Positions 1 through 64,000 of a stretch of 64,000 nucleotides of DNA are shown here, in pieces. The stretch comes from Pseudomonas palmensis (GTDB lineage: Bacteria; Pseudomonadota; Gammaproteobacteria; Pseudomonadales; Pseudomonadaceae). The DNA is taken from assembly GCF_017848315.1 (NCBI RefSeq), contig NZ_JAFKEC010000022.1, forward strand, positions 1 to 64,000. Direction: 5' to 3'. Within the stretch, counting starts at the first letter, position 1, and the number at the start of each line of letters is the position of its first letter. A program made the translations under genes and the position numbers. A model generated the notes under the pieces. It was not told the origin of the DNA and ran no database searches. It was given only the letters and a program-made list of their open reading frames with translations.

Positions 1-1
1 G

Positions 2-880
2 TTGATTCTCGCTGCCGTGTGGGGGGCCAGTTTTCTGTTCATGCGCATCATTGCGCCGGTGCTGGGCACCCTGCCCACCGCCTTCTTTCGCGTCTCCATC
101 GCCTGCGCCGGGTTGCTGGTGATTCTCGCCCTGCTGCGCGTGCGCTGGGACTTCCAGGGCAAACTCAAGGCCTGCCTGTTTCTGGGCATGATCAACTCGG
201 GAATACCCGCAACGCTCTACTCGGTGGCCGCCCAGGTGCTGCCCGCCGGCTACTCGGCGATCTTCAACGCCACCACGCCGCTGATGGGCGTGCTGATCGG
301 CGCGCTGTTCTTTCGCGAGGCCATGACCCTGCCCAAGCTGGGCGGCATCTTCCTGGGCCTGTTCGGGGTCGGCATTCTCAGTGGTGCGGGGCCGGTGGCC
401 TTCGACGCCAGGCTCATGCAGGGCGCCCTCTCGTGCCTGGCGGCCACCACCTGCTATGGCTTCTCGGGGTATCTGGCGCGGCGCTGGCTCGACCAGCAGG
501 GCGGCCTGGACAGTCGCCTGTCGGCGCTGGGCAGCATGATGGGTGCCACCTTGCTGTTGCTGCCGCTGTTCGGCTTCAGCGTGATCACCCAGCCACCTGC
601 CAGCTGGGGCGGCTGGCAGGTGTGGTTGTCGCTGCTGGGGCTGGGCCTGTTGTGCACCGCCTTCGCCTACACCCTGTACTTTCGCCTGATCAGCGAAATC
701 GGCCCGGTAAAATCCACCACCGTGACCTTCATGATCCCGGCCTTCGGCGTGCTGTGGGGCGCGTGGCTGCTGGACGAGCCCCTGTCGATGGCGCACCTGT
801 ATGGCGGGCTGCTGATTGCCGTGGCCTTGTGGCTGGTGCTCAAGCCGGCCCGCCAGGCCCGTCAGCTGGCCAGCGACTGA
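2..880 (+). CDS. EamA/DMT-family transporter, 5' end cut by window edge
   Basis: Inner-membrane drug/metabolite exporter of the EamA type. At least 292 residues are visible, almost entirely hydrophobic, with the two-fold repeat of about five helices each that defines the family. The first visible residues (LAAVWGASFLFMR) normally lie about ten residues into such proteins, so the true start is just upstream of the window. The 3' end overlaps the convergent EamA gene by 19 bp. The substrate cannot be inferred; amino acids or metabolites are usual for the family. Confidence 0.85.
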   Translation: MILAAVWGASFLFMRIIAPVLGTLPTAFFRVSIACAGLLVILALLRVRWDFQGKLKACLFLGMINSGIPATLYSVAAQVLPAGYSAIFNATTPLMGVLIGALFFREAMTLPKLGGIFLGLFGVGILSGAGPVAFDARLMQGALSCLAATTCYGFSGYLARRWLDQQGGLDSRLSALGSMMGATLLLLPLFGFSVITQPPASWGGWQVWLSLLGLGLLCTAFAYTLYFRLISEIGPVKSTTVTFMIPAFGVLWGAWLLDEPLSMAHLYGGLLIAVALWLVLKPARQARQLASD

Positions 881-1761
881 TCCACCGTGTCAGGCTTGGT
901 CGCGGGCTTGCGGAACACGAACAGCAGGCCCACCACGATCAAGCCCATGCCCAGCAGGCTCAAGGCCGCCAGGCGATTACCGAAGATCAGGTAGTCCATC
1001 ACCGCCGTCACCGCCGGCACCAGGTAGAACAGGCTGGTGACATTGACCAGGTTGCCCTTGGCGATCAGCCGGTACAGCAGCAAGGTCGCCAGCAACGACA
1101 CCACCAGGCCCATCCACAACACCGAGAACACAAAGCTGGCATTGGGGTTGACCGCCAGCGGCTGGAACGGTGCAAACAGCGCGCACATCAGCAGGCCCGC
1201 CAGGTACTGCAAGGGCAGCGTGCCCACCGGGTTGCTGGTGATGCGCTTCTGCATGATCGAGCCGAACGTCATGCTGGCCAGCGCCAGCAGCGCGAACAGC
1301 ATGCCCGCCAGCGAGATGCCGCCCAGGCCGATGCCCTGGTACACCACCATCACCAGCCCGATCAGCCCCAGGCTCAGGCCGAACAGCCGGCTGAACGAAC
1401 GCTTGCGCTCCATCAGCACCACCGTGAGGATCGGCTGCACGCCCATCACGGTGGCCATGATGCCGGGCGTCACCTTCAGGTCCAGCGCCAGCAGGTAGAA
1501 GATCTGGTAGGCACCGAGCAGCACGCAGCCGGTGGCGATGGCTTGCAGCAACGGGCCGCGACCGCGTGGCCAGTGCAGGCGCAGCAACGGGCCGAGCAGC
1601 AGCAGGCCGACAAAGGCAATCGCAAAGCGGATCAGCAGAAAGGCAAAGGGCGAGGCCTGCGCCAGGCCGAGCTTGGAGACGATGGCGCCGCTGCTCCAGA
1701 GCAGGACGAACAGGCTGGTGGTGGCCGCCGAGGCCACGGATTGTTTCGAGATAACTGACAT
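862..1761 (-). CDS. EamA/DMT-family transporter
   Basis: A second EamA permease, 299 residues with about ten hydrophobic segments, convergent with and overlapping the first. I chose the ATG at 1761 (MSVISKQS) because AGGTGG lies six bases upstream. An in-frame start at 1785 would lack a ribosome site and add eight non-hydrophobic residues. Two paralogous exporters tail to tail suggest an old duplication or a shared metabolite-export role. The substrate is unknown. Confidence 0.85.
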   Translation of the reverse strand: MSVISKQSVASAATTSLFVLLWSSGAIVSKLGLAQASPFAFLLIRFAIAFVGLLLLGPLLRLHWPRGRGPLLQAIATGCVLLGAYQIFYLLALDLKVTPGIMATVMGVQPILTVVLMERKRSFSRLFGLSLGLIGLVMVVYQGIGLGGISLAGMLFALLALASMTFGSIMQKRITSNPVGTLPLQYLAGLLMCALFAPFQPLAVNPNASFVFSVLWMGLVVSLLATLLLYRLIAKGNLVNVTSLFYLVPAVTAVMDYLIFGNRLAALSLLGMGLIVVGLLFVFRKPATKPDTVDQSLAS

Positions 1762-1868
1762 GAAATGCCACCTGTATTCGGGCAAGTAAGCCGAACGGTC
1801 GAGCTGCGCGGTGCAGCCGGCCGTATTCAGTAGGGTTCAGGTGTGGTGGGGGCGCAGCCAGTGGCCGC

Positions 1869-2033
1869 TCAGCCCAGCACTACAACCACGCCGGGTGGTG
1901 CGACAACGCACGCCACGGGGCTACTGACAGGTGGTGGGTAGTGACTGATCATGACCGGCTGCTGGGACCCACGCACGACCACGACCGCGTCGGGCGCGGT
2001 AGCGAATACGGTGGTGGGGCAGGAAGCTGGCAT
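1869..2033 (-). CDS. Possible small protein, 54 aa
   Basis: Small open frame in the 370-bp gap between the EamA gene and lpxO. It has valine runs (AVVVV near the middle, GVVVVLG at the C-terminus) and proline-rich patches, and no recognisable domain. The upstream ribosome site is weak. The Val/Pro composition looks less random than a GC-rich shadow frame, but coding is not established. The rest of the gap holds only the hairpin at 2073-2133. Confidence 0.3.
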   Translation of the reverse strand: MPASCPTTVFATAPDAVVVVRGSQQPVMISHYPPPVSSPVACVVAPPGVVVVLG

Positions 2034-2072
2034 GTGCAGGTCTTCGGTGAGGTGAACTGTGGGTGAATATAG

Positions 2073-2133
2073 CCACACTCGCGACACGGTGCAAGGCCCG
2101 CCCCGGCAGGGGCCAACCTTGCACCGAGTGTGG
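2073..2133 (-). terminator. Nested inverted repeat downstream of lpxO
   Basis: Two nested pairs of arms: CCACACTCG (2073-2081) with CGAGTGTGG (2125-2133), and CGGTGCAAGG (2087-2096) with CCTTGCACCG (2117-2126). It begins immediately after the lpxO stop codon, so it probably folds at the end of that transcript. No long U-run follows, so termination strength is uncertain. Confidence 0.55.
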
Positions 2134-3069
2134 TCAGAACAGCCAGCGGTACAGCAGGTAAGCAACCAGCACCGCCAGCACCGGGCGCAGCACGCGGTAG
2201 GCCTTGGGGTTGGCGCGCTTGAAGGTCTTGACCCGGCTGCTGATCACGGTACTGAAGCGTTTGCTCCAGGCATACGCCTGGTTGATGCCGCCCACGCGCT
2301 CGTCGTCGGTGTTCTGCGGCGCGGTGGCCCGGCCCAGGAAGGCACTGACCTTGCGGTTGATGCGGGTCATCAGCGGGCTGGTCAGCGGTCGCTCGATATC
2401 GCAGAACAGGATCACCCGGGTGGTCTCGGTTTCGTTCTTCACCCAGTGCACGTAGGTTTCATCGAACATCACGTCTTCGCCATCGCGCCAGGCGTACACC
2501 TGGCCGTCGACATAGATGCGGCAGTCGTCCGAGTTCGGCGTGGACAGCCCCAGGTGATAGCGCAGCGAACCGCCGAACGGGTCGCGGTGCGGGTTCAGGT
2601 GGCTGCCGCCCGGCAGCAGGGCGAACATCGCGCCCTTGACGTTGGGGATGCTGTTGACCAGCTCGACGGTGCGGGGGCACAGCGCCTCGGCCGATGGCAG
2701 CGCCTTGTCGTACCACTTCAGGTAGAAGCGCTTCCAACCCTTCTTGAAGAACGAACCGAAGCCGGCATCGTTGTCTTTTTCGGCGGCGCGGATGTAGCCC
2801 TCGTCGAACAGGTGCATGGCCTCCTCGCGGATCACCTGCCAGTTGTCCTTGAGCACGTCCAGCTCGGGGAAGCGGCTACGGTCCAGGTAGGGCTTGGAAG
2901 GCACCCCGGAAAACAGGTACATAAGGGCGTTATAGGGGGCGAACAGCGCCGAATGGTTGACGAACTGGCGCAACACGGGCAAACGCGCCTTGCCGCGCAG
3001 GTGCACGTACAGGGTGCTGCCGAAGAACAGCAGCAGTACACCTGCCTTGGCGACAAAGGAAAAGGTCAT
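2134..3069 (-). CDS. lpxO: Lipid A 2-hydroxylase (aspartyl/asparaginyl beta-hydroxylase family)
   Basis: Fe(II)/2-oxoglutarate-dependent dioxygenase, 311 residues, expected to hydroxylate the secondary acyl chain of lipid A at the inner membrane. An N-terminal membrane anchor (residues 7-22) is followed by the hydroxylase domain. The iron ligand motif HRDPFGG with downstream RYHLGL, and the second histidine in ETYVHWVKN, are both present. A hydrophobic C-terminal segment ends the protein. AGGAG lies seven bases before the ATG. It is a single transcription unit ending in the hairpin at 2073-2133. Confidence 0.88.
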   Translation of the reverse strand: MTFSFVAKAGVLLLFFGSTLYVHLRGKARLPVLRQFVNHSALFAPYNALMYLFSGVPSKPYLDRSRFPELDVLKDNWQVIREEAMHLFDEGYIRAAEKDNDAGFGSFFKKGWKRFYLKWYDKALPSAEALCPRTVELVNSIPNVKGAMFALLPGGSHLNPHRDPFGGSLRYHLGLSTPNSDDCRIYVDGQVYAWRDGEDVMFDETYVHWVKNETETTRVILFCDIERPLTSPLMTRINRKVSAFLGRATAPQNTDDERVGGINQAYAWSKRFSTVISSRVKTFKRANPKAYRVLRPVLAVLVAYLLYRWLF

Positions 3070-3240
3070 GCAACACTCCTTGAATTTCGATCAGGCCATC
3101 GCTGCCGGATAATCGGACATGATAAACCGATCCGGCCCCGGTAAAAACAACCGGGGCCGGACATTCAGTGTTGGCAATTGTGCAACAACGCAGTGCGCCG
3201 AACATTGAGGCGGATCAGCCTCGGTGGAGCCTGGCGGTGG

Positions 3241-4215
3241 TTACTGCTGGTTTTCCTGCTCGGTAAACAGGTCGCTGAAGAGCATGCTCGACAGGTAGCG
3301 CTCGCCCGAATCGGGCAGGATCACCACGATGGTCTTGCCCTGCATTTCCGGCTTTTCGGCCAGGCGTACCGCCACGGCCATCGCCGCGCCACAGGAGATA
3401 CCGCACAGGATGCCTTCCTCCTGCATCAGGCGCAGGGCCATGGCCTTGGACTCCTCGTCGCTGGCCAGCTCGACCTGGTCGACCATCGACAGGTCCAGGT
3501 TGTTGGGTACGAAACCTGCGCCGATGCCCTGGATCTTGTGCGGGTTGGGCTTGATTTCCTGGCCGGCCAGGGCCTGGGTGATCACCGGAGACACCAGCGG
3601 CTCGACCGCCACCGACAGAATCGGCTTGCCCTGGGTGTTCTTGATGTAGCGCGACACACCGGTGATGGTGCCGCCGGTGCCCACGCCGGCAACCAGCACG
3701 TCGACCCCGCCGTCGGTGTCGTTCCAGATTTCCGGACCGGTGGTCTTCTCGTGAATGGCCGGGTTGGCCGGGTTGTCGAACTGCGCCGGCATGAAGTAGG
3801 TGGCCGGGTCGCTGGCTACGATTTCGGCGGCCTTCTCGATCGCGCCCTTCATGCCCTTGGCAGGCTCGGTCAGCACCAGCTCGGCGCCCAGCGCCTTGAG
3901 TACCTTGCGCCGCTCGATGCTCATCGAGGCCGGCATGGTCAGCATCAGCTTGTAGCCGCGCGCAGCGGCCACGAAGGCCAGGCCGATACCGGTGTTGCCC
4001 GAGGTCGGCTCGACGATGGTCATGCCCGGCTTGAGCCGGCCGCTGCTTTCGGCGTCCCAGATCATGTTCGCGCCGATCCGGCACTTGACCGAATAGCCGG
4101 GGTTGCGCCCCTCGATCTTGGCCAGGATGGTCACGCCCCGCGGGGCGATGCGGTTGATCTGCACCAGCGGCGTGTTGCCGATGGAGTGCGCGTTGTCAGC
4201 GAAGATACGGCTCAT
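3241..4215 (-). CDS. cysK: Cysteine synthase A (O-acetylserine sulfhydrylase)
   Basis: PLP enzyme making cysteine from O-acetylserine and sulfide; 324 residues. The PLP lysine lies in the N-terminal segment around [10 protein letters not shown], the substrate loop is [14 protein letters not shown], and the phosphate-binding glycine loop is [11 protein letters not shown] started at ATG 4215 (MSRIFADN), which has AAGGA upstream; the longer frame to 4341 adds residues not typical of the family. It diverges from the DUF748 gene across 130 bp that must hold both promoters. Confidence 0.93.
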
Positions 4216-4345
4216 GGCTTGGGTCCTTTTGGCACCGTGCGAAAACTTCAAGGGTATGCCTGCCCCTGCGGTGCGTCCACCCCGAACGAACCGATGCGCC
4301 CGTGCGGCGGTCAACCGATCATCCTCAATCACGGAACCCACGCCG

Positions 4346-5419
4346 ATGAAACGCCGCTACCGCTGGCCCCTGTGGGGGCTGCTGGGCATTGCACTGTTGC
4401 TGCTGGCCCTGCACCTGACGCTGCCGATCCTGGTACGCAACTACTTGAACGAAAAGCTCGCCGACATGGGCGACTACCGCGGTCAGGTCACCGATGTCGA
4501 CCTGGCCCTGTGGCGGGGTGCCTACAAGATCAACGGCCTGACCATCGTCAAGACCACGGGCAAGGTGCCGGTGCCGTTTCTGGAGGCGCCGCTGATCGAC
4601 CTGTCGGTGAGCTGGCATTCACTGTGGTACGACCATGCCGTGGTGGCCGAAGTGACCTTCCTGCGCCCGAAACTGAACTTCGTCGATGGCGGCAACACCC
4701 AGGCGTCGCAGACCGGTAAGGGCACCGACTGGCGCGCGCAGCTGAGCAAGCTGCTGCCGATCACCCTCAACGAGCTGCGCATAGACGACGGCACCCTGAC
4801 CTTTCGCAACTTCAATTCCAAACCGCCGGTCAGCCTTGAAGCGACCCAGCTCAACGCCAGCGTCTACAACCTGACCAACGTGGTGGACGTCGAAGGCAAG
4901 CGCGACGCCCGCTTCGAGGGCAAGGCCCGGCTGCTGGGCGACGCGCGGGTGGAAAGCACGGCCACCTTCGACCCACTGAGCAACTTCGAGGACTTCCAGT
5001 TCCGCCTGCGCGCCACCGGCATCCAGCTGCGCCAGATGAACGACTTTGCCAGCGCCTACGGCAAGTTCGACTTCAATGCCGGGCACGGCGACGTGGTGAT
5101 CGAGGCCGAGGCGAACAAGGGCCAGCTCAAGGGCTACATCAAGCCGTTGTTGCGCGATGTCGAAGTGTTCAACTGGCAGCAGGACGTGGACAACAAGAAC
5201 AAGGGGTTTCTGCGCTCGATCTGGGAAGCCCTGGTGGGCGGTACCGAAACGGTGCTCAAGAACCAGCGCAAGAACCAGTTCGCCACGCGCGTGGAGCTTA
5301 GCGGCAGCGTGCATCACAGCGATATCAGCGCGTTCGAGGCGTTTTTGCAGATTCTGCGCAACGGCTTCGTGCAGGCATTCAATGCGCGGTATGAACAGGG
5401 GCCGCCGAAAGCTGACTGA
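4346..5419 (+). CDS. DUF748 / AsmA-like envelope protein
   Basis: 357 residues with one N-terminal membrane helix (about 7-30, [18 protein letters not shown]), then a long periplasmic beta-rich region typical of DUF748 ([46 protein letters not shown]). Members of this group are thought to act in the envelope, possibly like AsmA lipid-bridge proteins, but no reaction is known. The ATG at 4346 places the helix at the true N-terminus. It diverges from cysK. Confidence 0.8.
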
Positions 5420-5597
5420 TCCATGGCGGTACTGGCCCTTTCGCTGGCAAGCCAGCGACTAGGCCAGGCCTGCCACCCCGGTTCCATGACCAATCATCCA
5501 CAGACTGAATACCCCGTCCGCGTTCACAGCCACGCAAGCCCCGCGTTATAGTCGTCGCATGATAGTCACCGCATGACCATTTTTTGAGGATCGGTAC

Positions 5598-6443
5598 ATG
5601 AAGTTCGAAGGCACCAGCGCATACGTCGCCACAGATGACCTGAAACTGGCCGTCAACGCGGCGATCACCCTGGAGCGCCCGCTGCTGGTCAAGGGCGAAC
5701 CCGGCACCGGCAAGACCATGCTCGCCGAGCAACTGGCCGAAGCCTTCGGTGCCAAGCTGATCACCTGGCACATCAAGTCCACCACCAAGGCCCACCAGGG
5801 CCTCTACGAGTACGATGCGGTCAGCCGCCTGCGCGACTCGCAGCTGGGCGTGGACAAGGTGCACGACGTGCGCAACTACCTGAAAAAGGGCAAGTTGTGG
5901 GAGGCCTTCAAAGCCGAGGAGCGGGTCATCCTGCTGATCGACGAAATCGACAAGGCCGACATCGAGTTCCCCAACGACCTGCTGCAGGAACTCGACAAGA
6001 TGGAGTTCTACGTCTACGAGATCGACGAGACCATCAAGGCCAAACAGCGCCCGATCATCATCATTACCTCCAACAACGAGAAGGAACTGCCCGACGCCTT
6101 CCTGCGTCGCTGCTTCTTCCACTACATCGCCTTCCCCGATCGCGCCACGCTGCAGCAGATCGTCGACGTGCACTACCCCAACATCAAGCAGGACCTGGTC
6201 AGCGAGGCGCTGGACGTGTTCTTCGACGTGCGCAAGGTGCCGGGCCTGAAGAAAAAACCCTCCACCTCCGAGCTGGTCGACTGGCTCAAGCTGCTGATGG
6301 CCGACAACATCGGCGAAGCGGTATTGCGCGAGCGCGACCCGACCAAGGCCATCCCGCCGCTGGCCGGTGCGCTGGTCAAGAACGAGCAGGACGTGCAGTT
6401 GCTGGAGCGCCTGGCGTTCATGAGCCGGCGCGGCAACCGCTGA
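5598..6443 (+). CDS. MoxR-family AAA+ ATPase
   Basis: 281-residue AAA+ protein. Walker A is GEPGTGKT (about 33-40), Walker B is VILLIDEIDKAD, and sensor 1 is IIITSNNEKELPDAFLRRC. MoxR proteins act as chaperones that insert metal cofactors or activate partner complexes together with VWA proteins. Such a partner follows after 18 bp, so the two genes form a classic MoxR-VWA operon. A GAGGA ribosome site precedes the ATG. Confidence 0.92.
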   Translation: MKFEGTSAYVATDDLKLAVNAAITLERPLLVKGEPGTGKTMLAEQLAEAFGAKLITWHIKSTTKAHQGLYEYDAVSRLRDSQLGVDKVHDVRNYLKKGKLWEAFKAEERVILLIDEIDKADIEFPNDLLQELDKMEFYVYEIDETIKAKQRPIIIITSNNEKELPDAFLRRCFFHYIAFPDRATLQQIVDVHYPNIKQDLVSEALDVFFDVRKVPGLKKKPSTSELVDWLKLLMADNIGEAVLRERDPTKAIPPLAGALVKNEQDVQLLERLAFMSRRGNR

Positions 6444-6461
6444 GCCAACGGGGTCATTGCC

Positions 6462-7640
6462 ATGCTGCTGAACCTGTTCAATGAAATGCGCGCGGCCAAG
6501 GTGCCGGTGTCGGTACGCGAGTTGCTCGACCTGCTCAATGCCTTGAAGCAGCGGGTGATCTTCGCCGACATGGACGAGTTCTACTATTTGGCGCGCGCCA
6601 TCCTGGTCAAGGACGAGCGCCACTTCGACAAGTTCGACCGGGCCTTCTCGGCCTACTTCAAGGGCCTTGAAAACCTCGACCACCACCTGGAGGCGCTGAT
6701 CCCCGAAGACTGGCTGCGCAAGGAATTCGAGCGTTCCCTGACGGATGAAGAGCGTGCGCAGATCCAGTCCCTGGGCGGTCTGGACAAGCTGATCGAAGCG
6801 TTCAAGAAACGCCTGGAAGAACAGAAGGAACGCCATGCCGGCGGCAACAAGTGGATCGGTACCGGCGGTACCAGCCCGTTCGGCTCGGGCGGCTTCAACC
6901 CCGAGGGCATTCGCGTGGGCGATGCCGGCAAGCGCCAGGGCAAGGCGGTCAAGGTATGGGACCAGCGCGAGTACAAGAACCTTGACGACGGGGTGGAACT
7001 GGGTACGCGCAACATCAAGCTGGCCTTGCGCCGGCTGCGCAAGTTCGCCCGTCAGGGCGCGGCCGAAGAGCTGGATATCGACGGCACCATCGACCACACC
7101 GCGCGCGATGCCGGGCTGCTCAACATCCAGATGCGTCCGGAGCGGCGCAACAGCGTGAAGTTGCTGCTGCTGTTCGACATCGGCGGTTCGATGGACGCCC
7201 ACGTGAAGATCTGCGAAGAGCTGTTTTCGGCCTGCAAGACCGAGTTCAAGCACCTGGAGTACTACTACTTCCACAACTTCGTGTACGAGTCGGTGTGGAA
7301 GAACAACCTGCGCCGCACCTCCGAGCGCACCTCGACCATGGACCTGCTGCACAAGTACGGCGCCGACTACAAGGTGGTGTTCGTGGGCGATGCGGCCATG
7401 GCGCCCTACGAGATCACCCAGCCCGGTGGCAGCGTGGAGCACTGGAACGAGGAAGCCGGGTATGTGTGGATGCGCCGCTTCATGGAGAAATACAAGAAGC
7501 TGATCTGGATAAACCCCTACCCCAAAGACACCTGGGGCTATACCGCTTCGACCAACATCGTGCGCGAGCTGGTCGAGGACCGGATGTTCCCGCTGACCTT
7601 GCGCGGGCTGGAGGAAGGGATGCGGTTTCTGTCCAAATAG
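6462..7640 (+). CDS. VWA-domain protein, CoxE-like partner of MoxR
   Basis: 392 residues. The C-terminal von Willebrand A domain carries a MIDAS-like DIGGSMDAH (the usual DxSxS with the first serine replaced by glycine) followed by FHNFVYESVWK. The N-terminal half is helical and charged, with a Gly-rich linker near residue 125. It probably binds a metal-containing client and works with the upstream ATPase. The altered first serine may weaken metal binding. Confidence 0.88.
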   Translation: MLLNLFNEMRAAKVPVSVRELLDLLNALKQRVIFADMDEFYYLARAILVKDERHFDKFDRAFSAYFKGLENLDHHLEALIPEDWLRKEFERSLTDEERAQIQSLGGLDKLIEAFKKRLEEQKERHAGGNKWIGTGGTSPFGSGGFNPEGIRVGDAGKRQGKAVKVWDQREYKNLDDGVELGTRNIKLALRRLRKFARQGAAEELDIDGTIDHTARDAGLLNIQMRPERRNSVKLLLLFDIGGSMDAHVKICEELFSACKTEFKHLEYYYFHNFVYESVWKNNLRRTSERTSTMDLLHKYGADYKVVFVGDAAMAPYEITQPGGSVEHWNEEAGYVWMRRFMEKYKKLIWINPYPKDTWGYTASTNIVRELVEDRMFPLTLRGLEEGMRFLSK

Positions 7641-7650
7641 CGGTGAACCC

Positions 7651-7671
7651 TTCGCCGGCCTTGCCGGCGAA
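7651..7671. repeat. Short REP-type palindrome / bidirectional terminator
   Basis: TTCGCCGGCCTTGCCGGCGAA-type stem between two convergent transcription units (the VWA gene and pxpC). The same core, CGCCGGCAAGGCCGGC, recurs at 14,078 and 18,855, so it is a dispersed REP element as well as a plausible transcript end. Confidence 0.6.
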
Positions 7672-7680
7672 GAGGCCCTG

Positions 7681-8601
7681 TCAGTCGGCAAACCTCTGCA
7701 GATAAACCTGCTGCTCTCGCCATGCCATCTCCTGCACCACGGCCCGCAACCGCACCACACGCCCCGGCAGCAACTGCGCCAGGCCGGCCAGCGCCAGCGG
7801 GGTCAGCGCCCCCAGTCGCGGATAGCCGCCAATCGTCTGCCGATCATTGAGCAACACGATCGGCTGCCCATCCGGCGGTACCTGCACCGCGCCCAGCGGT
7901 ATCCCCTCCGAGATCATCGGTTGCCCCTGATACTGCAACGCCGGGCCCAGCAGGCGCATGCCCATGCGGTCGGCGCGGGTGTCCAGGGTCCAGTCGCGGT
8001 TGAAGGCATCGAACAGGCTCTGCCCGGCAAATTCGCCGATCTGCGCCCCCATCACCAGGTCCAGCACGGTGCAGGTGCCAGGCACGGGTCGAAGCCCTTC
8101 GGGCACCTCACGCACACCCGGCGCGTTGCCGGCGTAGCCCAGGCACTCGCCTCGGGCCAATGCCCTGCCCAGTCCCGTCAGCCCACCCAGCTCCTCGCGC
8201 ACCACCGTAGCGCAACTGCCCAGCACCTGTGGCGCAGCGAATCCCCCTGGCGCCGCCAGGTAGGCCCGCACACCCTGCAGCGGCTGGGTGAACTGCAGGC
8301 GCTGCCCCTTGGCCATCACGAAACTGCGCCACGGCGCCAGCGGCTGGTCGTCGAGCCGTGCGCCCAGGTCAGCACCGGCCAGTGCCAGGCAGCACGCCTG
8401 CTCGGCCACCAGCATCAGCCCGCCCAGGGTGATCTCCACCACCGCCGCCTGCGGTGCATTGCCCAGCAGCCAGTTGGCCCAGCGCATCGATACCCAGTCC
8501 AGACCACCGCCCTGGGTCACGCCCAGGTGGCGCACGCCAAAGCGCCCGGAATCCTGCAACAGGCACAGCGGCGTGCTGGACTCGATCAGCAAGCGGCTCA
8601 C
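7681..8601 (-). CDS. pxpC: 5-oxoprolinase subunit C (biotin-dependent carboxyltransferase-like, KipA family)
   Basis: 306 residues. The family signature QDSGRFGVRHLGVTQGGGLD lies near the N-terminus; GSCATVV and NDRQTIGGYPRLG follow. With PxpA and PxpB it forms the prokaryotic ATP-dependent 5-oxoprolinase that converts pyroglutamate to glutamate in the cytoplasm. The GTG start at 8601 overlaps the pxpB stop by four bases (GTGA), indicating translational coupling. A longer in-frame ORF extends to 9414 but runs through pxpB and is not the gene. Confidence 0.88.
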   Translation of the reverse strand: MSRLLIESSTPLCLLQDSGRFGVRHLGVTQGGGLDWVSMRWANWLLGNAPQAAVVEITLGGLMLVAEQACCLALAGADLGARLDDQPLAPWRSFVMAKGQRLQFTQPLQGVRAYLAAPGGFAAPQVLGSCATVVREELGGLTGLGRALARGECLGYAGNAPGVREVPEGLRPVPGTCTVLDLVMGAQIGEFAGQSLFDAFNRDWTLDTRADRMGMRLLGPALQYQGQPMISEGIPLGAVQVPPDGQPIVLLNDRQTIGGYPRLGALTPLALAGLAQLLPGRVVRLRAVVQEMAWREQQVYLQRFAD

Positions 8602-9293
8602 GGCGACACCTGCAGGGGCGTGTCGTCGCCGCCGAGTGCAAGGAATTCGGCACGCTCCACCGCCACGAAGCGCACCCGGTCGCCCGGCTGCAGCAGGCTG
8701 TAGCCCTCGCGCTGGCGATCGAACAGGCGGCTGGGGGTACGCCCGATCAGGTTCCAGCCCCCGGGCGACACCGCCGGGTAGGCCGCCGTCTGGCGCTCGG
8801 CGATGCCCACACTGCCGGCTGCCACGCGCTTGCGCGGGGTGGCCAGGCGCGGCGCGGCCAGCGCCTCCTCGACCAGCCCCATGAACGCGAAACCCGGGGC
8901 GAAGCCCAGGGCGAACACCTGGTACTCGCGCGCGCTGTGGCGGCGGATCACCCCCGCCACGGAGTCGCCGCTGCGCTGCGCCAGCAAGGCCAGCTCGGGC
9001 CCGACGCTGGGGTCGTACCACACCGGAATGTCGTGGCGCTGCCCTGCCCCGCCCTCGTCGGGGCGAAGACCTTCGAGCGCCTGCGCGATACGCTCGCGGG
9101 CCTGGGTGGGCGACAGGTCGAAATGCACCATCACGGTGGTGTACGACGGCACCAGATCGATCAGCTGCGCCGCAAAGGCTGCACGCAGACGCTGAGTGGC
9201 AGCGAGCATCCAGGGCATGTTGGACTCGTCGATCGCATCGAACAGGCGCACCATCAGGCAATCGACAGCAACCACCTCGACGCGCCACTTCAT
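8598..9293 (-). CDS. pxpB: 5-oxoprolinase subunit B (KipI family)
   Basis: 231 residues of the allophanate-hydrolase-subunit-1/KipI type, with the [10 protein letters not shown] motif and [18 protein letters not shown]. It is partner of PxpC and PxpA in 5-oxoproline cleavage. The ATG at 9293 overlaps the pxpA stop as ATGA, and its own stop overlaps the pxpC start, so all three subunits are coupled. The product begins [11 protein letters not shown]. Confidence 0.88.
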
Positions 9294-10042
9294 GGCGCCG
9301 CCTGCGCATCGAGAGCCTGACGAATCTGCCGCACCGCAGCCACCGAGCTGGCATTGTCGCCATGCACACACAGCGTATGGGCCTGCAGGCGCAGTGCGCT
9401 GCCATCACTGGCAACCAGCGGCTCGCCCCGTGCCAGGCGCAGGGCCTGCTCGACGATCAGGGCCGGGTCGTGGTGCACGGCACCGGGCAGGCGCCGCGAC
9501 AGCAGGCGTCCGGCGGGGTCGTAGGCACGGTCGGCAAAGGCCTCGAACCACAACGTGACGCCATATTCGTCACCCAGTGCCTGGGCCGCGCGATTGTCGG
9601 CCGTGGCCATCAGCATCAGCGGCAGGCTGCGGTCGTAGGCGGCCACCGCCTCGATCACCGCACGCAGCTTGCCCGGCTCGGCCATCATGTCGTTGTACAG
9701 CGCGCCGTGGGGTTTGACGTAGGCCACCTGGGTCTTCTGGGTACGGCAGATACCGTCCAGCGCGCCGATCTGGTAATGCAGCAGGTCGCGAATCTCTTCA
9801 TTGCTGCAGGCCATCGAGCGGCGCCCGAAACCGGCCAGGTCCTGGTACGCCGGGTGCGCCCCCACCAGCACGCCCCCGGCCACGGCCAGCGCCACGGTGG
9901 CGCGCATGATGCCCGGGTCGCCAGCATGAAAACCGCAGGCGATGTTGGCGCAATCGATAAAGGGCATCACTTCGGCATCCAGCCCCATGCTCCAGCTGCC
10001 GAAACTTTCACCCATGTCGCAATTGAGTAGCAGGCGGCTCAC
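9290..10042 (-). CDS. pxpA: 5-oxoprolinase subunit A (LamB/YcsF family)
   Basis: 250 residues, the family's usual length. Conserved elements are [11 protein letters not shown] at the N-terminus, [26 protein letters not shown] and [11 protein letters not shown]. It is the first gene of the pxpABC operon, read leftward. Pyroglutamate arises from spontaneous glutamine cyclisation, so this is a damage-clearing or salvage pathway. Confidence 0.9.
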
Positions 10043-10085
10043 GCGCGTTGCTCCTGTGTCGGGTGGGGGGCGGCCCGGAGGCCGT

Positions 10086-10607
10086 CTAGCGCCAGCTCGG
10101 CTCCACCGGCTTGCGCCGACCGCCGAGGATCGCCCAGCCGATCAGCATCAGCAGGCTCTCGATCACCAGTGCCAGCAGCATGGCGCTGGCCAGGCCCCAG
10201 GCCATCGCCTCGGGCGCCAGCAGGATCTGGTAGCTGTAGCCCTTGAGGGTTTCCTCGCGCAAGGCCGGGTCGGCCGCCACCAGTACGTGCCAGGTGCGTA
10301 CCAGCCACGGGCGCTGCAGGGTCTGCCACTCTTCTTCAAGCAGGCGATTGCGCGCCACCAGGCTGTCGATGCTGTCGGCATCGCTGTTGAACACCGGGTC
10401 GTCGCTGGCACGGTAGTGACGTACCAGCGCCTGCAGGTCGCCATTGAAAAAGCGCTGCGCGGTCTGGTTGAAGCCCTTGAGGCCCTCGCGCGATTCGAGC
10501 AGGTGCGCCTCGACCCGCTGGGTGTAATCGTTGATCAGCCCGGGGATCTGCACACCGACCAGCAGGCCGAAGGTAAACAACAGCAAACGCAGGTAACTTC
10601 TGAACAT
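10086..10607 (-). CDS. DUF2937 family membrane protein
   Basis: 173 residues with an N-terminal hydrophobic segment ([17 protein letters not shown]), a helical soluble middle (about 35-120, including a [16 protein letters not shown] stretch) and a C-terminal membrane helix ([20 protein letters not shown]). This matches DUF2937 proteins of Pseudomonas. It lies 43 bp upstream of pxpA and 13 bp downstream of the amidotransferase gene, so it may belong to the same transcript. No function is known. Confidence 0.7.
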
Positions 10608-10619
10608 GAAGGCTGATCC

Positions 10620-11396
10620 TTAGCTGGCCTGACCCTGGGCAATGCATTCACCGCGCCGCCACAGGCCCCACTGGCCAGGCTCGTAGCGGTGCCAGATCTC
10701 GTCCTCGGTCAAGGCCTCGGTGGCAATGACGGTGACCACGTCGTTGGGCGTGGTCTCGGCCTGGAAGTCGACGATCATGTCCACGTCCTTGAGCCGCGCC
10801 GGGCCGAACGGTGCACGCCGGGTGATGTGTACCAGCTTGGTCGAACAGAAGCAGAACAGCCAGTCGCCATCGCTGAGCAGGCAGTTGAACACGCCCTTGC
10901 CACGGAACTCGGCGCAGGCCTGCACCAGCACCGGGATCAGCTCCTCGACCTCGACCGGTTCGGGGAATGCCTCGCGGATGCGGTTGAGCAGGTCGCAGAA
11001 GGCGGCCTCGCTGTCGGTATCGCCCACCGGGCGGTAGAAGGTGCGTTGCCCCTGGAAGTCGCCCAGCTGGCCGTTGTGTGCGAAGCACCAGTTGCGCCCC
11101 CACAGTTCGCGCACGAACGGGTGGGTGTTGGACAGGCACACCTTGCCCACGTTGGCCTGGCGAATGTGGCCGATGACCACCTCGCTCTTGATCGGATAAC
11201 GCTGCACCAGGTTGGCGACTTCCGACTCGCAGCTGGCCGCCGGGTCCTGGAACAGGCGCAGGCCACGGCCTTCATAGAAGCCGATGCCCCAGCCGTCACG
11301 GTGCGGCCCGGTACGTCCGCCACGCTGCATCAGCCCGGTGAAGCTGAACACGATATCGGTAGGGACATTGGCGCTCATGCCCAGTAATTCACACAT
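10620..11396 (-). CDS. Class II glutamine amidotransferase (YafJ-like)
   Basis: 258-residue Ntn-type amidotransferase domain without a synthetase partner domain. The catalytic cysteine is residue 2 (MCELLGMS), to be exposed by Met removal. SNTHPF and FAHNGQL, which shape the glutamine pocket, are present, as is [16 protein letters not shown]. The physiological acceptor of the ammonia is unknown for this family. Confidence 0.85.
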
Positions 11397-11420
11397 GCAG
11401 GGGTCGCTCCAGGGCGGATC

Positions 11421-11912
11421 TTACAAACGCGGTTCGAGGCGCTCGCGGCTGCCGCCGGCGGGTGCTTCAGGGGGTTCGCTGCGGTAGCGGTCACGGCTGT
11501 CGGCGGCGAACGGCTGGTCGTCCAGCGGCTCGTCGGCATCGCGCCTGGCGGCGGCTTCGGCAGCGGCGCGGCGGGCCTTGGCACGGCGCTCCAGCGGCCA
11601 GCGCAGCAGCACGAACACGGCATACAGGATGAACGCGATCATGCCGTACATGGCCAGGTCGGACGCGGCGCGCAGAACGTTGTTGCCGACCTTGAAGGCC
11701 AGGTCCAGGGCAGTGATGGCAATGGCCGGGGCAAACTTCTCCTTCACCGGGTCGATGATGGTCGGGGTCAGCAGCAGCACTGCCATGATCACCCGCAGCG
11801 GCTCGCGCAACCAGCGCCACATCCACGCGGTCAGGCGAAAGCCCACCAGCAGGCAACCCAGGGCGGCCAGGGCATAGAGTCCCCAGGCGAGCAGATAATC
11901 GTTCTCGGTCAT
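11421..11912 (-). CDS. Conserved inner-membrane protein, unknown function
   Basis: 163 residues with three predicted membrane helices (about 7-27, 38-50 and 83-103) and a charged Ala/Arg-rich cytoplasmic tail. I do not recognise a domain. It lies 24 bp upstream of the amidotransferase gene on the same strand and diverges from the oligopeptidase gene. Confidence 0.65.
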   Translation of the reverse strand: MTENDYLLAWGLYALAALGCLLVGFRLTAWMWRWLREPLRVIMAVLLLTPTIIDPVKEKFAPAIAITALDLAFKVGNNVLRAASDLAMYGMIAFILYAVFVLLRWPLERRAKARRAAAEAAARRDADEPLDDQPFAADSRDRYRSEPPEAPAGGSRERLEPRL

Positions 11913-11996
11913 GGCGTCCGTGGCAAGCTAGGCAAATAGATGCTTATGATAACGACTTTTCAGCGCGCAGGCGCGCCCCAGCAAAGAGAACCCCGC

Positions 11997-14048
11997 ATGT
12001 CCGCAGCTGCCAACGCCCCCCAAGCCCCGATCGCCCGCCAGGATGCCGGCACCGATCCCTATGCCTGGTTGCAGGCCCGGGACACCCCCGAGGTGCTGGC
12101 CTACCTGAACGCGGAAAACGCCTATCAGGAGGCGCAACTGGCCGACCAGGCCGGGTTGCGCGAGCAGCTGTTCGAAGAGATCCGTGGCCGCATTCTCGAA
12201 ACCGACCTGTCGCTGGCCTCGCCCTGGGGCCCCTACCTTTACTACACCCGCACCACCACCGGCGACGAGTACCCGCGTCATTACCGCTGCCCACGCCCGG
12301 CCGACGATTCGCCGACGGTCGATGAAAGCCGCGAAGAGCTGCTGCTGGACCCCAACCTGCTGGCCGCCGGTGGCTTCCTCAGCCTGGGCGCCTTCAACAT
12401 CAGCCCCGACCACCAGCGCCTGGCCTACAGCCTGGATACCAGCGGCGACGAGGTCTACACCCTGTACGTCAAGGACCTGGCCAGCGGCGCGGTCGAGCAG
12501 CTGCCGTTCGAAGACTGCGACGGCAGCATGACCTGGGCTAACGACAGCCAGACGCTGTTCTTCGCCGAACTGGACGACACCCACCGCCCGCACCGGCTGA
12601 TGCGTCATCGCCTGGGCACCCAAGGGGCGGTGCAGGTGTTCGAGGAGGCCGACGGTCGCTTCTTCCTGCACTGCTACCGCGCCAGCTCCGAGCGCCAGCT
12701 GATCCTGCTGCTCAACAGCAAGACCACCAGCGAGGCCTGGGTACTGGATGCGCACACCCCGGAACAGGCGTTCACCTGCCTGGCACCACGGGTCGAAGGC
12801 CATGAGTACTACCCTGACCATGGCCAGTTGAACGGCCACTGGCACTGGTTCATCCGCAGCAACCAGCAAGGCATCAATTTCGCCCTGTTCCACGGCCCGG
12901 CCGACACCCTGCCAACCCACGAGCAGTGGCAGGTACTGGTGCCGCACCGCGACACCGTGATGCTCGAGGGACTGACCCTGAACGCCAGCGCCCTGACCCT
13001 GAGCCTGCGCGAGGGCGGCCTGCCGATCATCGAGGTGCGCCCCCACGGCCTGCCCACCTACCGCGTCGAGCTGCCGGATGCAGCCTACAGCCTGTACGTG
13101 CAGGACAGCCTGGAGTTCGACAGCCCACGCATCCGCCTGCGCTACGAGGCGCTGAACCGCCCTGCGCAGGTACGCCAGCTGACGCTTGCCGATGGTCAGC
13201 AGCAGGTGCTCAAGCAGACCCCGGTGCTCGGCCCGTTCGACCCCGACGCCTACGTCAGCCAGCGCCTGTGGGCCACCGCCGGCGACGGCACGCAGGTACC
13301 GATCAGCCTGGTTCAGCGCCGTGAGGACCTCGGCAAGCCGGTGCCGCTGTACCTGTACGGCTACGGTGCCTACGGCGAAAGCCTGGACCCGTGGTTTTCC
13401 CATGCGCGCCTGAGCCTGCTGGAGCGCGGCGTGGCCTTCGCCATTGCCCACGTGCGCGGCGGCGGCGAACTGGGCGAGGCCTGGTACCGGGCCGGCAAGC
13501 AGGAGCACAAGCCCAACACCTTCAGCGACTTCATCGCCTGCGCCGAACACCTGATCGCCACCGGCGTGACCGATGCCGAGCACCTGGCGATCAGTGGCGG
13601 CAGTGCCGGCGGGCTGCTGATCGGCGCGGTGCTCAACCAGCGTCCCGAGCTGTTCAAGGCGGCGATTGCCGAGGTGCCGTTCGTCGACGTGCTCAACACC
13701 ATGCTCGACCCCGATCTGCCGCTGACCGTCACCGAGTATGACGAGTGGGGCAACCCGCAGGAGCCCGAGGTGCACGCGCGCATCAAGGCGTATGCGCCCT
13801 ACGAGAACGTGAAGGCCCAGGCCTACCCTGCCCTGTTGGTGGTGGCCGGTTACAACGACAGCCGCGTGCAGTACTGGGAGGCGGCCAAGTGGGTGGCCAA
13901 GCTGCGCGTGCACAAGACCGATGACAACCTGCTGCTGCTCAAGACCGAGATGGGCGCCGGGCATGGCGGCATGAGCGGGCGCTACCAGGGGCTCAAGGAC
14001 GTGGCACTGGAGTACGCGTTCGTATTTAAAGTGCTGGGCCTGGTGTAA
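11997..14048 (+). CDS. ptrB: Oligopeptidase B (prolyl oligopeptidase family, S9A)
   Basis: 683 residues, close to the usual 680-690. An N-terminal seven-bladed propeller (DPYAWLQARDTPEVL at the start) gates a C-terminal alpha/beta hydrolase with nucleophile loop GGSAGGLLIG and the histidine loop GAGHGGMSGR. It cleaves short peptides after Lys/Arg in the cytoplasm. I chose ATG 11997 (MSAAANAP) because AGAGAA precedes it; the frame is open to 11940 but without a ribosome site. Confidence 0.88.
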   Translation: MSAAANAPQAPIARQDAGTDPYAWLQARDTPEVLAYLNAENAYQEAQLADQAGLREQLFEEIRGRILETDLSLASPWGPYLYYTRTTTGDEYPRHYRCPRPADDSPTVDESREELLLDPNLLAAGGFLSLGAFNISPDHQRLAYSLDTSGDEVYTLYVKDLASGAVEQLPFEDCDGSMTWANDSQTLFFAELDDTHRPHRLMRHRLGTQGAVQVFEEADGRFFLHCYRASSERQLILLLNSKTTSEAWVLDAHTPEQAFTCLAPRVEGHEYYPDHGQLNGHWHWFIRSNQQGINFALFHGPADTLPTHEQWQVLVPHRDTVMLEGLTLNASALTLSLREGGLPIIEVRPHGLPTYRVELPDAAYSLYVQDSLEFDSPRIRLRYEALNRPAQVRQLTLADGQQQVLKQTPVLGPFDPDAYVSQRLWATAGDGTQVPISLVQRREDLGKPVPLYLYGYGAYGESLDPWFSHARLSLLERGVAFAIAHVRGGGELGEAWYRAGKQEHKPNTFSDFIACAEHLIATGVTDAEHLAISGGSAGGLLIGAVLNQRPELFKAAIAEVPFVDVLNTMLDPDLPLTVTEYDEWGNPQEPEVHARIKAYAPYENVKAQAYPALLVVAGYNDSRVQYWEAAKWVAKLRVHKTDDNLLLLKTEMGAGHGGMSGRYQGLKDVALEYAFVFKVLGLV

Positions 14049-14077
14049 TTCAGGATTTCTGTTGTCTGAATCAGCAA

Positions 14078-14144
14078 TTCGCCGGCAAGGCCGGCTCCTG
14101 CAAGCTATGCACTGGCCATTGCAGGAGCCGGCCTTGACGGCGAA
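14078..14144. repeat. REP pair forming a long hairpin
   Basis: Arms 14078-14103 and 14119-14144 are nearly perfect complements carrying CGCCGGCAAGGCCGGC followed by TCCTGCAA, with one mismatch (TTGACGG for TTGCCGG). It sits between ptrB and the cyclic-nucleotide-binding gene and looks like a paired REP (BIME-like) unit. Confidence 0.7.
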
Positions 14145-14184
14145 AACCAGACACCACAAACCTCCAAGAAAAAGACCAACCGCG

Positions 14185-14658
14185 ATGCCCGACCCGACCT
14201 CCCTGAACAACGAAATTCGCGACATGCTCATGGACTGCGGCCTGTTCGACCAACTGCTGCCGCCTGACTTTCAGACCGCTGCCGGCTACTTCAGCATCAG
14301 CACCATCGCCCAGGGCGAGGAAATCTTCCACGAAGGCGATGCCGGCACCTTCATGTGCATCATCCACTCGGGCCAGGTATCGGTACGCAAGACCGACCCC
14401 GACGAGCATCAGGTGGAGATCGCCACCCTGCGCAAGGGCCGCGCCTTTGGCGAGATGGCCGTGCTGGACGGCGAACGCCGATCGGCCAGCTGCGTGGCCG
14501 CCAGCGACTGTCAACTGCTCAACCTGGGCAAGGACTCACTGGAAAAAATGCTCAACGAAACGCCCAAGGTGGCCGCCAAGATCATCCGCGCCCTGGCCGT
14601 GGCACTGTCGCGTCGCCTGCGCATGCTCGACGGCCAGCGTCTCTCGCAGCAGGTCTAG
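14185..14658 (+). CDS. Cyclic-nucleotide-binding domain protein
   Basis: 157 residues consisting of one cNMP-binding beta-barrel. IFHEGDAGTFMCIIHSGQVSV is the barrel start and FGEMAVLDGERRSASCVA is the phosphate-binding cassette with its conserved Glu and Arg. No DNA-binding or kinase domain follows, so it is a stand-alone sensor or regulatory subunit. ATG 14185 was chosen; the upstream in-frame stretch is REP DNA. The stop overlaps the convergent gene by four bases (CTAG). Confidence 0.82.
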   Translation: MPDPTSLNNEIRDMLMDCGLFDQLLPPDFQTAAGYFSISTIAQGEEIFHEGDAGTFMCIIHSGQVSVRKTDPDEHQVEIATLRKGRAFGEMAVLDGERRSASCVAASDCQLLNLGKDSLEKMLNETPKVAAKIIRALAVALSRRLRMLDGQRLSQQV

Positions 14659-14930
14659 CCCTCGCGCGGTTCCTTGCCGGCATCCGGCGCAAGCCCTGGC
14701 AGCGGCTGGTCCTTCGGCGGGCTGGGCAAGGGAATCGGCGGCAACAGCGGCGCACCCGACGAGCCCTGCCCTGCACGGGGGATGGTCGACGGGGCCACCT
14801 GCGGGTAAGGGGTGGGCGTGGGCGTACCCGGTGCACCCGGTACCGGTGCGAGGGTGCGTGGCTGCAGGTCCGCAGCCTGGGCCTGGCCGAGCCAGGCAAT
14901 CAACAGCAGGGCAATGCTCGCATGGCGCAT
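14655..14930 (-). CDS. Small secreted proline-rich protein
   Basis: 91 residues: signal peptide (MRHASIALLLIAWLGQAQA, cleavage after AQA), then a low-complexity Pro/Gly/Thr region (TPTPTPYP, PPIPLPSPPK). AGGAG lies eight bases before the ATG at 14930. Probably periplasmic; function unknown. Confidence 0.65.
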   Translation of the reverse strand: MRHASIALLLIAWLGQAQAADLQPRTLAPVPGAPGTPTPTPYPQVAPSTIPRAGQGSSGAPLLPPIPLPSPPKDQPLPGLAPDAGKEPREG

Positions 14931-15056
14931 GGGGCGGGCTCCTGGAGAGTGCTGCCTACAGGCTACGCGCAAGCGCTGCGGTTTGCCTGTCCGAAATGCC
15001 CGTCATGGCGCTAAACTTCACGGCATAACCGTAACAAGCCCGAGAAAGGTACAACC

Positions 15057-15431
15057 ATGAGTTCGGCAACCTCTTCCGCCGCCGCCACCGCGCGGCTGGA
15101 CCGCATCCTCGCCGATGCCAAGCGCGACAAGGAAATGGGCTACCGCGACAAGGCCCTGCGCATGTACCCCCACGTGTGCGGCCGCTGCGCCCGCGAATTC
15201 GCCGGCAAGCGCCTGAGCGAACTGACCGTGCACCACCGCGACCACAACCACGACAACAACCCCCAGGACGGTTCGAACTGGGAACTGCTGTGCCTGTACT
15301 GCCACGACAACGAGCACTCGCGCTACACCGACCAGCAGTACTTCAGCGAAGGCTCCACCGCCAGCCCAAGCATCGCCAAGGCCACCCATAACCCGTTCGC
15401 CGGGCTGGCCGGGCTGCTCAAGAAAGACTGA
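15057..15431 (+). CDS. yajD: HNH nuclease-family protein YajD
   Basis: 124 residues. A zinc-knuckle pair CGRC and CLYC brackets the HNH signature VHHRDHNHDNNP and CHDNEHSR, matching YajD. This is a chromosomal housekeeping-type HNH protein, unrelated to the phage HNH at 51 kb. Substrate unknown. Confidence 0.85.
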   Translation: MSSATSSAAATARLDRILADAKRDKEMGYRDKALRMYPHVCGRCAREFAGKRLSELTVHHRDHNHDNNPQDGSNWELLCLYCHDNEHSRYTDQQYFSEGSTASPSIAKATHNPFAGLAGLLKKD

Positions 15432-15496
15432 CCCTGCGCCCCACCCGTGCCGGCAAGCCCGTATAATCGCGTCTTTTTTCTCAAGGGCCCCGGCAC

Positions 15497-15967
15497 GTGG
15501 CGAACAAACGGTACAGCTGCATTGGTCTGTTCAACCCCAAATCAGCGGAGAACGTCGGTTCGGTGATGCGTGCGGCGGGTTGCTATGGCGTGAACTCGGT
15601 GTTCTACACCGGCAAGCGCTACGAGCGCGCCCGCGACTTCGTCACCGACACCAAGCGGGTGCACTATGACATCCCGCTGATCGGCATCGACGACCTGCAG
15701 AAGATCATCCCGCTGGGCTGCACACCGGTTGCCGTCGAACTGGTCGAGGGCGCCCGCCCGCTGCCCGAATACACCCACCCCGACCGCGCGATCTACATCT
15801 TCGGCCCTGAAGACGGCTCTCTGGATGCCGACGTGCGCGCCTGGTGCGAAGAGACCATCTACATCCCGACCAATGGCTGCATGAACCTCGCTGCCACCGT
15901 CAACGTGGTGCTCTACGACCGCATGGCCAAGGGCCTGAACACCCGCTCCGGGCCCAAATTCAAGTAA
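15497..15967 (+). CDS. SpoU/TrmH-family RNA 2'-O-methyltransferase
   Basis: 156 residues with a GTG start at 15497. The three SPOUT motifs are visible: FNPKSAENVGSVMRAAG, IYIFGPEDGSL, and IPTNGCMNLAATVNVVLYDR, whose knot binds S-adenosylmethionine. It probably methylates a tRNA or rRNA ribose. The short length, without an RNA-binding extension, resembles TrmL-type enzymes, but the target cannot be assigned. Confidence 0.83.
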   Translation: MANKRYSCIGLFNPKSAENVGSVMRAAGCYGVNSVFYTGKRYERARDFVTDTKRVHYDIPLIGIDDLQKIIPLGCTPVAVELVEGARPLPEYTHPDRAIYIFGPEDGSLDADVRAWCEETIYIPTNGCMNLAATVNVVLYDRMAKGLNTRSGPKFK

Positions 15968-16033
15968 TCCGCGGGAACGTCCTGGCGGCCCTGGCGGTCT
16001 GCTGACTATCCATGCCCCCACAGGAGTACGACC

Positions 16034-16399
16034 ATGTCCCAGAACAAGACCCTGACCCTGGCCACACCGTTTCAGAGCAAGACCGAACACAACGTGCAAG
16101 GCTGGGAGCGCGCTGGCTCCCTGGCCACGGGTGTGGTGATGGTCGGCAAGGGGCTGCGTCGCGGCGGTTTCTTCGGCCTGATCCAGATCGCCATCGGCGG
16201 CGTGGCGCTGGCCCGGGGCATCACCGGACACAGTTCGGCCAAGAGCCTGATCGAGCGCGGGCGCCGCGACCTGGATCAGATCCGCAGCAAGATCGAACGC
16301 ACCGGTGAAGAGCTCAGCGTGCTGAAGGCCAATGCGCAAGCGGCCACCCACAGCGCCACGGTCACCGGCAACGACTCGCTCAAAAGCCCCAAGGCCTAA
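16034..16399 (+). CDS. Small DUF2892-like membrane protein
   Basis: 121 residues. Around VQGWERAGSLATGVVMVGKG and FFGLIQIAIGGVALARGITG it has the two short hydrophobic segments of YgaP/DUF2892-type proteins, followed by a charged helical tail. GGAG lies upstream of ATG 16034. Convergent with the peptidase-like gene, overlapping by four bases. Function unknown. Confidence 0.65.
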   Translation: MSQNKTLTLATPFQSKTEHNVQGWERAGSLATGVVMVGKGLRRGGFFGLIQIAIGGVALARGITGHSSAKSLIERGRRDLDQIRSKIERTGEELSVLKANAQAATHSATVTGNDSLKSPKA

Positions 16400-17616
16400 C
16401 GCAACAGCTTGGTGTCCAGCACCTCGGAGCCACGTCCCAGCACGTTTTCACTGAGCTGGATGAACTCTGCGGTGCTGACGCTGTTGAGGCGCATCAGGCC
16501 CTGGGTCACGTCGTCCAGCGAACGCTGGTTATGCGTGTGCAGGCGGATCTCGCGGTCCAGCGCCTGCAGCAGCAACACCGCACGGGCCACCCCCGCATCG
16601 GTGATCTGCTCGCCGCGCAGCGTGGTGACCTTTTCACCCTGCCTGGCCAGCCGGGCCTGCACGGCCTGGTAGCGGTCCTCGGTGATGCCGCCGGCACGGC
16701 GCAGCAGTTCGATGCCGTAGTATTCGGCCAGCCCCTCGCCAATCCAGTCACTGCGCTCCTGGTCGTTGACCTGGGCGAACACCCGCACCAGTTCGCGCAA
16801 CAACGGGCTGCTGCCGTTCTCGTTGACCAACGGGCGATTGCTGTTGAGGTAGATCGAGTGGTAGCCGGCCCGGGTGCCGCGCCACAACTGGTCGCGGGCG
16901 CCCACCAGCAGCAGCTTGGGCGGGTTGCGCGGGAACACGCTCTGCAGCTGTGGCCACACGAACGTCAGCAGGGTCAGGGTGTCCATGCGCCGCAGGCCCT
17001 GGCCCTGGGGCCCGGCGACGGTGACCTCGGTCTCGCCCAGACGGGTGCGCCGGCTGCCCAGGTTGCCGGCGAGCATCCAGCCGGTAGGTCGGTCGAACAA
17101 CCGCGAAGGGTTGTCGATGCGGAAACGCTGCTTGCCAATCCGCGGCCAGGGCGTTTCGACACTCTTCCAGTCGCCCGGCAACTCGAACACCAGGCGCGCG
17201 ACCAGCTCGGTGCCGTCCTGCTGGTCGAGGCGCGCGGCAGGCACCAGGTCATCGCCCCGGAACAAGGCCCATTGCGCAGTGATGCGGCTGTCGTAGCCGG
17301 CGTTCTTCAGGGCATGGTTAAGCTGTACCCGGTAGCTCAGGCTGGACACTCCCGCCCCCGGCTGCCACAGGCCACGGCGTGCTCCGGCCTGCAACTGCCA
17401 GGCGCCATCGGCCTTGAAATCGCTGTAGACGGCTTCCTTGCCCAGGTCGAAATCCAGGCTGCGCACCGCTGCGCCGCCGGCCAGGGTCAGGCGCACCTCG
17501 GCCTGCCCGCTCTGGGGCAGCAGGCGCACGTGGTAATCCAGATCGACCTTCTTCGCCCAGGCGCCATGGCTCGCCAGCAACAGCGCAGCCCCCAGCAAAC
17601 AGCGACGTATCTCCAT
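16396..17616 (-). CDS. Secreted M1/M61 peptidase-like protein lacking HExxH
   Basis: 406 residues with a signal peptide (cleavage after AWA, about residue 21), then a beta-rich region and an alpha-helical C-terminal domain. WIGEGLAEYYGIELLRR matches the helix that carries the third zinc ligand in gluzincin peptidases. Where HExxH should lie, before that helix, the sequence reads LLRELVRVFAQ, without the zinc histidines. It is therefore probably a non-catalytic relative with a binding or structural role in the periplasm. Confidence 0.7.
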   Translation of the reverse strand: MEIRRCLLGAALLLASHGAWAKKVDLDYHVRLLPQSGQAEVRLTLAGGAAVRSLDFDLGKEAVYSDFKADGAWQLQAGARRGLWQPGAGVSSLSYRVQLNHALKNAGYDSRITAQWALFRGDDLVPAARLDQQDGTELVARLVFELPGDWKSVETPWPRIGKQRFRIDNPSRLFDRPTGWMLAGNLGSRRTRLGETEVTVAGPQGQGLRRMDTLTLLTFVWPQLQSVFPRNPPKLLLVGARDQLWRGTRAGYHSIYLNSNRPLVNENGSSPLLRELVRVFAQVNDQERSDWIGEGLAEYYGIELLRRAGGITEDRYQAVQARLARQGEKVTTLRGEQITDAGVARAVLLLQALDREIRLHTHNQRSLDDVTQGLMRLNSVSTAEFIQLSENVLGRGSEVLDTKLLR

Positions 17617-17639
17617 TCACATCCCCTTGCGCCGCAGCC

Positions 17640-18086
17640 TCAGCCGGCGCGGAAAATCAGATAGTCTTCCCAATCGTCTTCGGCCACGCTGTCTTCACTG
17701 AGCATGCGGCCAGACCACGAAATGCGTTGCTTGTGCACCTGCTCGCGATCGCCACTGACCAGGTGATGCCAGCTGGGCAGGTCCTTGCCCTCGCTGACCA
17801 GCCGATAGCCACAGGTGGGCGGCAGCCACTTGAACTGGTCGGCCTTGCCCGGGGTGAGCTGGATGCAGTCGGGTACCGAGGCAAAGCGGTTGGGGTAATC
17901 GCTGCACTGGCAGGTCTTGAGGTCGAGCAGCTTGCAGGCAATGCTGGTGTAGTAGACGCTGTTGTCGTCTTCGTCCTCGAGCTTTTGCAGGCAGCACAGG
18001 CCGCACCCATCGCACAGCGACTCCCACTCCTGGCGATCGAGCTGATCGAGGGGCTTGCTGATCCAGAAGGGTTGGGTGGCAGGCAT
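17640..18086 (-). CDS. YcgN-family cysteine-cluster protein (UPF0260)
   Basis: 148 residues with the CDGCGLCC motif (residues 25-32) and further cysteines in [14 protein letters not shown] and PPTCGY. The set fits a metal or iron-sulfur binding site of the YkgJ/YcgN superfamily. Function unresolved. It lies 23 bp upstream of the peptidase-like gene. Confidence 0.85.
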
Positions 18087-18238
18087 GGTGCGTTTTGTCC
18101 TGTTTCAATTCAAGTGCGCGCGCGTGGCGGCGCCAGTCTAGGGCGTGTGGCCGGGCTTTGCCAGACCGCTTGTCAGGGCTGGCGCCACGCAGTAGTTTGA
18201 CAGGCTGTGTGTTTTCCAACCCCGTCAGGAACCCCTCC

Positions 18239-18832
18239 ATGAGTGCCAACCCTCGCGTTGCCGACTATGCCATTGCCGAGCAGTTCATCCAGCGCTGGTC
18301 GCCCCGGGCGTTTACCGCCGAACCGATTGCCGAAGACACCCTGCTGAGCTTCTTCGAAGCGGCGCGCTGGGCCCCCTCGGCCTACAACTCGCAGCCGTGG
18401 CGCTTTCTGTTCGCGCGCCGTGACACGCCGAACTGGGAGCGCTTCCTGGGCGTGCTCAACGAATTCAACCGCAGCTGGGCCCAGCACGCCTCGGCGCTGG
18501 TGCTGGTGATTTCCAAGACCACCTTTACCGCCCCTGGCGCCAGCGAAGAAACCCCGGCGCTGTGGCACACCTTCGACACCGGCTCGGCCTGGGGCCACCT
18601 GGCGTTGCAGGCCAGCATCAGTGGCTGGCATACCCACGGCATGGCCGGGTTCGACCAGGCGCTGGCGCGCAAGGAGCTGAAGATTCCGGACGGCTATGAA
18701 CTGCATGCGATGGTCGCCATCGGCAAGCTGGGCGACAAGGCCAGCCTGGCCGAGTACCTGCAGGCCCGTGAAGTGCCAAGCCCGCGCAAGCCGTTGAGCG
18801 AGCTGGCGGCCGAGGGTGATTTCAGCCTGTAG
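18239..18832 (+). CDS. Nitroreductase-family protein
   Basis: 197 residues, FMN-dependent nitroreductase fold. RWSPRAFTAEPI is the N-terminal FMN-phosphate motif, WAPSAYNSQPWRF the isoalloxazine loop, and GSAWGHLALQA the central helix. It is expected to be a homodimeric NAD(P)H oxidoreductase with an unknown substrate. ATG 18239 (MSANPRVADY) fits the family; the upstream extension is not conserved in character. Confidence 0.85.
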   Translation: MSANPRVADYAIAEQFIQRWSPRAFTAEPIAEDTLLSFFEAARWAPSAYNSQPWRFLFARRDTPNWERFLGVLNEFNRSWAQHASALVLVISKTTFTAPGASEETPALWHTFDTGSAWGHLALQASISGWHTHGMAGFDQALARKELKIPDGYELHAMVAIGKLGDKASLAEYLQAREVPSPRKPLSELAAEGDFSL

Positions 18833-18854
18833 GGCTGAAGTTCGCGGCGCCCCG

Positions 18855-18912
18855 TTCGCCGGCAAGGCCGGCGCCTAAAGGATCTCCTGTAGGCGCCGGC
18901 CTTGCCAACGAA
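18855..18912. repeat. REP pair forming a hairpin
   Basis: Arms 18855-18876 and 18891-18912 share the CGCCGGCAAGGCCGGCGCCT core, inverted, with one mismatch and a 14-bp loop. It lies between the convergent nitroreductase and hydroxyacid dehydrogenase genes and probably also ends both transcripts. Confidence 0.7.
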
Positions 18913-18931
18913 GGCTGCGACGCGGTTTCAG

Positions 18932-19864
18932 TCAGTAGCCCCGCTCGAAATCCACCTCGCCACGCAACGCCTGCCCCGCCTCGTATGCCCGCAGATTCTC
19001 CACGAACAAACGCACCATCGCCGTCGGCGAGGTCGGCGCCGAGCTGTGCCCGGTCAGCAGCAGGCCCCAGGCGGTCCAGAACGGATGACGCTGCGGCAGC
19101 GGCTCCTGGCGGCAGACATCGATCACCGCGCCCGCCAGGTGCCCCAGCTTCAGCGCCTCGACCAGGTCGGCATCGACCACCGATACCCCACGCCCGGCAT
19201 TGATGAACAGCGCCTGGGGGTTGAACCTGGCGAACAGCGCGGCGTTGTACAGGTCGTGGGTGGCAGGCGTGTCGGGCAGCAGGTTGACCACATAATCCAC
19301 CTCGCCCACCAACCGCCCCAGCTCATCCAGGCCGGCCACCTCGACAAACGGCGCCTGTACGCGGGCCTGGCTGGCCACGCCATACAAGGTGACACCGAAG
19401 GGCAGCAGGAACTCGGCAACCTGCTGGCCGATGTCACCGGTGCCCACGATCAGCACGCGCCGCCCTTCCAGGCTGCGCCCCAGGCGCCCGTCCCACTTGC
19501 GTTCCACCTGGCTGAGCACGCGCGCGAGCACCTCGCGCTCATGGCCGAGCATGTAGGTGAGCACGTACTCGGCCATCACCTGGCCAAAGATGCCCACCGC
19601 CCGCGTCAGGCGATAGCCACGCGGCAAGCCGTCGACCAACAGCGGGGTGATGCCGGCCCAGGTCGACTGCACCCAGGCAGGGCCGTGGCCCTGACGCAGC
19701 AGGGTGGCCAGCAGATCGGGCTGGCCGAGCCACACCGGGCATTCTGCTGCCAGCTTCGACAGTTCGGCAGAGTCGCCGCTGGTCACTACCTCGAGGTCCG
19801 GTGCCATCTCGCGCAGCAGGCGAGCGTAAAGGGCATGATCCTGTTCAACGATCAGAACGCGCAT
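18932..19864 (-). CDS. D-2-hydroxyacid dehydrogenase (GhrA-like)
   Basis: 310 residues. The NAD(P)-binding Rossmann loop is VLIVGTGDIGQQVAEF; NAGRGVSVVDADLV carries the catalytic Arg region, VCRQEPLP the Glu, and GHSSAPTSP the His. It reduces 2-oxoacids such as glyoxylate or hydroxypyruvate in related enzymes; the substrate here is not determined. Start ATG 19864 (MRVLIVEQ) is preferred over an upstream in-frame start. Confidence 0.85.
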   Translation of the reverse strand: MRVLIVEQDHALYARLLREMAPDLEVVTSGDSAELSKLAAECPVWLGQPDLLATLLRQGHGPAWVQSTWAGITPLLVDGLPRGYRLTRAVGIFGQVMAEYVLTYMLGHEREVLARVLSQVERKWDGRLGRSLEGRRVLIVGTGDIGQQVAEFLLPFGVTLYGVASQARVQAPFVEVAGLDELGRLVGEVDYVVNLLPDTPATHDLYNAALFARFNPQALFINAGRGVSVVDADLVEALKLGHLAGAVIDVCRQEPLPQRHPFWTAWGLLLTGHSSAPTSPTAMVRLFVENLRAYEAGQALRGEVDFERGY

Positions 19865-19942
19865 GTTTTGGATAACCTTGGCATAAACCACGGCGCTGGC
19901 CCGCTCACTGCGCGGGCCGCGCCATGCAAGACAGAAAAAAGC

Positions 19943-20236
19943 TCAGACCGGGTCGTTGCGCCGCAACAGCTCTTCGGGAAGATGCTCGATGTACTCGTCT
20001 TCAAGTGGCGGCATCTGCAGGTGGTAGCCCTGCTTCTCCAGATTGGCCAGCACCTGGGTGATGTCTTCGCGGGCCAGTTGGCGTTCGGGGGTCAACACCA
20101 GGTCGAAGGCATGCACCGGCTTGCCAAAGGCCGGCAGCAGCCCCTCGGGCACGCGCTCCAGGCCATCGGCCTTGAGCACGTAGAGGTACATTTCATTCTT
20201 GCGCGGGCTCTTGTAGATCGAGCAGATACGTTTCAT
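19943..20236 (-). CDS. YcgL-domain protein
   Basis: 97 residues beginning [20 protein letters not shown], the signature of YcgL (UPF0745). The start overlaps the rnd stop by four bases, so it is translationally coupled to RNase D, as is common in pseudomonads. Function unknown; a link with RNA metabolism is inferred only from the pairing. Confidence 0.85.
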
Positions 20237-21366
20237 GGCTGGTCTCCGGTGCCGGCCAGGCAATCGAGCAGCGCCTGGCCCATCCGCTCGCGGCGCCAGC
20301 CGCGCAACGAATCAGGCAGTTGATAGGGCCCGTTGGGGTAGCCGCTCTTGAGCAGCGCCTCGAGGGTTTTCTTGCGCAGCATCAGTTCGGGCGCGATGCC
20401 CAGGCGCTCGCCTTCGGCCTGGCCGATGGCACGCAGCTGCTTGAGCAGCGCCGAAGCCTCGATCGGCAAGGGCTCGGGCAGGGCCGGCGGCCACTCGCTG
20501 GGCGGCACGCTGGCGGCCTTCTTGATCAGCTCGAGCAGGAACTCGCCATCCTGGCGAATGGTGCGCGGGTGCATGTCTTCGATCTTGGCCAGGGCCGACA
20601 AATTGTCGGGCTGGGTACGGGCCAGAGGCCACAGCGATTGCTCGCGCAGCACCCGGTTGCGCGGCAGGTTGCGCGCACGCGCCTCGCGTTCGCGCCAGGC
20701 GCACAGCTCGCGCAGCACCGCCAGTTGCGCACGCGACAGCTTCCAGGCCAGCTTGGCATCACGGTACAGCTCGTAGGGGTCGGTTTCGCGGCGCAGTTGG
20801 GCTACCAGCTCGGCGCCGTCTTCCAGCACCCAGGCATTCTTGTCTTCGGACAGCTGCGGGCGCAGGCGCTCGTAGACTTCGGCCAGGTGCACGGCATCTT
20901 CGGCGGCGTAGCTGACCTGGGTTTCCGACAGCGGGCGCTGCAGCCAGTCCGAACGGGTCTCGCCCTTGGGCAGCTCGATGCCGAGTACTTCCTGCACCAG
21001 TCGCGAGTAGCCCATGGAGAACCCGAGATTCAGGTAGCCGGCGGCCAGTTGGGTGTCGAACAGCGGCGCCGGCAGGCTGCCGGTCAGGCGCATCAGCACT
21101 TCGAGATCTTCGCTGCAGGCATGCAGCACCTTGGTCACGGCGCTGTCTTCGAGCAGCTCGGCCAGCGGCTGCCAGTCGCCGATCAGCAACGGATCGATCA
21201 GAAAGGCACGCTGCCCGTCGCCGACCTGGATCAAACCGGCGATGGGGTAAAACGTGTCAACCCGCATGAATTCGGTATCAAGCGCTACATAAGGCAACTG
21301 CCGCCACTGTCGGCAGTGCTCGGCCAGGCTGCGGTCGTCGCAAATCCAGTGAATATCGATGGCCAC
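20233..21366 (-). CDS. rnd: Ribonuclease D
   Basis: 377 residues, a 3'-5' exoribonuclease for tRNA and stable-RNA maturation. DEDD motifs: Exo[13 protein letters not shown], ExoII in [10 protein letters not shown], Exo[16 protein letters not shown]. Two helical HRDC-type domains follow. GTG 21366 (VAIDIHWI) is preceded by GGGAGA; an upstream in-frame ATG at 21459 has no ribosome site. Confidence 0.9.
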
Positions 21367-21463
21367 AAGGCTCTCCCACGAACAATGGCGCGCAGTATAT
21401 ACGGCGCAGGCCACCGCCGGGAAACCGCTCGACCGCCGTTCCCTCGCCAGCCTGCGCACGCGG

Positions 21464-23098
21464 TCAGTGTGTAGCGACCACCGGACGGCAACTGGCGAAC
21501 ATGTCCAGTTGCGGGTCGTACACCGAGGTGTGCACCCGCAGCAGGCCGAGCATCGAATGGAACAGGTTGTCCTGGCTCAGCGGCTGGTTGCGCGAGCGCT
21601 GCAGGCAGTCGGTATCGACGGCATAGTCCTTGCGATAGCCATCGGAAAACCACGCCAGCATCGGTATGTGCTTCTGCTGCTCGGGAGCGAGCATGTAGGG
21701 CGTGCCGTGCAGGAACAGGTTGTACTCACCTAGCGACTCGCCATGGTCGGACAGGTACAGCATGGCGGTGTCGACCTTGTCCTGGCGACTGCGCAAGACG
21801 TCGATCAGCGTGGCCAGCACGTGGTCGGTGTACACCAGGGTGTTGTCGTAGCCATTGATGATGCTCTGGCGGTCGCACTTGTCCAGGGCATTGCTGCGGC
21901 ACACCGGGGTGAAACGCTCGTAGGCCTTGGGGTAGCGCTTGAAGTACTCCGGCCCGTGGCTGCCCATCTGGTGCAGTACCAGCACGGTGTCCTGCTGCAG
22001 GTTGTCGAGCATCGCCCCCAGCCCCTTCAACAGGATTTCGTCGTGGCATTCGCTGTCGGCGCACAGGGCCGGGTCCTTGAGGCTGCTGACATCCTCGAAC
22101 GCCACGCGATCGCAGGTGCCCTTGCAGCCGGACTGGTTGTCGCGCCAGTGCACCGCGATGCCGGCACGCTGCAGCACGTCGAGCAGGCCCTCCTGGTTCC
22201 TGGCCTTGCTGGCGTCATACTGCTTGCGGGTGAAGGTGGAGAACATGCAGGGTACCGACACCGCCGTTTCGGTGCCGCACGAATGCACGTCGCTGAAGGC
22301 CACCAGCCCCGCCTCCTTGCTCAGCTGAGGCGTGGTATCGCGGTCGTAACCGAGCAGGCCGAAGTTCTGTGCGCGGGCGCTCTCTCCCACCACCAGCACG
22401 GTCAACGACTTGCGCGCCTGGGGCGTTACCGCCAGCGGGCGCACGGCATCTTCGCCAATGCGGCGCAACGGTACATGCGCGCTGCCTACCTGCTCGCTGA
22501 CATAGGCTACTGCGGCGCCGACATAGTTGCTGGGCACGACCATCAGGTGCAGTTCATGGTGATTGCGAAACAACGAGGAAAGCCCCTGGTAATTGAGCAA
22601 TGCCACAGCGCCCAGTACTGTTGCGCTGACCGTGCCGACCACCAACTTGCTCAACAACTCGCGGGGGAAGGTGCGATAAAGAATCGGGGTTTTATATAAA
22701 AGAATACTCGGCACTACGCCCAGTAACAGGATATAGCCGGCCAACGTGAACGAGAGCAGATCACGCACTTCGGTGGCATTGGTTTCCATGGTATTGCGCA
22801 ACATGCCCACATCGATCAGCACGCCGTAGCGATTCATGAAGTAGGCCACCCCCGCGCTGACAAGGAACAACCCCGCCAGCACCGGCTTGAACACGGGCCG
22901 GAAGGCCACCAGGGTCAGCACCAGGTTGAACGCGCAGAACACCAGCACGGCAAACGCCAGGCGCAGCACCAGGCCCGGGGCATCCCCCGGCACGATACTG
23001 AAAACATGCTGCCACAGTACCGCGTTGAAACCGATCAACAGGTACAGGCTGGCAATCAACGTTACCCATTCGGCACGCAGGGGTTTTAACTTGAACAT
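21464..23098 (-). CDS. eptA: Phosphoethanolamine-lipid A transferase (EptA type)
   Basis: 544 residues. Five N-terminal membrane helices precede a periplasmic alkaline-phosphatase-fold domain. The nucleophile threonine lies in SCGTETAVSVPCMF; zinc and phosphate ligands in VVGESARAQNFGLLGYDRDT and LSDHGES; several cysteine pairs are available for disulfides. It adds phosphoethanolamine to lipid A phosphates, which lowers polymyxin binding. ATG 23098 was chosen; start codons to 23182 are in frame but lack an obvious ribosome site. No PmrAB-like genes are adjacent. Confidence 0.83.
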   Translation of the reverse strand: MFKLKPLRAEWVTLIASLYLLIGFNAVLWQHVFSIVPGDAPGLVLRLAFAVLVFCAFNLVLTLVAFRPVFKPVLAGLFLVSAGVAYFMNRYGVLIDVGMLRNTMETNATEVRDLLSFTLAGYILLLGVVPSILLYKTPILYRTFPRELLSKLVVGTVSATVLGAVALLNYQGLSSLFRNHHELHLMVVPSNYVGAAVAYVSEQVGSAHVPLRRIGEDAVRPLAVTPQARKSLTVLVVGESARAQNFGLLGYDRDTTPQLSKEAGLVAFSDVHSCGTETAVSVPCMFSTFTRKQYDASKARNQEGLLDVLQRAGIAVHWRDNQSGCKGTCDRVAFEDVSSLKDPALCADSECHDEILLKGLGAMLDNLQQDTVLVLHQMGSHGPEYFKRYPKAYERFTPVCRSNALDKCDRQSIINGYDNTLVYTDHVLATLIDVLRSRQDKVDTAMLYLSDHGESLGEYNLFLHGTPYMLAPEQQKHIPMLAWFSDGYRKDYAVDTDCLQRSRNQPLSQDNLFHSMLGLLRVHTSVYDPQLDMFASCRPVVATH

Positions 23099-23298
23099 GG
23101 CGCTTCGCTTCTTGAAAGTCCGGGACGATGTCATTGCAACATCAATTAAAAACAAGGCGGACTGTAGGCAGGGTGCCATCAATTTTTCGTGAAAAAGACG
23201 CCAACAAATAATTGCACTTTATTGAGCGAAGGGCAGAACACTTCTTGTTCAGCCTTTATTCAGGAACAGGGCCTTGTCGCCCTGCTCCCGAACAGCGG

Positions 23299-23664
23299 TC
23301 AGGCGGGCAACAGCACCTTGGCGTAGCTGTCACGGTCCATGTCGACCAGCTCGACGCTCAACTGAAGCTCGCGACCGCTCACCTCGACCACCGCATCCTT
23401 GAGCACCTCGAGCAGGCTGCCCGAGAGCTGCTTCTTGACCTCCGGGGAGCGGCCGCTGAGCAGTGACAGCCGCACACAGACAAATGCCCGCTCGACCGGG
23501 GCCACGCCCACACGAAAATGTTCGAAGGCGCGCGCGCGACTCTTGATATCCAGTTCCTGGGCGAACTGACCACTGCCGACCAGCGCGTGATTCAGGCGCA
23601 GCAGAACCTTGTCGACTTCAAGCTCGCGCAGGTTGGCGCTGTATTCCAGGTGCAGATGGGGCAT
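23299..23664 (-). CDS. 5-carboxymethyl-2-hydroxymuconate delta-isomerase-like protein
   Basis: 121 residues of the tautomerase superfamily (HpaF/CHMI). MPHLHLEYSANL places the catalytic proline at position 1 after Met removal. Classical CHMI works in homoprotocatechuate degradation, but no hpc genes are adjacent, so the physiological substrate is open. Confidence 0.8.
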   Translation of the reverse strand: MPHLHLEYSANLRELEVDKVLLRLNHALVGSGQFAQELDIKSRARAFEHFRVGVAPVERAFVCVRLSLLSGRSPEVKKQLSGSLLEVLKDAVVEVSGRELQLSVELVDMDRDSYAKVLLPA

Positions 23665-23778
23665 GACTCGGGCGTCCGTCGGGGGAAATGATTCGACAGA
23701 CTACCCCATCTGCGGGGGGCGGCAAACGCGTCTATCCTGAAGGTTCATGCCCACCAACCTATCAGCAGAGGTGAAGAG

Positions 23779-24006
23779 ATGCCGGTCAAACACGATTTGC
23801 TTGCAGACCTGAATCTGACCAGGGAAGCCTTCGACGAAAAAAAGAAAACCGATCCGCGGCTCAGTACGTTGCACGAGAAGTACAACGCGATCGACGCCCA
23901 AGTGGTCGAGGCAGAAAGCGGCAGCGCCACGGACGATCAGGTGACGGAACTGCGCAAGAAACGGCTGCTGACCAAGGATGAGATCGTCGACCATCTCAAG
24001 GCCTAG
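23779..24006 (+). CDS. YdcH-like DUF465 protein
   Basis: 75 residues, highly charged and helical (LSTLHEKYNAIDAQVVEAE, LRKKRLLTKDEIVDHLK), matching YdcH/DUF465 proteins, which form coiled-coil hairpins. GAAGAG lies before the ATG. Function unknown. Confidence 0.8.
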   Translation: MPVKHDLLADLNLTREAFDEKKKTDPRLSTLHEKYNAIDAQVVEAESGSATDDQVTELRKKRLLTKDEIVDHLKA

Positions 24007-24107
24007 GCGTTGTACCGCTGGCCGTGCTGGATAAATCTTGGTTGACCACAACAGTTAATATCATTTTGATATCAAATTTTTTGCCAGATAATTGGCAAGC
24101 CAAAAAA

Positions 24108-24134
24108 AACCCCGACACTTGACGTGTCGGGGTT
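24108..24134 (-). terminator. Intrinsic terminator of the DUF4223 lipoprotein gene
   Basis: Arms AACCCCGACAC (24108-24118) and GTGTCGGGGTT (24124-24134). Read on the minus strand, the stem is followed by a U-run from the A tract at 24102-24109. It lies 37 bp past the stop codon of the lipoprotein gene. Confidence 0.85.
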
Positions 24135-24170
24135 TCTTGATCAGGCCTCAATGGCCTGATCACGCCAAAC

Positions 24171-24362
24171 TTACTGCTGCTGCGGCAGTTTGTCGATTGG
24201 ACCGCAGCCACCAATAACCTTGGAGATGGAAACCGAAGGGTGGAACAGGTAATCGTACGAGCAGTTCTTTGGCTGGTTGTACACTTGGCCAGTGCAACCG
24301 GACAGCAGGGCAACACCCGAAACAACAGCGATTGCGACCGATGCCTTGATAAACTTTTTCAT
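24171..24362 (-). CDS. Small DUF4223-type lipoprotein (YhfL-like)
   Basis: 63 residues. Signal peptide with lipobox LLSGC, the cysteine at about 23, then the conserved NCSYDYLFHPSVSISK and GGCGP of YhfL/DUF4223 proteins. It should be an outer- or inner-membrane-anchored lipoprotein of unknown role. Dedicated terminator downstream at 24108-24134. Confidence 0.85.
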   Translation of the reverse strand: MKKFIKASVAIAVVSGVALLSGCTGQVYNQPKNCSYDYLFHPSVSISKVIGGCGPIDKLPQQQ

Positions 24363-24550
24363 TCTAAATCCCTTAAATTACGATTCGCCGTCTTACTGAT
24401 GGCGCGGCGATTGTAAGGAGGCCAGCACAATAAATCAAAAGATTTGTTACACCTTTCAAAGCCTTATGGAACGTTCGTGCTAGTTGCCCGGGCAGGGCCT
24501 GCGAATCGACTTCGACGGTCATTCTGATTTTCGACTCAGATTCTCGAGCT

Positions 24551-25816
24551 TCACACCGGCGACACTTCGCCTGCTGCCGAGGCTTCGGCGGGCATGGCAA
24601 GGCGCAGTGCGCGCCTGATGTCTGCATTGATATCGTCAGTGTCTTCCAGCCCCACAGAGATTCGGACCAACCCGGGAGGTACGCCCATTCGCTCCAGGTC
24701 GGTGCCGCCTGCTCGGGCAAAACTACCGTAGTGATAACACAGGGATTCAATGTTCCCGAAGGTGGTACCTGTTCGTATCAATTGCAGTTGACTAACAAAG
24801 ATTGTGCCCGCTTCCTGCGAAGGCAACACAATGGCAATAAGACCTGTATGCAATGACGGATCAATGCCGTTGGCCTGTGCGCTCCTGGTCGACCATACGG
24901 CACGCCATTGCAACGTGGGAAACTCCTGATTCAACATGGCAATGACAGCAAGTGCATTGTCGGCATGCTTTTTCAATCTGAGCGCAAGTGTTCTCAAACC
25001 ACGCACCGTAAGCCAGGCCGAAAACGGGTCAAGGATCAGCCCGGCACTTTCCCTGTGAGACTTCAATGCCTTGAACAGATCCGGGTCATTGGTACTTACC
25101 ATCCCGCCCATTACATCACCGTGTCCATTGATATGCTTGGTGGTGGAATACAAGGTCACTGCCGCCCCCAGCGACAACGGCTTCTGGCAAAGTGGCGTTA
25201 GAAAGGTATTGTCGACAACCAGAAGAACGGCGTTCTTCATGCAAAGTTGCGCCAGTTCCGCAATATTGATGTCCAGAAAAGCCGGGTTGGTAGGTGCCTC
25301 GATAAAGATCATTCTGGTGTCGGGCCGCAGGGCCGCCTGAAACGCCGCCGTTTCGTACGCTTCAATGACCGACAGCGTCATGCCACGCTGACGTGTTTCA
25401 TGCTCAAGCTGTTCGATCACTTCATAGAACAGGCCGCGGGGCACGATGACGTGGTCACCTGCGCCCAGCAGCGCACGAAAGACCAGCAGGCAGGCGGTCA
25501 TTCCGCTGTTGACTGCCAGACTGTAGGCACAGTGTTCGATGGCACGAAACTTCGCCTCCAGGACGGAAACGGTGGGGTTGGCGTAGCGCTGGTAGGCAAA
25601 GTTTTCCCCCTCTGCATTGCCGAGCATGTCCCTCCCCGCTTCAACGGAGTCCAACAGTGCCGCGGAATTGCAGATCAGTGCGGGCACTGGAAACTGATCC
25701 AGGCCCGCCTCATGTTGCCCCAGGTGGATCGCGCGGGTAGCAGCGCCGAGTGGCGAAGACAGCAGATAATCACGGCGCTGCCGTTCACGCGGGCTCACGT
25801 TTTTGGTTGGGCTCAT
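24551..25816 (-). CDS. Cys/Met-metabolism PLP enzyme (CGS/methionine gamma-lyase fold) of the YcaO module
   Basis: 421 residues. YQRYANPT (75-82) supplies the PLP-phosphate Tyr/Arg from the neighbouring subunit. VDNTF has the PLP aspartate at 202, and STTKHINGHGD the Schiff-base lysine at 227. SGMTA near 104 is the phosphate loop. All catalytic elements are intact, so a beta/gamma-elimination or replacement on a sulfur amino acid is expected. It lies 80 bp downstream of the YcaO gene on the same strand, with no terminator seen between. Inference: it could release sulfide for YcaO-dependent thioamide or azoline chemistry, or act on the peptide itself. It is less GC-rich than the core genes. 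Confidence 0.8.
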   Translation of the reverse strand: MSPTKNVSPRERQRRDYLLSSPLGAATRAIHLGQHEAGLDQFPVPALICNSAALLDSVEAGRDMLGNAEGENFAYQRYANPTVSVLEAKFRAIEHCAYSLAVNSGMTACLLVFRALLGAGDHVIVPRGLFYEVIEQLEHETRQRGMTLSVIEAYETAAFQAALRPDTRMIFIEAPTNPAFLDINIAELAQLCMKNAVLLVVDNTFLTPLCQKPLSLGAAVTLYSTTKHINGHGDVMGGMVSTNDPDLFKALKSHRESAGLILDPFSAWLTVRGLRTLALRLKKHADNALAVIAMLNQEFPTLQWRAVWSTRSAQANGIDPSLHTGLIAIVLPSQEAGTIFVSQLQLIRTGTTFGNIESLCYHYGSFARAGGTDLERMGVPPGLVRISVGLEDTDDINADIRRALRLAMPAEASAAGEVSPV

Positions 25817-25896
25817 GAATGGCCTGATTCCGAAAGAGAGGGCTGATCCAGCCCGTTGATGATGACCTGCCCCTGGCGACCTGAGGGTGGTGCCGT

Positions 25897-27114
25897 TTAC
25901 TCGTACTTGTAGCAAGGCACCACTTTTCCACCCAGCGAGACGATGGAGAACCTTTCCATTTTCGGCATGACGGCACAGGCCAGGCTTACTTGGGCCGCGC
26001 TGCAATGCAGCTCCTTTACCCAGATGGGATGATCCGCCTTGAAGCACTCGTGCTTCAGGTGCAGCAAATGTTGATCCAGTGGCATTCTGTCCGGGTCGCG
26101 TGGCATGGGGGCAGATGTCATCCTGGCGCGCTGCGTCGAATCAAACGCCAGGCGCAGGCACCGCAGCAGCCGTGGGTGCCGTGCCAGGTTGTTCCTTGAA
26201 CCTGTCCATTCCCGGGTGACCTCTTCCAGGCCTTCGGCGACTTTGTATTGCTGCACCAGCTCCTTGATGGCGCGTGCTGCGGCGTGGCTCGGGTACAGCG
26301 AACAGCCACCGCCAACCACATGCACATCGGCGATTGTCTTGTCTGGGCAATAGGCAATGAAAACGGGATAGGGTATCTGGCTGGTGGCGTCGAACACTTC
26401 GATCGAGGCCCCGATAGCACCTTGCGCATCGCGCAAGGTTTGCAGCAATGCTTGCGGCATCGAGGCGTGAGCGATCTTTCTTATGGGTGTTTTGCACTCG
26501 TAAAAGAAGTGCTGTGCAATAAAGCGGCCGATACCGTGGCGCTCTATGACTTCGCTCGCGGCATGTATCGCCGCCTCGGCGAACCCGTAGCCTGCTGCCA
26601 CACCCGTACCACAGGAATATCGGCGCGCAGCGCCATAGTCGGTATCATCGCCAGCGATGGCTTCATTGGCATACTGATGATTGATCAGGAATGACGGGTA
26701 GTGCAGATCAGCGCCGCCTGATGCTTCATGCGCCGCAAAGTGGATGACAGCCATCTGTGCAGTCTTCGAATGACGAAGCATCTGCACCGGCAGTACGTCC
26801 TGCAGGGCCGGTTGGGAAACTACCGAATCAAAACACTGCAAGGCGCTATGGGAGCGTAGTTGAAGTGGCCCCATGCTATGTTCATACGCTTCATACTTGG
26901 CGCCGATGCGCGCCTCTGCTTCATACCCTTTTCCGCAGCCGACAGACTCCATGTCACGGCTGTCAAAGGGGAATTCAAGCGTGGCCACAGTGCTGGACAG
27001 CGGGCTACCGTAACGGTTCAGGGTTACCTGTATTCCTTCGTTGATAAAATGCTGATCTATCACACTTTCTGCATCTTGCAATGACAACGTACGCTCGGGA
27101 GCAATCATGTTCAT
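25897..27114 (-). CDS. YcaO-domain protein, candidate peptide cyclodehydratase/thioamidase
   Basis: 405 residues. The ATP/Mg site of YcaO enzymes is complete: GKG at 61-63, E75 and E78 in KYEAYEH, CGTGVAAG near 168-175, and E188, E191, R192 in SEVIERHG. YcaO proteins phosphorylate peptide backbone amides to form azolines, thioamides or amidines. The C-terminus (KVVPCYKYE) lacks the PxPxP tail of azoline-type YcaOs. No E1-like/Ocin-ThiF partner, TfuA or dehydrogenase is adjacent. The small peptide gene at 27,304 lies upstream across a terminator and the PLP enzyme lies downstream. The upstream ribosome site is weak. Confidence 0.82.
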   Translation of the reverse strand: MNMIAPERTLSLQDAESVIDQHFINEGIQVTLNRYGSPLSSTVATLEFPFDSRDMESVGCGKGYEAEARIGAKYEAYEHSMGPLQLRSHSALQCFDSVVSQPALQDVLPVQMLRHSKTAQMAVIHFAAHEASGGADLHYPSFLINHQYANEAIAGDDTDYGAARRYSCGTGVAAGYGFAEAAIHAASEVIERHGIGRFIAQHFFYECKTPIRKIAHASMPQALLQTLRDAQGAIGASIEVFDATSQIPYPVFIAYCPDKTIADVHVVGGGCSLYPSHAAARAIKELVQQYKVAEGLEEVTREWTGSRNNLARHPRLLRCLRLAFDSTQRARMTSAPMPRDPDRMPLDQHLLHLKHECFKADHPIWVKELHCSAAQVSLACAVMPKMERFSIVSLGGKVVPCYKYE

Positions 27115-27145
27115 CGGCTGGAATTTCCATATACGCTGAAAGAAA

Positions 27146-27170
27146 AATGAGGCGCAGCAAGCGCCTCATT
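27146..27170 (-). terminator. Intrinsic terminator/attenuator between peptide gene and YcaO
   Basis: Perfect 10-bp arms AATGAGGCGC (27146-27155) and GCGCCTCATT (27161-27170), loop of 5. On the minus strand a U-rich run follows (27147 down to about 27139). It starts 8 bp past the peptide stop codon and 32 bp before the YcaO start, so it should make abundant peptide mRNA with limited read-through into the enzymes. Confidence 0.85.
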
Positions 27171-27178
27171 CATTTTCA

Positions 27179-27304
27179 TCACTCAGCCAGTACAGCAGCT
27201 TCTTCTGGCGTGAACTCTTCTTCCAGCTTGACGCTATCCACTTCGTCTTCAGCAGGTTGGTCGACTTTGAACTCGTTGATATACATGCAGCAGTACTTAC
27301 CCAT
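27179..27304 (-). CDS. Candidate RiPP precursor peptide, 41 aa
   Basis: Begins MGKYCCMYINEF, then a strongly acidic helical tail (QPAEDEVDSVKLEEE, ending FTPEEAAVLAE). AAGGA lies nine bases before the ATG at 27304. The Cys-Cys pair sits at residues 5-6, and the remainder has no cysteine. Position directly upstream of a YcaO gene, a strong ribosome site and its own terminator all point to a modified-peptide substrate. The layout, with modifiable residues at the N-terminus and an acidic C-terminal part, recalls bottromycin precursors with a follower peptide. I do not recognise the family. Confidence 0.7.
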   Translation of the reverse strand: MGKYCCMYINEFKVDQPAEDEVDSVKLEEEFTPEEAAVLAE

Positions 27305-27514
27305 GGAAATATCCTTTTCATGATGGATTCATGTGCGCACTTGTTTTCAGGTGCAGGTCGAGAGTAATACCGGCCACTTTCACTGCCCATAGGAAAAGTC
27401 CTGACTCCAGGCGTGAATACGTGGTTTATGGGGTGTTACTTGAGTGCCAGAATGCGCCGAAACAGGGAACAGTGCTTCCTACGCACAATTGCTGTGCGCA
27501 CACGAAAAGCAAAA

Positions 27515-27543
27515 AGCCCCTGAAACCGTAGGTTTCAGGGGCT
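27515..27543 (-). terminator. Original downstream terminator of tRNA-Ser, now displaced
   Basis: Arms AGCCCCTGAAACC (27515-27527) and GGTTTCAGGGGCT (27531-27543), with an A tract at 27511-27515 giving a U-run on the minus strand. It lies 9 bp outside attL, so before phage integration it ended the tRNA-Ser transcript. It could also insulate the peptide gene from upstream transcription. Confidence 0.8.
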
Positions 27544-27551
27544 CTTGCATG

Positions 27552-27579
27552 TATGGCGGAGAGATAGGGATTTGAACCC
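27552..27579. other. attL core, 28 bp
   Basis: Begins TATGGCGGAGAGATAGGG and ends TTTGAACCC; identical to 63725-63752. It corresponds to the CCA end, acceptor strand and part of the T arm of tRNA-Ser left behind when the phage rebuilt the gene at the other end. Confidence 0.93.
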
Positions 27580-27671
27580 GTCCGATTTAATCCATAGGCC
27601 GGAATAGGCCAACAAACACGGTGAAATAGGCTTTGGAGCTGGCCTACGACGGCCTCTCGCGGCCCCTGTTT

Positions 27672-27690
27672 TGCCCTAATTTTGCCCTAA
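27672..27690. repeat. Integrase arm-type repeats, left end
   Basis: Two direct copies of TGCCCTAA (27672-27679 and 27683-27690), 11 bp apart, 93 bp inside attL. The same pair with the same pitch lies at 63639-63657 inside attR, which fits arm-binding sites of the tyrosine integrase. Confidence 0.65.
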
Positions 27691-27709
27691 ATGAGCCCCT
27701 CTGATACCG

Positions 27710-28369
27710 CTACGCTCGCTGCTTCAACCGCTGCTGTAGGTACTGCTTCGCCTTGGTCTCCTCAGCCTTCAGAAATTTCTTCATAGCCTTGTTCGCCTGC
27801 TCGACTGCGCGCTCAGTGGAGCGGCGCGATGCAGCCATCCGCTCTTGCAAAATGGGAGGCTGCTGCTGGAGTTGATCAGGGTCAAGGATCGGCGTCTCTT
27901 CTTGAGGATCGCCTATCACCATCACGATTTGGTTTTTGCGCACTGAGGCAGGTACGAAGCCGTATCTTTCGTAGCGAGGCACCTGATGCACGTCGCAGGA
28001 GAGGCTGATGATCGAGTATCTACTGACAACATCACGCATGATCAAACTCATGATGCCCTGGTTACGCCGGGTCTTGCTTACCGCAATGTAGTAGACGCCG
28101 CACTCACCACTGGGTGACAGACCGCACAGGGCAAAACCCAGCATCTCTCCATGTTCGGTCGCGGTCACCAGCTCGATCTGAGATGGGGTGGAGCGAGCCA
28201 GATAAGCACGAACCTCGGTGAGCAAGATCAAGCGATACGCGCTGAACAGAGGGTGTGAGGCAGGCGGGTGGGCCATGGCCAGATCTGTGACGTTCTCAGC
28301 AACGAGGTCCAACACCTGCTCCCCAAGCGCTTGAATGACGGGAGCAGAAACTGTATCAATTACGATCAT
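27710..28369 (-). CDS. GNAT-fold N-acetyltransferase, phage accessory gene
   Basis: 219 residues. The GNAT core is visible as VYYIAVSKTRRNQGIMSLIM (acetyl-CoA pyrophosphate loop RRNQGI) and YERYGFVPAS. A C-terminal charged tail of about 55 residues (ERMAASRRSTERAVEQANK onward) is coiled-coil-like. AAGGA precedes ATG 28369. It is the first gene inside attL, is separated from the lysis genes by a terminator, and is probably expressed on its own. Target unknown. Confidence 0.7.
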   Translation of the reverse strand: MIVIDTVSAPVIQALGEQVLDLVAENVTDLAMAHPPASHPLFSAYRLILLTEVRAYLARSTPSQIELVTATEHGEMLGFALCGLSPSGECGVYYIAVSKTRRNQGIMSLIMRDVVSRYSIISLSCDVHQVPRYERYGFVPASVRKNQIVMVIGDPQEETPILDPDQLQQQPPILQERMAASRRSTERAVEQANKAMKKFLKAEETKAKQYLQQRLKQRA

Positions 28370-28453
28370 CGTGGGTCCTTGGCTGGGTGGCTTGAGATGG
28401 CGGCGCGCTGACATTACCACCACATACCCCGATTGTGCTGGTGCATTAATGAA

Positions 28454-28496
28454 AAAAGGCGCTCAAGCCCATATGTGCTGGACTTGAGCGCCTTTT
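28454..28496. terminator. Bidirectional hairpin upstream of the GNAT gene
   Basis: Arms AAAAGGCGCTCAAG (28454-28467) and CTTGAGCGCCTTTT (28483-28496) with a 15-base loop. A and T runs on both sides allow termination in either direction. It isolates the GNAT gene from the rest of the prophage. Confidence 0.75.
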
Positions 28497-28520
28497 ATCG
28501 ACAGTGCGCTAGGAGTGCTT

Positions 28521-28572
28521 TTGGCATGGGTTGGCATAGAGTGGCGAATGATTCGCCCCATATTTGCCCCAA
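28521..28572. repeat. Degenerate arm-type repeat cluster in a 300-bp gap
   Basis: TTGGCAT is repeated at 28521 and 28531. CGCCCCAT (28554-28561) and TGCCCCAA (28565-28572) are spaced 11 bp, echoing the TGCCCTAA pairs at the phage ends. The rest of the gap 28,498-28,794 shows no gene or structure that I can support. Confidence 0.35.
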
Positions 28573-28851
28573 ATATCACGCTAATGAACCTTCTGTGTAG
28601 GTGCTCCAAGCGCTCGTAACTGATAGTCGTGAACCGCCTAGAACAGAGACTCTGCCAGCCCCCGTAACCGCTCCACCTCCTGGGCCGAGCTACCTGCTGC
28701 CTTCGCCTCGTGGTAGCACCGCATAGCTCTTGCGTCGTGATAGCATAAAAACATCATGATCCACTGCTAGCCGCCTGATACTTATACCATCGACATGGCT
28801 AGCCAGACACAACCAAACCGAAAATCAAGCCAACTCGGGAGTCATCTAAAG

Positions 28852-29805
28852 ATGATCGACGACATTACAACAACAATCAAAGCACAACTTTACGACAGAG
28901 TAACCAGCCCACTATCAGGGGCATTCCTACTATCATGGGTAGTATGGAACTGGAAATTTATAACAATAGTTCTTTCAGACCTAAAGGCCCCAGTCAAACT
29001 AACCTACATTGACCTATATATATTTCCAAACACAACCACAATACTATCCCATGGAGTTTTGCTTCCACTAGTTTCAGCAATACTACTTTTGACTGTCTAT
29101 CCGATACCCGCAAAGTGGTTTTATAAAATATCCCACAGACATAAAAAAACACTAAAAGGTGTACAGCAGTCGATTGAGGATGAAACGCCCATGACTCTCG
29201 AAGAAGCAGCTGACCTACGAAAAAGCTATAGAGCGGTGCAATCTCAACATGAAAAAGATATCGCGACAAAGACAACTGAATTAGCCAGCACCAAAAACCT
29301 ACAGAACCAACTTGAGATCTCTATAAATCAACTGAGTGAGCAATTAAAATCCTCATCAATGCAAGTCGCGCAGCTTGAAGAAAGGGTATCATCTCTAGAA
29401 ATAAAAAATGAGTCCCTGTCTTCTACAGTTGGCCGGCTCTCTCTATTTTTACGATCAATCTTACCCACCATCCACTTCAATCAAGAGGAGAAAAAACTAA
29501 ATAGGCATAACCCTATAAGCTTAGCCGATAGTAAATATGAGAAAATAATCCCCCCTGCCACAGTGGCTGAAGACACTATAGAGCAAGCGCTTCAAATACA
29601 CATCAGCAGGACTGGCATCTTTCAGCAGCACTCACCAAAAATATTCGCAGCAGGGGGTGTGATTTATCTGCAAACGAGCAAGATAAGCAGAGATTCATTC
29701 ATAATTGGAAAATTTGACGCTAGCAACCCTACCCTTTCACTTGACCCTGCTTATACATTGTTGAGCCACCTCCACAAGGACGGCCCCCCTGCACAGCGAA
29801 GTTAG
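28852..29805 (+). CDS. AT-rich two-TM coiled-coil protein, candidate phage-carried defence or exclusion gene
   Basis: 317 residues from ATG 28852, which has GGGAG ten bases upstream; ATG 28795 in frame would add 19. Two membrane segments (about 25-42, LSGAFLLSWVVWNWKFI, and 66-85) precede a long coiled coil (about 115-215) and a small C-terminal domain. Base composition is far more AT-rich than every neighbour, and rare A-ending codons are common. It reads opposite to the late operon, so it can be expressed in the lysogen. I do not recognise the family; the architecture fits superinfection-exclusion or abortive-infection proteins, which is inference. Confidence 0.7.
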   Translation: MIDDITTTIKAQLYDRVTSPLSGAFLLSWVVWNWKFITIVLSDLKAPVKLTYIDLYIFPNTTTILSHGVLLPLVSAILLLTVYPIPAKWFYKISHRHKKTLKGVQQSIEDETPMTLEEAADLRKSYRAVQSQHEKDIATKTTELASTKNLQNQLEISINQLSEQLKSSSMQVAQLEERVSSLEIKNESLSSTVGRLSLFLRSILPTIHFNQEEKKLNRHNPISLADSKYEKIIPPATVAEDTIEQALQIHISRTGIFQQHSPKIFAAGGVIYLQTSKISRDSFIIGKFDASNPTLSLDPAYTLLSHLHKDGPPAQRS

Positions 29806-29825
29806 TAATCCGCAGTCTATACAGA

Positions 29826-30323
29826 CTACTCATGGAGGAGTTCATAAGACCGCTGACATGCAAAGCCTGCTATCGTCGCTCGATCATATGCTTGCGCCAG
29901 CTCTCCCGCTCGAGCGTCAGCCCGTGCGAGCAGGTCGGAGAGCACCATTGCGGCGCGCGTGGCTGAATGGCCTCTTGCGGCAGCGGCGGAATCCGCGGCG
30001 CAGTTACTCGCAGAGCTGGCGTATCGCACGGTGGTGACGCGCAGCCGCTGGCTAGCAGCATCAGCACCAACAGCACCAACTGTTGCAACTTGTTCCTGTA
30101 GTCGAGCATTCGCCCTCACCTCTTCTAGCACCACAGCGCGGCGCTGCTCCTCATGTCGGGCCTGTTGCTCAGCAATGGCCCAGGCCTGTTTGTCGCCGGC
30201 ATCGCGGGCAGACCACCTGTCCTGCCACTCGGCATCCATCGTCGTACGCCCGTGCTGATACGTGGCCCAGTACGACGCCACCACCACCAGCAGTGCAATC
30301 GCACGGTAGATCCGACCGTTCAC
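29826..30323 (-). CDS. i-spanin (Rz-like lysis protein)
   Basis: 165 residues with one N-terminal membrane helix (AIALLVVVASYWATYQHG) and a long helical periplasmic part. It starts inside the endolysin stop (4-bp overlap) and contains Rz1 in another frame. With Rz1 it fuses inner and outer membranes in the last lysis step. Confidence 0.85.
   Translation of the reverse strand: MNGRIYRAIALLVVVASYWATYQHGRTTMDAEWQDRWSARDAGDKQAWAIAEQQARHEEQRRAVVLEEVRANARLQEQVATVGAVGADAASQRLRVTTVRYASSASNCAADSAAAARGHSATRAAMVLSDLLARADARAGELAQAYDRATIAGFACQRSYELLHE
29870..30109 (-). CDS. o-spanin (Rz1-like lipoprotein) embedded in Rz
   Basis: 79 residues, wholly inside the Rz gene in another frame. The signal peptide ends in lipobox LLASGC (cysteine about 23), followed by a Pro-rich stretch (PRIPPLPQEAIQPRAPQ) typical of Rz1. 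Nested Rz/Rz1 genes are the lambda arrangement. Confidence 0.8.
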   Translation of the reverse strand: MLDYRNKLQQLVLLVLMLLASGCASPPCDTPALRVTAPRIPPLPQEAIQPRAPQWCSPTCSHGLTLERESWRKHMIERR

Positions 30324-30814
30324 GCCAACCTCCCGCCGGCGGCGATGTAGTGCGCCAGCAGGTCATCCAGCTTGCGCTCATGCTGCCCGTACCCAGCGCC
30401 CGGCAGGCTGGCCCAGATATTCCGGCACTTCGTGATTGCGGCCTGAATGCGGCCGGCGTGCACGTCCGCCAGGGCGCCACGCTCCTTGATCAGGTGCAGG
30501 GCCAGCTTGTCTTGGCTGGTGGGCCCGAAGTCAGGCAGCTTGAGTAGGTCGCGGTAATGGGGCCAGTAGCGCTGGAGTTGCTGGTACCGGCCAGCGGCCG
30601 TGGACTTCAGGCCCTTGTTGTTCACGGTCACCAGCACGCCAGGGTGGGTGCTGTAGGTCTTGAAGGTGTTCGGGCTGTCGATGCCGCCAACCACCACGTC
30701 ATATCCGTCGTCGCGGGTGTGCTTGCTGATCGACGTACCTTCGGACCATGCCAACATATCGAGGAAAGCGAGCGCATTCTTGCTGCCCGCCAGGGAGTCG
30801 GAAATTCGAGCCAT
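30320..30814 (-). CDS. Endolysin, lambda R-like (GH104 transglycosylase)
   Basis: 164 residues, close to lambda R throughout: AFLDMLAWSEGTS (catalytic Glu), GYDVVVGG, KSTAAGRYQQL, IKERGALADVHAGRI and NIWASLPGAGYGQHE. It cleaves murein by forming 1,6-anhydro ends. There is no signal peptide, so it needs a holin for release. Confidence 0.93.
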   Translation of the reverse strand: MARISDSLAGSKNALAFLDMLAWSEGTSISKHTRDDGYDVVVGGIDSPNTFKTYSTHPGVLVTVNNKGLKSTAAGRYQQLQRYWPHYRDLLKLPDFGPTSQDKLALHLIKERGALADVHAGRIQAAITKCRNIWASLPGAGYGQHERKLDDLLAHYIAAGGRLA

Positions 30815-30836
30815 GCGTTTCTCCAGGCAATAAAAA

Positions 30837-30891
30837 GCCCGCTCAAGGCGGGCACAGGAAAGAAAAAGCCCCGTCAGTGCGGGACTTTATG
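30837..30891 (-). terminator. Tandem terminator-like hairpins after the tail-fibre chaperone gene
   Basis: The first stem is GCCCGC (30837-30842) with GCGGGC (30848-30853), with an A tract at 30832-30836 giving a U-run on the minus strand. A second, imperfect stem (AAAGCCCCG with CGGGACTTT, about 30865-30891) overlaps the chaperone stop. They sit between the tail operon and the lysis genes and may need antitermination. Confidence 0.6.
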
Positions 30892-31315
30892 GGGTCAGGT
30901 CGGCCAACCAGGTCGGCGGCACAGGGCGGTGCTCGATACCAGGGAACAACTCCGCTTGGGGCCAGTCGCGCAACTGCTGGATGTAGAGCAGAAGAGACAT
31001 GAACTGATCAGGCTTCAGCGTGGTGGGAAGGCCAAGCTCCTGCTGGTCGCGGTGGCGGTCGCGTAGACCCGCAGCGCGTAGCATCACGCCATCCCGCCAG
31101 ATGCGCTCTTGCTCCTCGACCACAGCAGCAGGCGCCGGCGGCGCTGCCTGAAACGATATGACGCCCCCCGAACAGACAATCACCTGCCCATCAGCCCGAG
31201 CGGCAATAATCTGACCGCGACGTTCGGTGCTGACTTCGACGATGCCTGCGGGCAGGTCCGTACCATGGATAACAGTGTCCAGAAACCCGCCAGTTGCGGG
31301 GTTGTAATAGATCAT
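30887..31315 (-). CDS. Tail-fibre assembly chaperone (Tfa / Mu U-like)
   Basis: 142 residues. MIYYNPATGGFLDTVIHG at the N-terminus and a C-terminal DUF4376-like part (LRDRHRDQQEL, LKPDQFMSLLLYIQQLRDWP) match phage tail-fibre chaperones. It directly follows the fibre gene, as expected for its partner. Confidence 0.82.
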   Translation of the reverse strand: MIYYNPATGGFLDTVIHGTDLPAGIVEVSTERRGQIIAARADGQVIVCSGGVISFQAAPPAPAAVVEEQERIWRDGVMLRAAGLRDRHRDQQELGLPTTLKPDQFMSLLLYIQQLRDWPQAELFPGIEHRPVPPTWLADLTP

Positions 31316-31327
31316 GTGCCAGGACTC

Positions 31328-32734
31328 CTAGCGGCCAATAACGAAACCAATGACGCTCTGCACGCCTTTCGATGCTTGCGCTGCGTTGAAGACTGAAAGG
31401 TTCATACCGGTGGAGTTCATCCCGTTGGGCGTCACCACCATGCCCACCTCGGAGGCTGTTGCGCCGGTGGCAATTCCCCACGGCACCATTGGGCCAACAG
31501 GAAACGTCAGGGGCCAGGTCAGTGTTTTAGTTACAAAGCCACCCGATGCGAGGCTGGGAATGGAGCCAGCATTGACCCACTGAAGAATCCACCCGCCCAT
31601 CCAGCTCGGGAGCGCGATGTACCCCGTACCGTCGAACTGCACCGAAAACCCGTTGCGCAGCTTCTTCGGCGTGACAAAAGTTGTGTCATCGTTGCCGGCA
31701 TTCGTTGCTGACTGCCCGGCGACCTTTGCCCAGCCGAACGCGGTTTCCGTAGCTTGCGACACAAAGCTGGTGAACGCCCTGAAGACGCCCAGCGGTGTCA
31801 CCCACTTAGTGTCGTTTACCCCCGACTCAGCATCAGTCTGCGTGGCTTTGTTCGCCACACTAACCGCATCGGTAATGCCGTACCCGGTGAGCGTGGTTGC
31901 TTTGCTCGCCTTCCCCTGCAGCGCACTGGACATAGCCGCCAGTGCGTTGGTCGTAGTGGTTGAGAAATTTGGGTCACTCCCAATCGCACTTGCCAGTTTT
32001 TTCAGCGTGTCCAGCGAGGACGGCGCTTCCGCAACCAGCGCCGATATAGCCACCTGAATTGCCTCAGTGGATTCGATTTTGGTGATCGCGTCGAGAATGC
32101 CGAACCCCTGCAGGGTTGTTGGGTTGGCCCCGCTTCTGACATGACCGTAGGCATCTACAGAGACCTTGAAGTAGGGCCCGGGAGTCACGCCCGTTTTACC
32201 TCCTGCCTGTTCAAATACCAGGGCCGTCGCGCCGAGAACGGGCTGCGTGGTGTTCGACAACTGCCACGATGTGCCGGCGTTTCGCGTGCCAGCCTGCACC
32301 GGTACCAGGTGGCCCGGGGCACACTCAATACTCTCATCGGCATCCTTCGCTCGCACCCAGGCCCCTGCGGCGGCGGTGTAGATCCAGTTTTGTACAGCGT
32401 TGGCCTGGTTCTTGACCAGAACACGATCCCCGGCCACCAGGGCAACATCGTCAATGGTCTGCAGGCCGCTCAGCGCGATAGCCCCCGTGGTGGCCACCCG
32501 CACCGACTTCTTGACATCCGACGCGGCGATAGCCAGAACCGCAGACAGCAACTGACTGACGTTGGCCTCGTCGGGCACCATGCCGGCGCCCTTGATAACG
32601 TTCAGCACTTCCTGGGTGATCGCGTCGCCCCAGGCGGCCGGGATCAATGAGCCGATTTGCCCGGTGACCGGATTCTCATCGACAAAATGCCCGTCCACCA
32701 ATCCGATGTTGGGCACGCTCTTGGGATAGTCCAT
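31328..32734 (-). CDS. Tail fibre protein
   Basis: 468 residues. The N-terminal domain (YPKSVPNIGLVDGHFVDENP, IPAAWGDAITQEVLNVIKGAG) is the baseplate-binding part of Pseudomonas Mu-like fibres. A repetitive Ala/Thr/Ser shaft follows, with repeated GYGITDAV-like turns. The C-terminal tip (about 380-468) should bind the receptor and is the part most likely to vary. Confidence 0.88.
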   Translation of the reverse strand: MDYPKSVPNIGLVDGHFVDENPVTGQIGSLIPAAWGDAITQEVLNVIKGAGMVPDEANVSQLLSAVLAIAASDVKKSVRVATTGAIALSGLQTIDDVALVAGDRVLVKNQANAVQNWIYTAAAGAWVRAKDADESIECAPGHLVPVQAGTRNAGTSWQLSNTTQPVLGATALVFEQAGGKTGVTPGPYFKVSVDAYGHVRSGANPTTLQGFGILDAITKIESTEAIQVAISALVAEAPSSLDTLKKLASAIGSDPNFSTTTTNALAAMSSALQGKASKATTLTGYGITDAVSVANKATQTDAESGVNDTKWVTPLGVFRAFTSFVSQATETAFGWAKVAGQSATNAGNDDTTFVTPKKLRNGFSVQFDGTGYIALPSWMGGWILQWVNAGSIPSLASGGFVTKTLTWPLTFPVGPMVPWGIATGATASEVGMVVTPNGMNSTGMNLSVFNAAQASKGVQSVIGFVIGR

Positions 32735-32737
32735 CCA

Positions 32738-33328
32738 CTACTCTCCATACTTAATAAATTCGACGGCATGCGCAGGTGCGCCACGCCGCAAGACACACTC
32801 TAGGGCGCCGCTCGGACTGCCCCCGAACTGCTCGCCAAAGTACGACACCCCGAAGCGACGCCCCAGGCGGCGCCGGGGTCCCGTGTCGAGTGTCCACATG
32901 AACTGCGCGAACCAAGTGCCGAAGTGCGCCGCACCGAAGCGTGAGCGGCCAAAGCGCGGCGCCCTGTGCTCGATCACGCGCGCATGTGGGTACCCCTGGC
33001 CGATGGCCAGGTCGACGAAGTACGCCGGCGACTGCCCGCCGACCTCGACCAGGCGACGGCGCACGGCCAACTGCCGGTCCTCAAACTTGGGCGAATCGCC
33101 CAAGCACGGATCGGGCAAGTCCATTACCCGCTCCCAATCCGGCACCAGCTCGCGCACGGTGTACGGATCGGACTCGGCCAGCAGGTCGGCGGCGCGCAAG
33201 TCTTCCTTGGCCAGCCGCTCGGCACCCGCCTGCAGCAGCTCGTCCAGCCCCGGGTTGAACTCCCGGTCCCATGCCGGCCCAGGCGGCAGCAGCAGCCGCA
33301 GCTGCGCGTGGTAGGCCTCGGCGGTCAT
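32738..33328 (-). CDS. Mu gp48-like baseplate protein (YmfQ/DUF2313)
   Basis: 196 residues. LLLPPGPAWDREFNPGLDELLQ and the conserved tail YFGEQFGGSPSGALECVLRR(G)AP are typical of YmfQ/gp48. ATG 33328 overlaps the gp47-like stop as ATGA; a GTG at 33337 is also in frame. It links the wedge to the fibre. Confidence 0.85.
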   Translation of the reverse strand: MTAEAYHAQLRLLLPPGPAWDREFNPGLDELLQAGAERLAKEDLRAADLLAESDPYTVRELVPDWERVMDLPDPCLGDSPKFEDRQLAVRRRLVEVGGQSPAYFVDLAIGQGYPHARVIEHRAPRFGRSRFGAAHFGTWFAQFMWTLDTGPRRRLGRRFGVSYFGEQFGGSPSGALECVLRRGAPAHAVEFIKYGE

Positions 33329-34368
33329 GATCGCCACAGCACACCCCCGTAGGTCAGCAACTGGTTGGCAGCGGCCGAGACGTTGCCGGATGGGCTGATA
33401 ACGTCGTGATCGCGCTCGCCCGTGGCGCCGCTGATGGCCTCGCGAATATGCGACAGCAGTAGCTCGGCGCCCAGGGCGGATTCACGGTTGTGCAGATCGA
33501 TCAGCGCGGCCTCAACGGCCCGGCGCACGGCGCTGCTGTCGGGGGTGATTTTCAGTTCGTACTGCACCGGCTTTTCCGCCGGCGGCAACACGTACAGCTC
33601 GGCAGTCACCGGCCGTTCTTTCTCGATGTACGCCCGCACCACCTCGCACGCGGCCGGGCTGGGGATCGGGTCGACGTCGCTGTCGCGCATGAAGAACAGG
33701 CCAACCGTGCCCGGCCCCATCCAGTGCCGCACGACCCAGGCCCGGGTGACCCCGGCCACCTCCAGCGCCCAGGTCACGTAATCGCTCTGGCTGCCGCCGT
33801 GGGGAATCACACGGTACGAACGAAGCACACGGGCGCGCAGGGCCTCAATGCTCTCCTGGGCCACGCCGCCCTGCAGGCCGGGCGCATCGACGGTGACCGT
33901 CTCTTTCACGCCCAGCACCGGCGAGACGAAGCGCAGCACGGTGCCCGCTGGGGTGTTGCCCAGCGGGCCGGCGTCCAGGGCTTCAAGCTTCGCGGTACCG
34001 CTCGCGCCGGTCAGGGTCGTTGTGGTCATCACACGAAAGCGCACGCCGTCGTCACGCTGCAGCAGCGCGCCGGCATCGAGCAGCGCCGAGGCCGCGCCGG
34101 CGAATGTCGCGGTACCGGTGGCGGCCACCGCCTCCAGGCGGCCACGCTTCAAGCGCGCGTGAGCCATGCGCAGTAGCGTTTCCTCATCCGCCGTGTCCGG
34201 CAAAATCTGGTCAGCAATGTAGGCCTGATGCCCGTAGCGGCCATACGATGCGGCGGCCAGCACCCGGGCCAGCACCTCGGCGTCAGAGCGCAGCAGGGCG
34301 CTAGAGCCCGCCAGGCGCGACAGCTCGGTGCTGATCAGCTCGGGCAGGCTGGGGGTGTTAAACGGCAT
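33325..34368 (-). CDS. Baseplate J / Mu gp47-like wedge protein
   Basis: 347 residues of the baseplate J family (PF04865). Clues are RMAHARLKRGRLEAVAATGTA, GTVLRFVSPVLGVKETVTVDAPGLQGG, and SYRVIPHGGSQSDYVTWALEVAGVTRAWV. It overlaps gp46 by 11 bp. Confidence 0.9.
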   Translation of the reverse strand: MPFNTPSLPELISTELSRLAGSSALLRSDAEVLARVLAAASYGRYGHQAYIADQILPDTADEETLLRMAHARLKRGRLEAVAATGTATFAGAASALLDAGALLQRDDGVRFRVMTTTTLTGASGTAKLEALDAGPLGNTPAGTVLRFVSPVLGVKETVTVDAPGLQGGVAQESIEALRARVLRSYRVIPHGGSQSDYVTWALEVAGVTRAWVVRHWMGPGTVGLFFMRDSDVDPIPSPAACEVVRAYIEKERPVTAELYVLPPAEKPVQYELKITPDSSAVRRAVEAALIDLHNRESALGAELLLSHIREAISGATGERDHDVISPSGNVSAAANQLLTYGGVLWRS

Positions 34369-34759
34369 TGATCACCTGCCATAAGTTGTCTAGTCGCAGA
34401 TCGATGGTTCGCCCGTCTCGCAACGTGAGCACCACCCCCATGTTGAGCCGGTCGATACCCCGGGCCACCGTTACCGTAACGGCAGTGACCCGACCGTCAT
34501 CGAGCATCCAGGCCAGCGCCTCCCTCGCGAAGGCCTCGGCCTGCTGCAGCGTGGCATCGGTCAGCGTGCGGCGGCGCAACTGCCACAGCCGTGACCCGAT
34601 ACGGTCGTCGGCCTGACTGGGGAAACTGTCGCCCCACCAGCCGAAGCGCTCGGCGTCGTCCAGACGGTCATCGGCGCCGGCGCGGCGCCAGGTCAGCAGG
34701 CTGATCACCGCCGCCCGCTGCCAGGCCGTATCGGTTTCGTCGCCTTCAATCAGTGCCAT
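34358..34759 (-). CDS. Phage GP46-family baseplate protein
   Basis: 133 residues. AVISLLTWRRAGADD, GWWGDSF and LWQLRRRTLTDATLQQAEAFA are the GP46 family signature. In Mu it is a wedge component bound to gp47, whose gene follows here. Confidence 0.85.
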   Translation of the reverse strand: MALIEGDETDTAWQRAAVISLLTWRRAGADDRLDDAERFGWWGDSFPSQADDRIGSRLWQLRRRTLTDATLQQAEAFAREALAWMLDDGRVTAVTVTVARGIDRLNMGVVLTLRDGRTIDLRLDNLWQVINAV

Positions 34760-34762
34760 GCG

Positions 34763-35251
34763 CTACCCCTTGACCGGCTTCTTGTCCGAGCCTTCGTGCA
34801 CGTGCAGGGACGTGCTAACGCCGGCGGCGACCTGATCCCCGACCGACTCGATACGGCCGGTGGTGCTGATCAGCGGCGTGTCGAACTCGACCGCCGTGCC
34901 GGCCTTGATACGTAGGGTCATCGTTTCGATCGAGATTTCACGACCGCGCTTGAAGTGCAGAAAGTCGCCCTCGTCGGTGTAAAGCGCGACCTCGCCGGTC
35001 TTGAGCGCCTGCAGGCGAAAGCGCCGGTCGGACACTTGAATCACAAGGCCGTGGGATCGATCACCACCGACGAATACCGCCACGGCTTCGGCCCCTGGGT
35101 GCGGGTTGGACGTGAACCCGTAGGGCTCAAAATGCTCCATACCGTCTTTCACCTCATCGGCATTCAGGCGCATCTGCATCGTCTGCATCATGCCGTCAGG
35201 ATTCGATAGGGCCAGCTCGCCCCGGGCTATCACGTTATTGCTCGGTTTCAT
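34763..35251 (-). CDS. Baseplate spike, Mu gp45-like
   Basis: 162 residues. An OB-fold part (QMRLNADEVKDGMEHFEPYGFTS; FVGGDRSHGLVIQVSDRR) is followed by a beta-helical tip ending LHVHEGSDKKPVKG. The HVH motif binds iron in the membrane-piercing tip of P2/Mu spikes. It overlaps the hub gene by 4 bp. Confidence 0.9.
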   Translation of the reverse strand: MKPSNNVIARGELALSNPDGMMQTMQMRLNADEVKDGMEHFEPYGFTSNPHPGAEAVAVFVGGDRSHGLVIQVSDRRFRLQALKTGEVALYTDEGDFLHFKRGREISIETMTLRIKAGTAVEFDTPLISTTGRIESVGDQVAAGVSTSLHVHEGSDKKPVKG

Positions 35252-36360
35252 GTGCCTGGCTTCCAGTCAGCGGGAATGAGGTATTCGAAGTTGTCGGCCT
35301 TGCCGCCCTTCTTGAGCTTGCGTGTGCTGTGCGGGTCTTTCGGCTCAGGCTCAAACGCATCCGGCGGCGCCACGGTCAAGTTGGCCACCGTTCCGCCTTC
35401 GTCCAAGCTGTATTCGATTTCGCTGATCAGCATGTCGCGGTCGATGCCGATCAGCGGATCGACCACGCGAACGATCATGTTGGGCAGCCACAGGGCGCCG
35501 TTGGACTGCCTCCAGCCCTGCACTTTGTAGTTGAGGGTCAGGGCCTTGCCCATGCGGTTGCCGCGCTCCCAGTTGGCCCGAGCGGCGGCCAGGTCCGGGG
35601 TCATCTGCCCGCTTTCGTGAATCACCAATACACGCTTGCGTGCGGCGCGCGGGTCAGTCACGGCGGCCTGCACCTCGGAGGCCTTGGCCCCAAAGGCGTC
35701 ATCCGTGCCCGAGCGCTGGCCGGTCACTTTGTAGTCAGAAAACACCCCGGAAAAGTCGAGCGCCGCGTCACCGGTCAGGATGTTCTGCCCCAGCTCCAGG
35801 CGGTCGACCGCCCGGCCGGCTGACCCTGGGCGAATGATCACCAGTCGGCCCCGCGTGTCGTCCGTTGACAGCAGCCGCGATAGGGTCAGCAAGCGGTCGA
35901 TGGATTCGAATACCGTCTCCCCGGGCTCGATGGCGTGCTCGGCAAGCTTCGACGTTTCCGCCGCCTGGCTGATGACCTGCACACCGTAGGGCTCGGCCAG
36001 GGCCTGCACGATTTGTTGCACCGTCTGGCCCTTCCACTGCCCGGGCTTGTTGATCGCCGAGCAGTCCACCAGGTCTGCGGTCAGCGACCGGCCTTGAATC
36101 GAGCGCGTCACCTGCTTGCTGTCGTAGCTGACCGGCGTACCGAAGATGTAGCCCGTCAGAGCCAGGTCATCGCCGATCTTGACGACGCAGTGATCGCCCT
36201 GGCGGATCGGGATTTCATCCGCCTGGCCGGGCCACCGCCAGGTCACGTCAAGTTTGAAGTCCCGGCTCTGTCGCTCGATGCCGGCGCTGATGCTGACTTT
36301 CTTCCAGCCGCGATAATCCAGGCCGTTCACGCTCAGCGTGACGGCGTTCTGTTGATCCAT
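35248..36360 (-). CDS. Baseplate hub, Mu gp44-like
   Basis: 370 residues of the gp27/gpD hub type: VSISAGIERQSRDFKLDVTWRWP at the start, VKIGDDLALTGYIFGTPVSYD, and a C-terminal WLPNMIVRVVDPLIGIDRDMLISE. Adjacent to the spike in the conserved Mu order. Confidence 0.88.
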   Translation of the reverse strand: MDQQNAVTLSVNGLDYRGWKKVSISAGIERQSRDFKLDVTWRWPGQADEIPIRQGDHCVVKIGDDLALTGYIFGTPVSYDSKQVTRSIQGRSLTADLVDCSAINKPGQWKGQTVQQIVQALAEPYGVQVISQAAETSKLAEHAIEPGETVFESIDRLLTLSRLLSTDDTRGRLVIIRPGSAGRAVDRLELGQNILTGDAALDFSGVFSDYKVTGQRSGTDDAFGAKASEVQAAVTDPRAARKRVLVIHESGQMTPDLAAARANWERGNRMGKALTLNYKVQGWRQSNGALWLPNMIVRVVDPLIGIDRDMLISEIEYSLDEGGTVANLTVAPPDAFEPEPKDPHSTRKLKKGGKADNFEYLIPADWKPGT

Positions 36361-36363
36361 GGG

Positions 36364-37743
36364 TTACTCCTGGGCGACCTGCAGCACCCCGGCCGGCAGA
36401 AACCCGGGGTGCTTCACTTTGTTACGGGTAACGATTTCGCCGGCGCGGGATGCGTCAGCGAACAACTGATAAGCCAGCACCACCGCCGGCAGGCTTTCCT
36501 TGCGCTCAACCTCGACCAGGCGCACACCGGCGCCGGCCACGGCTGTCAGGTGATCCCGCACGCGCTTGCGCACCGCCTCCAGCAGTTGGAAGTGCTCATG
36601 TGTGGCCACCAGCGACGCCGACCACAGCGCATCACTGATTGCCTCGCGTAGCGCGATCACGTCCGCCGCCACCGGCACCTGCGGCCGATCAATCGGCGCC
36701 GCCACCTGCTGCGCCAGGCCCGGCACCCCGGGCAACGCCGCCGGCGCCGACACCACTGGCATCGACGCGGCAACACGCACGGCCTGCACGATCAGCGCGT
36801 CACGCATCAACTCGCGTGCCGCCTGCACCACGGCGGCCGTGGCCAGCCCGCCGTCGGCATTGACCGCTGTAGCACTGTCCTGCAGCTCGCCGTTCAGCCC
36901 CTGGGCCAGCTCGATCTGGTTGGTGATGTCGCGTGACGCCGACACAAAGCTGCTGAATCCCGGCTCAGTGTCTGCAAGGCGCGCCACGGTGCGCGAAAAC
37001 TCGGGGTCGGCCTCGACCCCGGTTGCGCCCGCGCTCCCCCCCGAGGGGCCCCAACGGTAGCCAGACGACCGGTTACTACCCCCGACACTGGCGAACTGTG
37101 CGCGGATCATCGCCGCGAAGTTGCCCGGGGCGTTGATCAGCATGTCAGCCAGCGCCTCGACCGACGACACCAACCCCAGCACCTGGCCCAGCTCGCGCTG
37201 GATGGCCATCTGAATCCCGGCTATGCCGTTCTGCAGGGCGACCACGGCCAGCCGCGCTTTGTTGACCACGGCCATTGCTGCCTTGTAGCGAGCAATGGCC
37301 GACTCAAGCAGGCTTTCCGAATCGTCCTCCAGCTGGCTGGCCGGGTTGGGCACCCCGACCGGGTAGCCCTTCTCGCCGGCTTCGATGAACTCCAGTTCAA
37401 AGCGCACCAGGCCACCCTCGCGGCGTTCGTGCGACACGTCGCAGGCCTCGCCCGGGGTGACCGTCATGCGCCCGAACCATGGGTGCACCAACTCGCCAGC
37501 GCCGGGTTGGTTCAGGGCGTGCAGCAGGTTGTCACGTTGAAACAGGCAATCCTCGCCGACGACAAACGCCGTCATCTTGACTACCCGAGTCTTCGCGCCC
37601 ATGTCTTCCACCAGCGGCTTGTCGCGCTGAGGGTACTCATGCAACTGCGTGCGCCGGCCGACCGGCGTTGAATCACTCTCGACAAAGAACGGCACCCCGC
37701 GAAAGGATGCCGGCTGCCGTTTCTCCCGCCATGTACCCGACAT
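36364..37743 (-). CDS. DNA circularisation N-domain protein, Mu gp43-like
   Basis: 459 residues. TWREKRQPASFRGVPFFVE and GRRTQLHEYPQRDKP form the DNA_circ_N domain, which in Mu is part of the baseplate hub region despite its name. A long Ala-rich helical C-terminal half follows. It starts one base before the tape-measure stop. Confidence 0.88.
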   Translation of the reverse strand: MSGTWREKRQPASFRGVPFFVESDSTPVGRRTQLHEYPQRDKPLVEDMGAKTRVVKMTAFVVGEDCLFQRDNLLHALNQPGAGELVHPWFGRMTVTPGEACDVSHERREGGLVRFELEFIEAGEKGYPVGVPNPASQLEDDSESLLESAIARYKAAMAVVNKARLAVVALQNGIAGIQMAIQRELGQVLGLVSSVEALADMLINAPGNFAAMIRAQFASVGGSNRSSGYRWGPSGGSAGATGVEADPEFSRTVARLADTEPGFSSFVSASRDITNQIELAQGLNGELQDSATAVNADGGLATAAVVQAARELMRDALIVQAVRVAASMPVVSAPAALPGVPGLAQQVAAPIDRPQVPVAADVIALREAISDALWSASLVATHEHFQLLEAVRKRVRDHLTAVAGAGVRLVEVERKESLPAVVLAYQLFADASRAGEIVTRNKVKHPGFLPAGVLQVAQE

Positions 37744-39954
37744 TTATCCAGGCCTCCCCAATGAGCGATAGCCCACGCTCGGCGTGACCGACAGCCCGGG
37801 CTGGTTGGTTTGCGCTGGGTTGACGACCATGCCCGCCGGGGCATTGTCGAAGCGCACGACCATTGAGCCCTGCAGCTCGGTTTTCGAAGCAGCGGCTGTT
37901 TGCTGAACCAGCGAACCGCGCGCCGTTGGCAGGCTGTCGCCCGGGGTTGCCCCAGGCAGCGGCCGACCACGCGCCGCGTCCCGGGCCAGCGCTTCGGCCT
38001 TGGTCGTCACCGGCACAGCGGCCGGCTTGGCCAGCGACTGCGCGGCCGCTGCAGACTGCACCGCACTGGCCGGTACCGACGGCACGGCCATCAGCGGCAC
38101 CCGCCCATCATTCGCCGGCGCCCGCATCATGCTGGCCACCGTCGTCGCCTCGGGCAGCAGCTGGGGCATCGGGGCAATGGGCTTGACCAATCGCCCCTGG
38201 CCCGCCTGGGCCTGTTCGTTACGCGCCTTCTGTTCCTCGGTCCAGGCGTTGACCTTATCGGTCGCCCCCTTGACCACGCCGTCACCGTCCGAGCTGAACC
38301 CTAGAAACTTCATCATCGGTTCAATGATCGGTTTGAGCTTGTCCCACAGGCCTTTAAAGAATCCGGTAATCGGCTCCCAGTGCTTGAGGATGATGCCCAG
38401 CGGCGACCAGTCGAACAGGGTTTTCATGAAGTCCAGGAACGGCACCGAAAGGGCTTTGATCAGTTCCCACACCGCGCCGAAGAACTCAGTGATCGGCCCC
38501 CAGTTGGCGACGATCATGCCGAGCGGGGTCCAGCTGAAAGCCTGTTTCATCCAGCCCCATACGGCCATCGCCGGGCCCTTCACCATATCCCAGACCTTGG
38601 CGAAGTACGGCCCCACCGTTGACCAGTTGCCGATCAAAAGGCCGGCGGCCAAGGCGATACCCCGCACAACCAAGCCAATGGGGCTCATGCTGGCCACCGC
38701 GTTCATCAGCGTGAGCGCGCCGGTTGCGGCGGCCGTGGCCAGGCGCAGCACGGTAAAGCCCACAGCGGCGCCGAGGATGCCCTTGATCAGCCACGGGTGC
38801 GCGCCGGCCAGCTCGGTCACGTTGCTGATGATCGGCCCCACCGTGGCCATGAAGTCGTTGAACGGCGGCAGTAGCGCCGTACCGACTGTTATGCCCAGGC
38901 GGGTTACCCGGTTCTGCAGCAGTTGCAGGCCGTTTTCCGTGGTGGCCGCCCGTGCGGTGTACTCGTCTTGCATCGAGCCGGCAAAGTCGCCCTCCTTGCC
39001 TACCGACCTGAAGTTCTTCTGCAGCGTGTCCAGGTTGGTCAGCAGTGGCGCAATGGCCCCTACCGACTCCTTGCCGAACAGGCTGGTAAGCACCGCCGCC
39101 TGCTTGGCCTTATCGACCTTGGCCAGCGTCTTGAGTACGCGGGTCATGGTCCCTTCGCTATCGGTCTGCATGCCCTGGGCGATTTCGTTCGCGTCCAGTC
39201 GCAACGCCTTGTAGGCCTCGCGTTGCGACTTGGTGGCCGCGTTACCGGCGGTCATCGTGAGCATGAAGTTCTTGATGCCAGTGGCCGCCACGTCCTGGGC
39301 GATACCCACCCCGGCCAGCGCCGAGCCCATCGCAGCCAGTTGCCCGGCGTTGACCCCCGCTACCTCGCCCAGCGGGCCGATGGCGGTCACGATGGCGGAG
39401 ATTTGCGCCGTGCTGGCTGCACCCGTGTTACCCAGGTAGTTGATCTTGTCGGCCAGGGTGACCACTTCGTCCTGGTTCATGTGGAACGCGGTGCGCCACT
39501 TGGCCATCATTTCCCCGGACTGCGCGGCGGTCTGGTCGAACGCCACGCCCATCTTTACCGCGTCTTCGGCGAACTTGTTCAGTTCCTCCCGGGCAATACC
39601 CGACTGCCCGCCGGCCGCAACGATTTGCGCGATGCCATCGGCCGCCATTGGCAAGCGCTCAGACAGGTCGAGCACGTCGTTGCTCATGGCCTTGAACTGC
39701 TCGGGCGTGTCGAAGTTGACGACCTTCTTCACGTCGGCCATGGCGCTTTCAAACTTCATCGCCGCCTGAACGCCCATGACAAAGGGGGCCGCGATGGCCC
39801 CCCCTTGTACTGCATCCATGAACGTGATTTTGCCCAGGCCCGAGCTGTTCAACTGCTTGCGCAACATGGCCGCGTTTTTGCGCACGCCGGTCATCACCGG
39901 CGACAGCTTATCGACGCCGGTAATCAGCGCTTTAAGCTGGAACTTATCCGCCAT
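37744..39954 (-). CDS. Tail tape-measure protein
   Basis: 736 residues. The phage tail TP901 core domain is at the N-terminus (AMKFESAMADVKKVVNFDTPEQFKAMS, GVGIAQDVAATGIKNFMLTM). A hydrophobic middle (about 375-470) is followed by tryptophan-rich repeats (FSWTPLGMIVANWGPITEFF, FDWSPLGIILKHWEPITGFF) and a disordered tail. The length should set the tail length. Confidence 0.93.
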   Translation of the reverse strand: MADKFQLKALITGVDKLSPVMTGVRKNAAMLRKQLNSSGLGKITFMDAVQGGAIAAPFVMGVQAAMKFESAMADVKKVVNFDTPEQFKAMSNDVLDLSERLPMAADGIAQIVAAGGQSGIAREELNKFAEDAVKMGVAFDQTAAQSGEMMAKWRTAFHMNQDEVVTLADKINYLGNTGAASTAQISAIVTAIGPLGEVAGVNAGQLAAMGSALAGVGIAQDVAATGIKNFMLTMTAGNAATKSQREAYKALRLDANEIAQGMQTDSEGTMTRVLKTLAKVDKAKQAAVLTSLFGKESVGAIAPLLTNLDTLQKNFRSVGKEGDFAGSMQDEYTARAATTENGLQLLQNRVTRLGITVGTALLPPFNDFMATVGPIISNVTELAGAHPWLIKGILGAAVGFTVLRLATAAATGALTLMNAVASMSPIGLVVRGIALAAGLLIGNWSTVGPYFAKVWDMVKGPAMAVWGWMKQAFSWTPLGMIVANWGPITEFFGAVWELIKALSVPFLDFMKTLFDWSPLGIILKHWEPITGFFKGLWDKLKPIIEPMMKFLGFSSDGDGVVKGATDKVNAWTEEQKARNEQAQAGQGRLVKPIAPMPQLLPEATTVASMMRAPANDGRVPLMAVPSVPASAVQSAAAAQSLAKPAAVPVTTKAEALARDAARGRPLPGATPGDSLPTARGSLVQQTAAASKTELQGSMVVRFDNAPAGMVVNPAQTNQPGLSVTPSVGYRSLGRPG

Positions 39955-40116
39955 TGTTCGCCCCCGCTAACTCTTGGATTCGCCAAGCGTTTTCTTCACT
40001 TTCGAACAGCACGTCCAGCGGCCACGCCTTGACCTGTTCCGGGTTGGTTTTCCAGTACCAGGCCAGGTCGTAGGACAGATCAATCAGCTCGCTGATGGTG
40101 GCGAAGCGGGGGACAT
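39944..40116 (-). CDS. Frameshift extension of the tail assembly chaperone (G-T type)
   Basis: Open frame continuing the chaperone gene in the -1 frame after the slippery site at 40117-40123. It encodes about 57 residues (HVPRFATISELIDLSYDLAW, ending ELAGANNGG) and overlaps the tape-measure start by 11 bp. It has no start codon or ribosome site of its own that would make sense, so it is read only by frameshifting. Confidence 0.75.
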
Positions 40117-40383
40117 GAAAAAACCAGCAATCAACCACGCGAAGCGGTTGAGGTCGGACAGGTCCAACTGATCCACCGACCCCGGGGGGATGGCTGCGCA
40201 TACACCCAGGTACTTAGCGGCGACGTCAAGATCGAGCGAGACTGCTTCGTCTTTGTCGATGTGGTAGGGCAGCGACTTGATAGCGCGGCAGTCCTGTACG
40301 GTGGGGCGGCGAATGGTCAGTTCGACCAAAGTTTCGCCGTGTGCCTGAATCGGTGCGCTCAACGTGTGAGTAGTGGTGCTCAT
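40084..40383 (-). CDS. Tail assembly chaperone, Mu gp41-like (short form)
   Basis: 99 residues in the zero frame (STTTHTLSAPIQAHGETLVE, LTIRRPTVQDCRAIKSLPY, the gp41 family signature). Codons 87-89 read GGT TTT TTC and contain T TTT TTC, after which a -1 shift gives a product of about 146 residues. The 5' end overlaps the tube stop by one base. Confidence 0.85.
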   Translation of the reverse strand: MSTTTHTLSAPIQAHGETLVELTIRRPTVQDCRAIKSLPYHIDKDEAVSLDLDVAAKYLGVCAAIPPGSVDQLDLSDLNRFAWLIAGFFMSPASPPSAS

Positions 40384-40730
40384 TATTGCCAGTCCCCTGC
40401 GATGCCTTCGAAATTGAGTGAAACCTTGCCGTCGTCACCGGTGACGTTCACGTCGTCCACCAGGTAGGCGCCGGACAGCACATAGCTGCGCCCGGTCTTG
40501 AACTCGGTTGTAACGGTCATGTTGATGCCGTTGGTCAGCTTGGTAATGGGAAAACCCGGCGTCATCACCGCGTCAACCTTGGTGAACGGAACGCGGTCTT
40601 CCTCCTTGAAGTAACCCTTCACAACGGTTTCGCGCTTGACGCTGGAAAGCGCCACCTCAACGCCACCCGTGATAACCAACTGCTCGCCATCGACCTTGAT
40701 GTAGCAGGTGCCTGCGACTTTCTGACCCAT
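40383..40730 (-). CDS. Tail tube protein, Mu gp40-like
   Basis: 115 residues, FluMu/Mu tube family: GQKVAGTCYIKVDGEQLVI, VKRETVVKGYFKEEDRVPF, VTTEFKTGRSYVLSGAYLV. ATG 40730 has GGGAG eight bases upstream; an in-frame ATG at 40745 lies inside that ribosome site region and is less likely. Confidence 0.88.
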   Translation of the reverse strand: MGQKVAGTCYIKVDGEQLVITGGVEVALSSVKRETVVKGYFKEEDRVPFTKVDAVMTPGFPITKLTNGINMTVTTEFKTGRSYVLSGAYLVDDVNVTGDDGKVSLNFEGIAGDWQ

Positions 40731-40745
40731 AAAAAGGGCTCCCAT

Positions 40746-40769
40746 AAAAAGGCCCGCACAAGGCGGGCC
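40746..40769 (-). terminator. Terminator-like hairpin between sheath and tube genes
   Basis: Arms GGCCCGC (40751-40757) and GCGGGCC (40763-40769), loop ACAAG, with an A tract at 40746-40750 giving UUUUU on the minus strand. It sits just before the tube ribosome site and may adjust sheath-to-tube mRNA ratios. Confidence 0.6.
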
Positions 40770-40787
40770 GGGGTGGATTGATGCGGT

Positions 40788-42287
40788 TTACGCCGCGTCG
40801 GGGTACTGCAGGCGGAATTGGTACAGCAGCGCGAACACGCGCAACTGGTTGACCAGATCCGGCGGGAACAGCACGTTCAGCCGGTTCGGGTTGGTCGCGT
40901 CACGCTCGACCACCAGGTGCTCTTTGAACGCCTCGATGTTCTCGACAATCCCGGCGCGCTCAAGCTCGCCATACGCCGCGATCAGCTCGCCCCGGATCAC
41001 AATCGGCGTGACGATGGCCGCGCCGGCGCCGAAGCTGGTGCCGTCGTTGGCAAGCTTGCTGCGCCCGTATTTGCTGGTGATGCGGCTTTGCAGGTTGCGA
41101 ATCACATACGCCGACTGGTGCAGCGGTTCGCTGTCCAGGTAAGAGTCATCGGCCTGGCCAAACGCATTGCGCTGGTAGGTAGTGATACCCCGCTGAATGC
41201 GGTAGCTGCCGCCTTCGTAGTACGCCGTGGCAATGCCATTCATCAGCAGCGATTGCCGCTCGGTCAGCATGAAGCGGCTGCTGGCCGGCGCCGGATCGAT
41301 GCCCGGCAGCGTGCCGGTTTGCGTCGGCCGGGCTGGGTCGGCGCTGATGAATACAGCGGTGCGTGCGGCGTACTGCGCGGCAATTTCCCAGACCGGCTGG
41401 GGAACACCGCGCTCGAACCCGTGAATCGTCATGTGCGGGTCATTGCGCGCCCGGCCGGCAGCCACCAGCTCGCCCAGGGTGCCGCGCTTGGCGGTGTACA
41501 CATGGCCATAGAGCTGCTTGGCCCAGGACCAGCGGCCGGCCGTGTCTTCCATCGTGACTTTCCAGGCGTCCAGGGTCGCTACGTCGCTCCAGGGCTGGGT
41601 GATGAACTCGAAAGGCTCATCACCCAGGGCGGCCAGCGCGGCGGCCATGTCGGGGCTACCAACGCCGCCCGTCATCACGGACGCCACCAGCGTCAGCCCG
41701 GCCGGGGTTTCCTCGCCGTTGGTGCGGCCCAGGCGGTTCAGCTCGACACGAATGTCGTTGCCCAGGTCGCCTTTGAACTTGGCCAGCAGGGTCACCACCG
41801 CCTCCGCAACCGTGGCCGTGACCGGCAGATCGAGCGCGGCGTTGACGCTGGCCGCGACAGCGGTGGCCACCGCCTCGGCCGACATACCCAGAGTGACGGT
41901 GGTACGCACGCGCTTGCCAGCCACGTACAGATTGACCAGGCCGGCCGCCGACGGTGTGCCCGTTACGGTAACGGTAACCGTGGCCGCAGTGCCTTCGGTC
42001 ACCTGCAGCGGCAGACACCAGACCTCGCCGGCGATATCGATGGCGCGGTGCTTCTCGTACATCGCGGCCAGCATCGAGCCGGTACCGCCGATGGCGGTGG
42101 CTTCGGCCTGGCGCGACACCAGCACCAGGGTGCCGACCTCTTCGCTGTCTACGCCGTCGTTGACCTGGCCCACCAGCAGCCGTCGCAGCGCGGCGCCGGC
42201 ATTGCTGTTGGCCATCGAATTATCAACCTCGGCGTAGAACAGCGGCACGCGCAGGTCGGACGGAATGTTGCTGAAACCGATGCTCAT
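40788..42287 (-). CDS. Contractile tail sheath protein (Mu L-like)
   Basis: 499 residues: FSNIPSDLRVPLFYAEVDNS at the N-terminus, AMYEKHRAIDIAGEVWCLPL, and the C-terminal handshake region RIQRGITTYQRNAFGQADDS to YGELERAGIVENIEAF. This establishes a myovirus-type contractile tail. ATGA overlap with the upstream DUF2635 gene. Confidence 0.93.
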   Translation of the reverse strand: MSIGFSNIPSDLRVPLFYAEVDNSMANSNAGAALRRLLVGQVNDGVDSEEVGTLVLVSRQAEATAIGGTGSMLAAMYEKHRAIDIAGEVWCLPLQVTEGTAATVTVTVTGTPSAAGLVNLYVAGKRVRTTVTLGMSAEAVATAVAASVNAALDLPVTATVAEAVVTLLAKFKGDLGNDIRVELNRLGRTNGEETPAGLTLVASVMTGGVGSPDMAAALAALGDEPFEFITQPWSDVATLDAWKVTMEDTAGRWSWAKQLYGHVYTAKRGTLGELVAAGRARNDPHMTIHGFERGVPQPVWEIAAQYAARTAVFISADPARPTQTGTLPGIDPAPASSRFMLTERQSLLMNGIATAYYEGGSYRIQRGITTYQRNAFGQADDSYLDSEPLHQSAYVIRNLQSRITSKYGRSKLANDGTSFGAGAAIVTPIVIRGELIAAYGELERAGIVENIEAFKEHLVVERDATNPNRLNVLFPPDLVNQLRVFALLYQFRLQYPDAA

Positions 42288-42463
42288 GGCTTAGCAGCCC
42301 TCGCTTTTTTGGGTTCGACGACAACCGCATCGCCATCAGCCAGGCGGCGCTGCCACCAGGCGTTGTGGGGCACCTTGGCCCCTTCGTCGGGCAGCAGCTC
42401 GCCGCCCTTCTCCGGCATCGGGCAAGCACGCCCCGAGGCCGGTTTCAGGTGAATCAAGGTCAT
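42284..42463 (-). CDS. DUF2635 small tail protein (Mu gp38-like)
   Basis: 59 residues (MTLIHLKPASGRACPMPEKG; VPHNAWWQRRLADGDAVVVE), matching DUF2635. It is linked by ATGA overlaps at both ends (42460-42463 upstream, 42284-42287 downstream). Its position between tail terminator and sheath is the same as in Mu. Role unknown. Confidence 0.85.
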   Translation of the reverse strand: MTLIHLKPASGRACPMPEKGGELLPDEGAKVPHNAWWQRRLADGDAVVVEPKKARAAKP

Positions 42464-43053
42464 TGAGGTAGATCCTCTCGGGTTATGAATTCGACACGGC
42501 CGTCAGGCCCCGTCTGCGCGACATTGCGGTCGACCAGGGGGTCGATGAAGTCGAACGAGATATCGAGCCCCTGCAGAGCGGGCAGGCCGTCCACTTCGTG
42601 CTCGTACCATGTTTCAGCGGGGTCGCTGTCATTGCTGCGTCCCAACTGGAACTCGGCACTGAAGCTGTAGCGGTAGACCACCCGAGCCCTGTTGATGAAA
42701 ATCAGTGCACCACCGCCATAGGTGACCTGGTCGTACTCAGGCTCAGGCTTCCACCCCACCAGCGCACGCCAGAGATCAGCCCTTAAAACGTGCAGGTCGT
42801 GCACAGCCTCCTGGCCGCGCTCGTCCGACGTGTCGAGCACGACAATGACGTCGAAACCGTCAGAGATAACCTGACGGATACCATTTCTCAGATCGTTGGG
42901 TTCGGCCTCATCATCAGAGGCGATGACATACGCCGACGGGTGTTTCAGGTTGGAGCTGGTCGCGACGGCGTCCCAATCGATCCCTGCGGCAATCCTGCCC
43001 CCAAAGGCAGGGCACCAGGTACGCAGATGCGCGACGATCACATTCAATCTCAT
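42460..43053 (-). CDS. Tail terminator-like protein (Mu gp37 position)
   Basis: 197 residues (RLNVIVAHLRTWCPAFGGRI; SAYVIASDDEAEPND; DVIVVLDTSDERGQEAVHDL; DQVTYGGGALIFINRARVVY), the pattern of phage tail terminators that cap the sheath/tube. Immediately precedes the DUF2635 and sheath genes. Confidence 0.78.
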   Translation of the reverse strand: MRLNVIVAHLRTWCPAFGGRIAAGIDWDAVATSSNLKHPSAYVIASDDEAEPNDLRNGIRQVISDGFDVIVVLDTSDERGQEAVHDLHVLRADLWRALVGWKPEPEYDQVTYGGGALIFINRARVVYRYSFSAEFQLGRSNDSDPAETWYEHEVDGLPALQGLDISFDFIDPLVDRNVAQTGPDGRVEFITREDLPQ

Positions 43054-43074
43054 CGTGATTTCCGTGTGTAGGGG

Positions 43075-43596
43075 TTAACTCAATGCGTCAGCGAAGGCCG
43101 CCGCCAGCAGGCGCTGCACCTGCGAACTCGAATCCTGCAGCGCATCGGCCATATAGTTGTCACGCGGCGTGATGCGCCACTCGCCAGACGCCCGGGCAGC
43201 AAGCGCTTGTGCGCGAACGCCCTTCGCCCGACGATTCGATTTCCCAACGCCAGCGCCCGGGGCCAGCTTCCCGGGGCGCCGCCCCTGCTTCACGCCGTAA
43301 TGCAGATAGGCGGGGTAGTAGGCCTTCATTGCACCGGTCTTGGTCGGGGCCACTCGGACCAGAAAGCCGGAGCGCGATACCTTGGCCTTGATGGAGTCGA
43401 GCGTGGCACCGGTTCGATTCACCGGGTAGCCGTCCCGGCCACCGCCCAAGGCAAGGTTCATTTGGGCTTTCTGCATGACCAGCCGACCCGCCTTGCGCAT
43501 GCCAGCCCGGATCTTCTTGCGGTCGAAGGCATCGCGCTCAAAGCTGTCGAAACCTTCGAAATGCACGTACCCATCGAGAGAGGCGCTGTTAGACAT
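43075..43596 (-). CDS. HK97 gp10-like head-tail protein
   Basis: 173 residues. FDRKKIRAGMRKAGRLVMQK and the GYPVNRTGATLDSIKAK segment resemble gp10/minor tail adaptor proteins; a basic middle (GVGKSNRRAKGVRA) follows. ATG 43596 (MSNSASLDGY) was preferred over 43641. It overlaps the head-closure gene by eight bases. Confidence 0.7.
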   Translation of the reverse strand: MSNSASLDGYVHFEGFDSFERDAFDRKKIRAGMRKAGRLVMQKAQMNLALGGGRDGYPVNRTGATLDSIKAKVSRSGFLVRVAPTKTGAMKAYYPAYLHYGVKQGRRPGKLAPGAGVGKSNRRAKGVRAQALAARASGEWRITPRDNYMADALQDSSSQVQRLLAAAFADALS

Positions 43597-43951
43597 AAAC
43601 GCCACCCCCTGCCCGCATGTTGCCCAGCGCCTCGACTTCAAGCACCGTAAAACGGTGCGTGCCGTTCAGATCCGCGACACGCCGTACCCGGTAGATCTTG
43701 GACCCGTGAACGACTTCGTGATCGTCTTTGATGCCATCAAGGAATCGCAGTGTGATGCGGTGTGTAACCTTCGCATCGAGCTGCACACTGGCGCTGTAGG
43801 CGGCGGCCCCTACAGGGACAATGCTGGCCCAGCGGCGTTTTTCATCCGTGAAAACCGAGTCGATGCCATTGTCTGGGGCAGGCAAATCGGAGCGTAGGCG
43901 TATGGTGATACGCCGGTTCAACTCACCGGCAGACGGTTCTCTCAGTGCCAT
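43589..43951 (-). CDS. Head closure / head-tail adaptor (SPP1 gp16-like)
   Basis: 120 residues: AGELNRRITIRLRSDLPAPD, DEKRRWASIVPVGAAAY, VTHRITLRFLDGI and IYRVRRVADLNGTHRFTVLE, the usual strand pattern of head-tail joining proteins (PF05521). Confidence 0.82.
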   Translation of the reverse strand: MALREPSAGELNRRITIRLRSDLPAPDNGIDSVFTDEKRRWASIVPVGAAAYSASVQLDAKVTHRITLRFLDGIKDDHEVVHGSKIYRVRRVADLNGTHRFTVLEVEALGNMRAGGGVYV

Positions 43952-43953
43952 GA

Positions 43954-44505
43954 CTAAAACCTCGGGGGCACGCTGACCTCAGCCAGCAGATTATCCAGAA
44001 AGGTCGACGGCAATTCAGTGAGCGCCTGCCCCACAACGAGCATGCCGCGATGGGTATAGGCCGTCTCTGCTGCCATCAACAGCCAACTGCGAACACCGGG
44101 ATAAGCGTCAAGATCAACCCCAGCCCGATACTGGATGCGCAGCGGGCCGTCAGGCCGACCATCAGGGAAGATCAGGTAGCTCTCGCGCCCGCCCTGGTGA
44201 ACCTGCACAGGGCCGGTGTACGGCTCAACCGCACCGGTGACAGACAGCAGGTGCACCGATTCGATTTCGGTGGCCTGCCCCACATCCAGTGCATGCCCCG
44301 AAGGAAACCGACTGGGCCAGTCCTCTTCGTACAAGGCGCCACGGATAGCGGCGCCCGTCTTTGACTCGGCTTGCGCAGTCACGCCGGGGATGATGATCAG
44401 GTCGATCAGCTCGGGCTGCAGATCTTCGGGTTCAAGCCGGCACTGAAATGCCACCTGGTCCAACGTCAGCACGGGCGCCCCCGTGTAGGCGATGCGACGC
44501 GCCAT
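43954..44505 (-). CDS. Head-tail connector, HK97 gp6-like
   Basis: 183 residues. LTLDQVAFQCRLEPEDLQPE and LIIIPGVTAQAESKTGAAIRG at the N-terminus and PGVRSWLLMAAETAYTHRG at the C-terminus match the gp6-like connector family (DUF3168/phage_connect_1 type). Confidence 0.8.
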   Translation of the reverse strand: MARRIAYTGAPVLTLDQVAFQCRLEPEDLQPELIDLIIIPGVTAQAESKTGAAIRGALYEEDWPSRFPSGHALDVGQATEIESVHLLSVTGAVEPYTGPVQVHQGGRESYLIFPDGRPDGPLRIQYRAGVDLDAYPGVRSWLLMAAETAYTHRGMLVVGQALTELPSTFLDNLLAEVSVPPRF

Positions 44506-44507
44506 GA

Positions 44508-44777
44508 TCAGGGCTTGTCTTCGTCGTCAGTCTCATCATCACCGCCAGCATCCGTATTAGGCAGGGGGCCTGCCAACGGGCCGGGCTGGGCAGGCACCTT
44601 GGTCGCTGCGCCCCCCTTGCCCTTTCCGCCTCCCGACTTACCCGACTTCTTGCCTTCGTACAGCTGAGCACGGCCACCATCGACCAGCGACTGCGCCAGA
44701 TCCTCTTCGAAGCCAGCCACTTCGCCTTTGCCATAACCGCGCCAAGACCCGGTGAACTCAACAATTACCTGTGCCAT
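44508..44777 (-). CDS. Hypothetical head-region protein
   Basis: 89 residues. A short folded N-terminus (AQVIVEFTGSWRGYGKGEVAGF) is followed by a disordered Gly/Lys and acidic tail (GKKSGKSGGGKGKGG, DDETDDEDKP). It lies between capsid and connector genes, where many phages keep a small head protein. GGAAGG precedes ATG 44777. Confidence 0.65.
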   Translation of the reverse strand: MAQVIVEFTGSWRGYGKGEVAGFEEDLAQSLVDGGRAQLYEGKKSGKSGGGKGKGGAATKVPAQPGPLAGPLPNTDAGGDDETDDEDKP

Positions 44778-44823
44778 AACCTTCCATCCAGTTGAGTGGC
44801 CCCGGACCATCCGGGGCCAGGGA

Positions 44824-46146
44824 TTACATGCCTGCGCCCCATTTCACGCCAACCGCTACCACGATGCTCTCGACGTGACGCGGGCCGAAGTCGTGCTTGG
44901 CGATCACGCGCAGCAGCGTCTGGTCGCGTTGAAAAGCACTGACCAGATCGCCGTTGGAGTCCTTGTAGGAAGCCTCGTTGCTGAAGCTCAGGGTCAGGTC
45001 CATGTCTTCGCCGATCATGCAATCCGCGAAGTTGACGAAGTAGATTTCGGTCTCGTTGCCGTCGGCGCCCAGGTTCACGGGGATCTGGTTGCTCAGACCC
45101 ACCGGGTAGCCCTTGAGCATGCCGGTATCAATCTCCGCATAGGCCCGGTTACCGTTGCCGTCACGCAACGATTGCAACCAACGCAGTACACGCGGCGCCA
45201 TCAACCAGCCGCACGACTTCATCATCACGTTCGCCGTTTCCAGGCGCAGCATCATGCCGCCCAGGAACAGATCGATCTTTTCCAGGGTCAGACCATCCAC
45301 AGCCGGGGCCGGCAGGATGTTGTAAGGCAGCGCCCAGTGACGCATGCCTTTGGGCAGCGAGCCGGAACCGTCGGCGCGAATGAAGTGCAGATCCTCCGAC
45401 AAGCCCATGCTGACGGTCAGGTCGTTGAGCACTAACCCATCGATACGCGGGTTAACCCCGCTCATGGCCAACAGATCGTTGGAGATCGGCACGATGGCGG
45501 CGGCCTTCTTCGCCGACAGTTTGGTGTCACTGAACGTCATCCCGGTGATTGGGATATCACTGTCACTGCCGATGTACGTCACCACGGTGTTGCCGGTGAT
45601 ACGCGGCTGGGTGAGGTTGCCATTGTTCAGCGGCAGGCTGGTAACGCCCATCTTGCGAACAATGGATACGGGGCGCAGCGACTCGATTACGTCGGTGGCG
45701 AAGTTCTGCGGCACCAGAACACCACCAGCACCTGGGGTCACGACGCTCAGCGCCATGTGGACATCTGCCGGGAACCCGCCCTCTTTGGCCATCTGGGCGG
45801 CCGTCTGCTGGTTGCCCTGGGCAGCGGCCAGCAGGCGCGCCATCTGCGCCATGCCGGTACCAGGTTTGGATTTTTCGCTGAAGGGGCCAGAGATGCTGCC
45901 GGCGGGTGGACTGTTGTTGCCTTGGGCAGTCTCGCTCACCGGTACGGCACCAGCCGCGGCTAAACGCTCAGCCGATTCCGCGCGGCTGATCTTGGCAGTC
46001 AGCTCGTTGATCTGGGTTTCCAGCGTGGTGAACTGACTCAACTGCTCGGCACTCAGGCTACCGCCGCCCGCTTCGATCTGGGCAAGCGCCTGGACCTGGG
46101 CAACCAGTTGAGCGCGGTCGTTACGCATTTGAAGTACAAGGGACAT
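44824..46146 (-). CDS. Major capsid protein, HK97 fold
   Basis: 440 residues. An N-terminal helical scaffold segment (about 1-100, LQMRNDRAQLVAQVQALAQI) is expected to be removed by the protease encoded upstream. The mature HK97 fold starts around GGFPADVHMALSVVTPGAGG and includes PQNFATDVIESLRPVSIVRK and AAAIVPISNDLLAMSG. AGGAGG lies five bases before ATG 46146. Confidence 0.92.
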   Translation of the reverse strand: MSLVLQMRNDRAQLVAQVQALAQIEAGGGSLSAEQLSQFTTLETQINELTAKISRAESAERLAAAGAVPVSETAQGNNSPPAGSISGPFSEKSKPGTGMAQMARLLAAAQGNQQTAAQMAKEGGFPADVHMALSVVTPGAGGVLVPQNFATDVIESLRPVSIVRKMGVTSLPLNNGNLTQPRITGNTVVTYIGSDSDIPITGMTFSDTKLSAKKAAAIVPISNDLLAMSGVNPRIDGLVLNDLTVSMGLSEDLHFIRADGSGSLPKGMRHWALPYNILPAPAVDGLTLEKIDLFLGGMMLRLETANVMMKSCGWLMAPRVLRWLQSLRDGNGNRAYAEIDTGMLKGYPVGLSNQIPVNLGADGNETEIYFVNFADCMIGEDMDLTLSFSNEASYKDSNGDLVSAFQRDQTLLRVIAKHDFGPRHVESIVVAVGVKWGAGM

Positions 46147-46162
46147 GGTGCCTCCTGGGCAT

Positions 46163-46185
46163 AAAAAAACCCGCACTGGGCGGGT
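46163..46185 (-). terminator. Terminator-like hairpin between protease and capsid genes
   Basis: Arms ACCCGC (46169-46174) and GCGGGT (46180-46185) with an A tract at 46163-46169 giving a U-run on the minus strand. It lies just upstream of the capsid ribosome site. Confidence 0.55.
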
Positions 46186-46206
46186 CGACTGCTACCGCGA
46201 AAGCGG

Positions 46207-47151
46207 TCAATTAAGTGATTGCATACTCAGCGCTGCGGCGCGCAGGCCGATGCGGCCGGGCTGCCTCGTTGCGCGGTTCAGTGCAACAGCGCGCGAAAGC
46301 TCATCGACTGCATGCTGTGGGCTCTGCAGGCGGTCGGCCAAGCCGACGTTGATCGCCGTCTGACCTCGGAAAAGGCCAGCCTCGGTGGCAATGACCTGCT
46401 GTACTGAAAGGCCGCGATAGTCGGCCACGGCACTGACAAACATCTGATAGCTCTCCTGCACCAGCTCGTTGAGGAAGCGCAGCGACTGTTCGGTCAGTGG
46501 TTCATGTGGCGACAGGTCGTTTTTGTGCGCCCCGGCGAACACCGTGGTCACCTTGACACCCTTGTCCTCCTGCATCTTGGAGCGGTCCATATGGCTGGCA
46601 ATCACCCCGATGGACCCGACACCGCTGGTCTGGCTGACAACCAGCTCGCTGCAGGCAGAACCGAGCAGGTAGCCGCCGCTGTAGGCCATGAAGTTGACCA
46701 GCCCGGTGATAGGCTTCTGCTGAGTCATTGCCCGAATGTCGGCGGCCAGTTCGAAGGCGCCTACCGCTGAGCCACCTGGGCTGTCGATGTCGAGCACGAT
46801 GCGCTCCACCGTCGGGTCAGCCACAGCGCGCTGCAGCTGGCTCCGCAGCCCTTCGTAACTGGTCATCGTCTCGCACATGCTCAGGTGGCTACCCCGGCTG
46901 ACCAGCACCCCGCTCACCGGCACAATTTCAATGCCGGTCTGGGCAATCGCCGTGCGGCGCTGCTCATCTGCCAGCGCCACGCGATCAATGGGGTCGTCTT
47001 TCCACAGCTCGGCCGCACCACCGCCGAGGTTGACGATGTTCAGGCTCATCGCCTGGTTGGCCCAGCGCATGCCCAGGTCGAGCATGTCCGGGGTCACCAG
47101 CAGGGGTTGATTGAACAGCAGGCTGGAAGCCCGAAGGTACGTTCGACTCAT
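46207..47151 (-). CDS. Head maturation protease, S49/SppA-like
   Basis: 314 residues. IVLDIDSPGGSAVGAFELAA forms the oxyanion region, FMAYSGGYLLGSACSEL carries the catalytic serine, and SQTSGVGSIGVIASHMDRSK carries the lysine-side motif. This is the lambda gpC type rather than the HK97 ClpP type. It starts inside the portal stop (4-bp overlap). Confidence 0.88.
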   Translation of the reverse strand: MSRTYLRASSLLFNQPLLVTPDMLDLGMRWANQAMSLNIVNLGGGAAELWKDDPIDRVALADEQRRTAIAQTGIEIVPVSGVLVSRGSHLSMCETMTSYEGLRSQLQRAVADPTVERIVLDIDSPGGSAVGAFELAADIRAMTQQKPITGLVNFMAYSGGYLLGSACSELVVSQTSGVGSIGVIASHMDRSKMQEDKGVKVTTVFAGAHKNDLSPHEPLTEQSLRFLNELVQESYQMFVSAVADYRGLSVQQVIATEAGLFRGQTAINVGLADRLQSPQHAVDELSRAVALNRATRQPGRIGLRAAALSMQSLN

Positions 47152-48419
47152 TGGGCCAGGATCCTTTCGATTTCGGCGTGCTGCAGCTCCAGCTGCGCCC
47201 GCACTTGTGGATTGTTGAGATCGGGCGGCGTTTTGCCGGCATCGACCATGTTCAGCGGCTGCAGGTAGATATCACCACCAGGTACGGGCGGCATGTTCTC
47301 GAGCCGGCGAATATCGTTGACGCTCAACCAGCCCCACTGGCGCCCGATGGCGTAGGCCTCATACCGACTTTTCTGGTCACCGCGCAGCAACCCGGAAAGG
47401 TTGAACTCGATGAAGTATTCACGCCGATCCGATGGCAACAGGAAGTCGCGCATCATGGCCTGCTCATGCCGCTTGACCCACGGCAGCAACGCGAAGATCA
47501 CGAACTGGATCATCAGTTGCTCAAGCGTGTTGTAGTTGGACTTCTCCAGATCGTTGACCATCGGCAAGGGGATCTTGTAGATCCGGGCAATGTCGGTACC
47601 CGTCAACTTGAGGATGCCCACAATCTCGGCATCGACGTTGCTCATGGATACCGGCTTGAATGTCATGCCCTCCTGCAGCAGCGCGACCTTCTTGGCGTTG
47701 TCCATGCCGCCGAACTTCTGGCCCCATTGATCGACGATCTTGTCGATGCTGCCCTGATCCTTGATGGCCGGTGCTTCCCGAGGCCGCTCGATCACACCGG
47801 ACACCGCGACACCGTTGGCGAAGCTCTTGCCGGTGTACTGGCGCACGGCTTGCGCAAGTCCGACCGCATCCGCGTGCAGCTCAATCGGCGACAACCCCAC
47901 GTAGGGATTGGTACCGAACCAGCGGACGTGGTGAACCATGCGCATTGGCATCACATCACCGCCGGCAATACGGTAGCAAGGCAACATGTCGGCGCCTTTG
48001 AGCACCTGCACCTGGTCGTTGTGCAACGCCCACAGCGCTTTGATATTGCCGTCGTCCCGTCGGTCGATGAAGCTGAACGAGTTGCCACGCAACCCTGCGG
48101 CGCCTTGTTGCCGCTCACGAAACTCGAAAGGCGTCTGGAAGCCATTGGGCGCGTAGCGCAGCACGTCATACGCTGGATGGTTGATCGCCGGTTCACGCTG
48201 GCCCTTGTCCTGCCGCCGGTACAGCTCCAGCGGAAGTTGGGCCACCGTCTCAGCCAACAGGGTCAGGCAGTTCTGCAGGATGGGCAGGCCAAGTGCACTT
48301 TCCGGGGTCACTGGCGCGCCCGACGAGCTACGACCACGACCGATCAACCCGCGCCAAAAGCCGCTGTCCGGGTTGGTGAGGGTGCCCGCGCCAGAAGCAC
48401 GGACGCTGGAAAAGAACAT
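47148..48419 (-). CDS. Portal protein, HK97 family
   Basis: 423 residues: ESALGLPILQNCLTLLAETVA, LPLELYRRQDKGQREPAINH, MRMVHHVRWFGTNPYVGLSPI, and a C-terminal KSRYEAYAIGRQWGWLSVND with IRRLENMPPVPGGD, all classic for Phage_portal. ATG 48419 chosen; an in-frame TTG at 48425 would overlap the preceding stop. Confidence 0.92.
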   Translation of the reverse strand: MFFSSVRASGAGTLTNPDSGFWRGLIGRGRSSSGAPVTPESALGLPILQNCLTLLAETVAQLPLELYRRQDKGQREPAINHPAYDVLRYAPNGFQTPFEFRERQQGAAGLRGNSFSFIDRRDDGNIKALWALHNDQVQVLKGADMLPCYRIAGGDVMPMRMVHHVRWFGTNPYVGLSPIELHADAVGLAQAVRQYTGKSFANGVAVSGVIERPREAPAIKDQGSIDKIVDQWGQKFGGMDNAKKVALLQEGMTFKPVSMSNVDAEIVGILKLTGTDIARIYKIPLPMVNDLEKSNYNTLEQLMIQFVIFALLPWVKRHEQAMMRDFLLPSDRREYFIEFNLSGLLRGDQKSRYEAYAIGRQWGWLSVNDIRRLENMPPVPGGDIYLQPLNMVDAGKTPPDLNNPQVRAQLELQHAEIERILAQ

Positions 48420-48421
48420 GC

Positions 48422-48598
48422 TCAACCCTCCCCGGCCGTGGCCTGCACCGCAGAGGCACGGTCAGCAAGCCACGACCAGAAAAGCAAACCGCCCCCCGCA
48501 ACCACCAAGCCAGCGGGCAGGGATACCAGGGCCACACCGGTTACCAACAGGGCAAAGCCCAATAGGCCGGTGAGCCAGGACAGGTACACCAGTTTCAT
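48422..48598 (-). CDS. Small two-TM protein between terminase and portal
   Basis: 58 residues, almost entirely hydrophobic with two helices (VYLSWLTGLLGFALLVTGVA and SLPAGLVVAGGGLLFWSWLA). ATGA overlap with the terminase stop and tight fit to the portal start. Small hydrophobic ORFs at this place are common in HK97-type phages; function unknown. Confidence 0.75.
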   Translation of the reverse strand: MKLVYLSWLTGLLGFALLVTGVALVSLPAGLVVAGGGLLFWSWLADRASAVQATAGEG

Positions 48599-50427
48599 AT
48601 GCCGACCCCTTTGTCGTAGATAGATTCGCCACTCTCGGCACCAATGGCACTGCTGATGCCGACCGCGATAAGCGCCGCAACAATGCCGTCGATGCGGCCG
48701 ATGGCTTTGGATTTGTCGACCTTGCGGTTGTTGGCCGGGTCCGAGACGATCACCGCGTTGCCCGCGCACCAGGTCATGACCGGGTTGTCGTCGTGCAGCA
48801 GTGTCTCCACCACCTCCTCGGCCTCGGCGGGCGCCTCCAGCACCTCGTAATCCTCGGGCCCAAGATCGATCACGTCCGCGCTCTCGACCTTGCGGCCCAG
48901 CAATCGGCGTTCGAACTCGTCCACGGCCGGGCCCATGTCCTTGAAGCCCTGACCGAACGGCATCAGCTCCGGCAGCGCAATGTCGTGTTCACTCATCAGT
49001 TGCAACAGGTCTTCGATGCGCCAGCGGTCATAGCCAATCCGGCGCACGTCGAAAAAGTCGCAGATGGTGCGCATGCGTCGTAGCACATGCAGTTTGCTGA
49101 TGGCCCGCCCCGGCGTGGTCTCAAGGTGCTTGTCCTTGATCCACAACGCATAGGGCACCTTGTCGCGCTTCTCCCGGCCGAGCAGATCGTCGTCAGGGAT
49201 CCAGAAGTACGACAGGGATCGCCAGTGCGGGTCGTGGGGTACCGGGCTGAACATCAGGACAAAAGCCGTGAGGTCGGTGGTACTGGACAGGTCGAGCCCA
49301 CCCACACAAGCCCGCTCGCGCAACACCTTCATGCGCACACGGTCAGCGGCCTGGCTCCAGATCTCCCAGGACAACCAGGGCGACGTGGCCTGCGTCCATT
49401 CGCAGAAGTTGAGGCGGCGCACCACCGCTTCCTTGGCGGGCAGGCCCCGTGCTTCCTGCACCTGCTCGCGCAAATACTTGCGGCCCGGAATGCCGTCTGT
49501 CTGGCCCTCCAGGATGAAGTCCAGCGAAGGGTTCACTTTTGGCCAACAGGCCTCATCCTTGAACGGGTCTTCGCCCTCATCCAACGAGCAGATGAAGGCG
49601 AAGAACGCTTCGTTTTCCTCTTGCCCTGCACACACCCGCACACCGTGGTCATGGTACTGGCCGCAGGTCGACTTCTTGTCTGACCCGCTGTTGGTGATCA
49701 TTGCGATCAAGGCTCGCCGCCGGAACTTGGTACCGGCACGCATCATGTTCACGGCGCTGGCGTTCTTGTGTTCGTGCAGCTCATCGATCAGCGCGATGTG
49801 CGGTCGCGGGCCCGACTGGCCTTCGTCCGAACTGATCGGTCGGAAGAAGCTGTTGGTGTTCGGGTAGAACAGGTTCCAGACCTTTTCGTCGCGGCCCGAC
49901 TGGACCAGCCGAGCGGCAAGGTGGCTGGACATATTCACCATGCTCACCGCGTCACGGAACAGGATCTGAGCCTGGTCCTTTTTGGTGGCTGCCGCGTACA
50001 CCTCGGCACGCTGCTCACCATCGGCCACCAGGCCATACAAGCCGATGCCCGCCACCAAGGGCGACTTGCCCGAGCCCTTTGCCGTTTCGATATAGGCCAT
50101 CCGGAAGCGGCGATAGCCATCATCGCTGTACCAGCCAAACAGGCTCCCAACGACGAATGCCTGCCACGGCGCCAGGATGAACGGCAAACCTTCATAGTCA
50201 CCGCCGTTCAAGCACAACACGTCTTCGAAAAAGCCAATGGCCCGGGCAGAGGCGTCTGCGTTCCAGATCAACCCTCTGGCACCACCTTCTTCCAAATCGC
50301 GCAGGTGCCGACGTGCGGCGTTGCGGACGTTCGGCCCGGCGACAAGCTTGCCGCCCAGGACGGCATCGGCGAATGCCTTCACTCGGCAGTCAGTTGAAGT
50401 ACTGGGCAGCTGCGTCTCGTTGGTCAT
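48595..50427 (-). CDS. Terminase large subunit
   Basis: 610 residues of the HK97/phage_terminase family. Walker A-like AKGSGKSPL (about 116-124), Walker B and catalytic Glu in IALIDELHEHKN, and a C-terminal nuclease with VGGLDLSSTTDLTAF and the downstream YDRWRIEDLLQLM and VDKSKAIGRIDGIVAALIA. It packages DNA into proheads. ATG 50427 chosen; a GTG at 50442 is also in frame. It overlaps TerS. Confidence 0.93.
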   Translation of the reverse strand: MTNETQLPSTSTDCRVKAFADAVLGGKLVAGPNVRNAARRHLRDLEEGGARGLIWNADASARAIGFFEDVLCLNGGDYEGLPFILAPWQAFVVGSLFGWYSDDGYRRFRMAYIETAKGSGKSPLVAGIGLYGLVADGEQRAEVYAAATKKDQAQILFRDAVSMVNMSSHLAARLVQSGRDEKVWNLFYPNTNSFFRPISSDEGQSGPRPHIALIDELHEHKNASAVNMMRAGTKFRRRALIAMITNSGSDKKSTCGQYHDHGVRVCAGQEENEAFFAFICSLDEGEDPFKDEACWPKVNPSLDFILEGQTDGIPGRKYLREQVQEARGLPAKEAVVRRLNFCEWTQATSPWLSWEIWSQAADRVRMKVLRERACVGGLDLSSTTDLTAFVLMFSPVPHDPHWRSLSYFWIPDDDLLGREKRDKVPYALWIKDKHLETTPGRAISKLHVLRRMRTICDFFDVRRIGYDRWRIEDLLQLMSEHDIALPELMPFGQGFKDMGPAVDEFERRLLGRKVESADVIDLGPEDYEVLEAPAEAEEVVETLLHDDNPVMTWCAGNAVIVSDPANNRKVDKSKAIGRIDGIVAALIAVGISSAIGAESGESIYDKGVGI

Positions 50428-50923
50428 TTGGGAATAACTCACCTTGCGGGGCCGCCGACGCCCTCATGTTGCGGCGTGCCAACGGCGACAAACCGAACTG
50501 GGCCGCTGCCGCATTGGCACGCTTCTCGGCATCGTTGGCCAGTTGCCGCAGCACATGGGTCTGCTGGGCACCGGTCTTGAAGGTCTGGACTTCGCCGCCC
50601 AGGCCATCGAGAGATTCGCTGTTGCGCGTGGCGATCAGTTGCTGAAACCGGACCCAATCGGCGTAAGCCTGGCAGTAGGACGCCAACGCCATCAGGTCCA
50701 GGTTCGACACCCAGCCCAGTGCAATCAGCGCCGGCACCAGGCGTTCCCACTCAGCAACCGCTTCACCGGCCAGGAACTCCGGCATCGGCGGTGCATTCAC
50801 TGGAACAACCGGATCCTTCACCGCATCGATCAAGCTGCCCAGGTTCTTTTTGCTTCGGTTGCCGTTGAGCACATGCACGGACGCCGGCAACGGCGGGCGC
50901 CCGGAATTTCCATTTCCAGCCAT
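50390..50923 (-). CDS. Terminase small subunit, P27 family
   Basis: 177 residues. GRPPLPASVHVLNGNRSKKN at the N-terminus and AVAEWERLVPALIALGWVSN with DLMALASYCQAYADW match the P27-type small subunit, which recognises the packaging site and regulates TerL. AGGAGG-like sequence lies before the ATG. Confidence 0.88.
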   Translation of the reverse strand: MAGNGNSGRPPLPASVHVLNGNRSKKNLGSLIDAVKDPVVPVNAPPMPEFLAGEAVAEWERLVPALIALGWVSNLDLMALASYCQAYADWVRFQQLIATRNSESLDGLGGEVQTFKTGAQQTHVLRQLANDAEKRANAAAAQFGLSPLARRNMRASAAPQGELFPNDQRDAAAQYFN

Positions 50924-51070
50924 GGACTACCTCCTAGTCTGATACCCCCCCTCCTCCATATTTCCCGTCTTTGCGAAGAGAGGGGGGCAAGCGGTCAAGA
51001 AGAGGGTCGGAAAAATGTTTTTCACCCCCCCTACCCCTGCACGCTTGGGCAAATGGCCCGGCGCGCCAGA

Positions 51071-51439
51071 TCAGCGGCGGTTCCAGTGGTGGTTGGGATC
51101 GAGGGGGATGCCGGTTGCCGTGCAACCCGCCAGCCGGCCGCTTCGTTCAAGCCGCTGTTTGGTCGAGTCGTGGCAAAGCTTGCAGAGTGGCTGCCAGTTG
51201 CGCTGATCCCAGAACAACTTCCATGCAGCCTTGATCCGGTCCGGGTCGCCTGACTCCTTGGCATCCATCAACCGGGGCGGGGTCTTGTGGTCGACCACCG
51301 ACGCCGGCACGGGGCGGACACCGGTGGAGCACATCGAGCAGAACGGGTTCAGCGCCAGGAACGCATCCCGAGATTGTCGCCAGCGGTGGCCGTAACCACG
51401 GGATGCGCTGCTGCCGCGTCTATCACTGACCTTGGCCAT
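51071..51439 (-). CDS. Phage HNH endonuclease (packaging-associated)
   Basis: 122 residues. Paired CxxC motifs (CSMC and CKLC) and the HNH core VVDHKTPPRL with NWQPLCKLCHDSTKQR. In HK97-type phages an HNH protein next to TerS stimulates cos cleavage, and it has exactly that position here. Confidence 0.88.
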   Translation of the reverse strand: MAKVSDRRGSSASRGYGHRWRQSRDAFLALNPFCSMCSTGVRPVPASVVDHKTPPRLMDAKESGDPDRIKAAWKLFWDQRNWQPLCKLCHDSTKQRLERSGRLAGCTATGIPLDPNHHWNRR

Positions 51440-51770
51440 TATTGGTCGGGCTCACATCGCATACACCCAAACGCTTGGCGGCCCAGCGTTCATACAGCCC
51501 GATGGCAACATCAGCACCGGCCATTGCAGTCAAACAGCCGACAGCCGCTGACGCCCAGATCGACACCCCCATCGAATACATCAGCATGTTGGTCGAGAGC
51601 CCACACACGATGCAGGCACCAGAGCGCAGCGCGATGCGCCGCACCAACCCCCAGCCACGAGCGCCCGCCTTGTCAGCCCTCCACATCTCACCTGATACAC
51701 CACCGAGCAGAGACAGTACGATCACCATCCATAGCGGCATTTCGATTAACGCTTGTTGCTCATTGGTCAT
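51423..51770 (-). CDS. Putative holin
   Basis: 115 residues from ATG 51770 (MTNEQQALIEMPLW). Three hydrophobic segments (about 10-27, 45-63 and 67-85) and a short charged C-terminus fit phage holins. It overlaps the HNH gene by 17 bp and is first in the late transcript, far from the endolysin at 30 kb. Confidence 0.7.
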   Translation of the reverse strand: MTNEQQALIEMPLWMVIVLSLLGGVSGEMWRADKAGARGWGLVRRIALRSGACIVCGLSTNMLMYSMGVSIWASAAVGCLTAMAGADVAIGLYERWAAKRLGVCDVSPTNNGQGQ

Positions 51771-51810
51771 GCTGGCCTCATCGGTAGAAAGCACGGCGCC
51801 GGAAAAAGAA

Positions 51811-51832
51811 AACCCCGCCGGATGGCAGGGTT
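51811..51832 (-). terminator. Terminator-like hairpin ahead of the late operon
   Basis: Arms AACCCCGCC (51811-51819) and GGCAGGGTT (51824-51832), one mismatch, with an A-rich tract at 51803-51812 giving a U-rich run on the minus strand. It separates the early/regulatory genes from holin and packaging genes and is a natural target for late antitermination. Confidence 0.6.
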
Positions 51833-51975
51833 CTCGTTGCGCCGATTGCTCGGTGCGGGCTTGCACAGCACAGTGCTTGGGGGGAGCGCCTAAGCGCAAT
51901 TTGCAGATCGTGGTGACTTTTTACCCTCGGACTGAAAGACCGAAAAGAGGCAATTTTCGGTCATTCGCTTCGACG

Positions 51976-52434
51976 CTACTTCGACGCAACTTTGGCACCA
52001 GTTGGGCGCATACCAACTCGACGAACGGTATGGGTGCGTTCGGGACCAGCCCGCACCAGCAGGATACGCATCACCTGAAGGTGCAGCGCCTTGACCCAGT
52101 TGAAGTAGGTACGCTCAGCACCCTCAGCCAATCCCACTTCCTGCATCTGCTCACGGATGCTCAGCGCGTGCAGGTAGCGGCAGTGCGCAAGGTGGGCGAG
52201 TGCCTTGCCGCGTGCATCCCGCCGATCCAGCTCGGCCAGGGCCGCGTCGACCTCTGCCGCAATGTGATCCAGACCGGCACCGCCGATAAGGATCCGCGTA
52301 CCAGGTGTGCCCCGAGGCGCGTTGCCCTTCCATTCCATGATGCTGCCCATCTGGCTGCCCAAGCCTGACGCCAGGCCGAGCCTGGCTCGCTGCTCCGCCC
52401 AGTGACGCATCAACATCTCGACGTCAGCAAGCAT
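51976..52434 (-). CDS. Phage protein, possible late-gene regulator
   Basis: 152 residues. LMRHWAEQRARLGLASGLGS, a QMGSIMEWKGNAPRGTPGTR core, and a helix-turn-helix-like end (LSIREQMQEVGLAEGAERTYFNWVKALH). GAGGAG lies eight bases before ATG 52434. It is the last gene before the terminator at 51,811 and the late operon, the place of Q-type antiterminators or late activators. That role is inferred from position only. Confidence 0.5.
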   Translation of the reverse strand: MLADVEMLMRHWAEQRARLGLASGLGSQMGSIMEWKGNAPRGTPGTRILIGGAGLDHIAAEVDAALAELDRRDARGKALAHLAHCRYLHALSIREQMQEVGLAEGAERTYFNWVKALHLQVMRILLVRAGPERTHTVRRVGMRPTGAKVASK

Positions 52435-52444
52435 AATTGGCTCC

Positions 52445-52819
52445 TCAGCTACGGCCACGCCCAAACGGATCTGCTGCTACTTCTTTTCGCAGCTCCGCAT
52501 CGCGGGTGCGCATAGGTTCAAGCATGGCAACCAGAGCCAAATAATCCGGCAAGTGATCACCAATCAGGACGTAATCAATTATGTCCCCGTGAGCCTGAAC
52601 ATCGAAGATGTAGACGATCCCAGGCAGGTGTTCGCTGGAGGTTTCCACACCCCGCTGGTACTGGCGATAGACGTCCTTTGCATCATCCCAGAGGTGAAAC
52701 CCCATCGATCTCAAGTATTCGTCACCATCCCAAGTATCGCCCCACTCCTGCCCGGAGTACTCCTCCAATTGCTCAGCAACACGTTTCAGTTGTCCATTCT
52801 CTACGGTGTAAACAGCCAT
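52445..52819 (-). CDS. Hypothetical phage protein
   Basis: 124 residues, acidic (EYSGQEWGDTWDGDEYLRSMG, GIVYIFDVQAHGDIIDYVLI), with no recognised domain. AGGAAAG precedes the ATG. It lies just downstream of the iteron-like array and may share a transcript with the 152-residue gene. Confidence 0.6.
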   Translation of the reverse strand: MAVYTVENGQLKRVAEQLEEYSGQEWGDTWDGDEYLRSMGFHLWDDAKDVYRQYQRGVETSSEHLPGIVYIFDVQAHGDIIDYVLIGDHLPDYLALVAMLEPMRTRDAELRKEVAADPFGRGRS

Positions 52820-52848
52820 TTTTTTGCTTTCCTATGCCTTATGGATAA

Positions 52849-53074
52849 TGTCGGAACTTTGTCGGAAAACTGTCGGAATATCTAAACCCTTTAAAATCAA
52901 TAACATAATGATTAATTCAGACAATCAGACAGGTATTTAGAGAAAGCCTTACGCGTAAGAGCGCGTGCACGCGCACATGGGAACATTCATTTTTACTGTC
53001 GGATTGTCGGAATGCCCGATTTCATTGGGGCAAGTACTGTCGGAATGCTGTCGGAATGTTGTCTGATTGTCGGA
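52849..53074. repeat. Iteron-like array with palindromes, candidate phage replication origin
   Basis: Eight exact copies of TGTCGGA (starting at 52849, 52860, 52871, 52997, 53005, 53038, 53049, 53068) and one imperfect copy at 53060. Most are spaced 11 bp or a multiple. Between the two clusters lie an AT-rich tract (52877-52945) and two perfect palindromes, CTTACGCGTAAG (52948-52959) and GCGCGTGCACGCGC (52961-52974). It adjoins the 3' end of the primase-helicase gene. Confidence 0.75.
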
Positions 53075-53075
53075 A

Positions 53076-55601
53076 TCAAAAGGCGCCCGCCGCAGGCAAC
53101 GAATGCCTATCAAAAACGGTGGAGAACTTGCGGCACTCCAGCCCGGCCTTACTTGCCCACTCTCGCCCCATAGCGCCCTTCTCAGCCAGAAAAGTCGGTG
53201 TCACATAGATGCGCTTCGTGATGAAGTCATCATTCTGCGTAGGGTACCTGATGTCGTTGCGTGACTGCTTCAAGTCCCTCACCGCTTCCTGAGTGAAATC
53301 CCTCTGTCTTCGCTTGAACTCGTTTGCACCGTCACACCATCGGCAAAATGCCCGCCATAGATCGTCCTGAGTGACAGCAGCAGTAACAGGAAACTCAGTC
53401 TCTCCGGCCAGCCACCGACGGACAAAGTACCGTGGCGCTGGCAGACTCCCATCGATGAGGCCCTGCTTCTCCTCGTTGAGCGGAGGCTTTGTATGGGGGC
53501 TGAAGCCCGTTAAATCAAGGCTCATGAGGTATTCGTAGAACGCGGCAATGCCACCGCTATCGATCTCTGCCACTAACGCCTCGAAATACTCCTTGGGTGG
53601 TACACGGTCCACGTAGAGCACCAGATAACGCCGATCACCATCATCAAGGGCCAGCGGCACCGTTGAGTTGGACAGGAACACGAAGTTGAGGTGGTTTCGC
53701 TCTTCTCGCACCGGCATGTTCTTCTCGTTGATCTGAAGCGTATCACCGGTAACCAGGTGCTTGAGTACACCTTTGTAATGACGCATTTCCTCCCGGCTGA
53801 CAACTTCCTCGGCCAAGGCAAACAATTTGCGGCTTTGCCAGCCGGTGAACTGGCTTTCCAACTGCGCCTGCCCAATTGTCGTGCCGTAAGTGCCGTAGAT
53901 CTCCCTTACCACCTTTTCCCATAGCAGACTTTTACCAGGGCCTTCTGCACCAAACATCACTACCGCTGTAGCCATCTTGGCGCCAGGGTGCTGCAATGGG
54001 TAAGCGATCCACTTGAGCAAGAAACGGTATTCATCGGCCCTGTTGTTACAGAGCAACCCCAGATGCTGCAAGATCAACTTGCAGCCATCTTGGCCTCTCG
54101 CATCACGGTCTGCGTGGAAGCCGTCGAACAGATTAAGCATCATCGGGCTGCATGTTTCTGTCGGGTCAAATACCACGTCCTGAGCCATACGCCGATGTTC
54201 ACTTTCCTGCCACCACTTGTAAGTCGTGCGCCCGACCGCCTCACGAATGGCAGAGAGCTTGATCATCCGTGCACGGGTGCAATCCCATGCCACGTCCGAG
54301 CCATAGACAACGACAAAGTCCTTGAGCAGTTCCTGCTCCCGAATCTTGAAGCCCCCCGCGCCCTTAGGTGGGTGTGAGTCGGCCTCAAACTGCTCTTCCG
54401 GCCACTCAGGAGAAGGGGCGCAGGGAAGAGGATCTGGCTCAGCGGCTGGTACGTCCTCCACAGCTGCAACTGGCTGCGCAGGACGCTCACCGGTAGGGGC
54501 GCGGGGAAGGCCCTGCGCCGGCGGAACCGGGCGAGATAGCCCAACAATCTGGGCTGCTGCTTTTGTCGCCGCAGACACGTTGCCGCCATGGCTCAGAATG
54601 CAGAACACGTCGAACGCATCGTTCTTATGGCCATTGTTGAGCGGATCGGAGCTGTGGTGAGAGAACAGCTTATCGTCGACGATTGTTACTCCAGGCAACC
54701 CACTGCTGCTTTGAGGGCAGAGCCATTTGTTCCCCTGACGCTTGTACCCGTGCGCCTCGATCAGAGAAGCGAGGTCATGTAACCGATTGAATTCGGGGAT
54801 CACCTTGGGCAGCTCGCGACCACTACGCGCCGCAGGGTGGCGCTGCTCAACGGGCGCAGGCTTTACCTGAGCCGGCTTACTCACCCACGGGCAAACCTGC
54901 TCGGCACCACGCTTGAAATCCTCCCAACCCTGCCAGATTGCCAACAGCTCAGGCGGCAACTCAGGAAGTCCGCCCGGCTTAGGCGGATTGATCCAGATGT
55001 ATGGCTTACCCGTACCTGGATGAATTGACGGTGGTAAAACGTCCTGCACCAAACCGGCACGCAACTCCAGCACCGTGAACTTCTTGAATGGCTCCGCAGC
55101 CAACCGCATAGCGCCTTCACGAGTTGCATCACCCGCCTCTTTCGCTGCATTGGCCTGATCCATCAATGCCTTGAAGATCGATCCGTCGGGGTCTTTCTGG
55201 CTTGGCCAGGTTAACGAATGTCGGCTCAGTTCAACCCCGTCAGGCACGCGGAACAACAACCTTAAACGGGCTGGGTTTCCCACTACTGTCGGGTAGGCAT
55301 CCGCGAGAGCGTCCAGATCCAGGCCGAGCTGGGCACCCAGCACGAATCGGGTCCACTCGACGTCATCGACATCCAGCGAGCAGACCCTGCTTGGACCCAA
55401 CACGACCCCAAGGTTATGCGAAGGGTTCGCCTGCCAGAACGCCTCAGCGCTATCAGCGTCAGTGAAGTAACCGCCCGGCTTGTTCCAACCCATCCCTTTT
55501 GGTGTTTTCTCACCAGGCTCAATCGGCACCAGGGCAAGCCCAAACGTCTCGATATAGCGCCGCGCCCATGCGGCGATTGGCATTCCGTTGCGCTCACTCA
55601 T
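53076..55601 (-). CDS. Replication protein: prim-pol N-domain fused to SF3/D5-type helicase
   Basis: 841 residues. The N-terminal bifunctional primase/polymerase domain shows VCSLDVDDVEW with catalytic acidic residues near 77-80. A middle linker contains a zinc-ribbon-like HHSSDPLNNGHKNDAFDVF. The helicase domain has Walker A GAEGPGKS (about 551-558) and B-type LFALAEEVVSREEMR, then NMPVREERNHLNFVFLSNS (DUF5906-like). It takes the place of lambda O/P. ATG 55601 overlaps the TraR-like stop. Confidence 0.87.
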   Translation of the reverse strand: MSERNGMPIAAWARRYIETFGLALVPIEPGEKTPKGMGWNKPGGYFTDADSAEAFWQANPSHNLGVVLGPSRVCSLDVDDVEWTRFVLGAQLGLDLDALADAYPTVVGNPARLRLLFRVPDGVELSRHSLTWPSQKDPDGSIFKALMDQANAAKEAGDATREGAMRLAAEPFKKFTVLELRAGLVQDVLPPSIHPGTGKPYIWINPPKPGGLPELPPELLAIWQGWEDFKRGAEQVCPWVSKPAQVKPAPVEQRHPAARSGRELPKVIPEFNRLHDLASLIEAHGYKRQGNKWLCPQSSSGLPGVTIVDDKLFSHHSSDPLNNGHKNDAFDVFCILSHGGNVSAATKAAAQIVGLSRPVPPAQGLPRAPTGERPAQPVAAVEDVPAAEPDPLPCAPSPEWPEEQFEADSHPPKGAGGFKIREQELLKDFVVVYGSDVAWDCTRARMIKLSAIREAVGRTTYKWWQESEHRRMAQDVVFDPTETCSPMMLNLFDGFHADRDARGQDGCKLILQHLGLLCNNRADEYRFLLKWIAYPLQHPGAKMATAVVMFGAEGPGKSLLWEKVVREIYGTYGTTIGQAQLESQFTGWQSRKLFALAEEVVSREEMRHYKGVLKHLVTGDTLQINEKNMPVREERNHLNFVFLSNSTVPLALDDGDRRYLVLYVDRVPPKEYFEALVAEIDSGGIAAFYEYLMSLDLTGFSPHTKPPLNEEKQGLIDGSLPAPRYFVRRWLAGETEFPVTAAVTQDDLWRAFCRWCDGANEFKRRQRDFTQEAVRDLKQSRNDIRYPTQNDDFITKRIYVTPTFLAEKGAMGREWASKAGLECRKFSTVFDRHSLPAAGAF

Positions 55602-55801
55602 CGGCGGCGCTCCCGCAGGTCCTGGCAACTGATGCAAGTCTCACAGCCGGACACCGCCAGTTGGCGTGGTAACGGAATGGCTTCATCGCAGTCAGCGCAG
55701 AACTGAGCGCTTGGCTGCTGCGAAAGGCGAGTACGGCGCCCAAGGGCGAGCTGCAGCAGGTAGTCGGCCTGGTCATTGGCCATATCAGCTTCATCAGCCA
55801 T
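55598..55801 (-). CDS. TraR/DksA-type zinc-finger protein
   Basis: 67 residues. CADC and CISC form the C4 zinc finger with the conserved IPLPRQLAV(S)GCETCISC. Small TraR proteins bind the RNA polymerase secondary channel and mimic DksA plus ppGpp, so it may tune host transcription early in infection. Overlaps both neighbours by a few bases. Confidence 0.87.
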   Translation of the reverse strand: MADEADMANDQADYLLQLALGRRTRLSQQPSAQFCADCDEAIPLPRQLAVSGCETCISCQDLRERRR

Positions 55802-56282
55802 CGATATGATCCTCCATCGCCTGACGAGCACCGGCCATGATGCCCAGCACCTCGCGGATCACATCGGCACCCTGCTTTTCCAGGTCCAGCACTTCGTGCA
55901 GCTCCCAGTGCTTGTCGGCGGCACCTTTATGCAGGCTCGCAACGAACTCGCCCGCTTCACCTAGCAGCTTGCCGACAGCCTTCAGTGCCTCACGGCTGGC
56001 AGGTACGGGAATGGGGCGGTACCAGACGGCACCCGCCGGCCTGACCAAGGCATCAAGCAGGCGTGGGTCGGCGGTCAACCGGACCATATCTTCCAGCTCG
56101 TCCGGAGTCAGCCAACGGCGCTCTTCGTCATGCTTGAGCTTCTTTTGCAAGGCGTCGTTCTCGACGACCATTTCGAATGCCAGGCGGGTGATACCGCCTG
56201 AATAGTCACGCCCAGCGCGATAAAGCGCATGGCGCAAAGAAAGGACCGGGCCAGCGCCCGGCAACAGATCAGTGCGACTCAT
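55794..56282 (-). CDS. CII-like regulator (phage regulatory CII / CP76 family)
   Basis: 162 residues. LSLRHALYRAGRDYSGGITR, LAFEMVVENDALQKKL and RRWLTPDELEDMVRLTADPR follow the CII/CP76 pattern; a helical C-terminus continues to the stop. In its place between cro and the replication genes it mirrors lambda cII and could control lysogeny. ATG 56282 (MSRTDLLPGAG) was chosen; the frame is open upstream through the leader. Confidence 0.65.
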   Translation of the reverse strand: MSRTDLLPGAGPVLSLRHALYRAGRDYSGGITRLAFEMVVENDALQKKLKHDEERRWLTPDELEDMVRLTADPRLLDALVRPAGAVWYRPIPVPASREALKAVGKLLGEAGEFVASLHKGAADKHWELHEVLDLEKQGADVIREVLGIMAGARQAMEDHIDG

Positions 56283-56395
56283 AACCGTAAAACCCCTGTT
56301 TACGGTGTAGCCATAGGATTGGGTACGACCTATCCTACGACCACGACCGATGTGCTGTGCTAAACGTGCTGTGCGGCACGGTGCGTTGATTGAGT

Positions 56396-56504
56396 CGTCC
56401 GGTATGTCTTGTGGTGAGAAGACCGGACGGCGGGTTGCGGCGGCGCTATGCGCCGTCATAGCTGAGCTGGGGATCATCTTGTGGTGAGAGGCCTCAGCTC
56501 AGCT
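56396..56504 (-). promoter_or_regulatory. Structured leader downstream of cro with two motif-bearing hairpins
   Basis: Two inverted repeats, 56396-56403/56422-56429 (CGTCCGGT) and 56460-56468/56496-56504 (AGCTGAGCT), each display the same 13-mer TCTTGTGGTGAGA in the loop (56407-56419 and 56477-56489, exactly 70 bp apart). On the leftward transcript it reads TCTCACCACAAGA. Possibly an antitermination (nut/put-like) or RNA-binding element. Confidence 0.5.
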
Positions 56505-56507
56505 TTC

Positions 56508-56717
56508 CTATTCGGGCTTCGGCTTACGCCGACTCCCTATTGGGCGGATCTCAAATGCGAAGAATCCTCCTGCGTCATTGCTGCGGACGCGGATATCACG
56601 CGAAGAGCTGAGCATCTGAGAGACCGCGCTCTGAGTGACACCGAGCAATTCAGCCAACTCCGGCTGGCTTCGATCCTTCGCGAACTCGCGCAAAGGCACT
56701 CCAAATTCTTCTTCCAT
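56508..56717 (-). CDS. cro: Cro-like repressor
   Basis: 69 residues. A helix-turn-helix at about 12-33 (SQPELAELLGVTQSAVSQML) in a compact Cro fold. GAGGA lies eight bases before ATG 56717; a GTG at 56741 is also in frame. First gene of the leftward early operon and divergent from cI across the operator region. Confidence 0.8.
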   Translation of the reverse strand: MEEEFGVPLREFAKDRSQPELAELLGVTQSAVSQMLSSSRDIRVRSNDAGGFFAFEIRPIGSRRKPKPE

Positions 56718-56747
56718 CCCTTTCGTCCTCGACGGGTTCACGTGTGA

Positions 56748-56823
56748 ATATTAGTGTTACTTCTTTATCAGAGCAAGATAAATATAAGCATCACTCTTTG
56801 ATAGGGATAAGCGCCGCTAATAT
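56748..56823. promoter_or_regulatory. Divergent cro/cI operator and promoter region
   Basis: Leftward promoter of cro: -35 TTGCTC (complement of 56771-56776), 17-bp spacer, -10 TAATAT (complement of 56748-56753). Operator-like AGTGTTACT (56753-56761) overlaps its -10, and a second site, reverse AGTGATGCT, lies at 56787-56795. A weak rightward -10 TAATAT (56818-56823) would start cI mRNA within a few bases of its ATG. Confidence 0.6.
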
Positions 56824-56833
56824 TGTGAGTGGC

Positions 56834-57532
56834 ATGACTACTAAGCCCTCCTACATCGCCGAAGAAGCAGCCCGCCTGAAGGCCATCTACAAAGCCCGGA
56901 AGTCGGTCGACCCGTCCCTCAATCAAGAAAAGGTGGCGCATGACTGTGGCTGGGCAAGCCAAAGCGTGGTCAGCCAATACATGACGGGGAAGATTCCACT
57001 CAATATCGCTGCATTGATGAGTCTCAGCAGGGCATTGAGCTTCGCTCCTCACGAAGTCAGCCCGCGCCTCGCTGAGACGCTCGGCATCGCCAACCAGCCA
57101 AGCCTTGGCAGCGTTGAAAACGCTACGAACATGGGCTCCGCTGGGCGATTGTTACCCGTCGTTGGATACGTAAAAGCTGGGGCCTTCTGCGAGGCTGTTG
57201 CTTTTCAGGCAAGTGATGCTGATGAATGGGTCGAGGCCGGAGGCCCAGCAGGACCGCGCTCATTCATTCTTCGGGTTGAAGGGTTCAGCATGGAGCCAGA
57301 TTTCAAACCTGGCGAAAAGGTTGTGATCGACCCTGACATGCAGTGGGAAACAGGTGACTTTGTAGTTGCTAAACGAGTGCGGGACCAAGCGGTGACACTA
57401 AAGCAACTGCGCCGTGAAGGTGGCGAATTCTACCTGTACGCAACCAATCCAGACTGGCCGGAAAGGATCATTCGAATGGACGAAGAATGGTCAATATGTG
57501 GCCGAGCACGCCGAAAAATTGTCGACCTTTGA
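56834..57532 (+). CDS. cI: CI-type prophage repressor (HTH plus S24 peptidase)
   Basis: 232 residues. The HTH is around LNQEKVAHDCGWASQSVVSQ (29-48). The S24 domain has the Ala-Gly cleavage bond at 115-116 (VKAGAF), catalytic Ser152 (EGFSMEPDF) and Lys180 (VVAKR). RecA-stimulated self-cleavage should therefore induce the prophage after DNA damage. ATG 56834 has no ribosome site, consistent with a nearly leaderless message. A terminator follows. Confidence 0.9.
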   Translation: MTTKPSYIAEEAARLKAIYKARKSVDPSLNQEKVAHDCGWASQSVVSQYMTGKIPLNIAALMSLSRALSFAPHEVSPRLAETLGIANQPSLGSVENATNMGSAGRLLPVVGYVKAGAFCEAVAFQASDADEWVEAGGPAGPRSFILRVEGFSMEPDFKPGEKVVIDPDMQWETGDFVVAKRVRDQAVTLKQLRREGGEFYLYATNPDWPERIIRMDEEWSICGRARRKIVDL

Positions 57533-57539
57533 TACCAAG

Positions 57540-57562
57540 AGCCCGCTTTCAGCGGGCTTTTT
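57540..57562 (+). terminator. Intrinsic terminator of cI
   Basis: Arms AGCCCGCT (57540-57547) and AGCGGGCT (57551-57558) followed by a T run (57558-57562), eight bases past the cI stop. It keeps cI transcription from entering the rightward early operon. Confidence 0.9.
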
Positions 57563-57583
57563 CACGCCCGGCAATCAGTATTT

Positions 57584-57625
57584 ATTAGTGATACTGTTGA
57601 CTTCTTAAATCAGTGATACTAATTT
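57584..57625 (+). promoter_or_regulatory. Rightward early promoter flanked by two CI-type operators
   Basis: TTGACT (57597-57602), 17-bp spacer, TAATTT (57620-57625). Two exact AGTGATACT sites (57587-57595 and 57612-57620) flank the -35 and abut the -10; the second extends to ACTAAT as at cro. Occupation by CI should silence the operon that starts at 57,663. Confidence 0.7.
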
Positions 57626-57662
57626 TGTCTCGCCTTAGCCCTCTCACCACAGAGATCGAGAC

Positions 57663-57842
57663 ATGCCAAACGCACAGCACACAGACCAATGCCAAGTATT
57701 CCTGCACCCCACCGCATGCAGCAGTCGCTCGGCCGTAAACGCAATTCAGCAACGCATCGGGCGACTGATCATCACCACACCGAAAGGCAATGCACAGGCT
57801 GTCAGCCCTGCCACCGATCAGCTCGGGGGTAATGCGGCATGA
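57663..57842 (+). CDS. Small phage protein, 59 aa
   Basis: First gene of the rightward operon (MPNAQHTDQCQVFLHPTACS). No domain recognised. The stop overlaps the next start as ATGA. The leader just upstream contains CTCTCACCACAG (57640-57651). Confidence 0.65.
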   Translation: MPNAQHTDQCQVFLHPTACSSRSAVNAIQQRIGRLIITTPKGNAQAVSPATDQLGGNAA

Positions 57843-58357
57843 GCGCTTTCGTAGTCCCATTCCCCAAGCAAGACCTGTTGCACCAGGTACTTGCGGCAGG
57901 CGGCACCATGACGTGCCCTCTCTTTCGTCCTACAGCACAATTTGACGCCGATGTTGCGGTCGAGCTGAGCGATGAGCATGCACACATCAAGGTAGCGTTT
58001 CAGGGGCTGACGGGTTCACTGACCCTTCCACGCGGCGACCGGGCCAACCATCTGCACCTGCGCGACTTCATTCAGGACGTAGCCAACGGGCGCACAGAGG
58101 CCGGACGCACTCAACAGGCCATCGCCCTGATGCAAGCACTCGAACACGTAGAAACGGTGCTACAGCCCGGCCAGGTTGCGTACATCACACCCACCATATC
58201 GGACGTGCATCCCTTCGGAGCAGTGGTCACGAACGGGCTGGGTGAAGTGTGCGCAGCAGCCATGGGCAGCAGCAAAGAGCACCTGGCCGAACTGATCAGC
58301 CGCAAGTTGCAACGTTACCCCGAGGGGACCGGAGAGCGCGCATGTGCGACACGCTAG
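57839..58357 (+). CDS. Hypothetical phage protein
   Basis: 172 residues without a recognised domain. A beta-rich N-terminal half (VELSDEHAHIKVAFQGLTGS) is followed by helices. Coupled by overlap to the upstream 59-residue gene and overlapping the PrtN-like gene by 16 bp, so part of one operon. Confidence 0.65.
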   Translation: MSAFVVPFPKQDLLHQVLAAGGTMTCPLFRPTAQFDADVAVELSDEHAHIKVAFQGLTGSLTLPRGDRANHLHLRDFIQDVANGRTEAGRTQQAIALMQALEHVETVLQPGQVAYITPTISDVHPFGAVVTNGLGEVCAAAMGSSKEHLAELISRKLQRYPEGTGERACATR

Positions 58358-58581
58358 CTCAGTTGCGTCGCCAGTGGACCACCCCATGCCCAACTTTGAG
58401 CGCAGTACGGGAGCACTACTTCCCGCACATCAAGACGGACCGGCACCTGCGCAACCTGATCAACGCCGGCCGTATCCCACTCAAGCTGAGCAAGCTGCAC
58501 CGCTCTGTACGCGCCGAGCACGTGGTCTACCTGCATGAACTCGCTGCTTATCTGGACGCACAAGCCCAGTCAGCAGCATGA
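58342..58581 (+). CDS. PrtN-like transcriptional activator (pyocin activator family)
   Basis: 79 residues. The family core reads VREHYFPHIKTDRHLRNLIN, AGRIPLKLSKLHRSVRAEHV, VYLHELAAYLDAQ. In P. aeruginosa PrtN turns on pyocin genes after DNA damage; here it may regulate phage late or early genes or cross-talk with resident tailocins. GGAG lies seven bases before ATG 58342. Confidence 0.8.
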   Translation: MCDTLAQLRRQWTTPCPTLSAVREHYFPHIKTDRHLRNLINAGRIPLKLSKLHRSVRAEHVVYLHELAAYLDAQAQSAA

Positions 58582-58668
58582 CAAGGCGGCCCCGGCCAAC
58601 AGGGGCAATCGCCCTGCCGCTCTCACCACGGCTTACACATGCGGCGGGCACACTTTGGAGCACAGCAC

Positions 58669-59175
58669 ATGCAACCACAGCAAATCATCCTTGCCCTGGC
58701 CACTCTCTGGCTGTTCACGCTGGTGGCACTGCCATTCCTGTTCAACGCAGCTTGCCGTCGAGCAAAAGAAAGCGGCTTAGCCGCGGGGCTCGCACAGCGG
58801 GAAGCCGACCATGCCAGGCAGATCGCCGTCCTGAACGCGGACATTGATGCCATCGCCCAGGAACGCCTGACAGAACAGCGGGCGCACCTGCTGGCAACGA
58901 GTCAGCGGCTGGCCCACATCGAAGAACTTGAAGCCAGGATCATGTCGTACACAGGGCTCGCCGTGACGAAGGCCGACTACGAGCACCTTAAAAACGCTGC
59001 TGAAACCCTGCGCCTTGCCCGCAACACCTGGCAAAAGCTGCAAGGCACCGAGCCGTGGTGTTCACGCGCATACGCCGAATGCCAAGGCCTGCTGGGGCTG
59101 GCCAGCCGCATCCATTCGGAGCTTAGGAAAGCACCGCCAGCAACTACAACAGCAAAGGAATGCACTCATGCGTAA
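58669..59175 (+). CDS. Membrane-anchored coiled-coil phage protein
   Basis: 168 residues: one N-terminal membrane helix (ILALATLWLFTLVALPFLF) and a long coiled coil (about 40-100), then a short cysteine-containing tail. GGAG precedes ATG 58669. CTCTCACCAC lies 47 bp upstream (58621-58630). Function unknown. Confidence 0.65.
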   Translation: MQPQQIILALATLWLFTLVALPFLFNAACRRAKESGLAAGLAQREADHARQIAVLNADIDAIAQERLTEQRAHLLATSQRLAHIEELEARIMSYTGLAVTKADYEHLKNAAETLRLARNTWQKLQGTEPWCSRAYAECQGLLGLASRIHSELRKAPPATTTAKECTHA

Positions 59176-60841
59176 GCACGTACTGAAGCACTTCCACCTG
59201 TGCTGTGGCCTGGGCGGCGGAGCCAAGGGCTTCAACAAGTCCAAGCCCATCGTGGGCAACCTGCAGGCCGAGTGGCAATGCATTGGCGGCGTCGACGTGG
59301 ACCCGGCCGGGCTGGCGGACTTCGAACGACTGAGCGGCGCAAAGGGCACCATGCTGGACCTATTCACTCGCGATCAGTACACCCGCTTTCATGGGAAGGA
59401 GCCGCCACTAGGTTGGCGAGAAGCCACGCCGGAAGACATCCGCCGTGCTGCAGGTGGCCAGCGGCCCGATGCCGTGTTCATCAGCTCGCCGTGCAAGGGG
59501 GCCAGCGGCCTGCTGTCGGAGAAGATGAGCCTGACACCGAAGTACCAGGCACTGAACGAGCTGACGCTACGCTGCATCTGGCTGTTCGGCGAGGCATGGG
59601 CCGACGATCCGGTACCGCTGCTGGTGTTCGAGAACGTGCCGCGCCTGGCATCACGAGGTCGGCACCTGCTCGACCAGATCAACAGCCTGCTTTCCAGCTT
59701 TGGTTATGCCGTGGCCGAGACCACCCACGATTGCGGCGTGATCGGTGGGCTGGCACAGAGCCGCAAGCGCTTCCTGCTGGTCGCCCGCCATGTCGAGAAG
59801 GTACCGCCCTTCCTGTACGAGCCTGAACACAAAAGCCTGCGTGCCGTGGGCGACATTCTCGGGCGCATGCCGCTGGCCGGCGATGTCGAAGCTGCCGGGC
59901 CGATGCATCGAGTGCCGGCGCTGCAATGGAAGACCTGGGTGCGCCTTGCCCTAGTCGAAGCCGGCAAGGACTGGCGTAGCCTCAATGACCTGGAGATCGA
60001 GGACGGGTACCTGCGCGACCTCATCATCGTGCCCGAAGCCTATTCAGGTTACCTGGGCGTTAACCAGTGGGATAAATCGATCGGGACAGTCGCCGGCCGG
60101 TCCAGCCCCACCAACGGCGCGTTCTCGATCGCAGACCCGCGTTCGAAGCCCGGCGCCCTGCAGTACCAGCAATACGGTGTACGGCGCTGGGGCGATACCA
60201 GCGGTGCGGTGATTGGTGTGAAGTCGCCCGGGCAAGGCACGTTCAGCGTAGCCGACCCTAGGCGCGCAGGCGGCGGCTTCGGCAAGTACCTGGTTACGCC
60301 GTACGACAACGCTGCCGGCACGGTGATTGCTGGCAGCACCACAGGGCAAGGTGCGTTCGCGGTGCAAGACCCACGACCTGGTATGCGCCGAGTGAAAGGA
60401 GACGCGTACCTGCATGGCGGGCATTACGGTGTGGTCGACTGGAATGGCCAGGCCGGGGCTGTGTCGGCGAGCGCTCGCCAGGACAACGGCCGCTGGAGTG
60501 TCGCCGACCCACGGGTGCCTGCCGCCAATGATCGCCTGACCTGCATCATCACCAGCCTCGACGGCACCTGGCACCGACCGTTCACCACTCTTGAGCTGGC
60601 AGCCATTCAAAGCCTGGTTGAGCCAGAGGAGCAGTTCGAACTGGACGGCCTCAGTGACCAGGCGTGGCGTGAGCGGATTGGCAATGCGGTACCACCAGGC
60701 GCGGCCGAGGCCATAGCCGATGTAATGGGCACCACCCTGCTCCTCGCCGCCCAGGGTGAAACCTTCATGCTCAGCAGCATGCCGATCTGGGTCCGGCCGA
60801 TTGCAGTTGGACTCAGCGTGTCTCAACAGGAGGCAGCATGA
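59168..60841 (+). CDS. DNA cytosine-5 methyltransferase
   Basis: 557 residues. Motif I FHLCCGLGGGAKGF (9-22), motif IV SSPCKGASG with catalytic Cys109, motif VI ENVPRL (Glu155), motif VIII QSRKRF, motif X GNAVPPGAAEAI. The region between VIII and X, where target recognition lies, holds four repeats of about 40 residues (296-325, 336-365, 374-403, 419-449), each ending in an ADPR- or QDPR-type turn. No restriction enzyme is adjacent, so anti-restriction or regulatory methylation is likely. ATG 59168 overlaps the upstream gene. Confidence 0.88.
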   Translation: MRKHVLKHFHLCCGLGGGAKGFNKSKPIVGNLQAEWQCIGGVDVDPAGLADFERLSGAKGTMLDLFTRDQYTRFHGKEPPLGWREATPEDIRRAAGGQRPDAVFISSPCKGASGLLSEKMSLTPKYQALNELTLRCIWLFGEAWADDPVPLLVFENVPRLASRGRHLLDQINSLLSSFGYAVAETTHDCGVIGGLAQSRKRFLLVARHVEKVPPFLYEPEHKSLRAVGDILGRMPLAGDVEAAGPMHRVPALQWKTWVRLALVEAGKDWRSLNDLEIEDGYLRDLIIVPEAYSGYLGVNQWDKSIGTVAGRSSPTNGAFSIADPRSKPGALQYQQYGVRRWGDTSGAVIGVKSPGQGTFSVADPRRAGGGFGKYLVTPYDNAAGTVIAGSTTGQGAFAVQDPRPGMRRVKGDAYLHGGHYGVVDWNGQAGAVSASARQDNGRWSVADPRVPAANDRLTCIITSLDGTWHRPFTTLELAAIQSLVEPEEQFELDGLSDQAWRERIGNAVPPGAAEAIADVMGTTLLLAAQGETFMLSSMPIWVRPIAVGLSVSQQEAA

Positions 60842-60981
60842 CCAGTAAACCCAAGTTCATCGTGGCCCAGGCAGCCCCGATGATGGTTGTAGCCTTTGGC
60901 TTTTGCGCCGGACTCGGCTTCATGGCTGCACAAGAATTGTGGTGGGCCTTAGGCGGATGGGTAGGGCTGTGCCATGGCTAA
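60838..60981 (+). CDS. Small membrane protein, 47 aa
   Basis: Hydrophobic peptide (PMMVVAFGFCAGLGFMAAQE, then a Trp/Gly-rich end). AGGAGG lies upstream within the methyltransferase gene, whose stop it overlaps as ATGA. Likely one or two membrane segments. Function unknown. Confidence 0.6.
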   Translation: MTSKPKFIVAQAAPMMVVAFGFCAGLGFMAAQELWWALGGWVGLCHG

Positions 60982-61177
60982 TCCCGCACGCATCTGGCGG
61001 CTCATCAGTTGGGTCTTGGCCGGCGCACTGATCGTCGCGCTGATACAACTGCACCAGGCCCCCACCACCACCCGGCCAGGCACTAGCACGTTATCGACTG
61101 TTAACAACATCATCGGTTACGAGCATCTAGCCCTGAGCCCGATCACCCGCAGAGCCCATGAGAGATACTCCTTGTGA
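60974..61177 (+). CDS. Small single-TM phage protein
   Basis: 67 residues: N-terminal helix (IWRLISWVLAGALIVALIQL), then a short Thr-rich and basic tail. Overlaps its neighbours by eight and four bases. Function unknown. Confidence 0.6.
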   Translation: MANPARIWRLISWVLAGALIVALIQLHQAPTTTRPGTSTLSTVNNIIGYEHLALSPITRRAHERYSL

Positions 61178-61401
61178 CCTATACATCGACCTGCAACCCG
61201 AGCACTAGGCCACGCATGGCCACACATAGCCTTGACCTGCCGGTGATGTGCGACATCTGTGGCAAAGCGCGCTCGACTCGCAACCATGCCAACTGCAGCA
61301 GGATCCGGCAGCAGCGGAAGAACGTCGAGTGGCAATCCTACATGGCCAATGTGGCTGCAAAGAAACTCCAGCAGATCCAGTGCCTGCAACCACGTCGGTA
61401 A
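61174..61401 (+). CDS. Small zinc-finger-like phage protein
   Basis: 75 residues with a GTG start overlapping the previous stop (GTGA). An internal ATG at 61216 (MATHSLDLP) is an alternative. CDICGKARSTRNHANCSRIR suggests one zinc-binding cluster, followed by a basic helix. Possibly nucleic-acid binding. Confidence 0.5.
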   Translation: MTYTSTCNPSTRPRMATHSLDLPVMCDICGKARSTRNHANCSRIRQQRKNVEWQSYMANVAAKKLQQIQCLQPRR

Positions 61402-61416
61402 GTCGGAGAATATAAA

Positions 61417-61671
61417 ATGGCAAAGCTACAAGTTAAACCTATCCACGAAGTAAATAGGCTGCCCGCCGAGGCGGTTCAACTTCTTATCACTCCCGCTGTA
61501 TGGATTCGGAAAGAGCTGTTGTTCCCGGTTTTCGGTTTGAGCACTGAGGCTGTACGCAAATATCGCGACCGTGGAATCTGGCTAGAAGAGAAACAGTGGC
61601 GCACTGATCCTGCCAACGTCATTGTCTACAACCGTGTTGAAATCGAAAAATGGATGGCAGGCCGGCCATGA
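61417..61671 (+). CDS. Excisionase
   Basis: 84 residues. WIRKELLFPVFGLSTEAVRK, YRDRGIWLEEKQWRTDP and NVIVYNRVEIEKWMAGRP match the excisionase (winged-helix) family. The stop overlaps the integrase start as ATGA, so both are translated from one message under the repressed rightward promoter. Confidence 0.85.
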   Translation: MAKLQVKPIHEVNRLPAEAVQLLITPAVWIRKELLFPVFGLSTEAVRKYRDRGIWLEEKQWRTDPANVIVYNRVEIEKWMAGRP

Positions 61672-62900
61672 GCGCGAAGCTCCCAGCAGGTATCAACGCC
61701 CTACCAACGGGCGTCGATATCAATGGCAACCTCTTACGGATCGCCTTCATGTACGAAGGCGAGCGCCGCCGTGAGCCTCTGCGTAACGTAGCCAAGATCA
61801 ACAAAGCCGCCATTGCCTATGCGGACAACAAACGCAGAACGATACTAGCGGAGATTAAGGAAAACCGCTTTGACTATGCAGCCCACTTTCCCGACTCTAC
61901 TTGGCTCAAAGCCAGACAAGAACTTCCGAACGAGCCTGCCAAAAGGACTGTAGACGAAGGGATAGCCCTGTGGCTTGAAGTTGCCAAGGTGAAAAAAGCA
62001 CACAGCACGTTCATCAACTATAAAAGCAAGTCTGAACACGTCAAAAGAAAGTTCACCGGAAGAACTATCGCAACCATCCCCAAGAGTGAGCTTGAATTGT
62101 TCCAAGCTGAACTTCTTACCAATGGCCTCAAACCGAAAACTGTAAACGACGTCTTCACAATTATAAGGGGGGTATGGGGGGATGCGTTCAGCGATGAGAT
62201 CATCAAGTTCAACCCCCTGGAGCGCATCGAGAACATCCAGTCTGACAGCGACAGCGAGTTCGCCGACCCATTCACCCGGAGCGAGATTGATCGGATGGCC
62301 GCCGCCGACCCCGAGCGAATGGCAGACAGTCGGATGATAGTCTTCAACTGTTGGGCCGGGCTGGCCCTGTCCGAATTGATCGCGGCCGGGGTAGAAGACG
62401 TCGACCTAGTGGCCGGCACGCTGACAATCCGCCGCGCCCTGGTCGCCGGGGAATTCAAGGTACCGAAGGAGCGCACGCGCATTCGAACAGTTGAGCTGAT
62501 CGCGCCAGCCCTGGAGCTGCTGACCATGATCGTGGCCGAAGCCGAGGATGCCGAACCCACGCCCATCACGGTTGTGCAGCGAGACAACATCACGAAGAAG
62601 CAGGAGCGGGTTCGCTTCTTGTTCCGCAGCTCTACCAGTGGCCTACTGTGGAACGGCAAGACTGTCAGCAACTGGTTCACCGCCCACCTTGAGAAAGCAG
62701 GCATTCGCCATCGAGGCGCCAACCAGGCACGCCACACGTTCGCGAGCCAAGCACTGTCAAGCTACGTCCCAATTGAATGGGTCGCCCGTCAACTCGGTCA
62801 CAGCGACACGACCATGGTGCGGAAGCACTACGGCCGCTGGATCTCAAAAGACACTAAAAGCATGGCGGACGTCGTGTCGAAGATGATGGGGTTTGAGTAA
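61668..62900 (+). CDS. int: Tyrosine-family integrase with unusual catalytic residues
   Basis: 410 residues. An Arm-type DUF3596-like N-terminus (GVDINGNLLRIAFMYEGERR), a core-binding domain (about 92-180) and a catalytic domain. Box II is QARHTFASQ (Arg355), then WVARQLGHSD (His378) and Tyr388 in RKHYGRW. The usual TGxR of box I reads AGLALSE, with Ala233 in place of the first arginine, and the first His of HxxR is Asn352. It lies 0.8 kb from attR. Confidence 0.9.
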   Translation: MSAKLPAGINALPTGVDINGNLLRIAFMYEGERRREPLRNVAKINKAAIAYADNKRRTILAEIKENRFDYAAHFPDSTWLKARQELPNEPAKRTVDEGIALWLEVAKVKKAHSTFINYKSKSEHVKRKFTGRTIATIPKSELELFQAELLTNGLKPKTVNDVFTIIRGVWGDAFSDEIIKFNPLERIENIQSDSDSEFADPFTRSEIDRMAAADPERMADSRMIVFNCWAGLALSELIAAGVEDVDLVAGTLTIRRALVAGEFKVPKERTRIRTVELIAPALELLTMIVAEAEDAEPTPITVVQRDNITKKQERVRFLFRSSTSGLLWNGKTVSNWFTAHLEKAGIRHRGANQARHTFASQALSSYVPIEWVARQLGHSDTTMVRKHYGRWISKDTKSMADVVSKMMGFE

Positions 62901-62933
62901 TAGCAGGCCCAATGGGCCTGCACCGCCCCAGGT

Positions 62934-63479
62934 TCAGCGATTATCTGGATGTATGGCTGCATTCAGCACTTCAACAACTTCCTCGACAGTCATCCTGCGA
63001 CCAACCACGTTCCTCCGAATCGGCAGGAACACTTCAACCATGCGGGCATACATCGGCGCAAGCGGCGCATGCGAATTGGTGTCAGCCGATCCCTGCAATC
63101 TGGTGAACCGATCAAGGTCGCGAACCAGGTAGCGGGCAGCTCGTAAATAGTCGGTCTCATTGTTCCCATCGTACCCCGGAAATTCGAGAGTGCGTCCTAT
63201 CCCAACCGCCTCGACCGACTGACGCTGCTCATCATCAAACGCCTCGTATGCCTCCTGAAGGAACTGATACATATCCAGCGTATCTACTACCGCCGTGACA
63301 TGTGGAGGCGTCTCGCTATCGCCATCGCGAACATCGTACTTCCAGTCGAGAACCCAGTAATCCTGCGACCCCATCGCTCGAGCGACGATGTCAGGATCGT
63401 AGCTGTCGGTGATTTCAAGCTTTTTGTAGACCTCGCATAGCATTTCCACGATGAGTCTTTCGGTAGCCGTCGGCTGCAT
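62934..63479 (-). CDS. YfbU-family protein, phage accessory gene
   Basis: 181 residues. ATERLIVEMLCEVYKKLEI, VVDTLDMYQFLQEAYEAFDD, FPGYDGNNETDYLRAARYLV and MYARMVEVFLPIRRN follow E. coli YfbU. AGGAGCAAGGA precedes ATG 63479. It is convergent with integrase and the last gene before attR. Cellular role of YfbU is unresolved; a link to cell death or stress has been suggested for the family. Confidence 0.8.
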   Translation of the reverse strand: MQPTATERLIVEMLCEVYKKLEITDSYDPDIVARAMGSQDYWVLDWKYDVRDGDSETPPHVTAVVDTLDMYQFLQEAYEAFDDEQRQSVEAVGIGRTLEFPGYDGNNETDYLRAARYLVRDLDRFTRLQGSADTNSHAPLAPMYARMVEVFLPIRRNVVGRRMTVEEVVEVLNAAIHPDNR

Positions 63480-63638
63480 TTCCTTGCTCCTAACGTTCAA
63501 TGGCAGTTTTCCGTACCAGGACACACGGGTACTAGTGAATGGTGCCAAAGAGCCACCCAACAAGAAAGCGGAAGCAGCCTTTCAGCCCTAAGACCTTCGG
63601 CCCATTGCGGCCGAATCCGGCCTCTGAGCCATGAAATC

Positions 63639-63657
63639 TGCCCTAAATCTGCCCTAA
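63639..63657. repeat. Integrase arm-type repeats, right end
   Basis: TGCCCTAA at 63639-63646 and 63650-63657, 11 bp apart, 68 bp inside attR, in the same orientation as the pair at 27672-27690. The remainder of 63,480-63,670 shows no gene. Confidence 0.65.
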
Positions 63658-63675
63658 TGTTCCGCCCCTAAACGA

Positions 63676-63713
63676 CGAAACCCCCGAAAACTTCAACGTT
63701 TTCGGGGGTTTCG
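63676..63713 (-). terminator. Phage-borne terminator downstream of tRNA-Ser
   Basis: Near-perfect 16-bp arms CGAAACCCCCGAAAAC (63676-63691) and GTTTTCGGGGGTTTCG (63698-63713). It lies 11 bp beyond the phage side of attR, in the same place relative to the tRNA as the displaced host terminator at 27515-27543, and so replaces its function in the lysogen. Confidence 0.75.
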
Positions 63714-63724
63714 ACTACTTCGCA

Positions 63725-63752
63725 TATGGCGGAGAGATAGGGATTTGAACCC
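63725..63752. other. attR core, 28 bp
   Basis: Identical to 27552-27579; covers the 3' part of tRNA-Ser, with the first divergent base at 63753. The phage supplies this half of the gene. Confidence 0.93.
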
Positions 63753-63816
63753 TAGGTACTGTTGCCAGTACAACGGATTTCGAATCCGTCCCGTTCGGCC
63801 ACTCCGGCATCTCTCC
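63727..63816 (-). tRNA. tRNA-Ser (anticodon CGA)
   Basis: 90 nt with a 7-bp acceptor stem (GGAGAGA with TCTCTCC), anticodon loop TTCGAAA in a 5-bp stem, a long class II variable arm (TGTACTGGCAACAGTACC) and an encoded CCA. It remains complete after phage integration at its 3' end. Transcribed leftward, toward the prophage. Confidence 0.97.
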
Positions 63817-63908
63817 AGTGGCGCGCATGATACCAGCAGTTTTCCCAAACGCAAAGCTTCTTGTGAAAAAAATTCGCGTGGTATCAGGCGCTTGCGTCAG
63901 TCACGCGC

Positions 63909-64000
63909 TTACAGCGGCACGCCCAGACGCTTGGCAACTTCTTCGTAGGCTTCGATCACGTCGCCCAGACCCTGACGGAAGCGGTCCTTGTCCATCTTCT
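63909..64000 (-). CDS. purC: Phosphoribosylaminoimidazole-succinocarboxamide synthase, C-terminal end only
   Basis: The last 30 codons are visible (KMDKDRFRQGLGDVIEAYEE, ending KRLGVPL), the conserved C-terminus of pseudomonad PurC (SAICAR synthase, purine synthesis). The rest lies beyond the window. It is 92 bp upstream of the tRNA-Ser gene on the same strand. Confidence 0.82.
   Translation of the reverse strand, partial: KMDKDRFRQGLGDVIEAYEEVAKRLGVPL

Follow-up and report, generated by a model that had tools for sequence, protein, structure and literature searches.

The cassette and its genomic setting

The window, i.e. the whole 64,000-nucleotide stretch of Pseudomonas palmensis DNA analysed here, holds a cassette of three genes that on its open reading frame map all lie on the minus strand and encode a short peptide, a YcaO protein and a PLP enzyme of the CGS fold (Table 1). 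A reading made from the sequence only had described them as the co-directional genes of a compact peptide-modification locus, in which a YcaO protein is accompanied by a PLP enzyme, and this picture was borne out, as all three open reading frames were found and the genes recur in six genomes. Note that the start of the PLP enzyme at position 25816 is the one supported by homologues, the longest open reading frame beginning at 26047. No exporter, protease or immunity gene lies within the cassette, and a search with the window YcaO as query (E ≤ 0.001) found only this one YcaO in the genome.

Table 1. Features of the cassette, with positions in the window
Feature	Position	Strand	Remarks
CGS/MGL-fold PLP enzyme gene	24551..25816	-	421 aa; PF01053; K227 present
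ycaO gene, standalone YcaO-domain protein	25897..27114	-	405 aa; PF02624
Intrinsic-terminator-like hairpin	27145..27171	-	between peptide stop and ycaO start; folding
Precursor peptide gene	27179..27304	-	41 aa; conserved in 6 genomes
Imperfect inverted repeat	27333..27355	-	upstream of peptide; alignment by eye

The hairpin that separates the peptide gene from ycaO consists of an 11-pair stem and a T tail. Terminator-like sites in the region number seven against a shuffle mean of 3.5. The hairpin was present in all five PLP-type loci that were folded (z from -2.45 to -6.14), and in Collimonas its stem is retained with changed bases; in the one sister methyltransferase locus folded (L008) a hairpin likewise precedes ycaO. 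We infer that it is an attenuator, by which the output of peptide would exceed that of the enzymes. The inverted repeat was seen upstream of the peptide in the five Pseudomonas but not in Collimonas, and is possibly a regulatory site.

With respect to base composition, the claim that the module is less G+C-rich than flanking core genes stood with a reservation: the cassette has 52-59% G+C compared to 62-67% at 20.0-23.0 kb, but the region at 22.5-24.5 kb, outside the cassette, is poor in G+C as well (53-57%). The claimed position next to tRNA-Ser also needs qualification, as it is a 3' tRNA remnant that adjoins the cassette, while the intact tRNA-Ser(cga) is found at 63727-63816, at a distance of 36 kb and on the far side of a prophage. 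In P. aegrilactucae and P. brassicae the cassette sits directly beside an intact tRNA-Ser(cga). As the same cassette was found at different insertion sites, namely tRNA-Ser, tRNA-Thr and a third Pseudomonas site, and also in a betaproteobacterium, its horizontal acquisition, proposed earlier for the window alone, and its spread in Pseudomonas and Collimonas are supported.

The precursor peptide and the two enzymes

In the six genomes the peptide begins with the core MG[KM][YWF]CCMYINEF (residues 1-12), in which C5, C6, M7, Y8, I9, N10, E11 and F12 are invariant, so that the adjacent cysteines noted in the sequence-only reading are found in every copy. The core is followed by a variable spacer (13-30) and a conserved C-terminal tail (31-41). 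Pairwise codon differences were counted among the five Pseudomonas, Collimonas being omitted because of an indel, and amounted to 22 synonymous and 0 nonsynonymous in codons 5-12, 23 and 74 in the spacer, and 27 and 11 in the tail. The 22/0 ratio in the core and the recurrence of the cassette in six genomes indicate that conservation of the peptide is not due to chance. Two open reading frames that overlap it, of 74 aa on the minus and 80 aa on the plus strand, were rejected, since the differences in codons 5-12 are exclusively synonymous in the 41-aa frame.

An MG start and an acidic tail are shared by the peptides of all six PLP-type genomes. As a control, ATG-started open reading frames of 30-60 aa from 14 stretches were searched for an MG start and at least six acidic residues among the last 20; 6 of 754 passed, and all six were cassette peptides. 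Four further cassette peptides escaped this test, their first in-frame ATG lying further upstream. The window peptide gave no NCBIfam match up to E 10, although NF033414, the NCBIfam model of the bottromycin precursor (PMC8442711), may not be part of the library searched. Judged by its pattern of conservation, the peptide has the layout of a putative N-terminal core with a C-terminal follower, and hence the topology of the bottromycin type. The sequence-only reading had noticed neither this layout nor the hairpin before ycaO nor the sister cassettes with a methyltransferase.

The YcaO protein matches PF02624 with an E-value of 2.6e-24 (86.6 bits, gathering threshold 25.7). The ATP-site residues E75, E78, E188, E191 and R192, all of which had been read from the sequence, are indeed invariant across five close YcaOs; within the family, E75, E78, E191 and R192 are present in 19 of 19 members and E188 in at least 90%. 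The protein ends in VVPCYKYE rather than in a proline-rich stretch. Neither of the marks of azoline-forming YcaOs was seen, i.e. an E1-like/Ocin-ThiF partner among the five neighbouring proteins scanned or a PxPxP motif at the C-terminus. These neighbours also comprise no TfuA, dehydrogenase or protease, and TfuA, the mark of the YcaO-TfuA thioamide type, is missing from the whole genome in a search whose positive control was found in Methanosarcina acetivorans. The earlier statements that such partners are missing alongside, and that the module falls outside both the azoline and the TfuA-thioamide type, thus hold. By profile, the nearest solved structure is MJ1094 (1.9e-22), ahead of MusD, TruD and LynD; we take MJ1094 to be an archaeal, thioamidation-type YcaO. 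An AF2 model of the window protein from a five-sequence input reached a mean pLDDT of 35.

The PLP enzyme matches PF01053 (E 4.2e-84; 282.7 bits versus a threshold of 27) and its PLP lysine K227 is invariant in 6/6 genomes, in agreement with the reading of an intact CGS/MGL-fold enzyme. It shares this fold, the lysine and the phosphate-binding Tyr/Arg with methionine gamma-lyase and O-succinylhomoserine sulfhydrylase, but differs from them in its active site, where F130-Y131-E132 (6/6) replaces Tyr113-Gly-Cys115 of the C. freundii MGL. Note that the MetZ of the same genome also has a Phe at the position of Tyr113, and the idea that F130 signifies a loss of catalysis was therefore dropped; the active-site alignment comprised the paralogues other than the MetC-like one (L052). 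Within the 25 highest-ranking of 64 NCBIfam families, with equivalogs for methionine gamma-lyase, cystathionine lyases and synthases, and sulfhydrylases, the enzyme stayed below every equivalog cut-off, the best score being 251.4 bits versus 440. The genome also encodes MetZ-, MGL-, MetY- and MetC-like enzymes.

Distribution of the cassette and its sisters

Peptide, YcaO and PLP enzyme were found in identical order in six genomes, five of Pseudomonas and one of Collimonas. Among 398 Pseudomonas genomes, the four that have a close YcaO are also the four, and the only ones, that have the PLP orthologue; beyond these four, the cassette is present in P. aegrilactucae and Collimonas. The cassette genes travel as a unit. 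In a second search over 398 genomes across the phylum, only the window's own genome was matched at E ≤ 1e-15, and viral contigs (by YcaO alignment and by core pattern) and phage records gave no matches. In the tree, the PLP-type YcaOs group together as a single clade (100/99) next to the methyltransferase type of Pantoea (100/100). For these counts duplicate rows of one genome were taken once (L002 and L028, L004 and L029, L003 and L041), and the matches on two Pantoea plasmids and one Acinetobacter plasmid, with a shared replicon cluster and identical match scores, as one lineage; L017 is a short locus of 3,019 bases at a contig end. A 32-residue match in Halobacteriovorax (L031) was discarded as spurious, since the matched site has neither an open reading frame long enough for a YcaO nor an MG-peptide.

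YcaO homologues that occur without the PLP gene, named beforehand as an observation that would speak against the module, do exist in the wider family, but not in the close clade, where 6/6 are accompanied by it. The PLP enzyme is absent from 22 of 26 Pseudomonas loci and from five plasmid loci, and none of the 22 other Pseudomonas genomes has an orthologue. Of these 22 loci, 21 carry a methyltransferase (PF13649), as do the Pantoea-type plasmids; the PLP-type loci examined gave no methyltransferase match. The sister cassettes resemble that of the window in their homologous YcaO (25-43% identity) and in a precursor with an MG core and acidic tail, seen in 21/22 of the distant Pseudomonas loci and in a peptide from a Pantoea eucrina plasmid. 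They differ from it not only in the methyltransferase, but also in the peptide: CC is present in 6/6 PLP-type cores, while 0/21 methyltransferase-type peptides contain Cys. Five of seven extended Pseudomonas loci moreover add a full-length hydrolase of the prolyl-aminopeptidase family, which the window cassette does not have. The one exception among the 22, L023, lacks the methyltransferase and has a 25-aa peptide starting with MSY. Either this locus is in decay, perhaps, or Gly2 may be dispensable. In the literature searched we found no published account of MG-peptide/YcaO/methyltransferase cassettes.

Possible chemistry of the cassette

Core-first precursors with a follower are best known from bottromycin. 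That the three genes constitute a RiPP cassette with an N-terminal core is very probable, and the explanation that we tentatively prefer is a minimal cassette of bottromycin topology, in which the YcaO would cyclise the N-terminus and the PLP enzyme would be a lineage-specific tailoring enzyme. The peptide would be made in excess over the enzymes by virtue of the hairpin before ycaO, its conserved tail would be recognised as the follower, and Gly2 would be exposed by methionine aminopeptidase. The standalone YcaO would then use ATP to activate a backbone amide of the core, which, as the most likely family-wide step, the N-terminal amine would capture to yield an amidine. An additional thiazoline may form at Cys5-Cys6, and the PLP enzyme would bind a free amino acid and act on the invariant Cys pair, or in concert with it, in the place that the methyltransferase holds in the sister cassettes. 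Of the separate parts, intramolecular cyclisation appears somewhat more probable than thioamidation, and action of the PLP enzyme at the Cys pair is possible, if less than probable. From the residue patterns, the enzyme does look tied to this pair as a lineage-specific tailoring activity; the association spans a single clade, and therefore represents one evolutionary event. In the wider family Cys does not always imply a PLP partner, as a Streptomyces MG-peptide contains Cys and has a SagB-type oxidase alongside, but no PLP enzyme.

The precedent for such a topology is the bottromycin precursor (BtmD/BotA), with N-terminal core, C-terminal follower and a Met-Gly start, where standalone YcaOs work without an E1-like partner, Gly serves as the attacking residue and one YcaO forms an azoline at the Cys. 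The window cassette shares the standalone type of YcaO and, judged by the conservation of the precursor, the core-first layout with its Met-Gly start. The bottromycin pathway, however, has two YcaOs, methyltransferases (radical SAM), a P450-type enzyme, an amidohydrolase, an aminopeptidase and a transporter, while the window has one YcaO and the PLP enzyme, the other bottromycin enzymes being absent among the five neighbours scanned.

The sequence-only reading had offered the PLP enzyme as a source of sulfide for the YcaO, and we retain this as a rival but not as our first choice. Here, cysteine, homocysteine or a related compound would be the substrate from which the enzyme frees sulfide or persulfide, thereby replacing TfuA, and the YcaO would thioamidate the N-terminal core. 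The CGS/MGL fold with its intact PLP lysine, the genome-wide lack of TfuA and the missing proline-rich C-terminus fit this proposal, and MJ1094 as nearest structure suits thioamidation at least as well as the explanation that we prefer. In addition, PMC13063428 states that for the YcaO of E. coli, which works without TfuA, the route by which the substrate receives sulfide is unknown. Nevertheless, the family YcaO occurs with a methyltransferase and without the PLP enzyme in 21/22 other Pseudomonas loci, which makes a tailoring role more likely; given the MetZ-, MGL-, MetY- and MetC-like enzymes of the genome there is no obvious need for a separate source of sulfide, the positions of MGL Tyr113 and Cys115 are substituted, and altogether we consider a sulfur donor rather unlikely. 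Known thioamidation systems, be it YcaO-TfuA (thiovarsolins, std cluster) or TfuA-less (E. coli, archaea), share with the window the standalone type of YcaO, its nearest solved structure being MJ1094, but neither the small N-terminal-core precursor nor the PLP partner.

If the YcaO merely formed thiazolines at Cys5-Cys6, with the PLP enzyme making a separate free amino acid or clearing by-products, the invariant CysCys would be accounted for, and standalone YcaOs do take part in bottromycin azole formation according to PMC7136475. Yet the three sister peptides of 21 that lack Ser, Thr and Cys altogether within residues 2-12 rule out azoline formation as the family-wide reaction and favour the N-terminal amidine in this role; together with the Cys-free sister peptides, the lack of a dehydrogenase among the neighbours scanned and the YcaO C-terminus, they leave the azoline-only explanation decidedly unlikely. 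Release of ammonia is established for PLP lyases, and such an enzyme might supply it for a linear backbone amidine. This is extremely improbable, as ammonia is usually not limiting in cells and the Cys pair would be left unexplained, even though YcaOs using exogenous ammonia are cited in PMC12338566. The lack of exporter, protease and immunity genes in so small a cassette would also suit a regulator or carrier protein that assists both enzymes in a metabolic task, rather than a RiPP. The frozen core, variable spacer and conserved tail, the hairpin that sets the peptide apart from the enzymes and the similar sister layout, with the peptidase-family hydrolase in most of its extended forms, are RiPP-like and render this very unlikely.

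An elaboration of the preferred tailoring role would be gamma-replacement on an O-acylhomoserine, which the enzyme would activate as cystathionine synthase does, with one Cys of the precursor's CysCys pair as the incoming thiol, giving a peptidyl-cystathionine (+101.048 Da), which we hold to be unlikely. By analogy, the new free amine of this S-aminocarboxypropyl-cysteine could be the nucleophile with which the YcaO closes the amidine ring. A PLP enzyme and a YcaO are combined in daptides, too, where a PLP step leads toward the amine that the YcaO captures; that enzyme, however, is a class-III aminotransferase (PF00202) and the chemistry C-terminal, as opposed to the CGS fold and N-terminal core found here. 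Gamma-replacement of this sort, if true, would add CGS-fold chemistry to the known types of post-translational modification of ribosomal peptides. The cassette displays either the sulfur supply of a TfuA-less YcaO or a new peptide use of CGS-fold enzymes. The partners of standalone YcaOs thus include a PLP enzyme of sulfur-amino-acid type here and a methyltransferase in the sister cassettes. Core-first precursors apparently form the basis of a whole family of very small cassettes in Pseudomonas, Collimonas and Pantoea-type plasmids, and MG-peptides also adjoin more distant YcaOs in two actinobacteria.

The three-gene cassette and its distribution

The three-gene set proposed in the sequence-only reading, a short peptide followed by a standalone YcaO protein and a PLP enzyme, was found complete on the minus strand of the window, and the residues it had named in the YcaO protein (E75, E78, E188, E191, R192) and in the PLP enzyme (K227) are present and conserved in alignments with relatives. 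Judged from sequence, we regard the cassette as genuine and mobile, a variant of the YcaO RiPP cassettes that have a core-first precursor, while its chemistry is a proposal.

Features of the cassette and its surroundings in the window
Feature	Position	Strand	Basis or remark
DUF4223 small lipoprotein gene	24171-24362		between cassette and conserved core
CGS-fold PLP enzyme	24551-25816	-	PF01053; start 25816 backed by alignment with five relatives
YcaO, 405 aa	25897-27114	-	PF02624
41-aa peptide	27179-27304	-	ORF
Imperfect inverted repeat	27333-27355		upstream of peptide
3' tRNA remnant	about 27553-27579		abuts cassette
Prophage	27580-63724		inserted in tRNA-Ser(cga)
Intact tRNA-Ser(cga)	63727-63816

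A YcaO match at E<=1e-20 occurs in 26 of 398 genomes of the genus, of which four, the window counted, hold a close protein (78-100% identity) and 22 a distant one (28-33%). An orthologue of the PLP enzyme (E<=1e-70) is confined to exactly the four genomes with the close YcaO and was found in none of the 22 others. A short-peptide-pattern scan of an 84,980-species genome collection, with a reach limited to close relatives, yielded P. aegrilactucae and Collimonas humicola as new carriers and picked up P. donghuensis and P. brassicae again. The gene order peptide, YcaO, PLP enzyme is identical in all six distinct genomes. In a phylum-wide sample of 398 genomes the window's own genome alone gave a YcaO match, and the cassette is therefore rare.

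Pairwise codon differences among the five Pseudomonas peptides support translation of the 41-aa frame and delimit a frozen N-terminal core (codons 5-12, 22 synonymous and 0 nonsynonymous), a loose spacer (codons 13-30, 23 and 74) and a conserved tail (codons 31-41, 27 and 11). Position 3 is K or M, and position 4 is Y, W or F. A terminator-like hairpin separates the peptide gene from ycaO in the window and recurs at the same place in four other folded PLP-type loci (z -2.45 to -6.14, with Pseudomonas genome G132 left out) as well as in L008, the one folded locus of the methyltransferase type described below (z -3.14). The inverted repeat upstream of the peptide was seen by eye in five Pseudomonas cassettes.

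Insertion sites and the neighboring prophage

An intact tRNA-Ser(cga) immediately precedes the cassette in P. aegrilactucae and P. brassicae, and a tRNA-Thr(tgt) precedes it in P. donghuensis; no tRNA was found in the stretches scanned around the loci of G132 and Collimonas. In the window, the sequence that runs from tRNA-Ser to purC in the relatives (TIGR00081 in locus L027) begins at 63725, and the prophage inserted in tRNA-Ser(cga) has left the 3' remnant of the tRNA beside the cassette. The part of the prophage that was characterized, at 29.8-31.3 kb, encodes an endolysin, an Rz-like spanin and a tail-fibre-assembly protein. On the other flank, the stretch from 20.0 to 24.0 kb aligns to P. 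donghuensis and to two further Pseudomonas without the cassette at that place, and this match ends at about 24.0 kb or earlier. The differing tRNA sites, the layout of remnant and prophage and the end of the flank match together indicate that the cassette was inserted several times as one unit. Note that the DUF4223 gene may belong to the variable region, as its match in genome G015 is far from the remainder of the flank. The G132 cassette adjoins a 1719-aa protein (L041, 1348-6507) that looks RHS-like by eye.

Sister cassettes with a methyltransferase

In 21 of the 22 distant Pseudomonas loci the YcaO gene is preceded by that of an acidic-tailed MG-peptide (41-47 aa) and neighbored by that of a methyltransferase, so that compact cassettes of this type occur in 21 of 398 Pseudomonas genomes (L005-L026 except L023; L042-L048). 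Both sister methyltransferases scanned scored PF13649. In the exception, L023 (1355-2670), the peptide beside the distant YcaO is 25 aa long and starts MSY, and a methyltransferase is missing; this is a decaying or a different cassette. As a control, 754 ATG-started ORFs of 30-60 aa from 14 stretches were inspected: 41 start with MG, six of these have an acid-rich tail, and all six are cassette peptides, while four further cassette peptides were missed through an in-frame ATG further upstream. Among the seven extended loci (L042-L048), a prolyl-aminopeptidase-family hydrolase is full-length in five, reduced to a 54-residue piece in L044 and unmatched in L045; against TIGR01249 it scores 157 bits, below the cut-off of 259.75.

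Pantoea and Acinetobacter plasmids encode a YcaO with 42% identity along with a methyltransferase that shares 28% identity with its Pseudomonas counterpart, and the record named Acinetobacter venetianus shares its replicon cluster with the Pantoea plasmids. The Pantoea eucrina plasmid (L036, 5817-9044) encodes MG-peptide, YcaO, methyltransferase and a FeeM-like N-acyl amino acid synthase, and L032 and L033 likewise place YcaO and methyltransferase on large plasmids. In a tree with weak support on 10 of 16 inner branches, the PLP-type YcaOs form a single clade (100/99) that has the Pantoea type (100/100) as its sister. An MG-peptide also precedes more distant YcaOs in actinobacteria: on a Streptomyces plasmid (L034, 7590-10779), where it contains a Cys and a SagB/ThcOx-type oxidase is present, and, directly, in Nonomuraea (L035, 7619-9107).

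In the open-licence literature, with subscription papers outside the search, none of the papers listed was found to describe a CGS-fold PLP enzyme as partner of a YcaO, or the Pseudomonas methyltransferase cassettes. The PLP-type cassette is thus apparently undescribed there and its partner enzyme without a counterpart, and an earlier description in subscription literature is possible. The YcaO types given in the portions available of a Pseudomonas pan-genome paper (PMC8719888) are microcin B17-like and YcaO-TfuA clusters, and a Pantoea ananatis study gives BAGEL hits to a bottromycin-type YcaO (PMC8824727) that may or may not be related to these cassettes.

Proposed reactions of the YcaO protein and the PLP enzyme

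No locus was found to combine PLP enzyme and methyltransferase within flanks of mostly 1.5 to 8 kb; by gene content the two are alternative partners of the family YcaO, an argument for a YcaO step that is independent of the PLP enzyme. All six PLP-type cores contain CysCys, Cys is absent from all 21 methyltransferase-type Pseudomonas peptides, and three of the latter lack Ser, Thr and Cys in residues 2-12, which rules out azoline formation as the family-wide YcaO reaction. Thioamidation is possible: among solved structures the closest match is MJ1094 (1.9e-22), an archaeal YcaO of that kind. Met-Gly opens every precursor seen bar one and points to the N-terminal amine as the family-wide nucleophile. 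Such a role would resemble that in bottromycin, where this amine is the nucleophile of the YcaO reaction, and in streptamidine, where a different N-terminal residue provides it (PMC8442711).

For the PLP enzyme, the association with CysCys suggests action at the Cys pair of the precursor, and transfer of a homoserine unit to peptidyl Cys would be its chemically most natural form. The enzyme may instead perform an elimination, supply sulfide, as the sequence-only reading had considered for thioamidation, or have an unrelated role. Y75, R77 and K227 are the retained counterparts of Tyr58, Arg60 and Lys210 in methionine gamma-lyase (MGL, C. freundii numbering), and T352 keeps a hydroxyl at the Ser339 position. 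In contrast, Tyr113-Gly-Cys115 of MGL is replaced by F130-Y131-E132 in all six PLP enzymes. R385, at what we take to be the position of the carboxylate-binding arginine, is invariant among them and suggests a free amino acid as the PLP substrate. No NCBIfam equivalog among the best 25 of 64 families accepted the enzyme. The MetZ-, MGL-, MetY- and MetC-like paralogues of the genome are 27-35% identical to it. In an alignment of four paralogues, a set without the MetC-like L052, the F130 position is Phe also in MetZ and Tyr in the other three.
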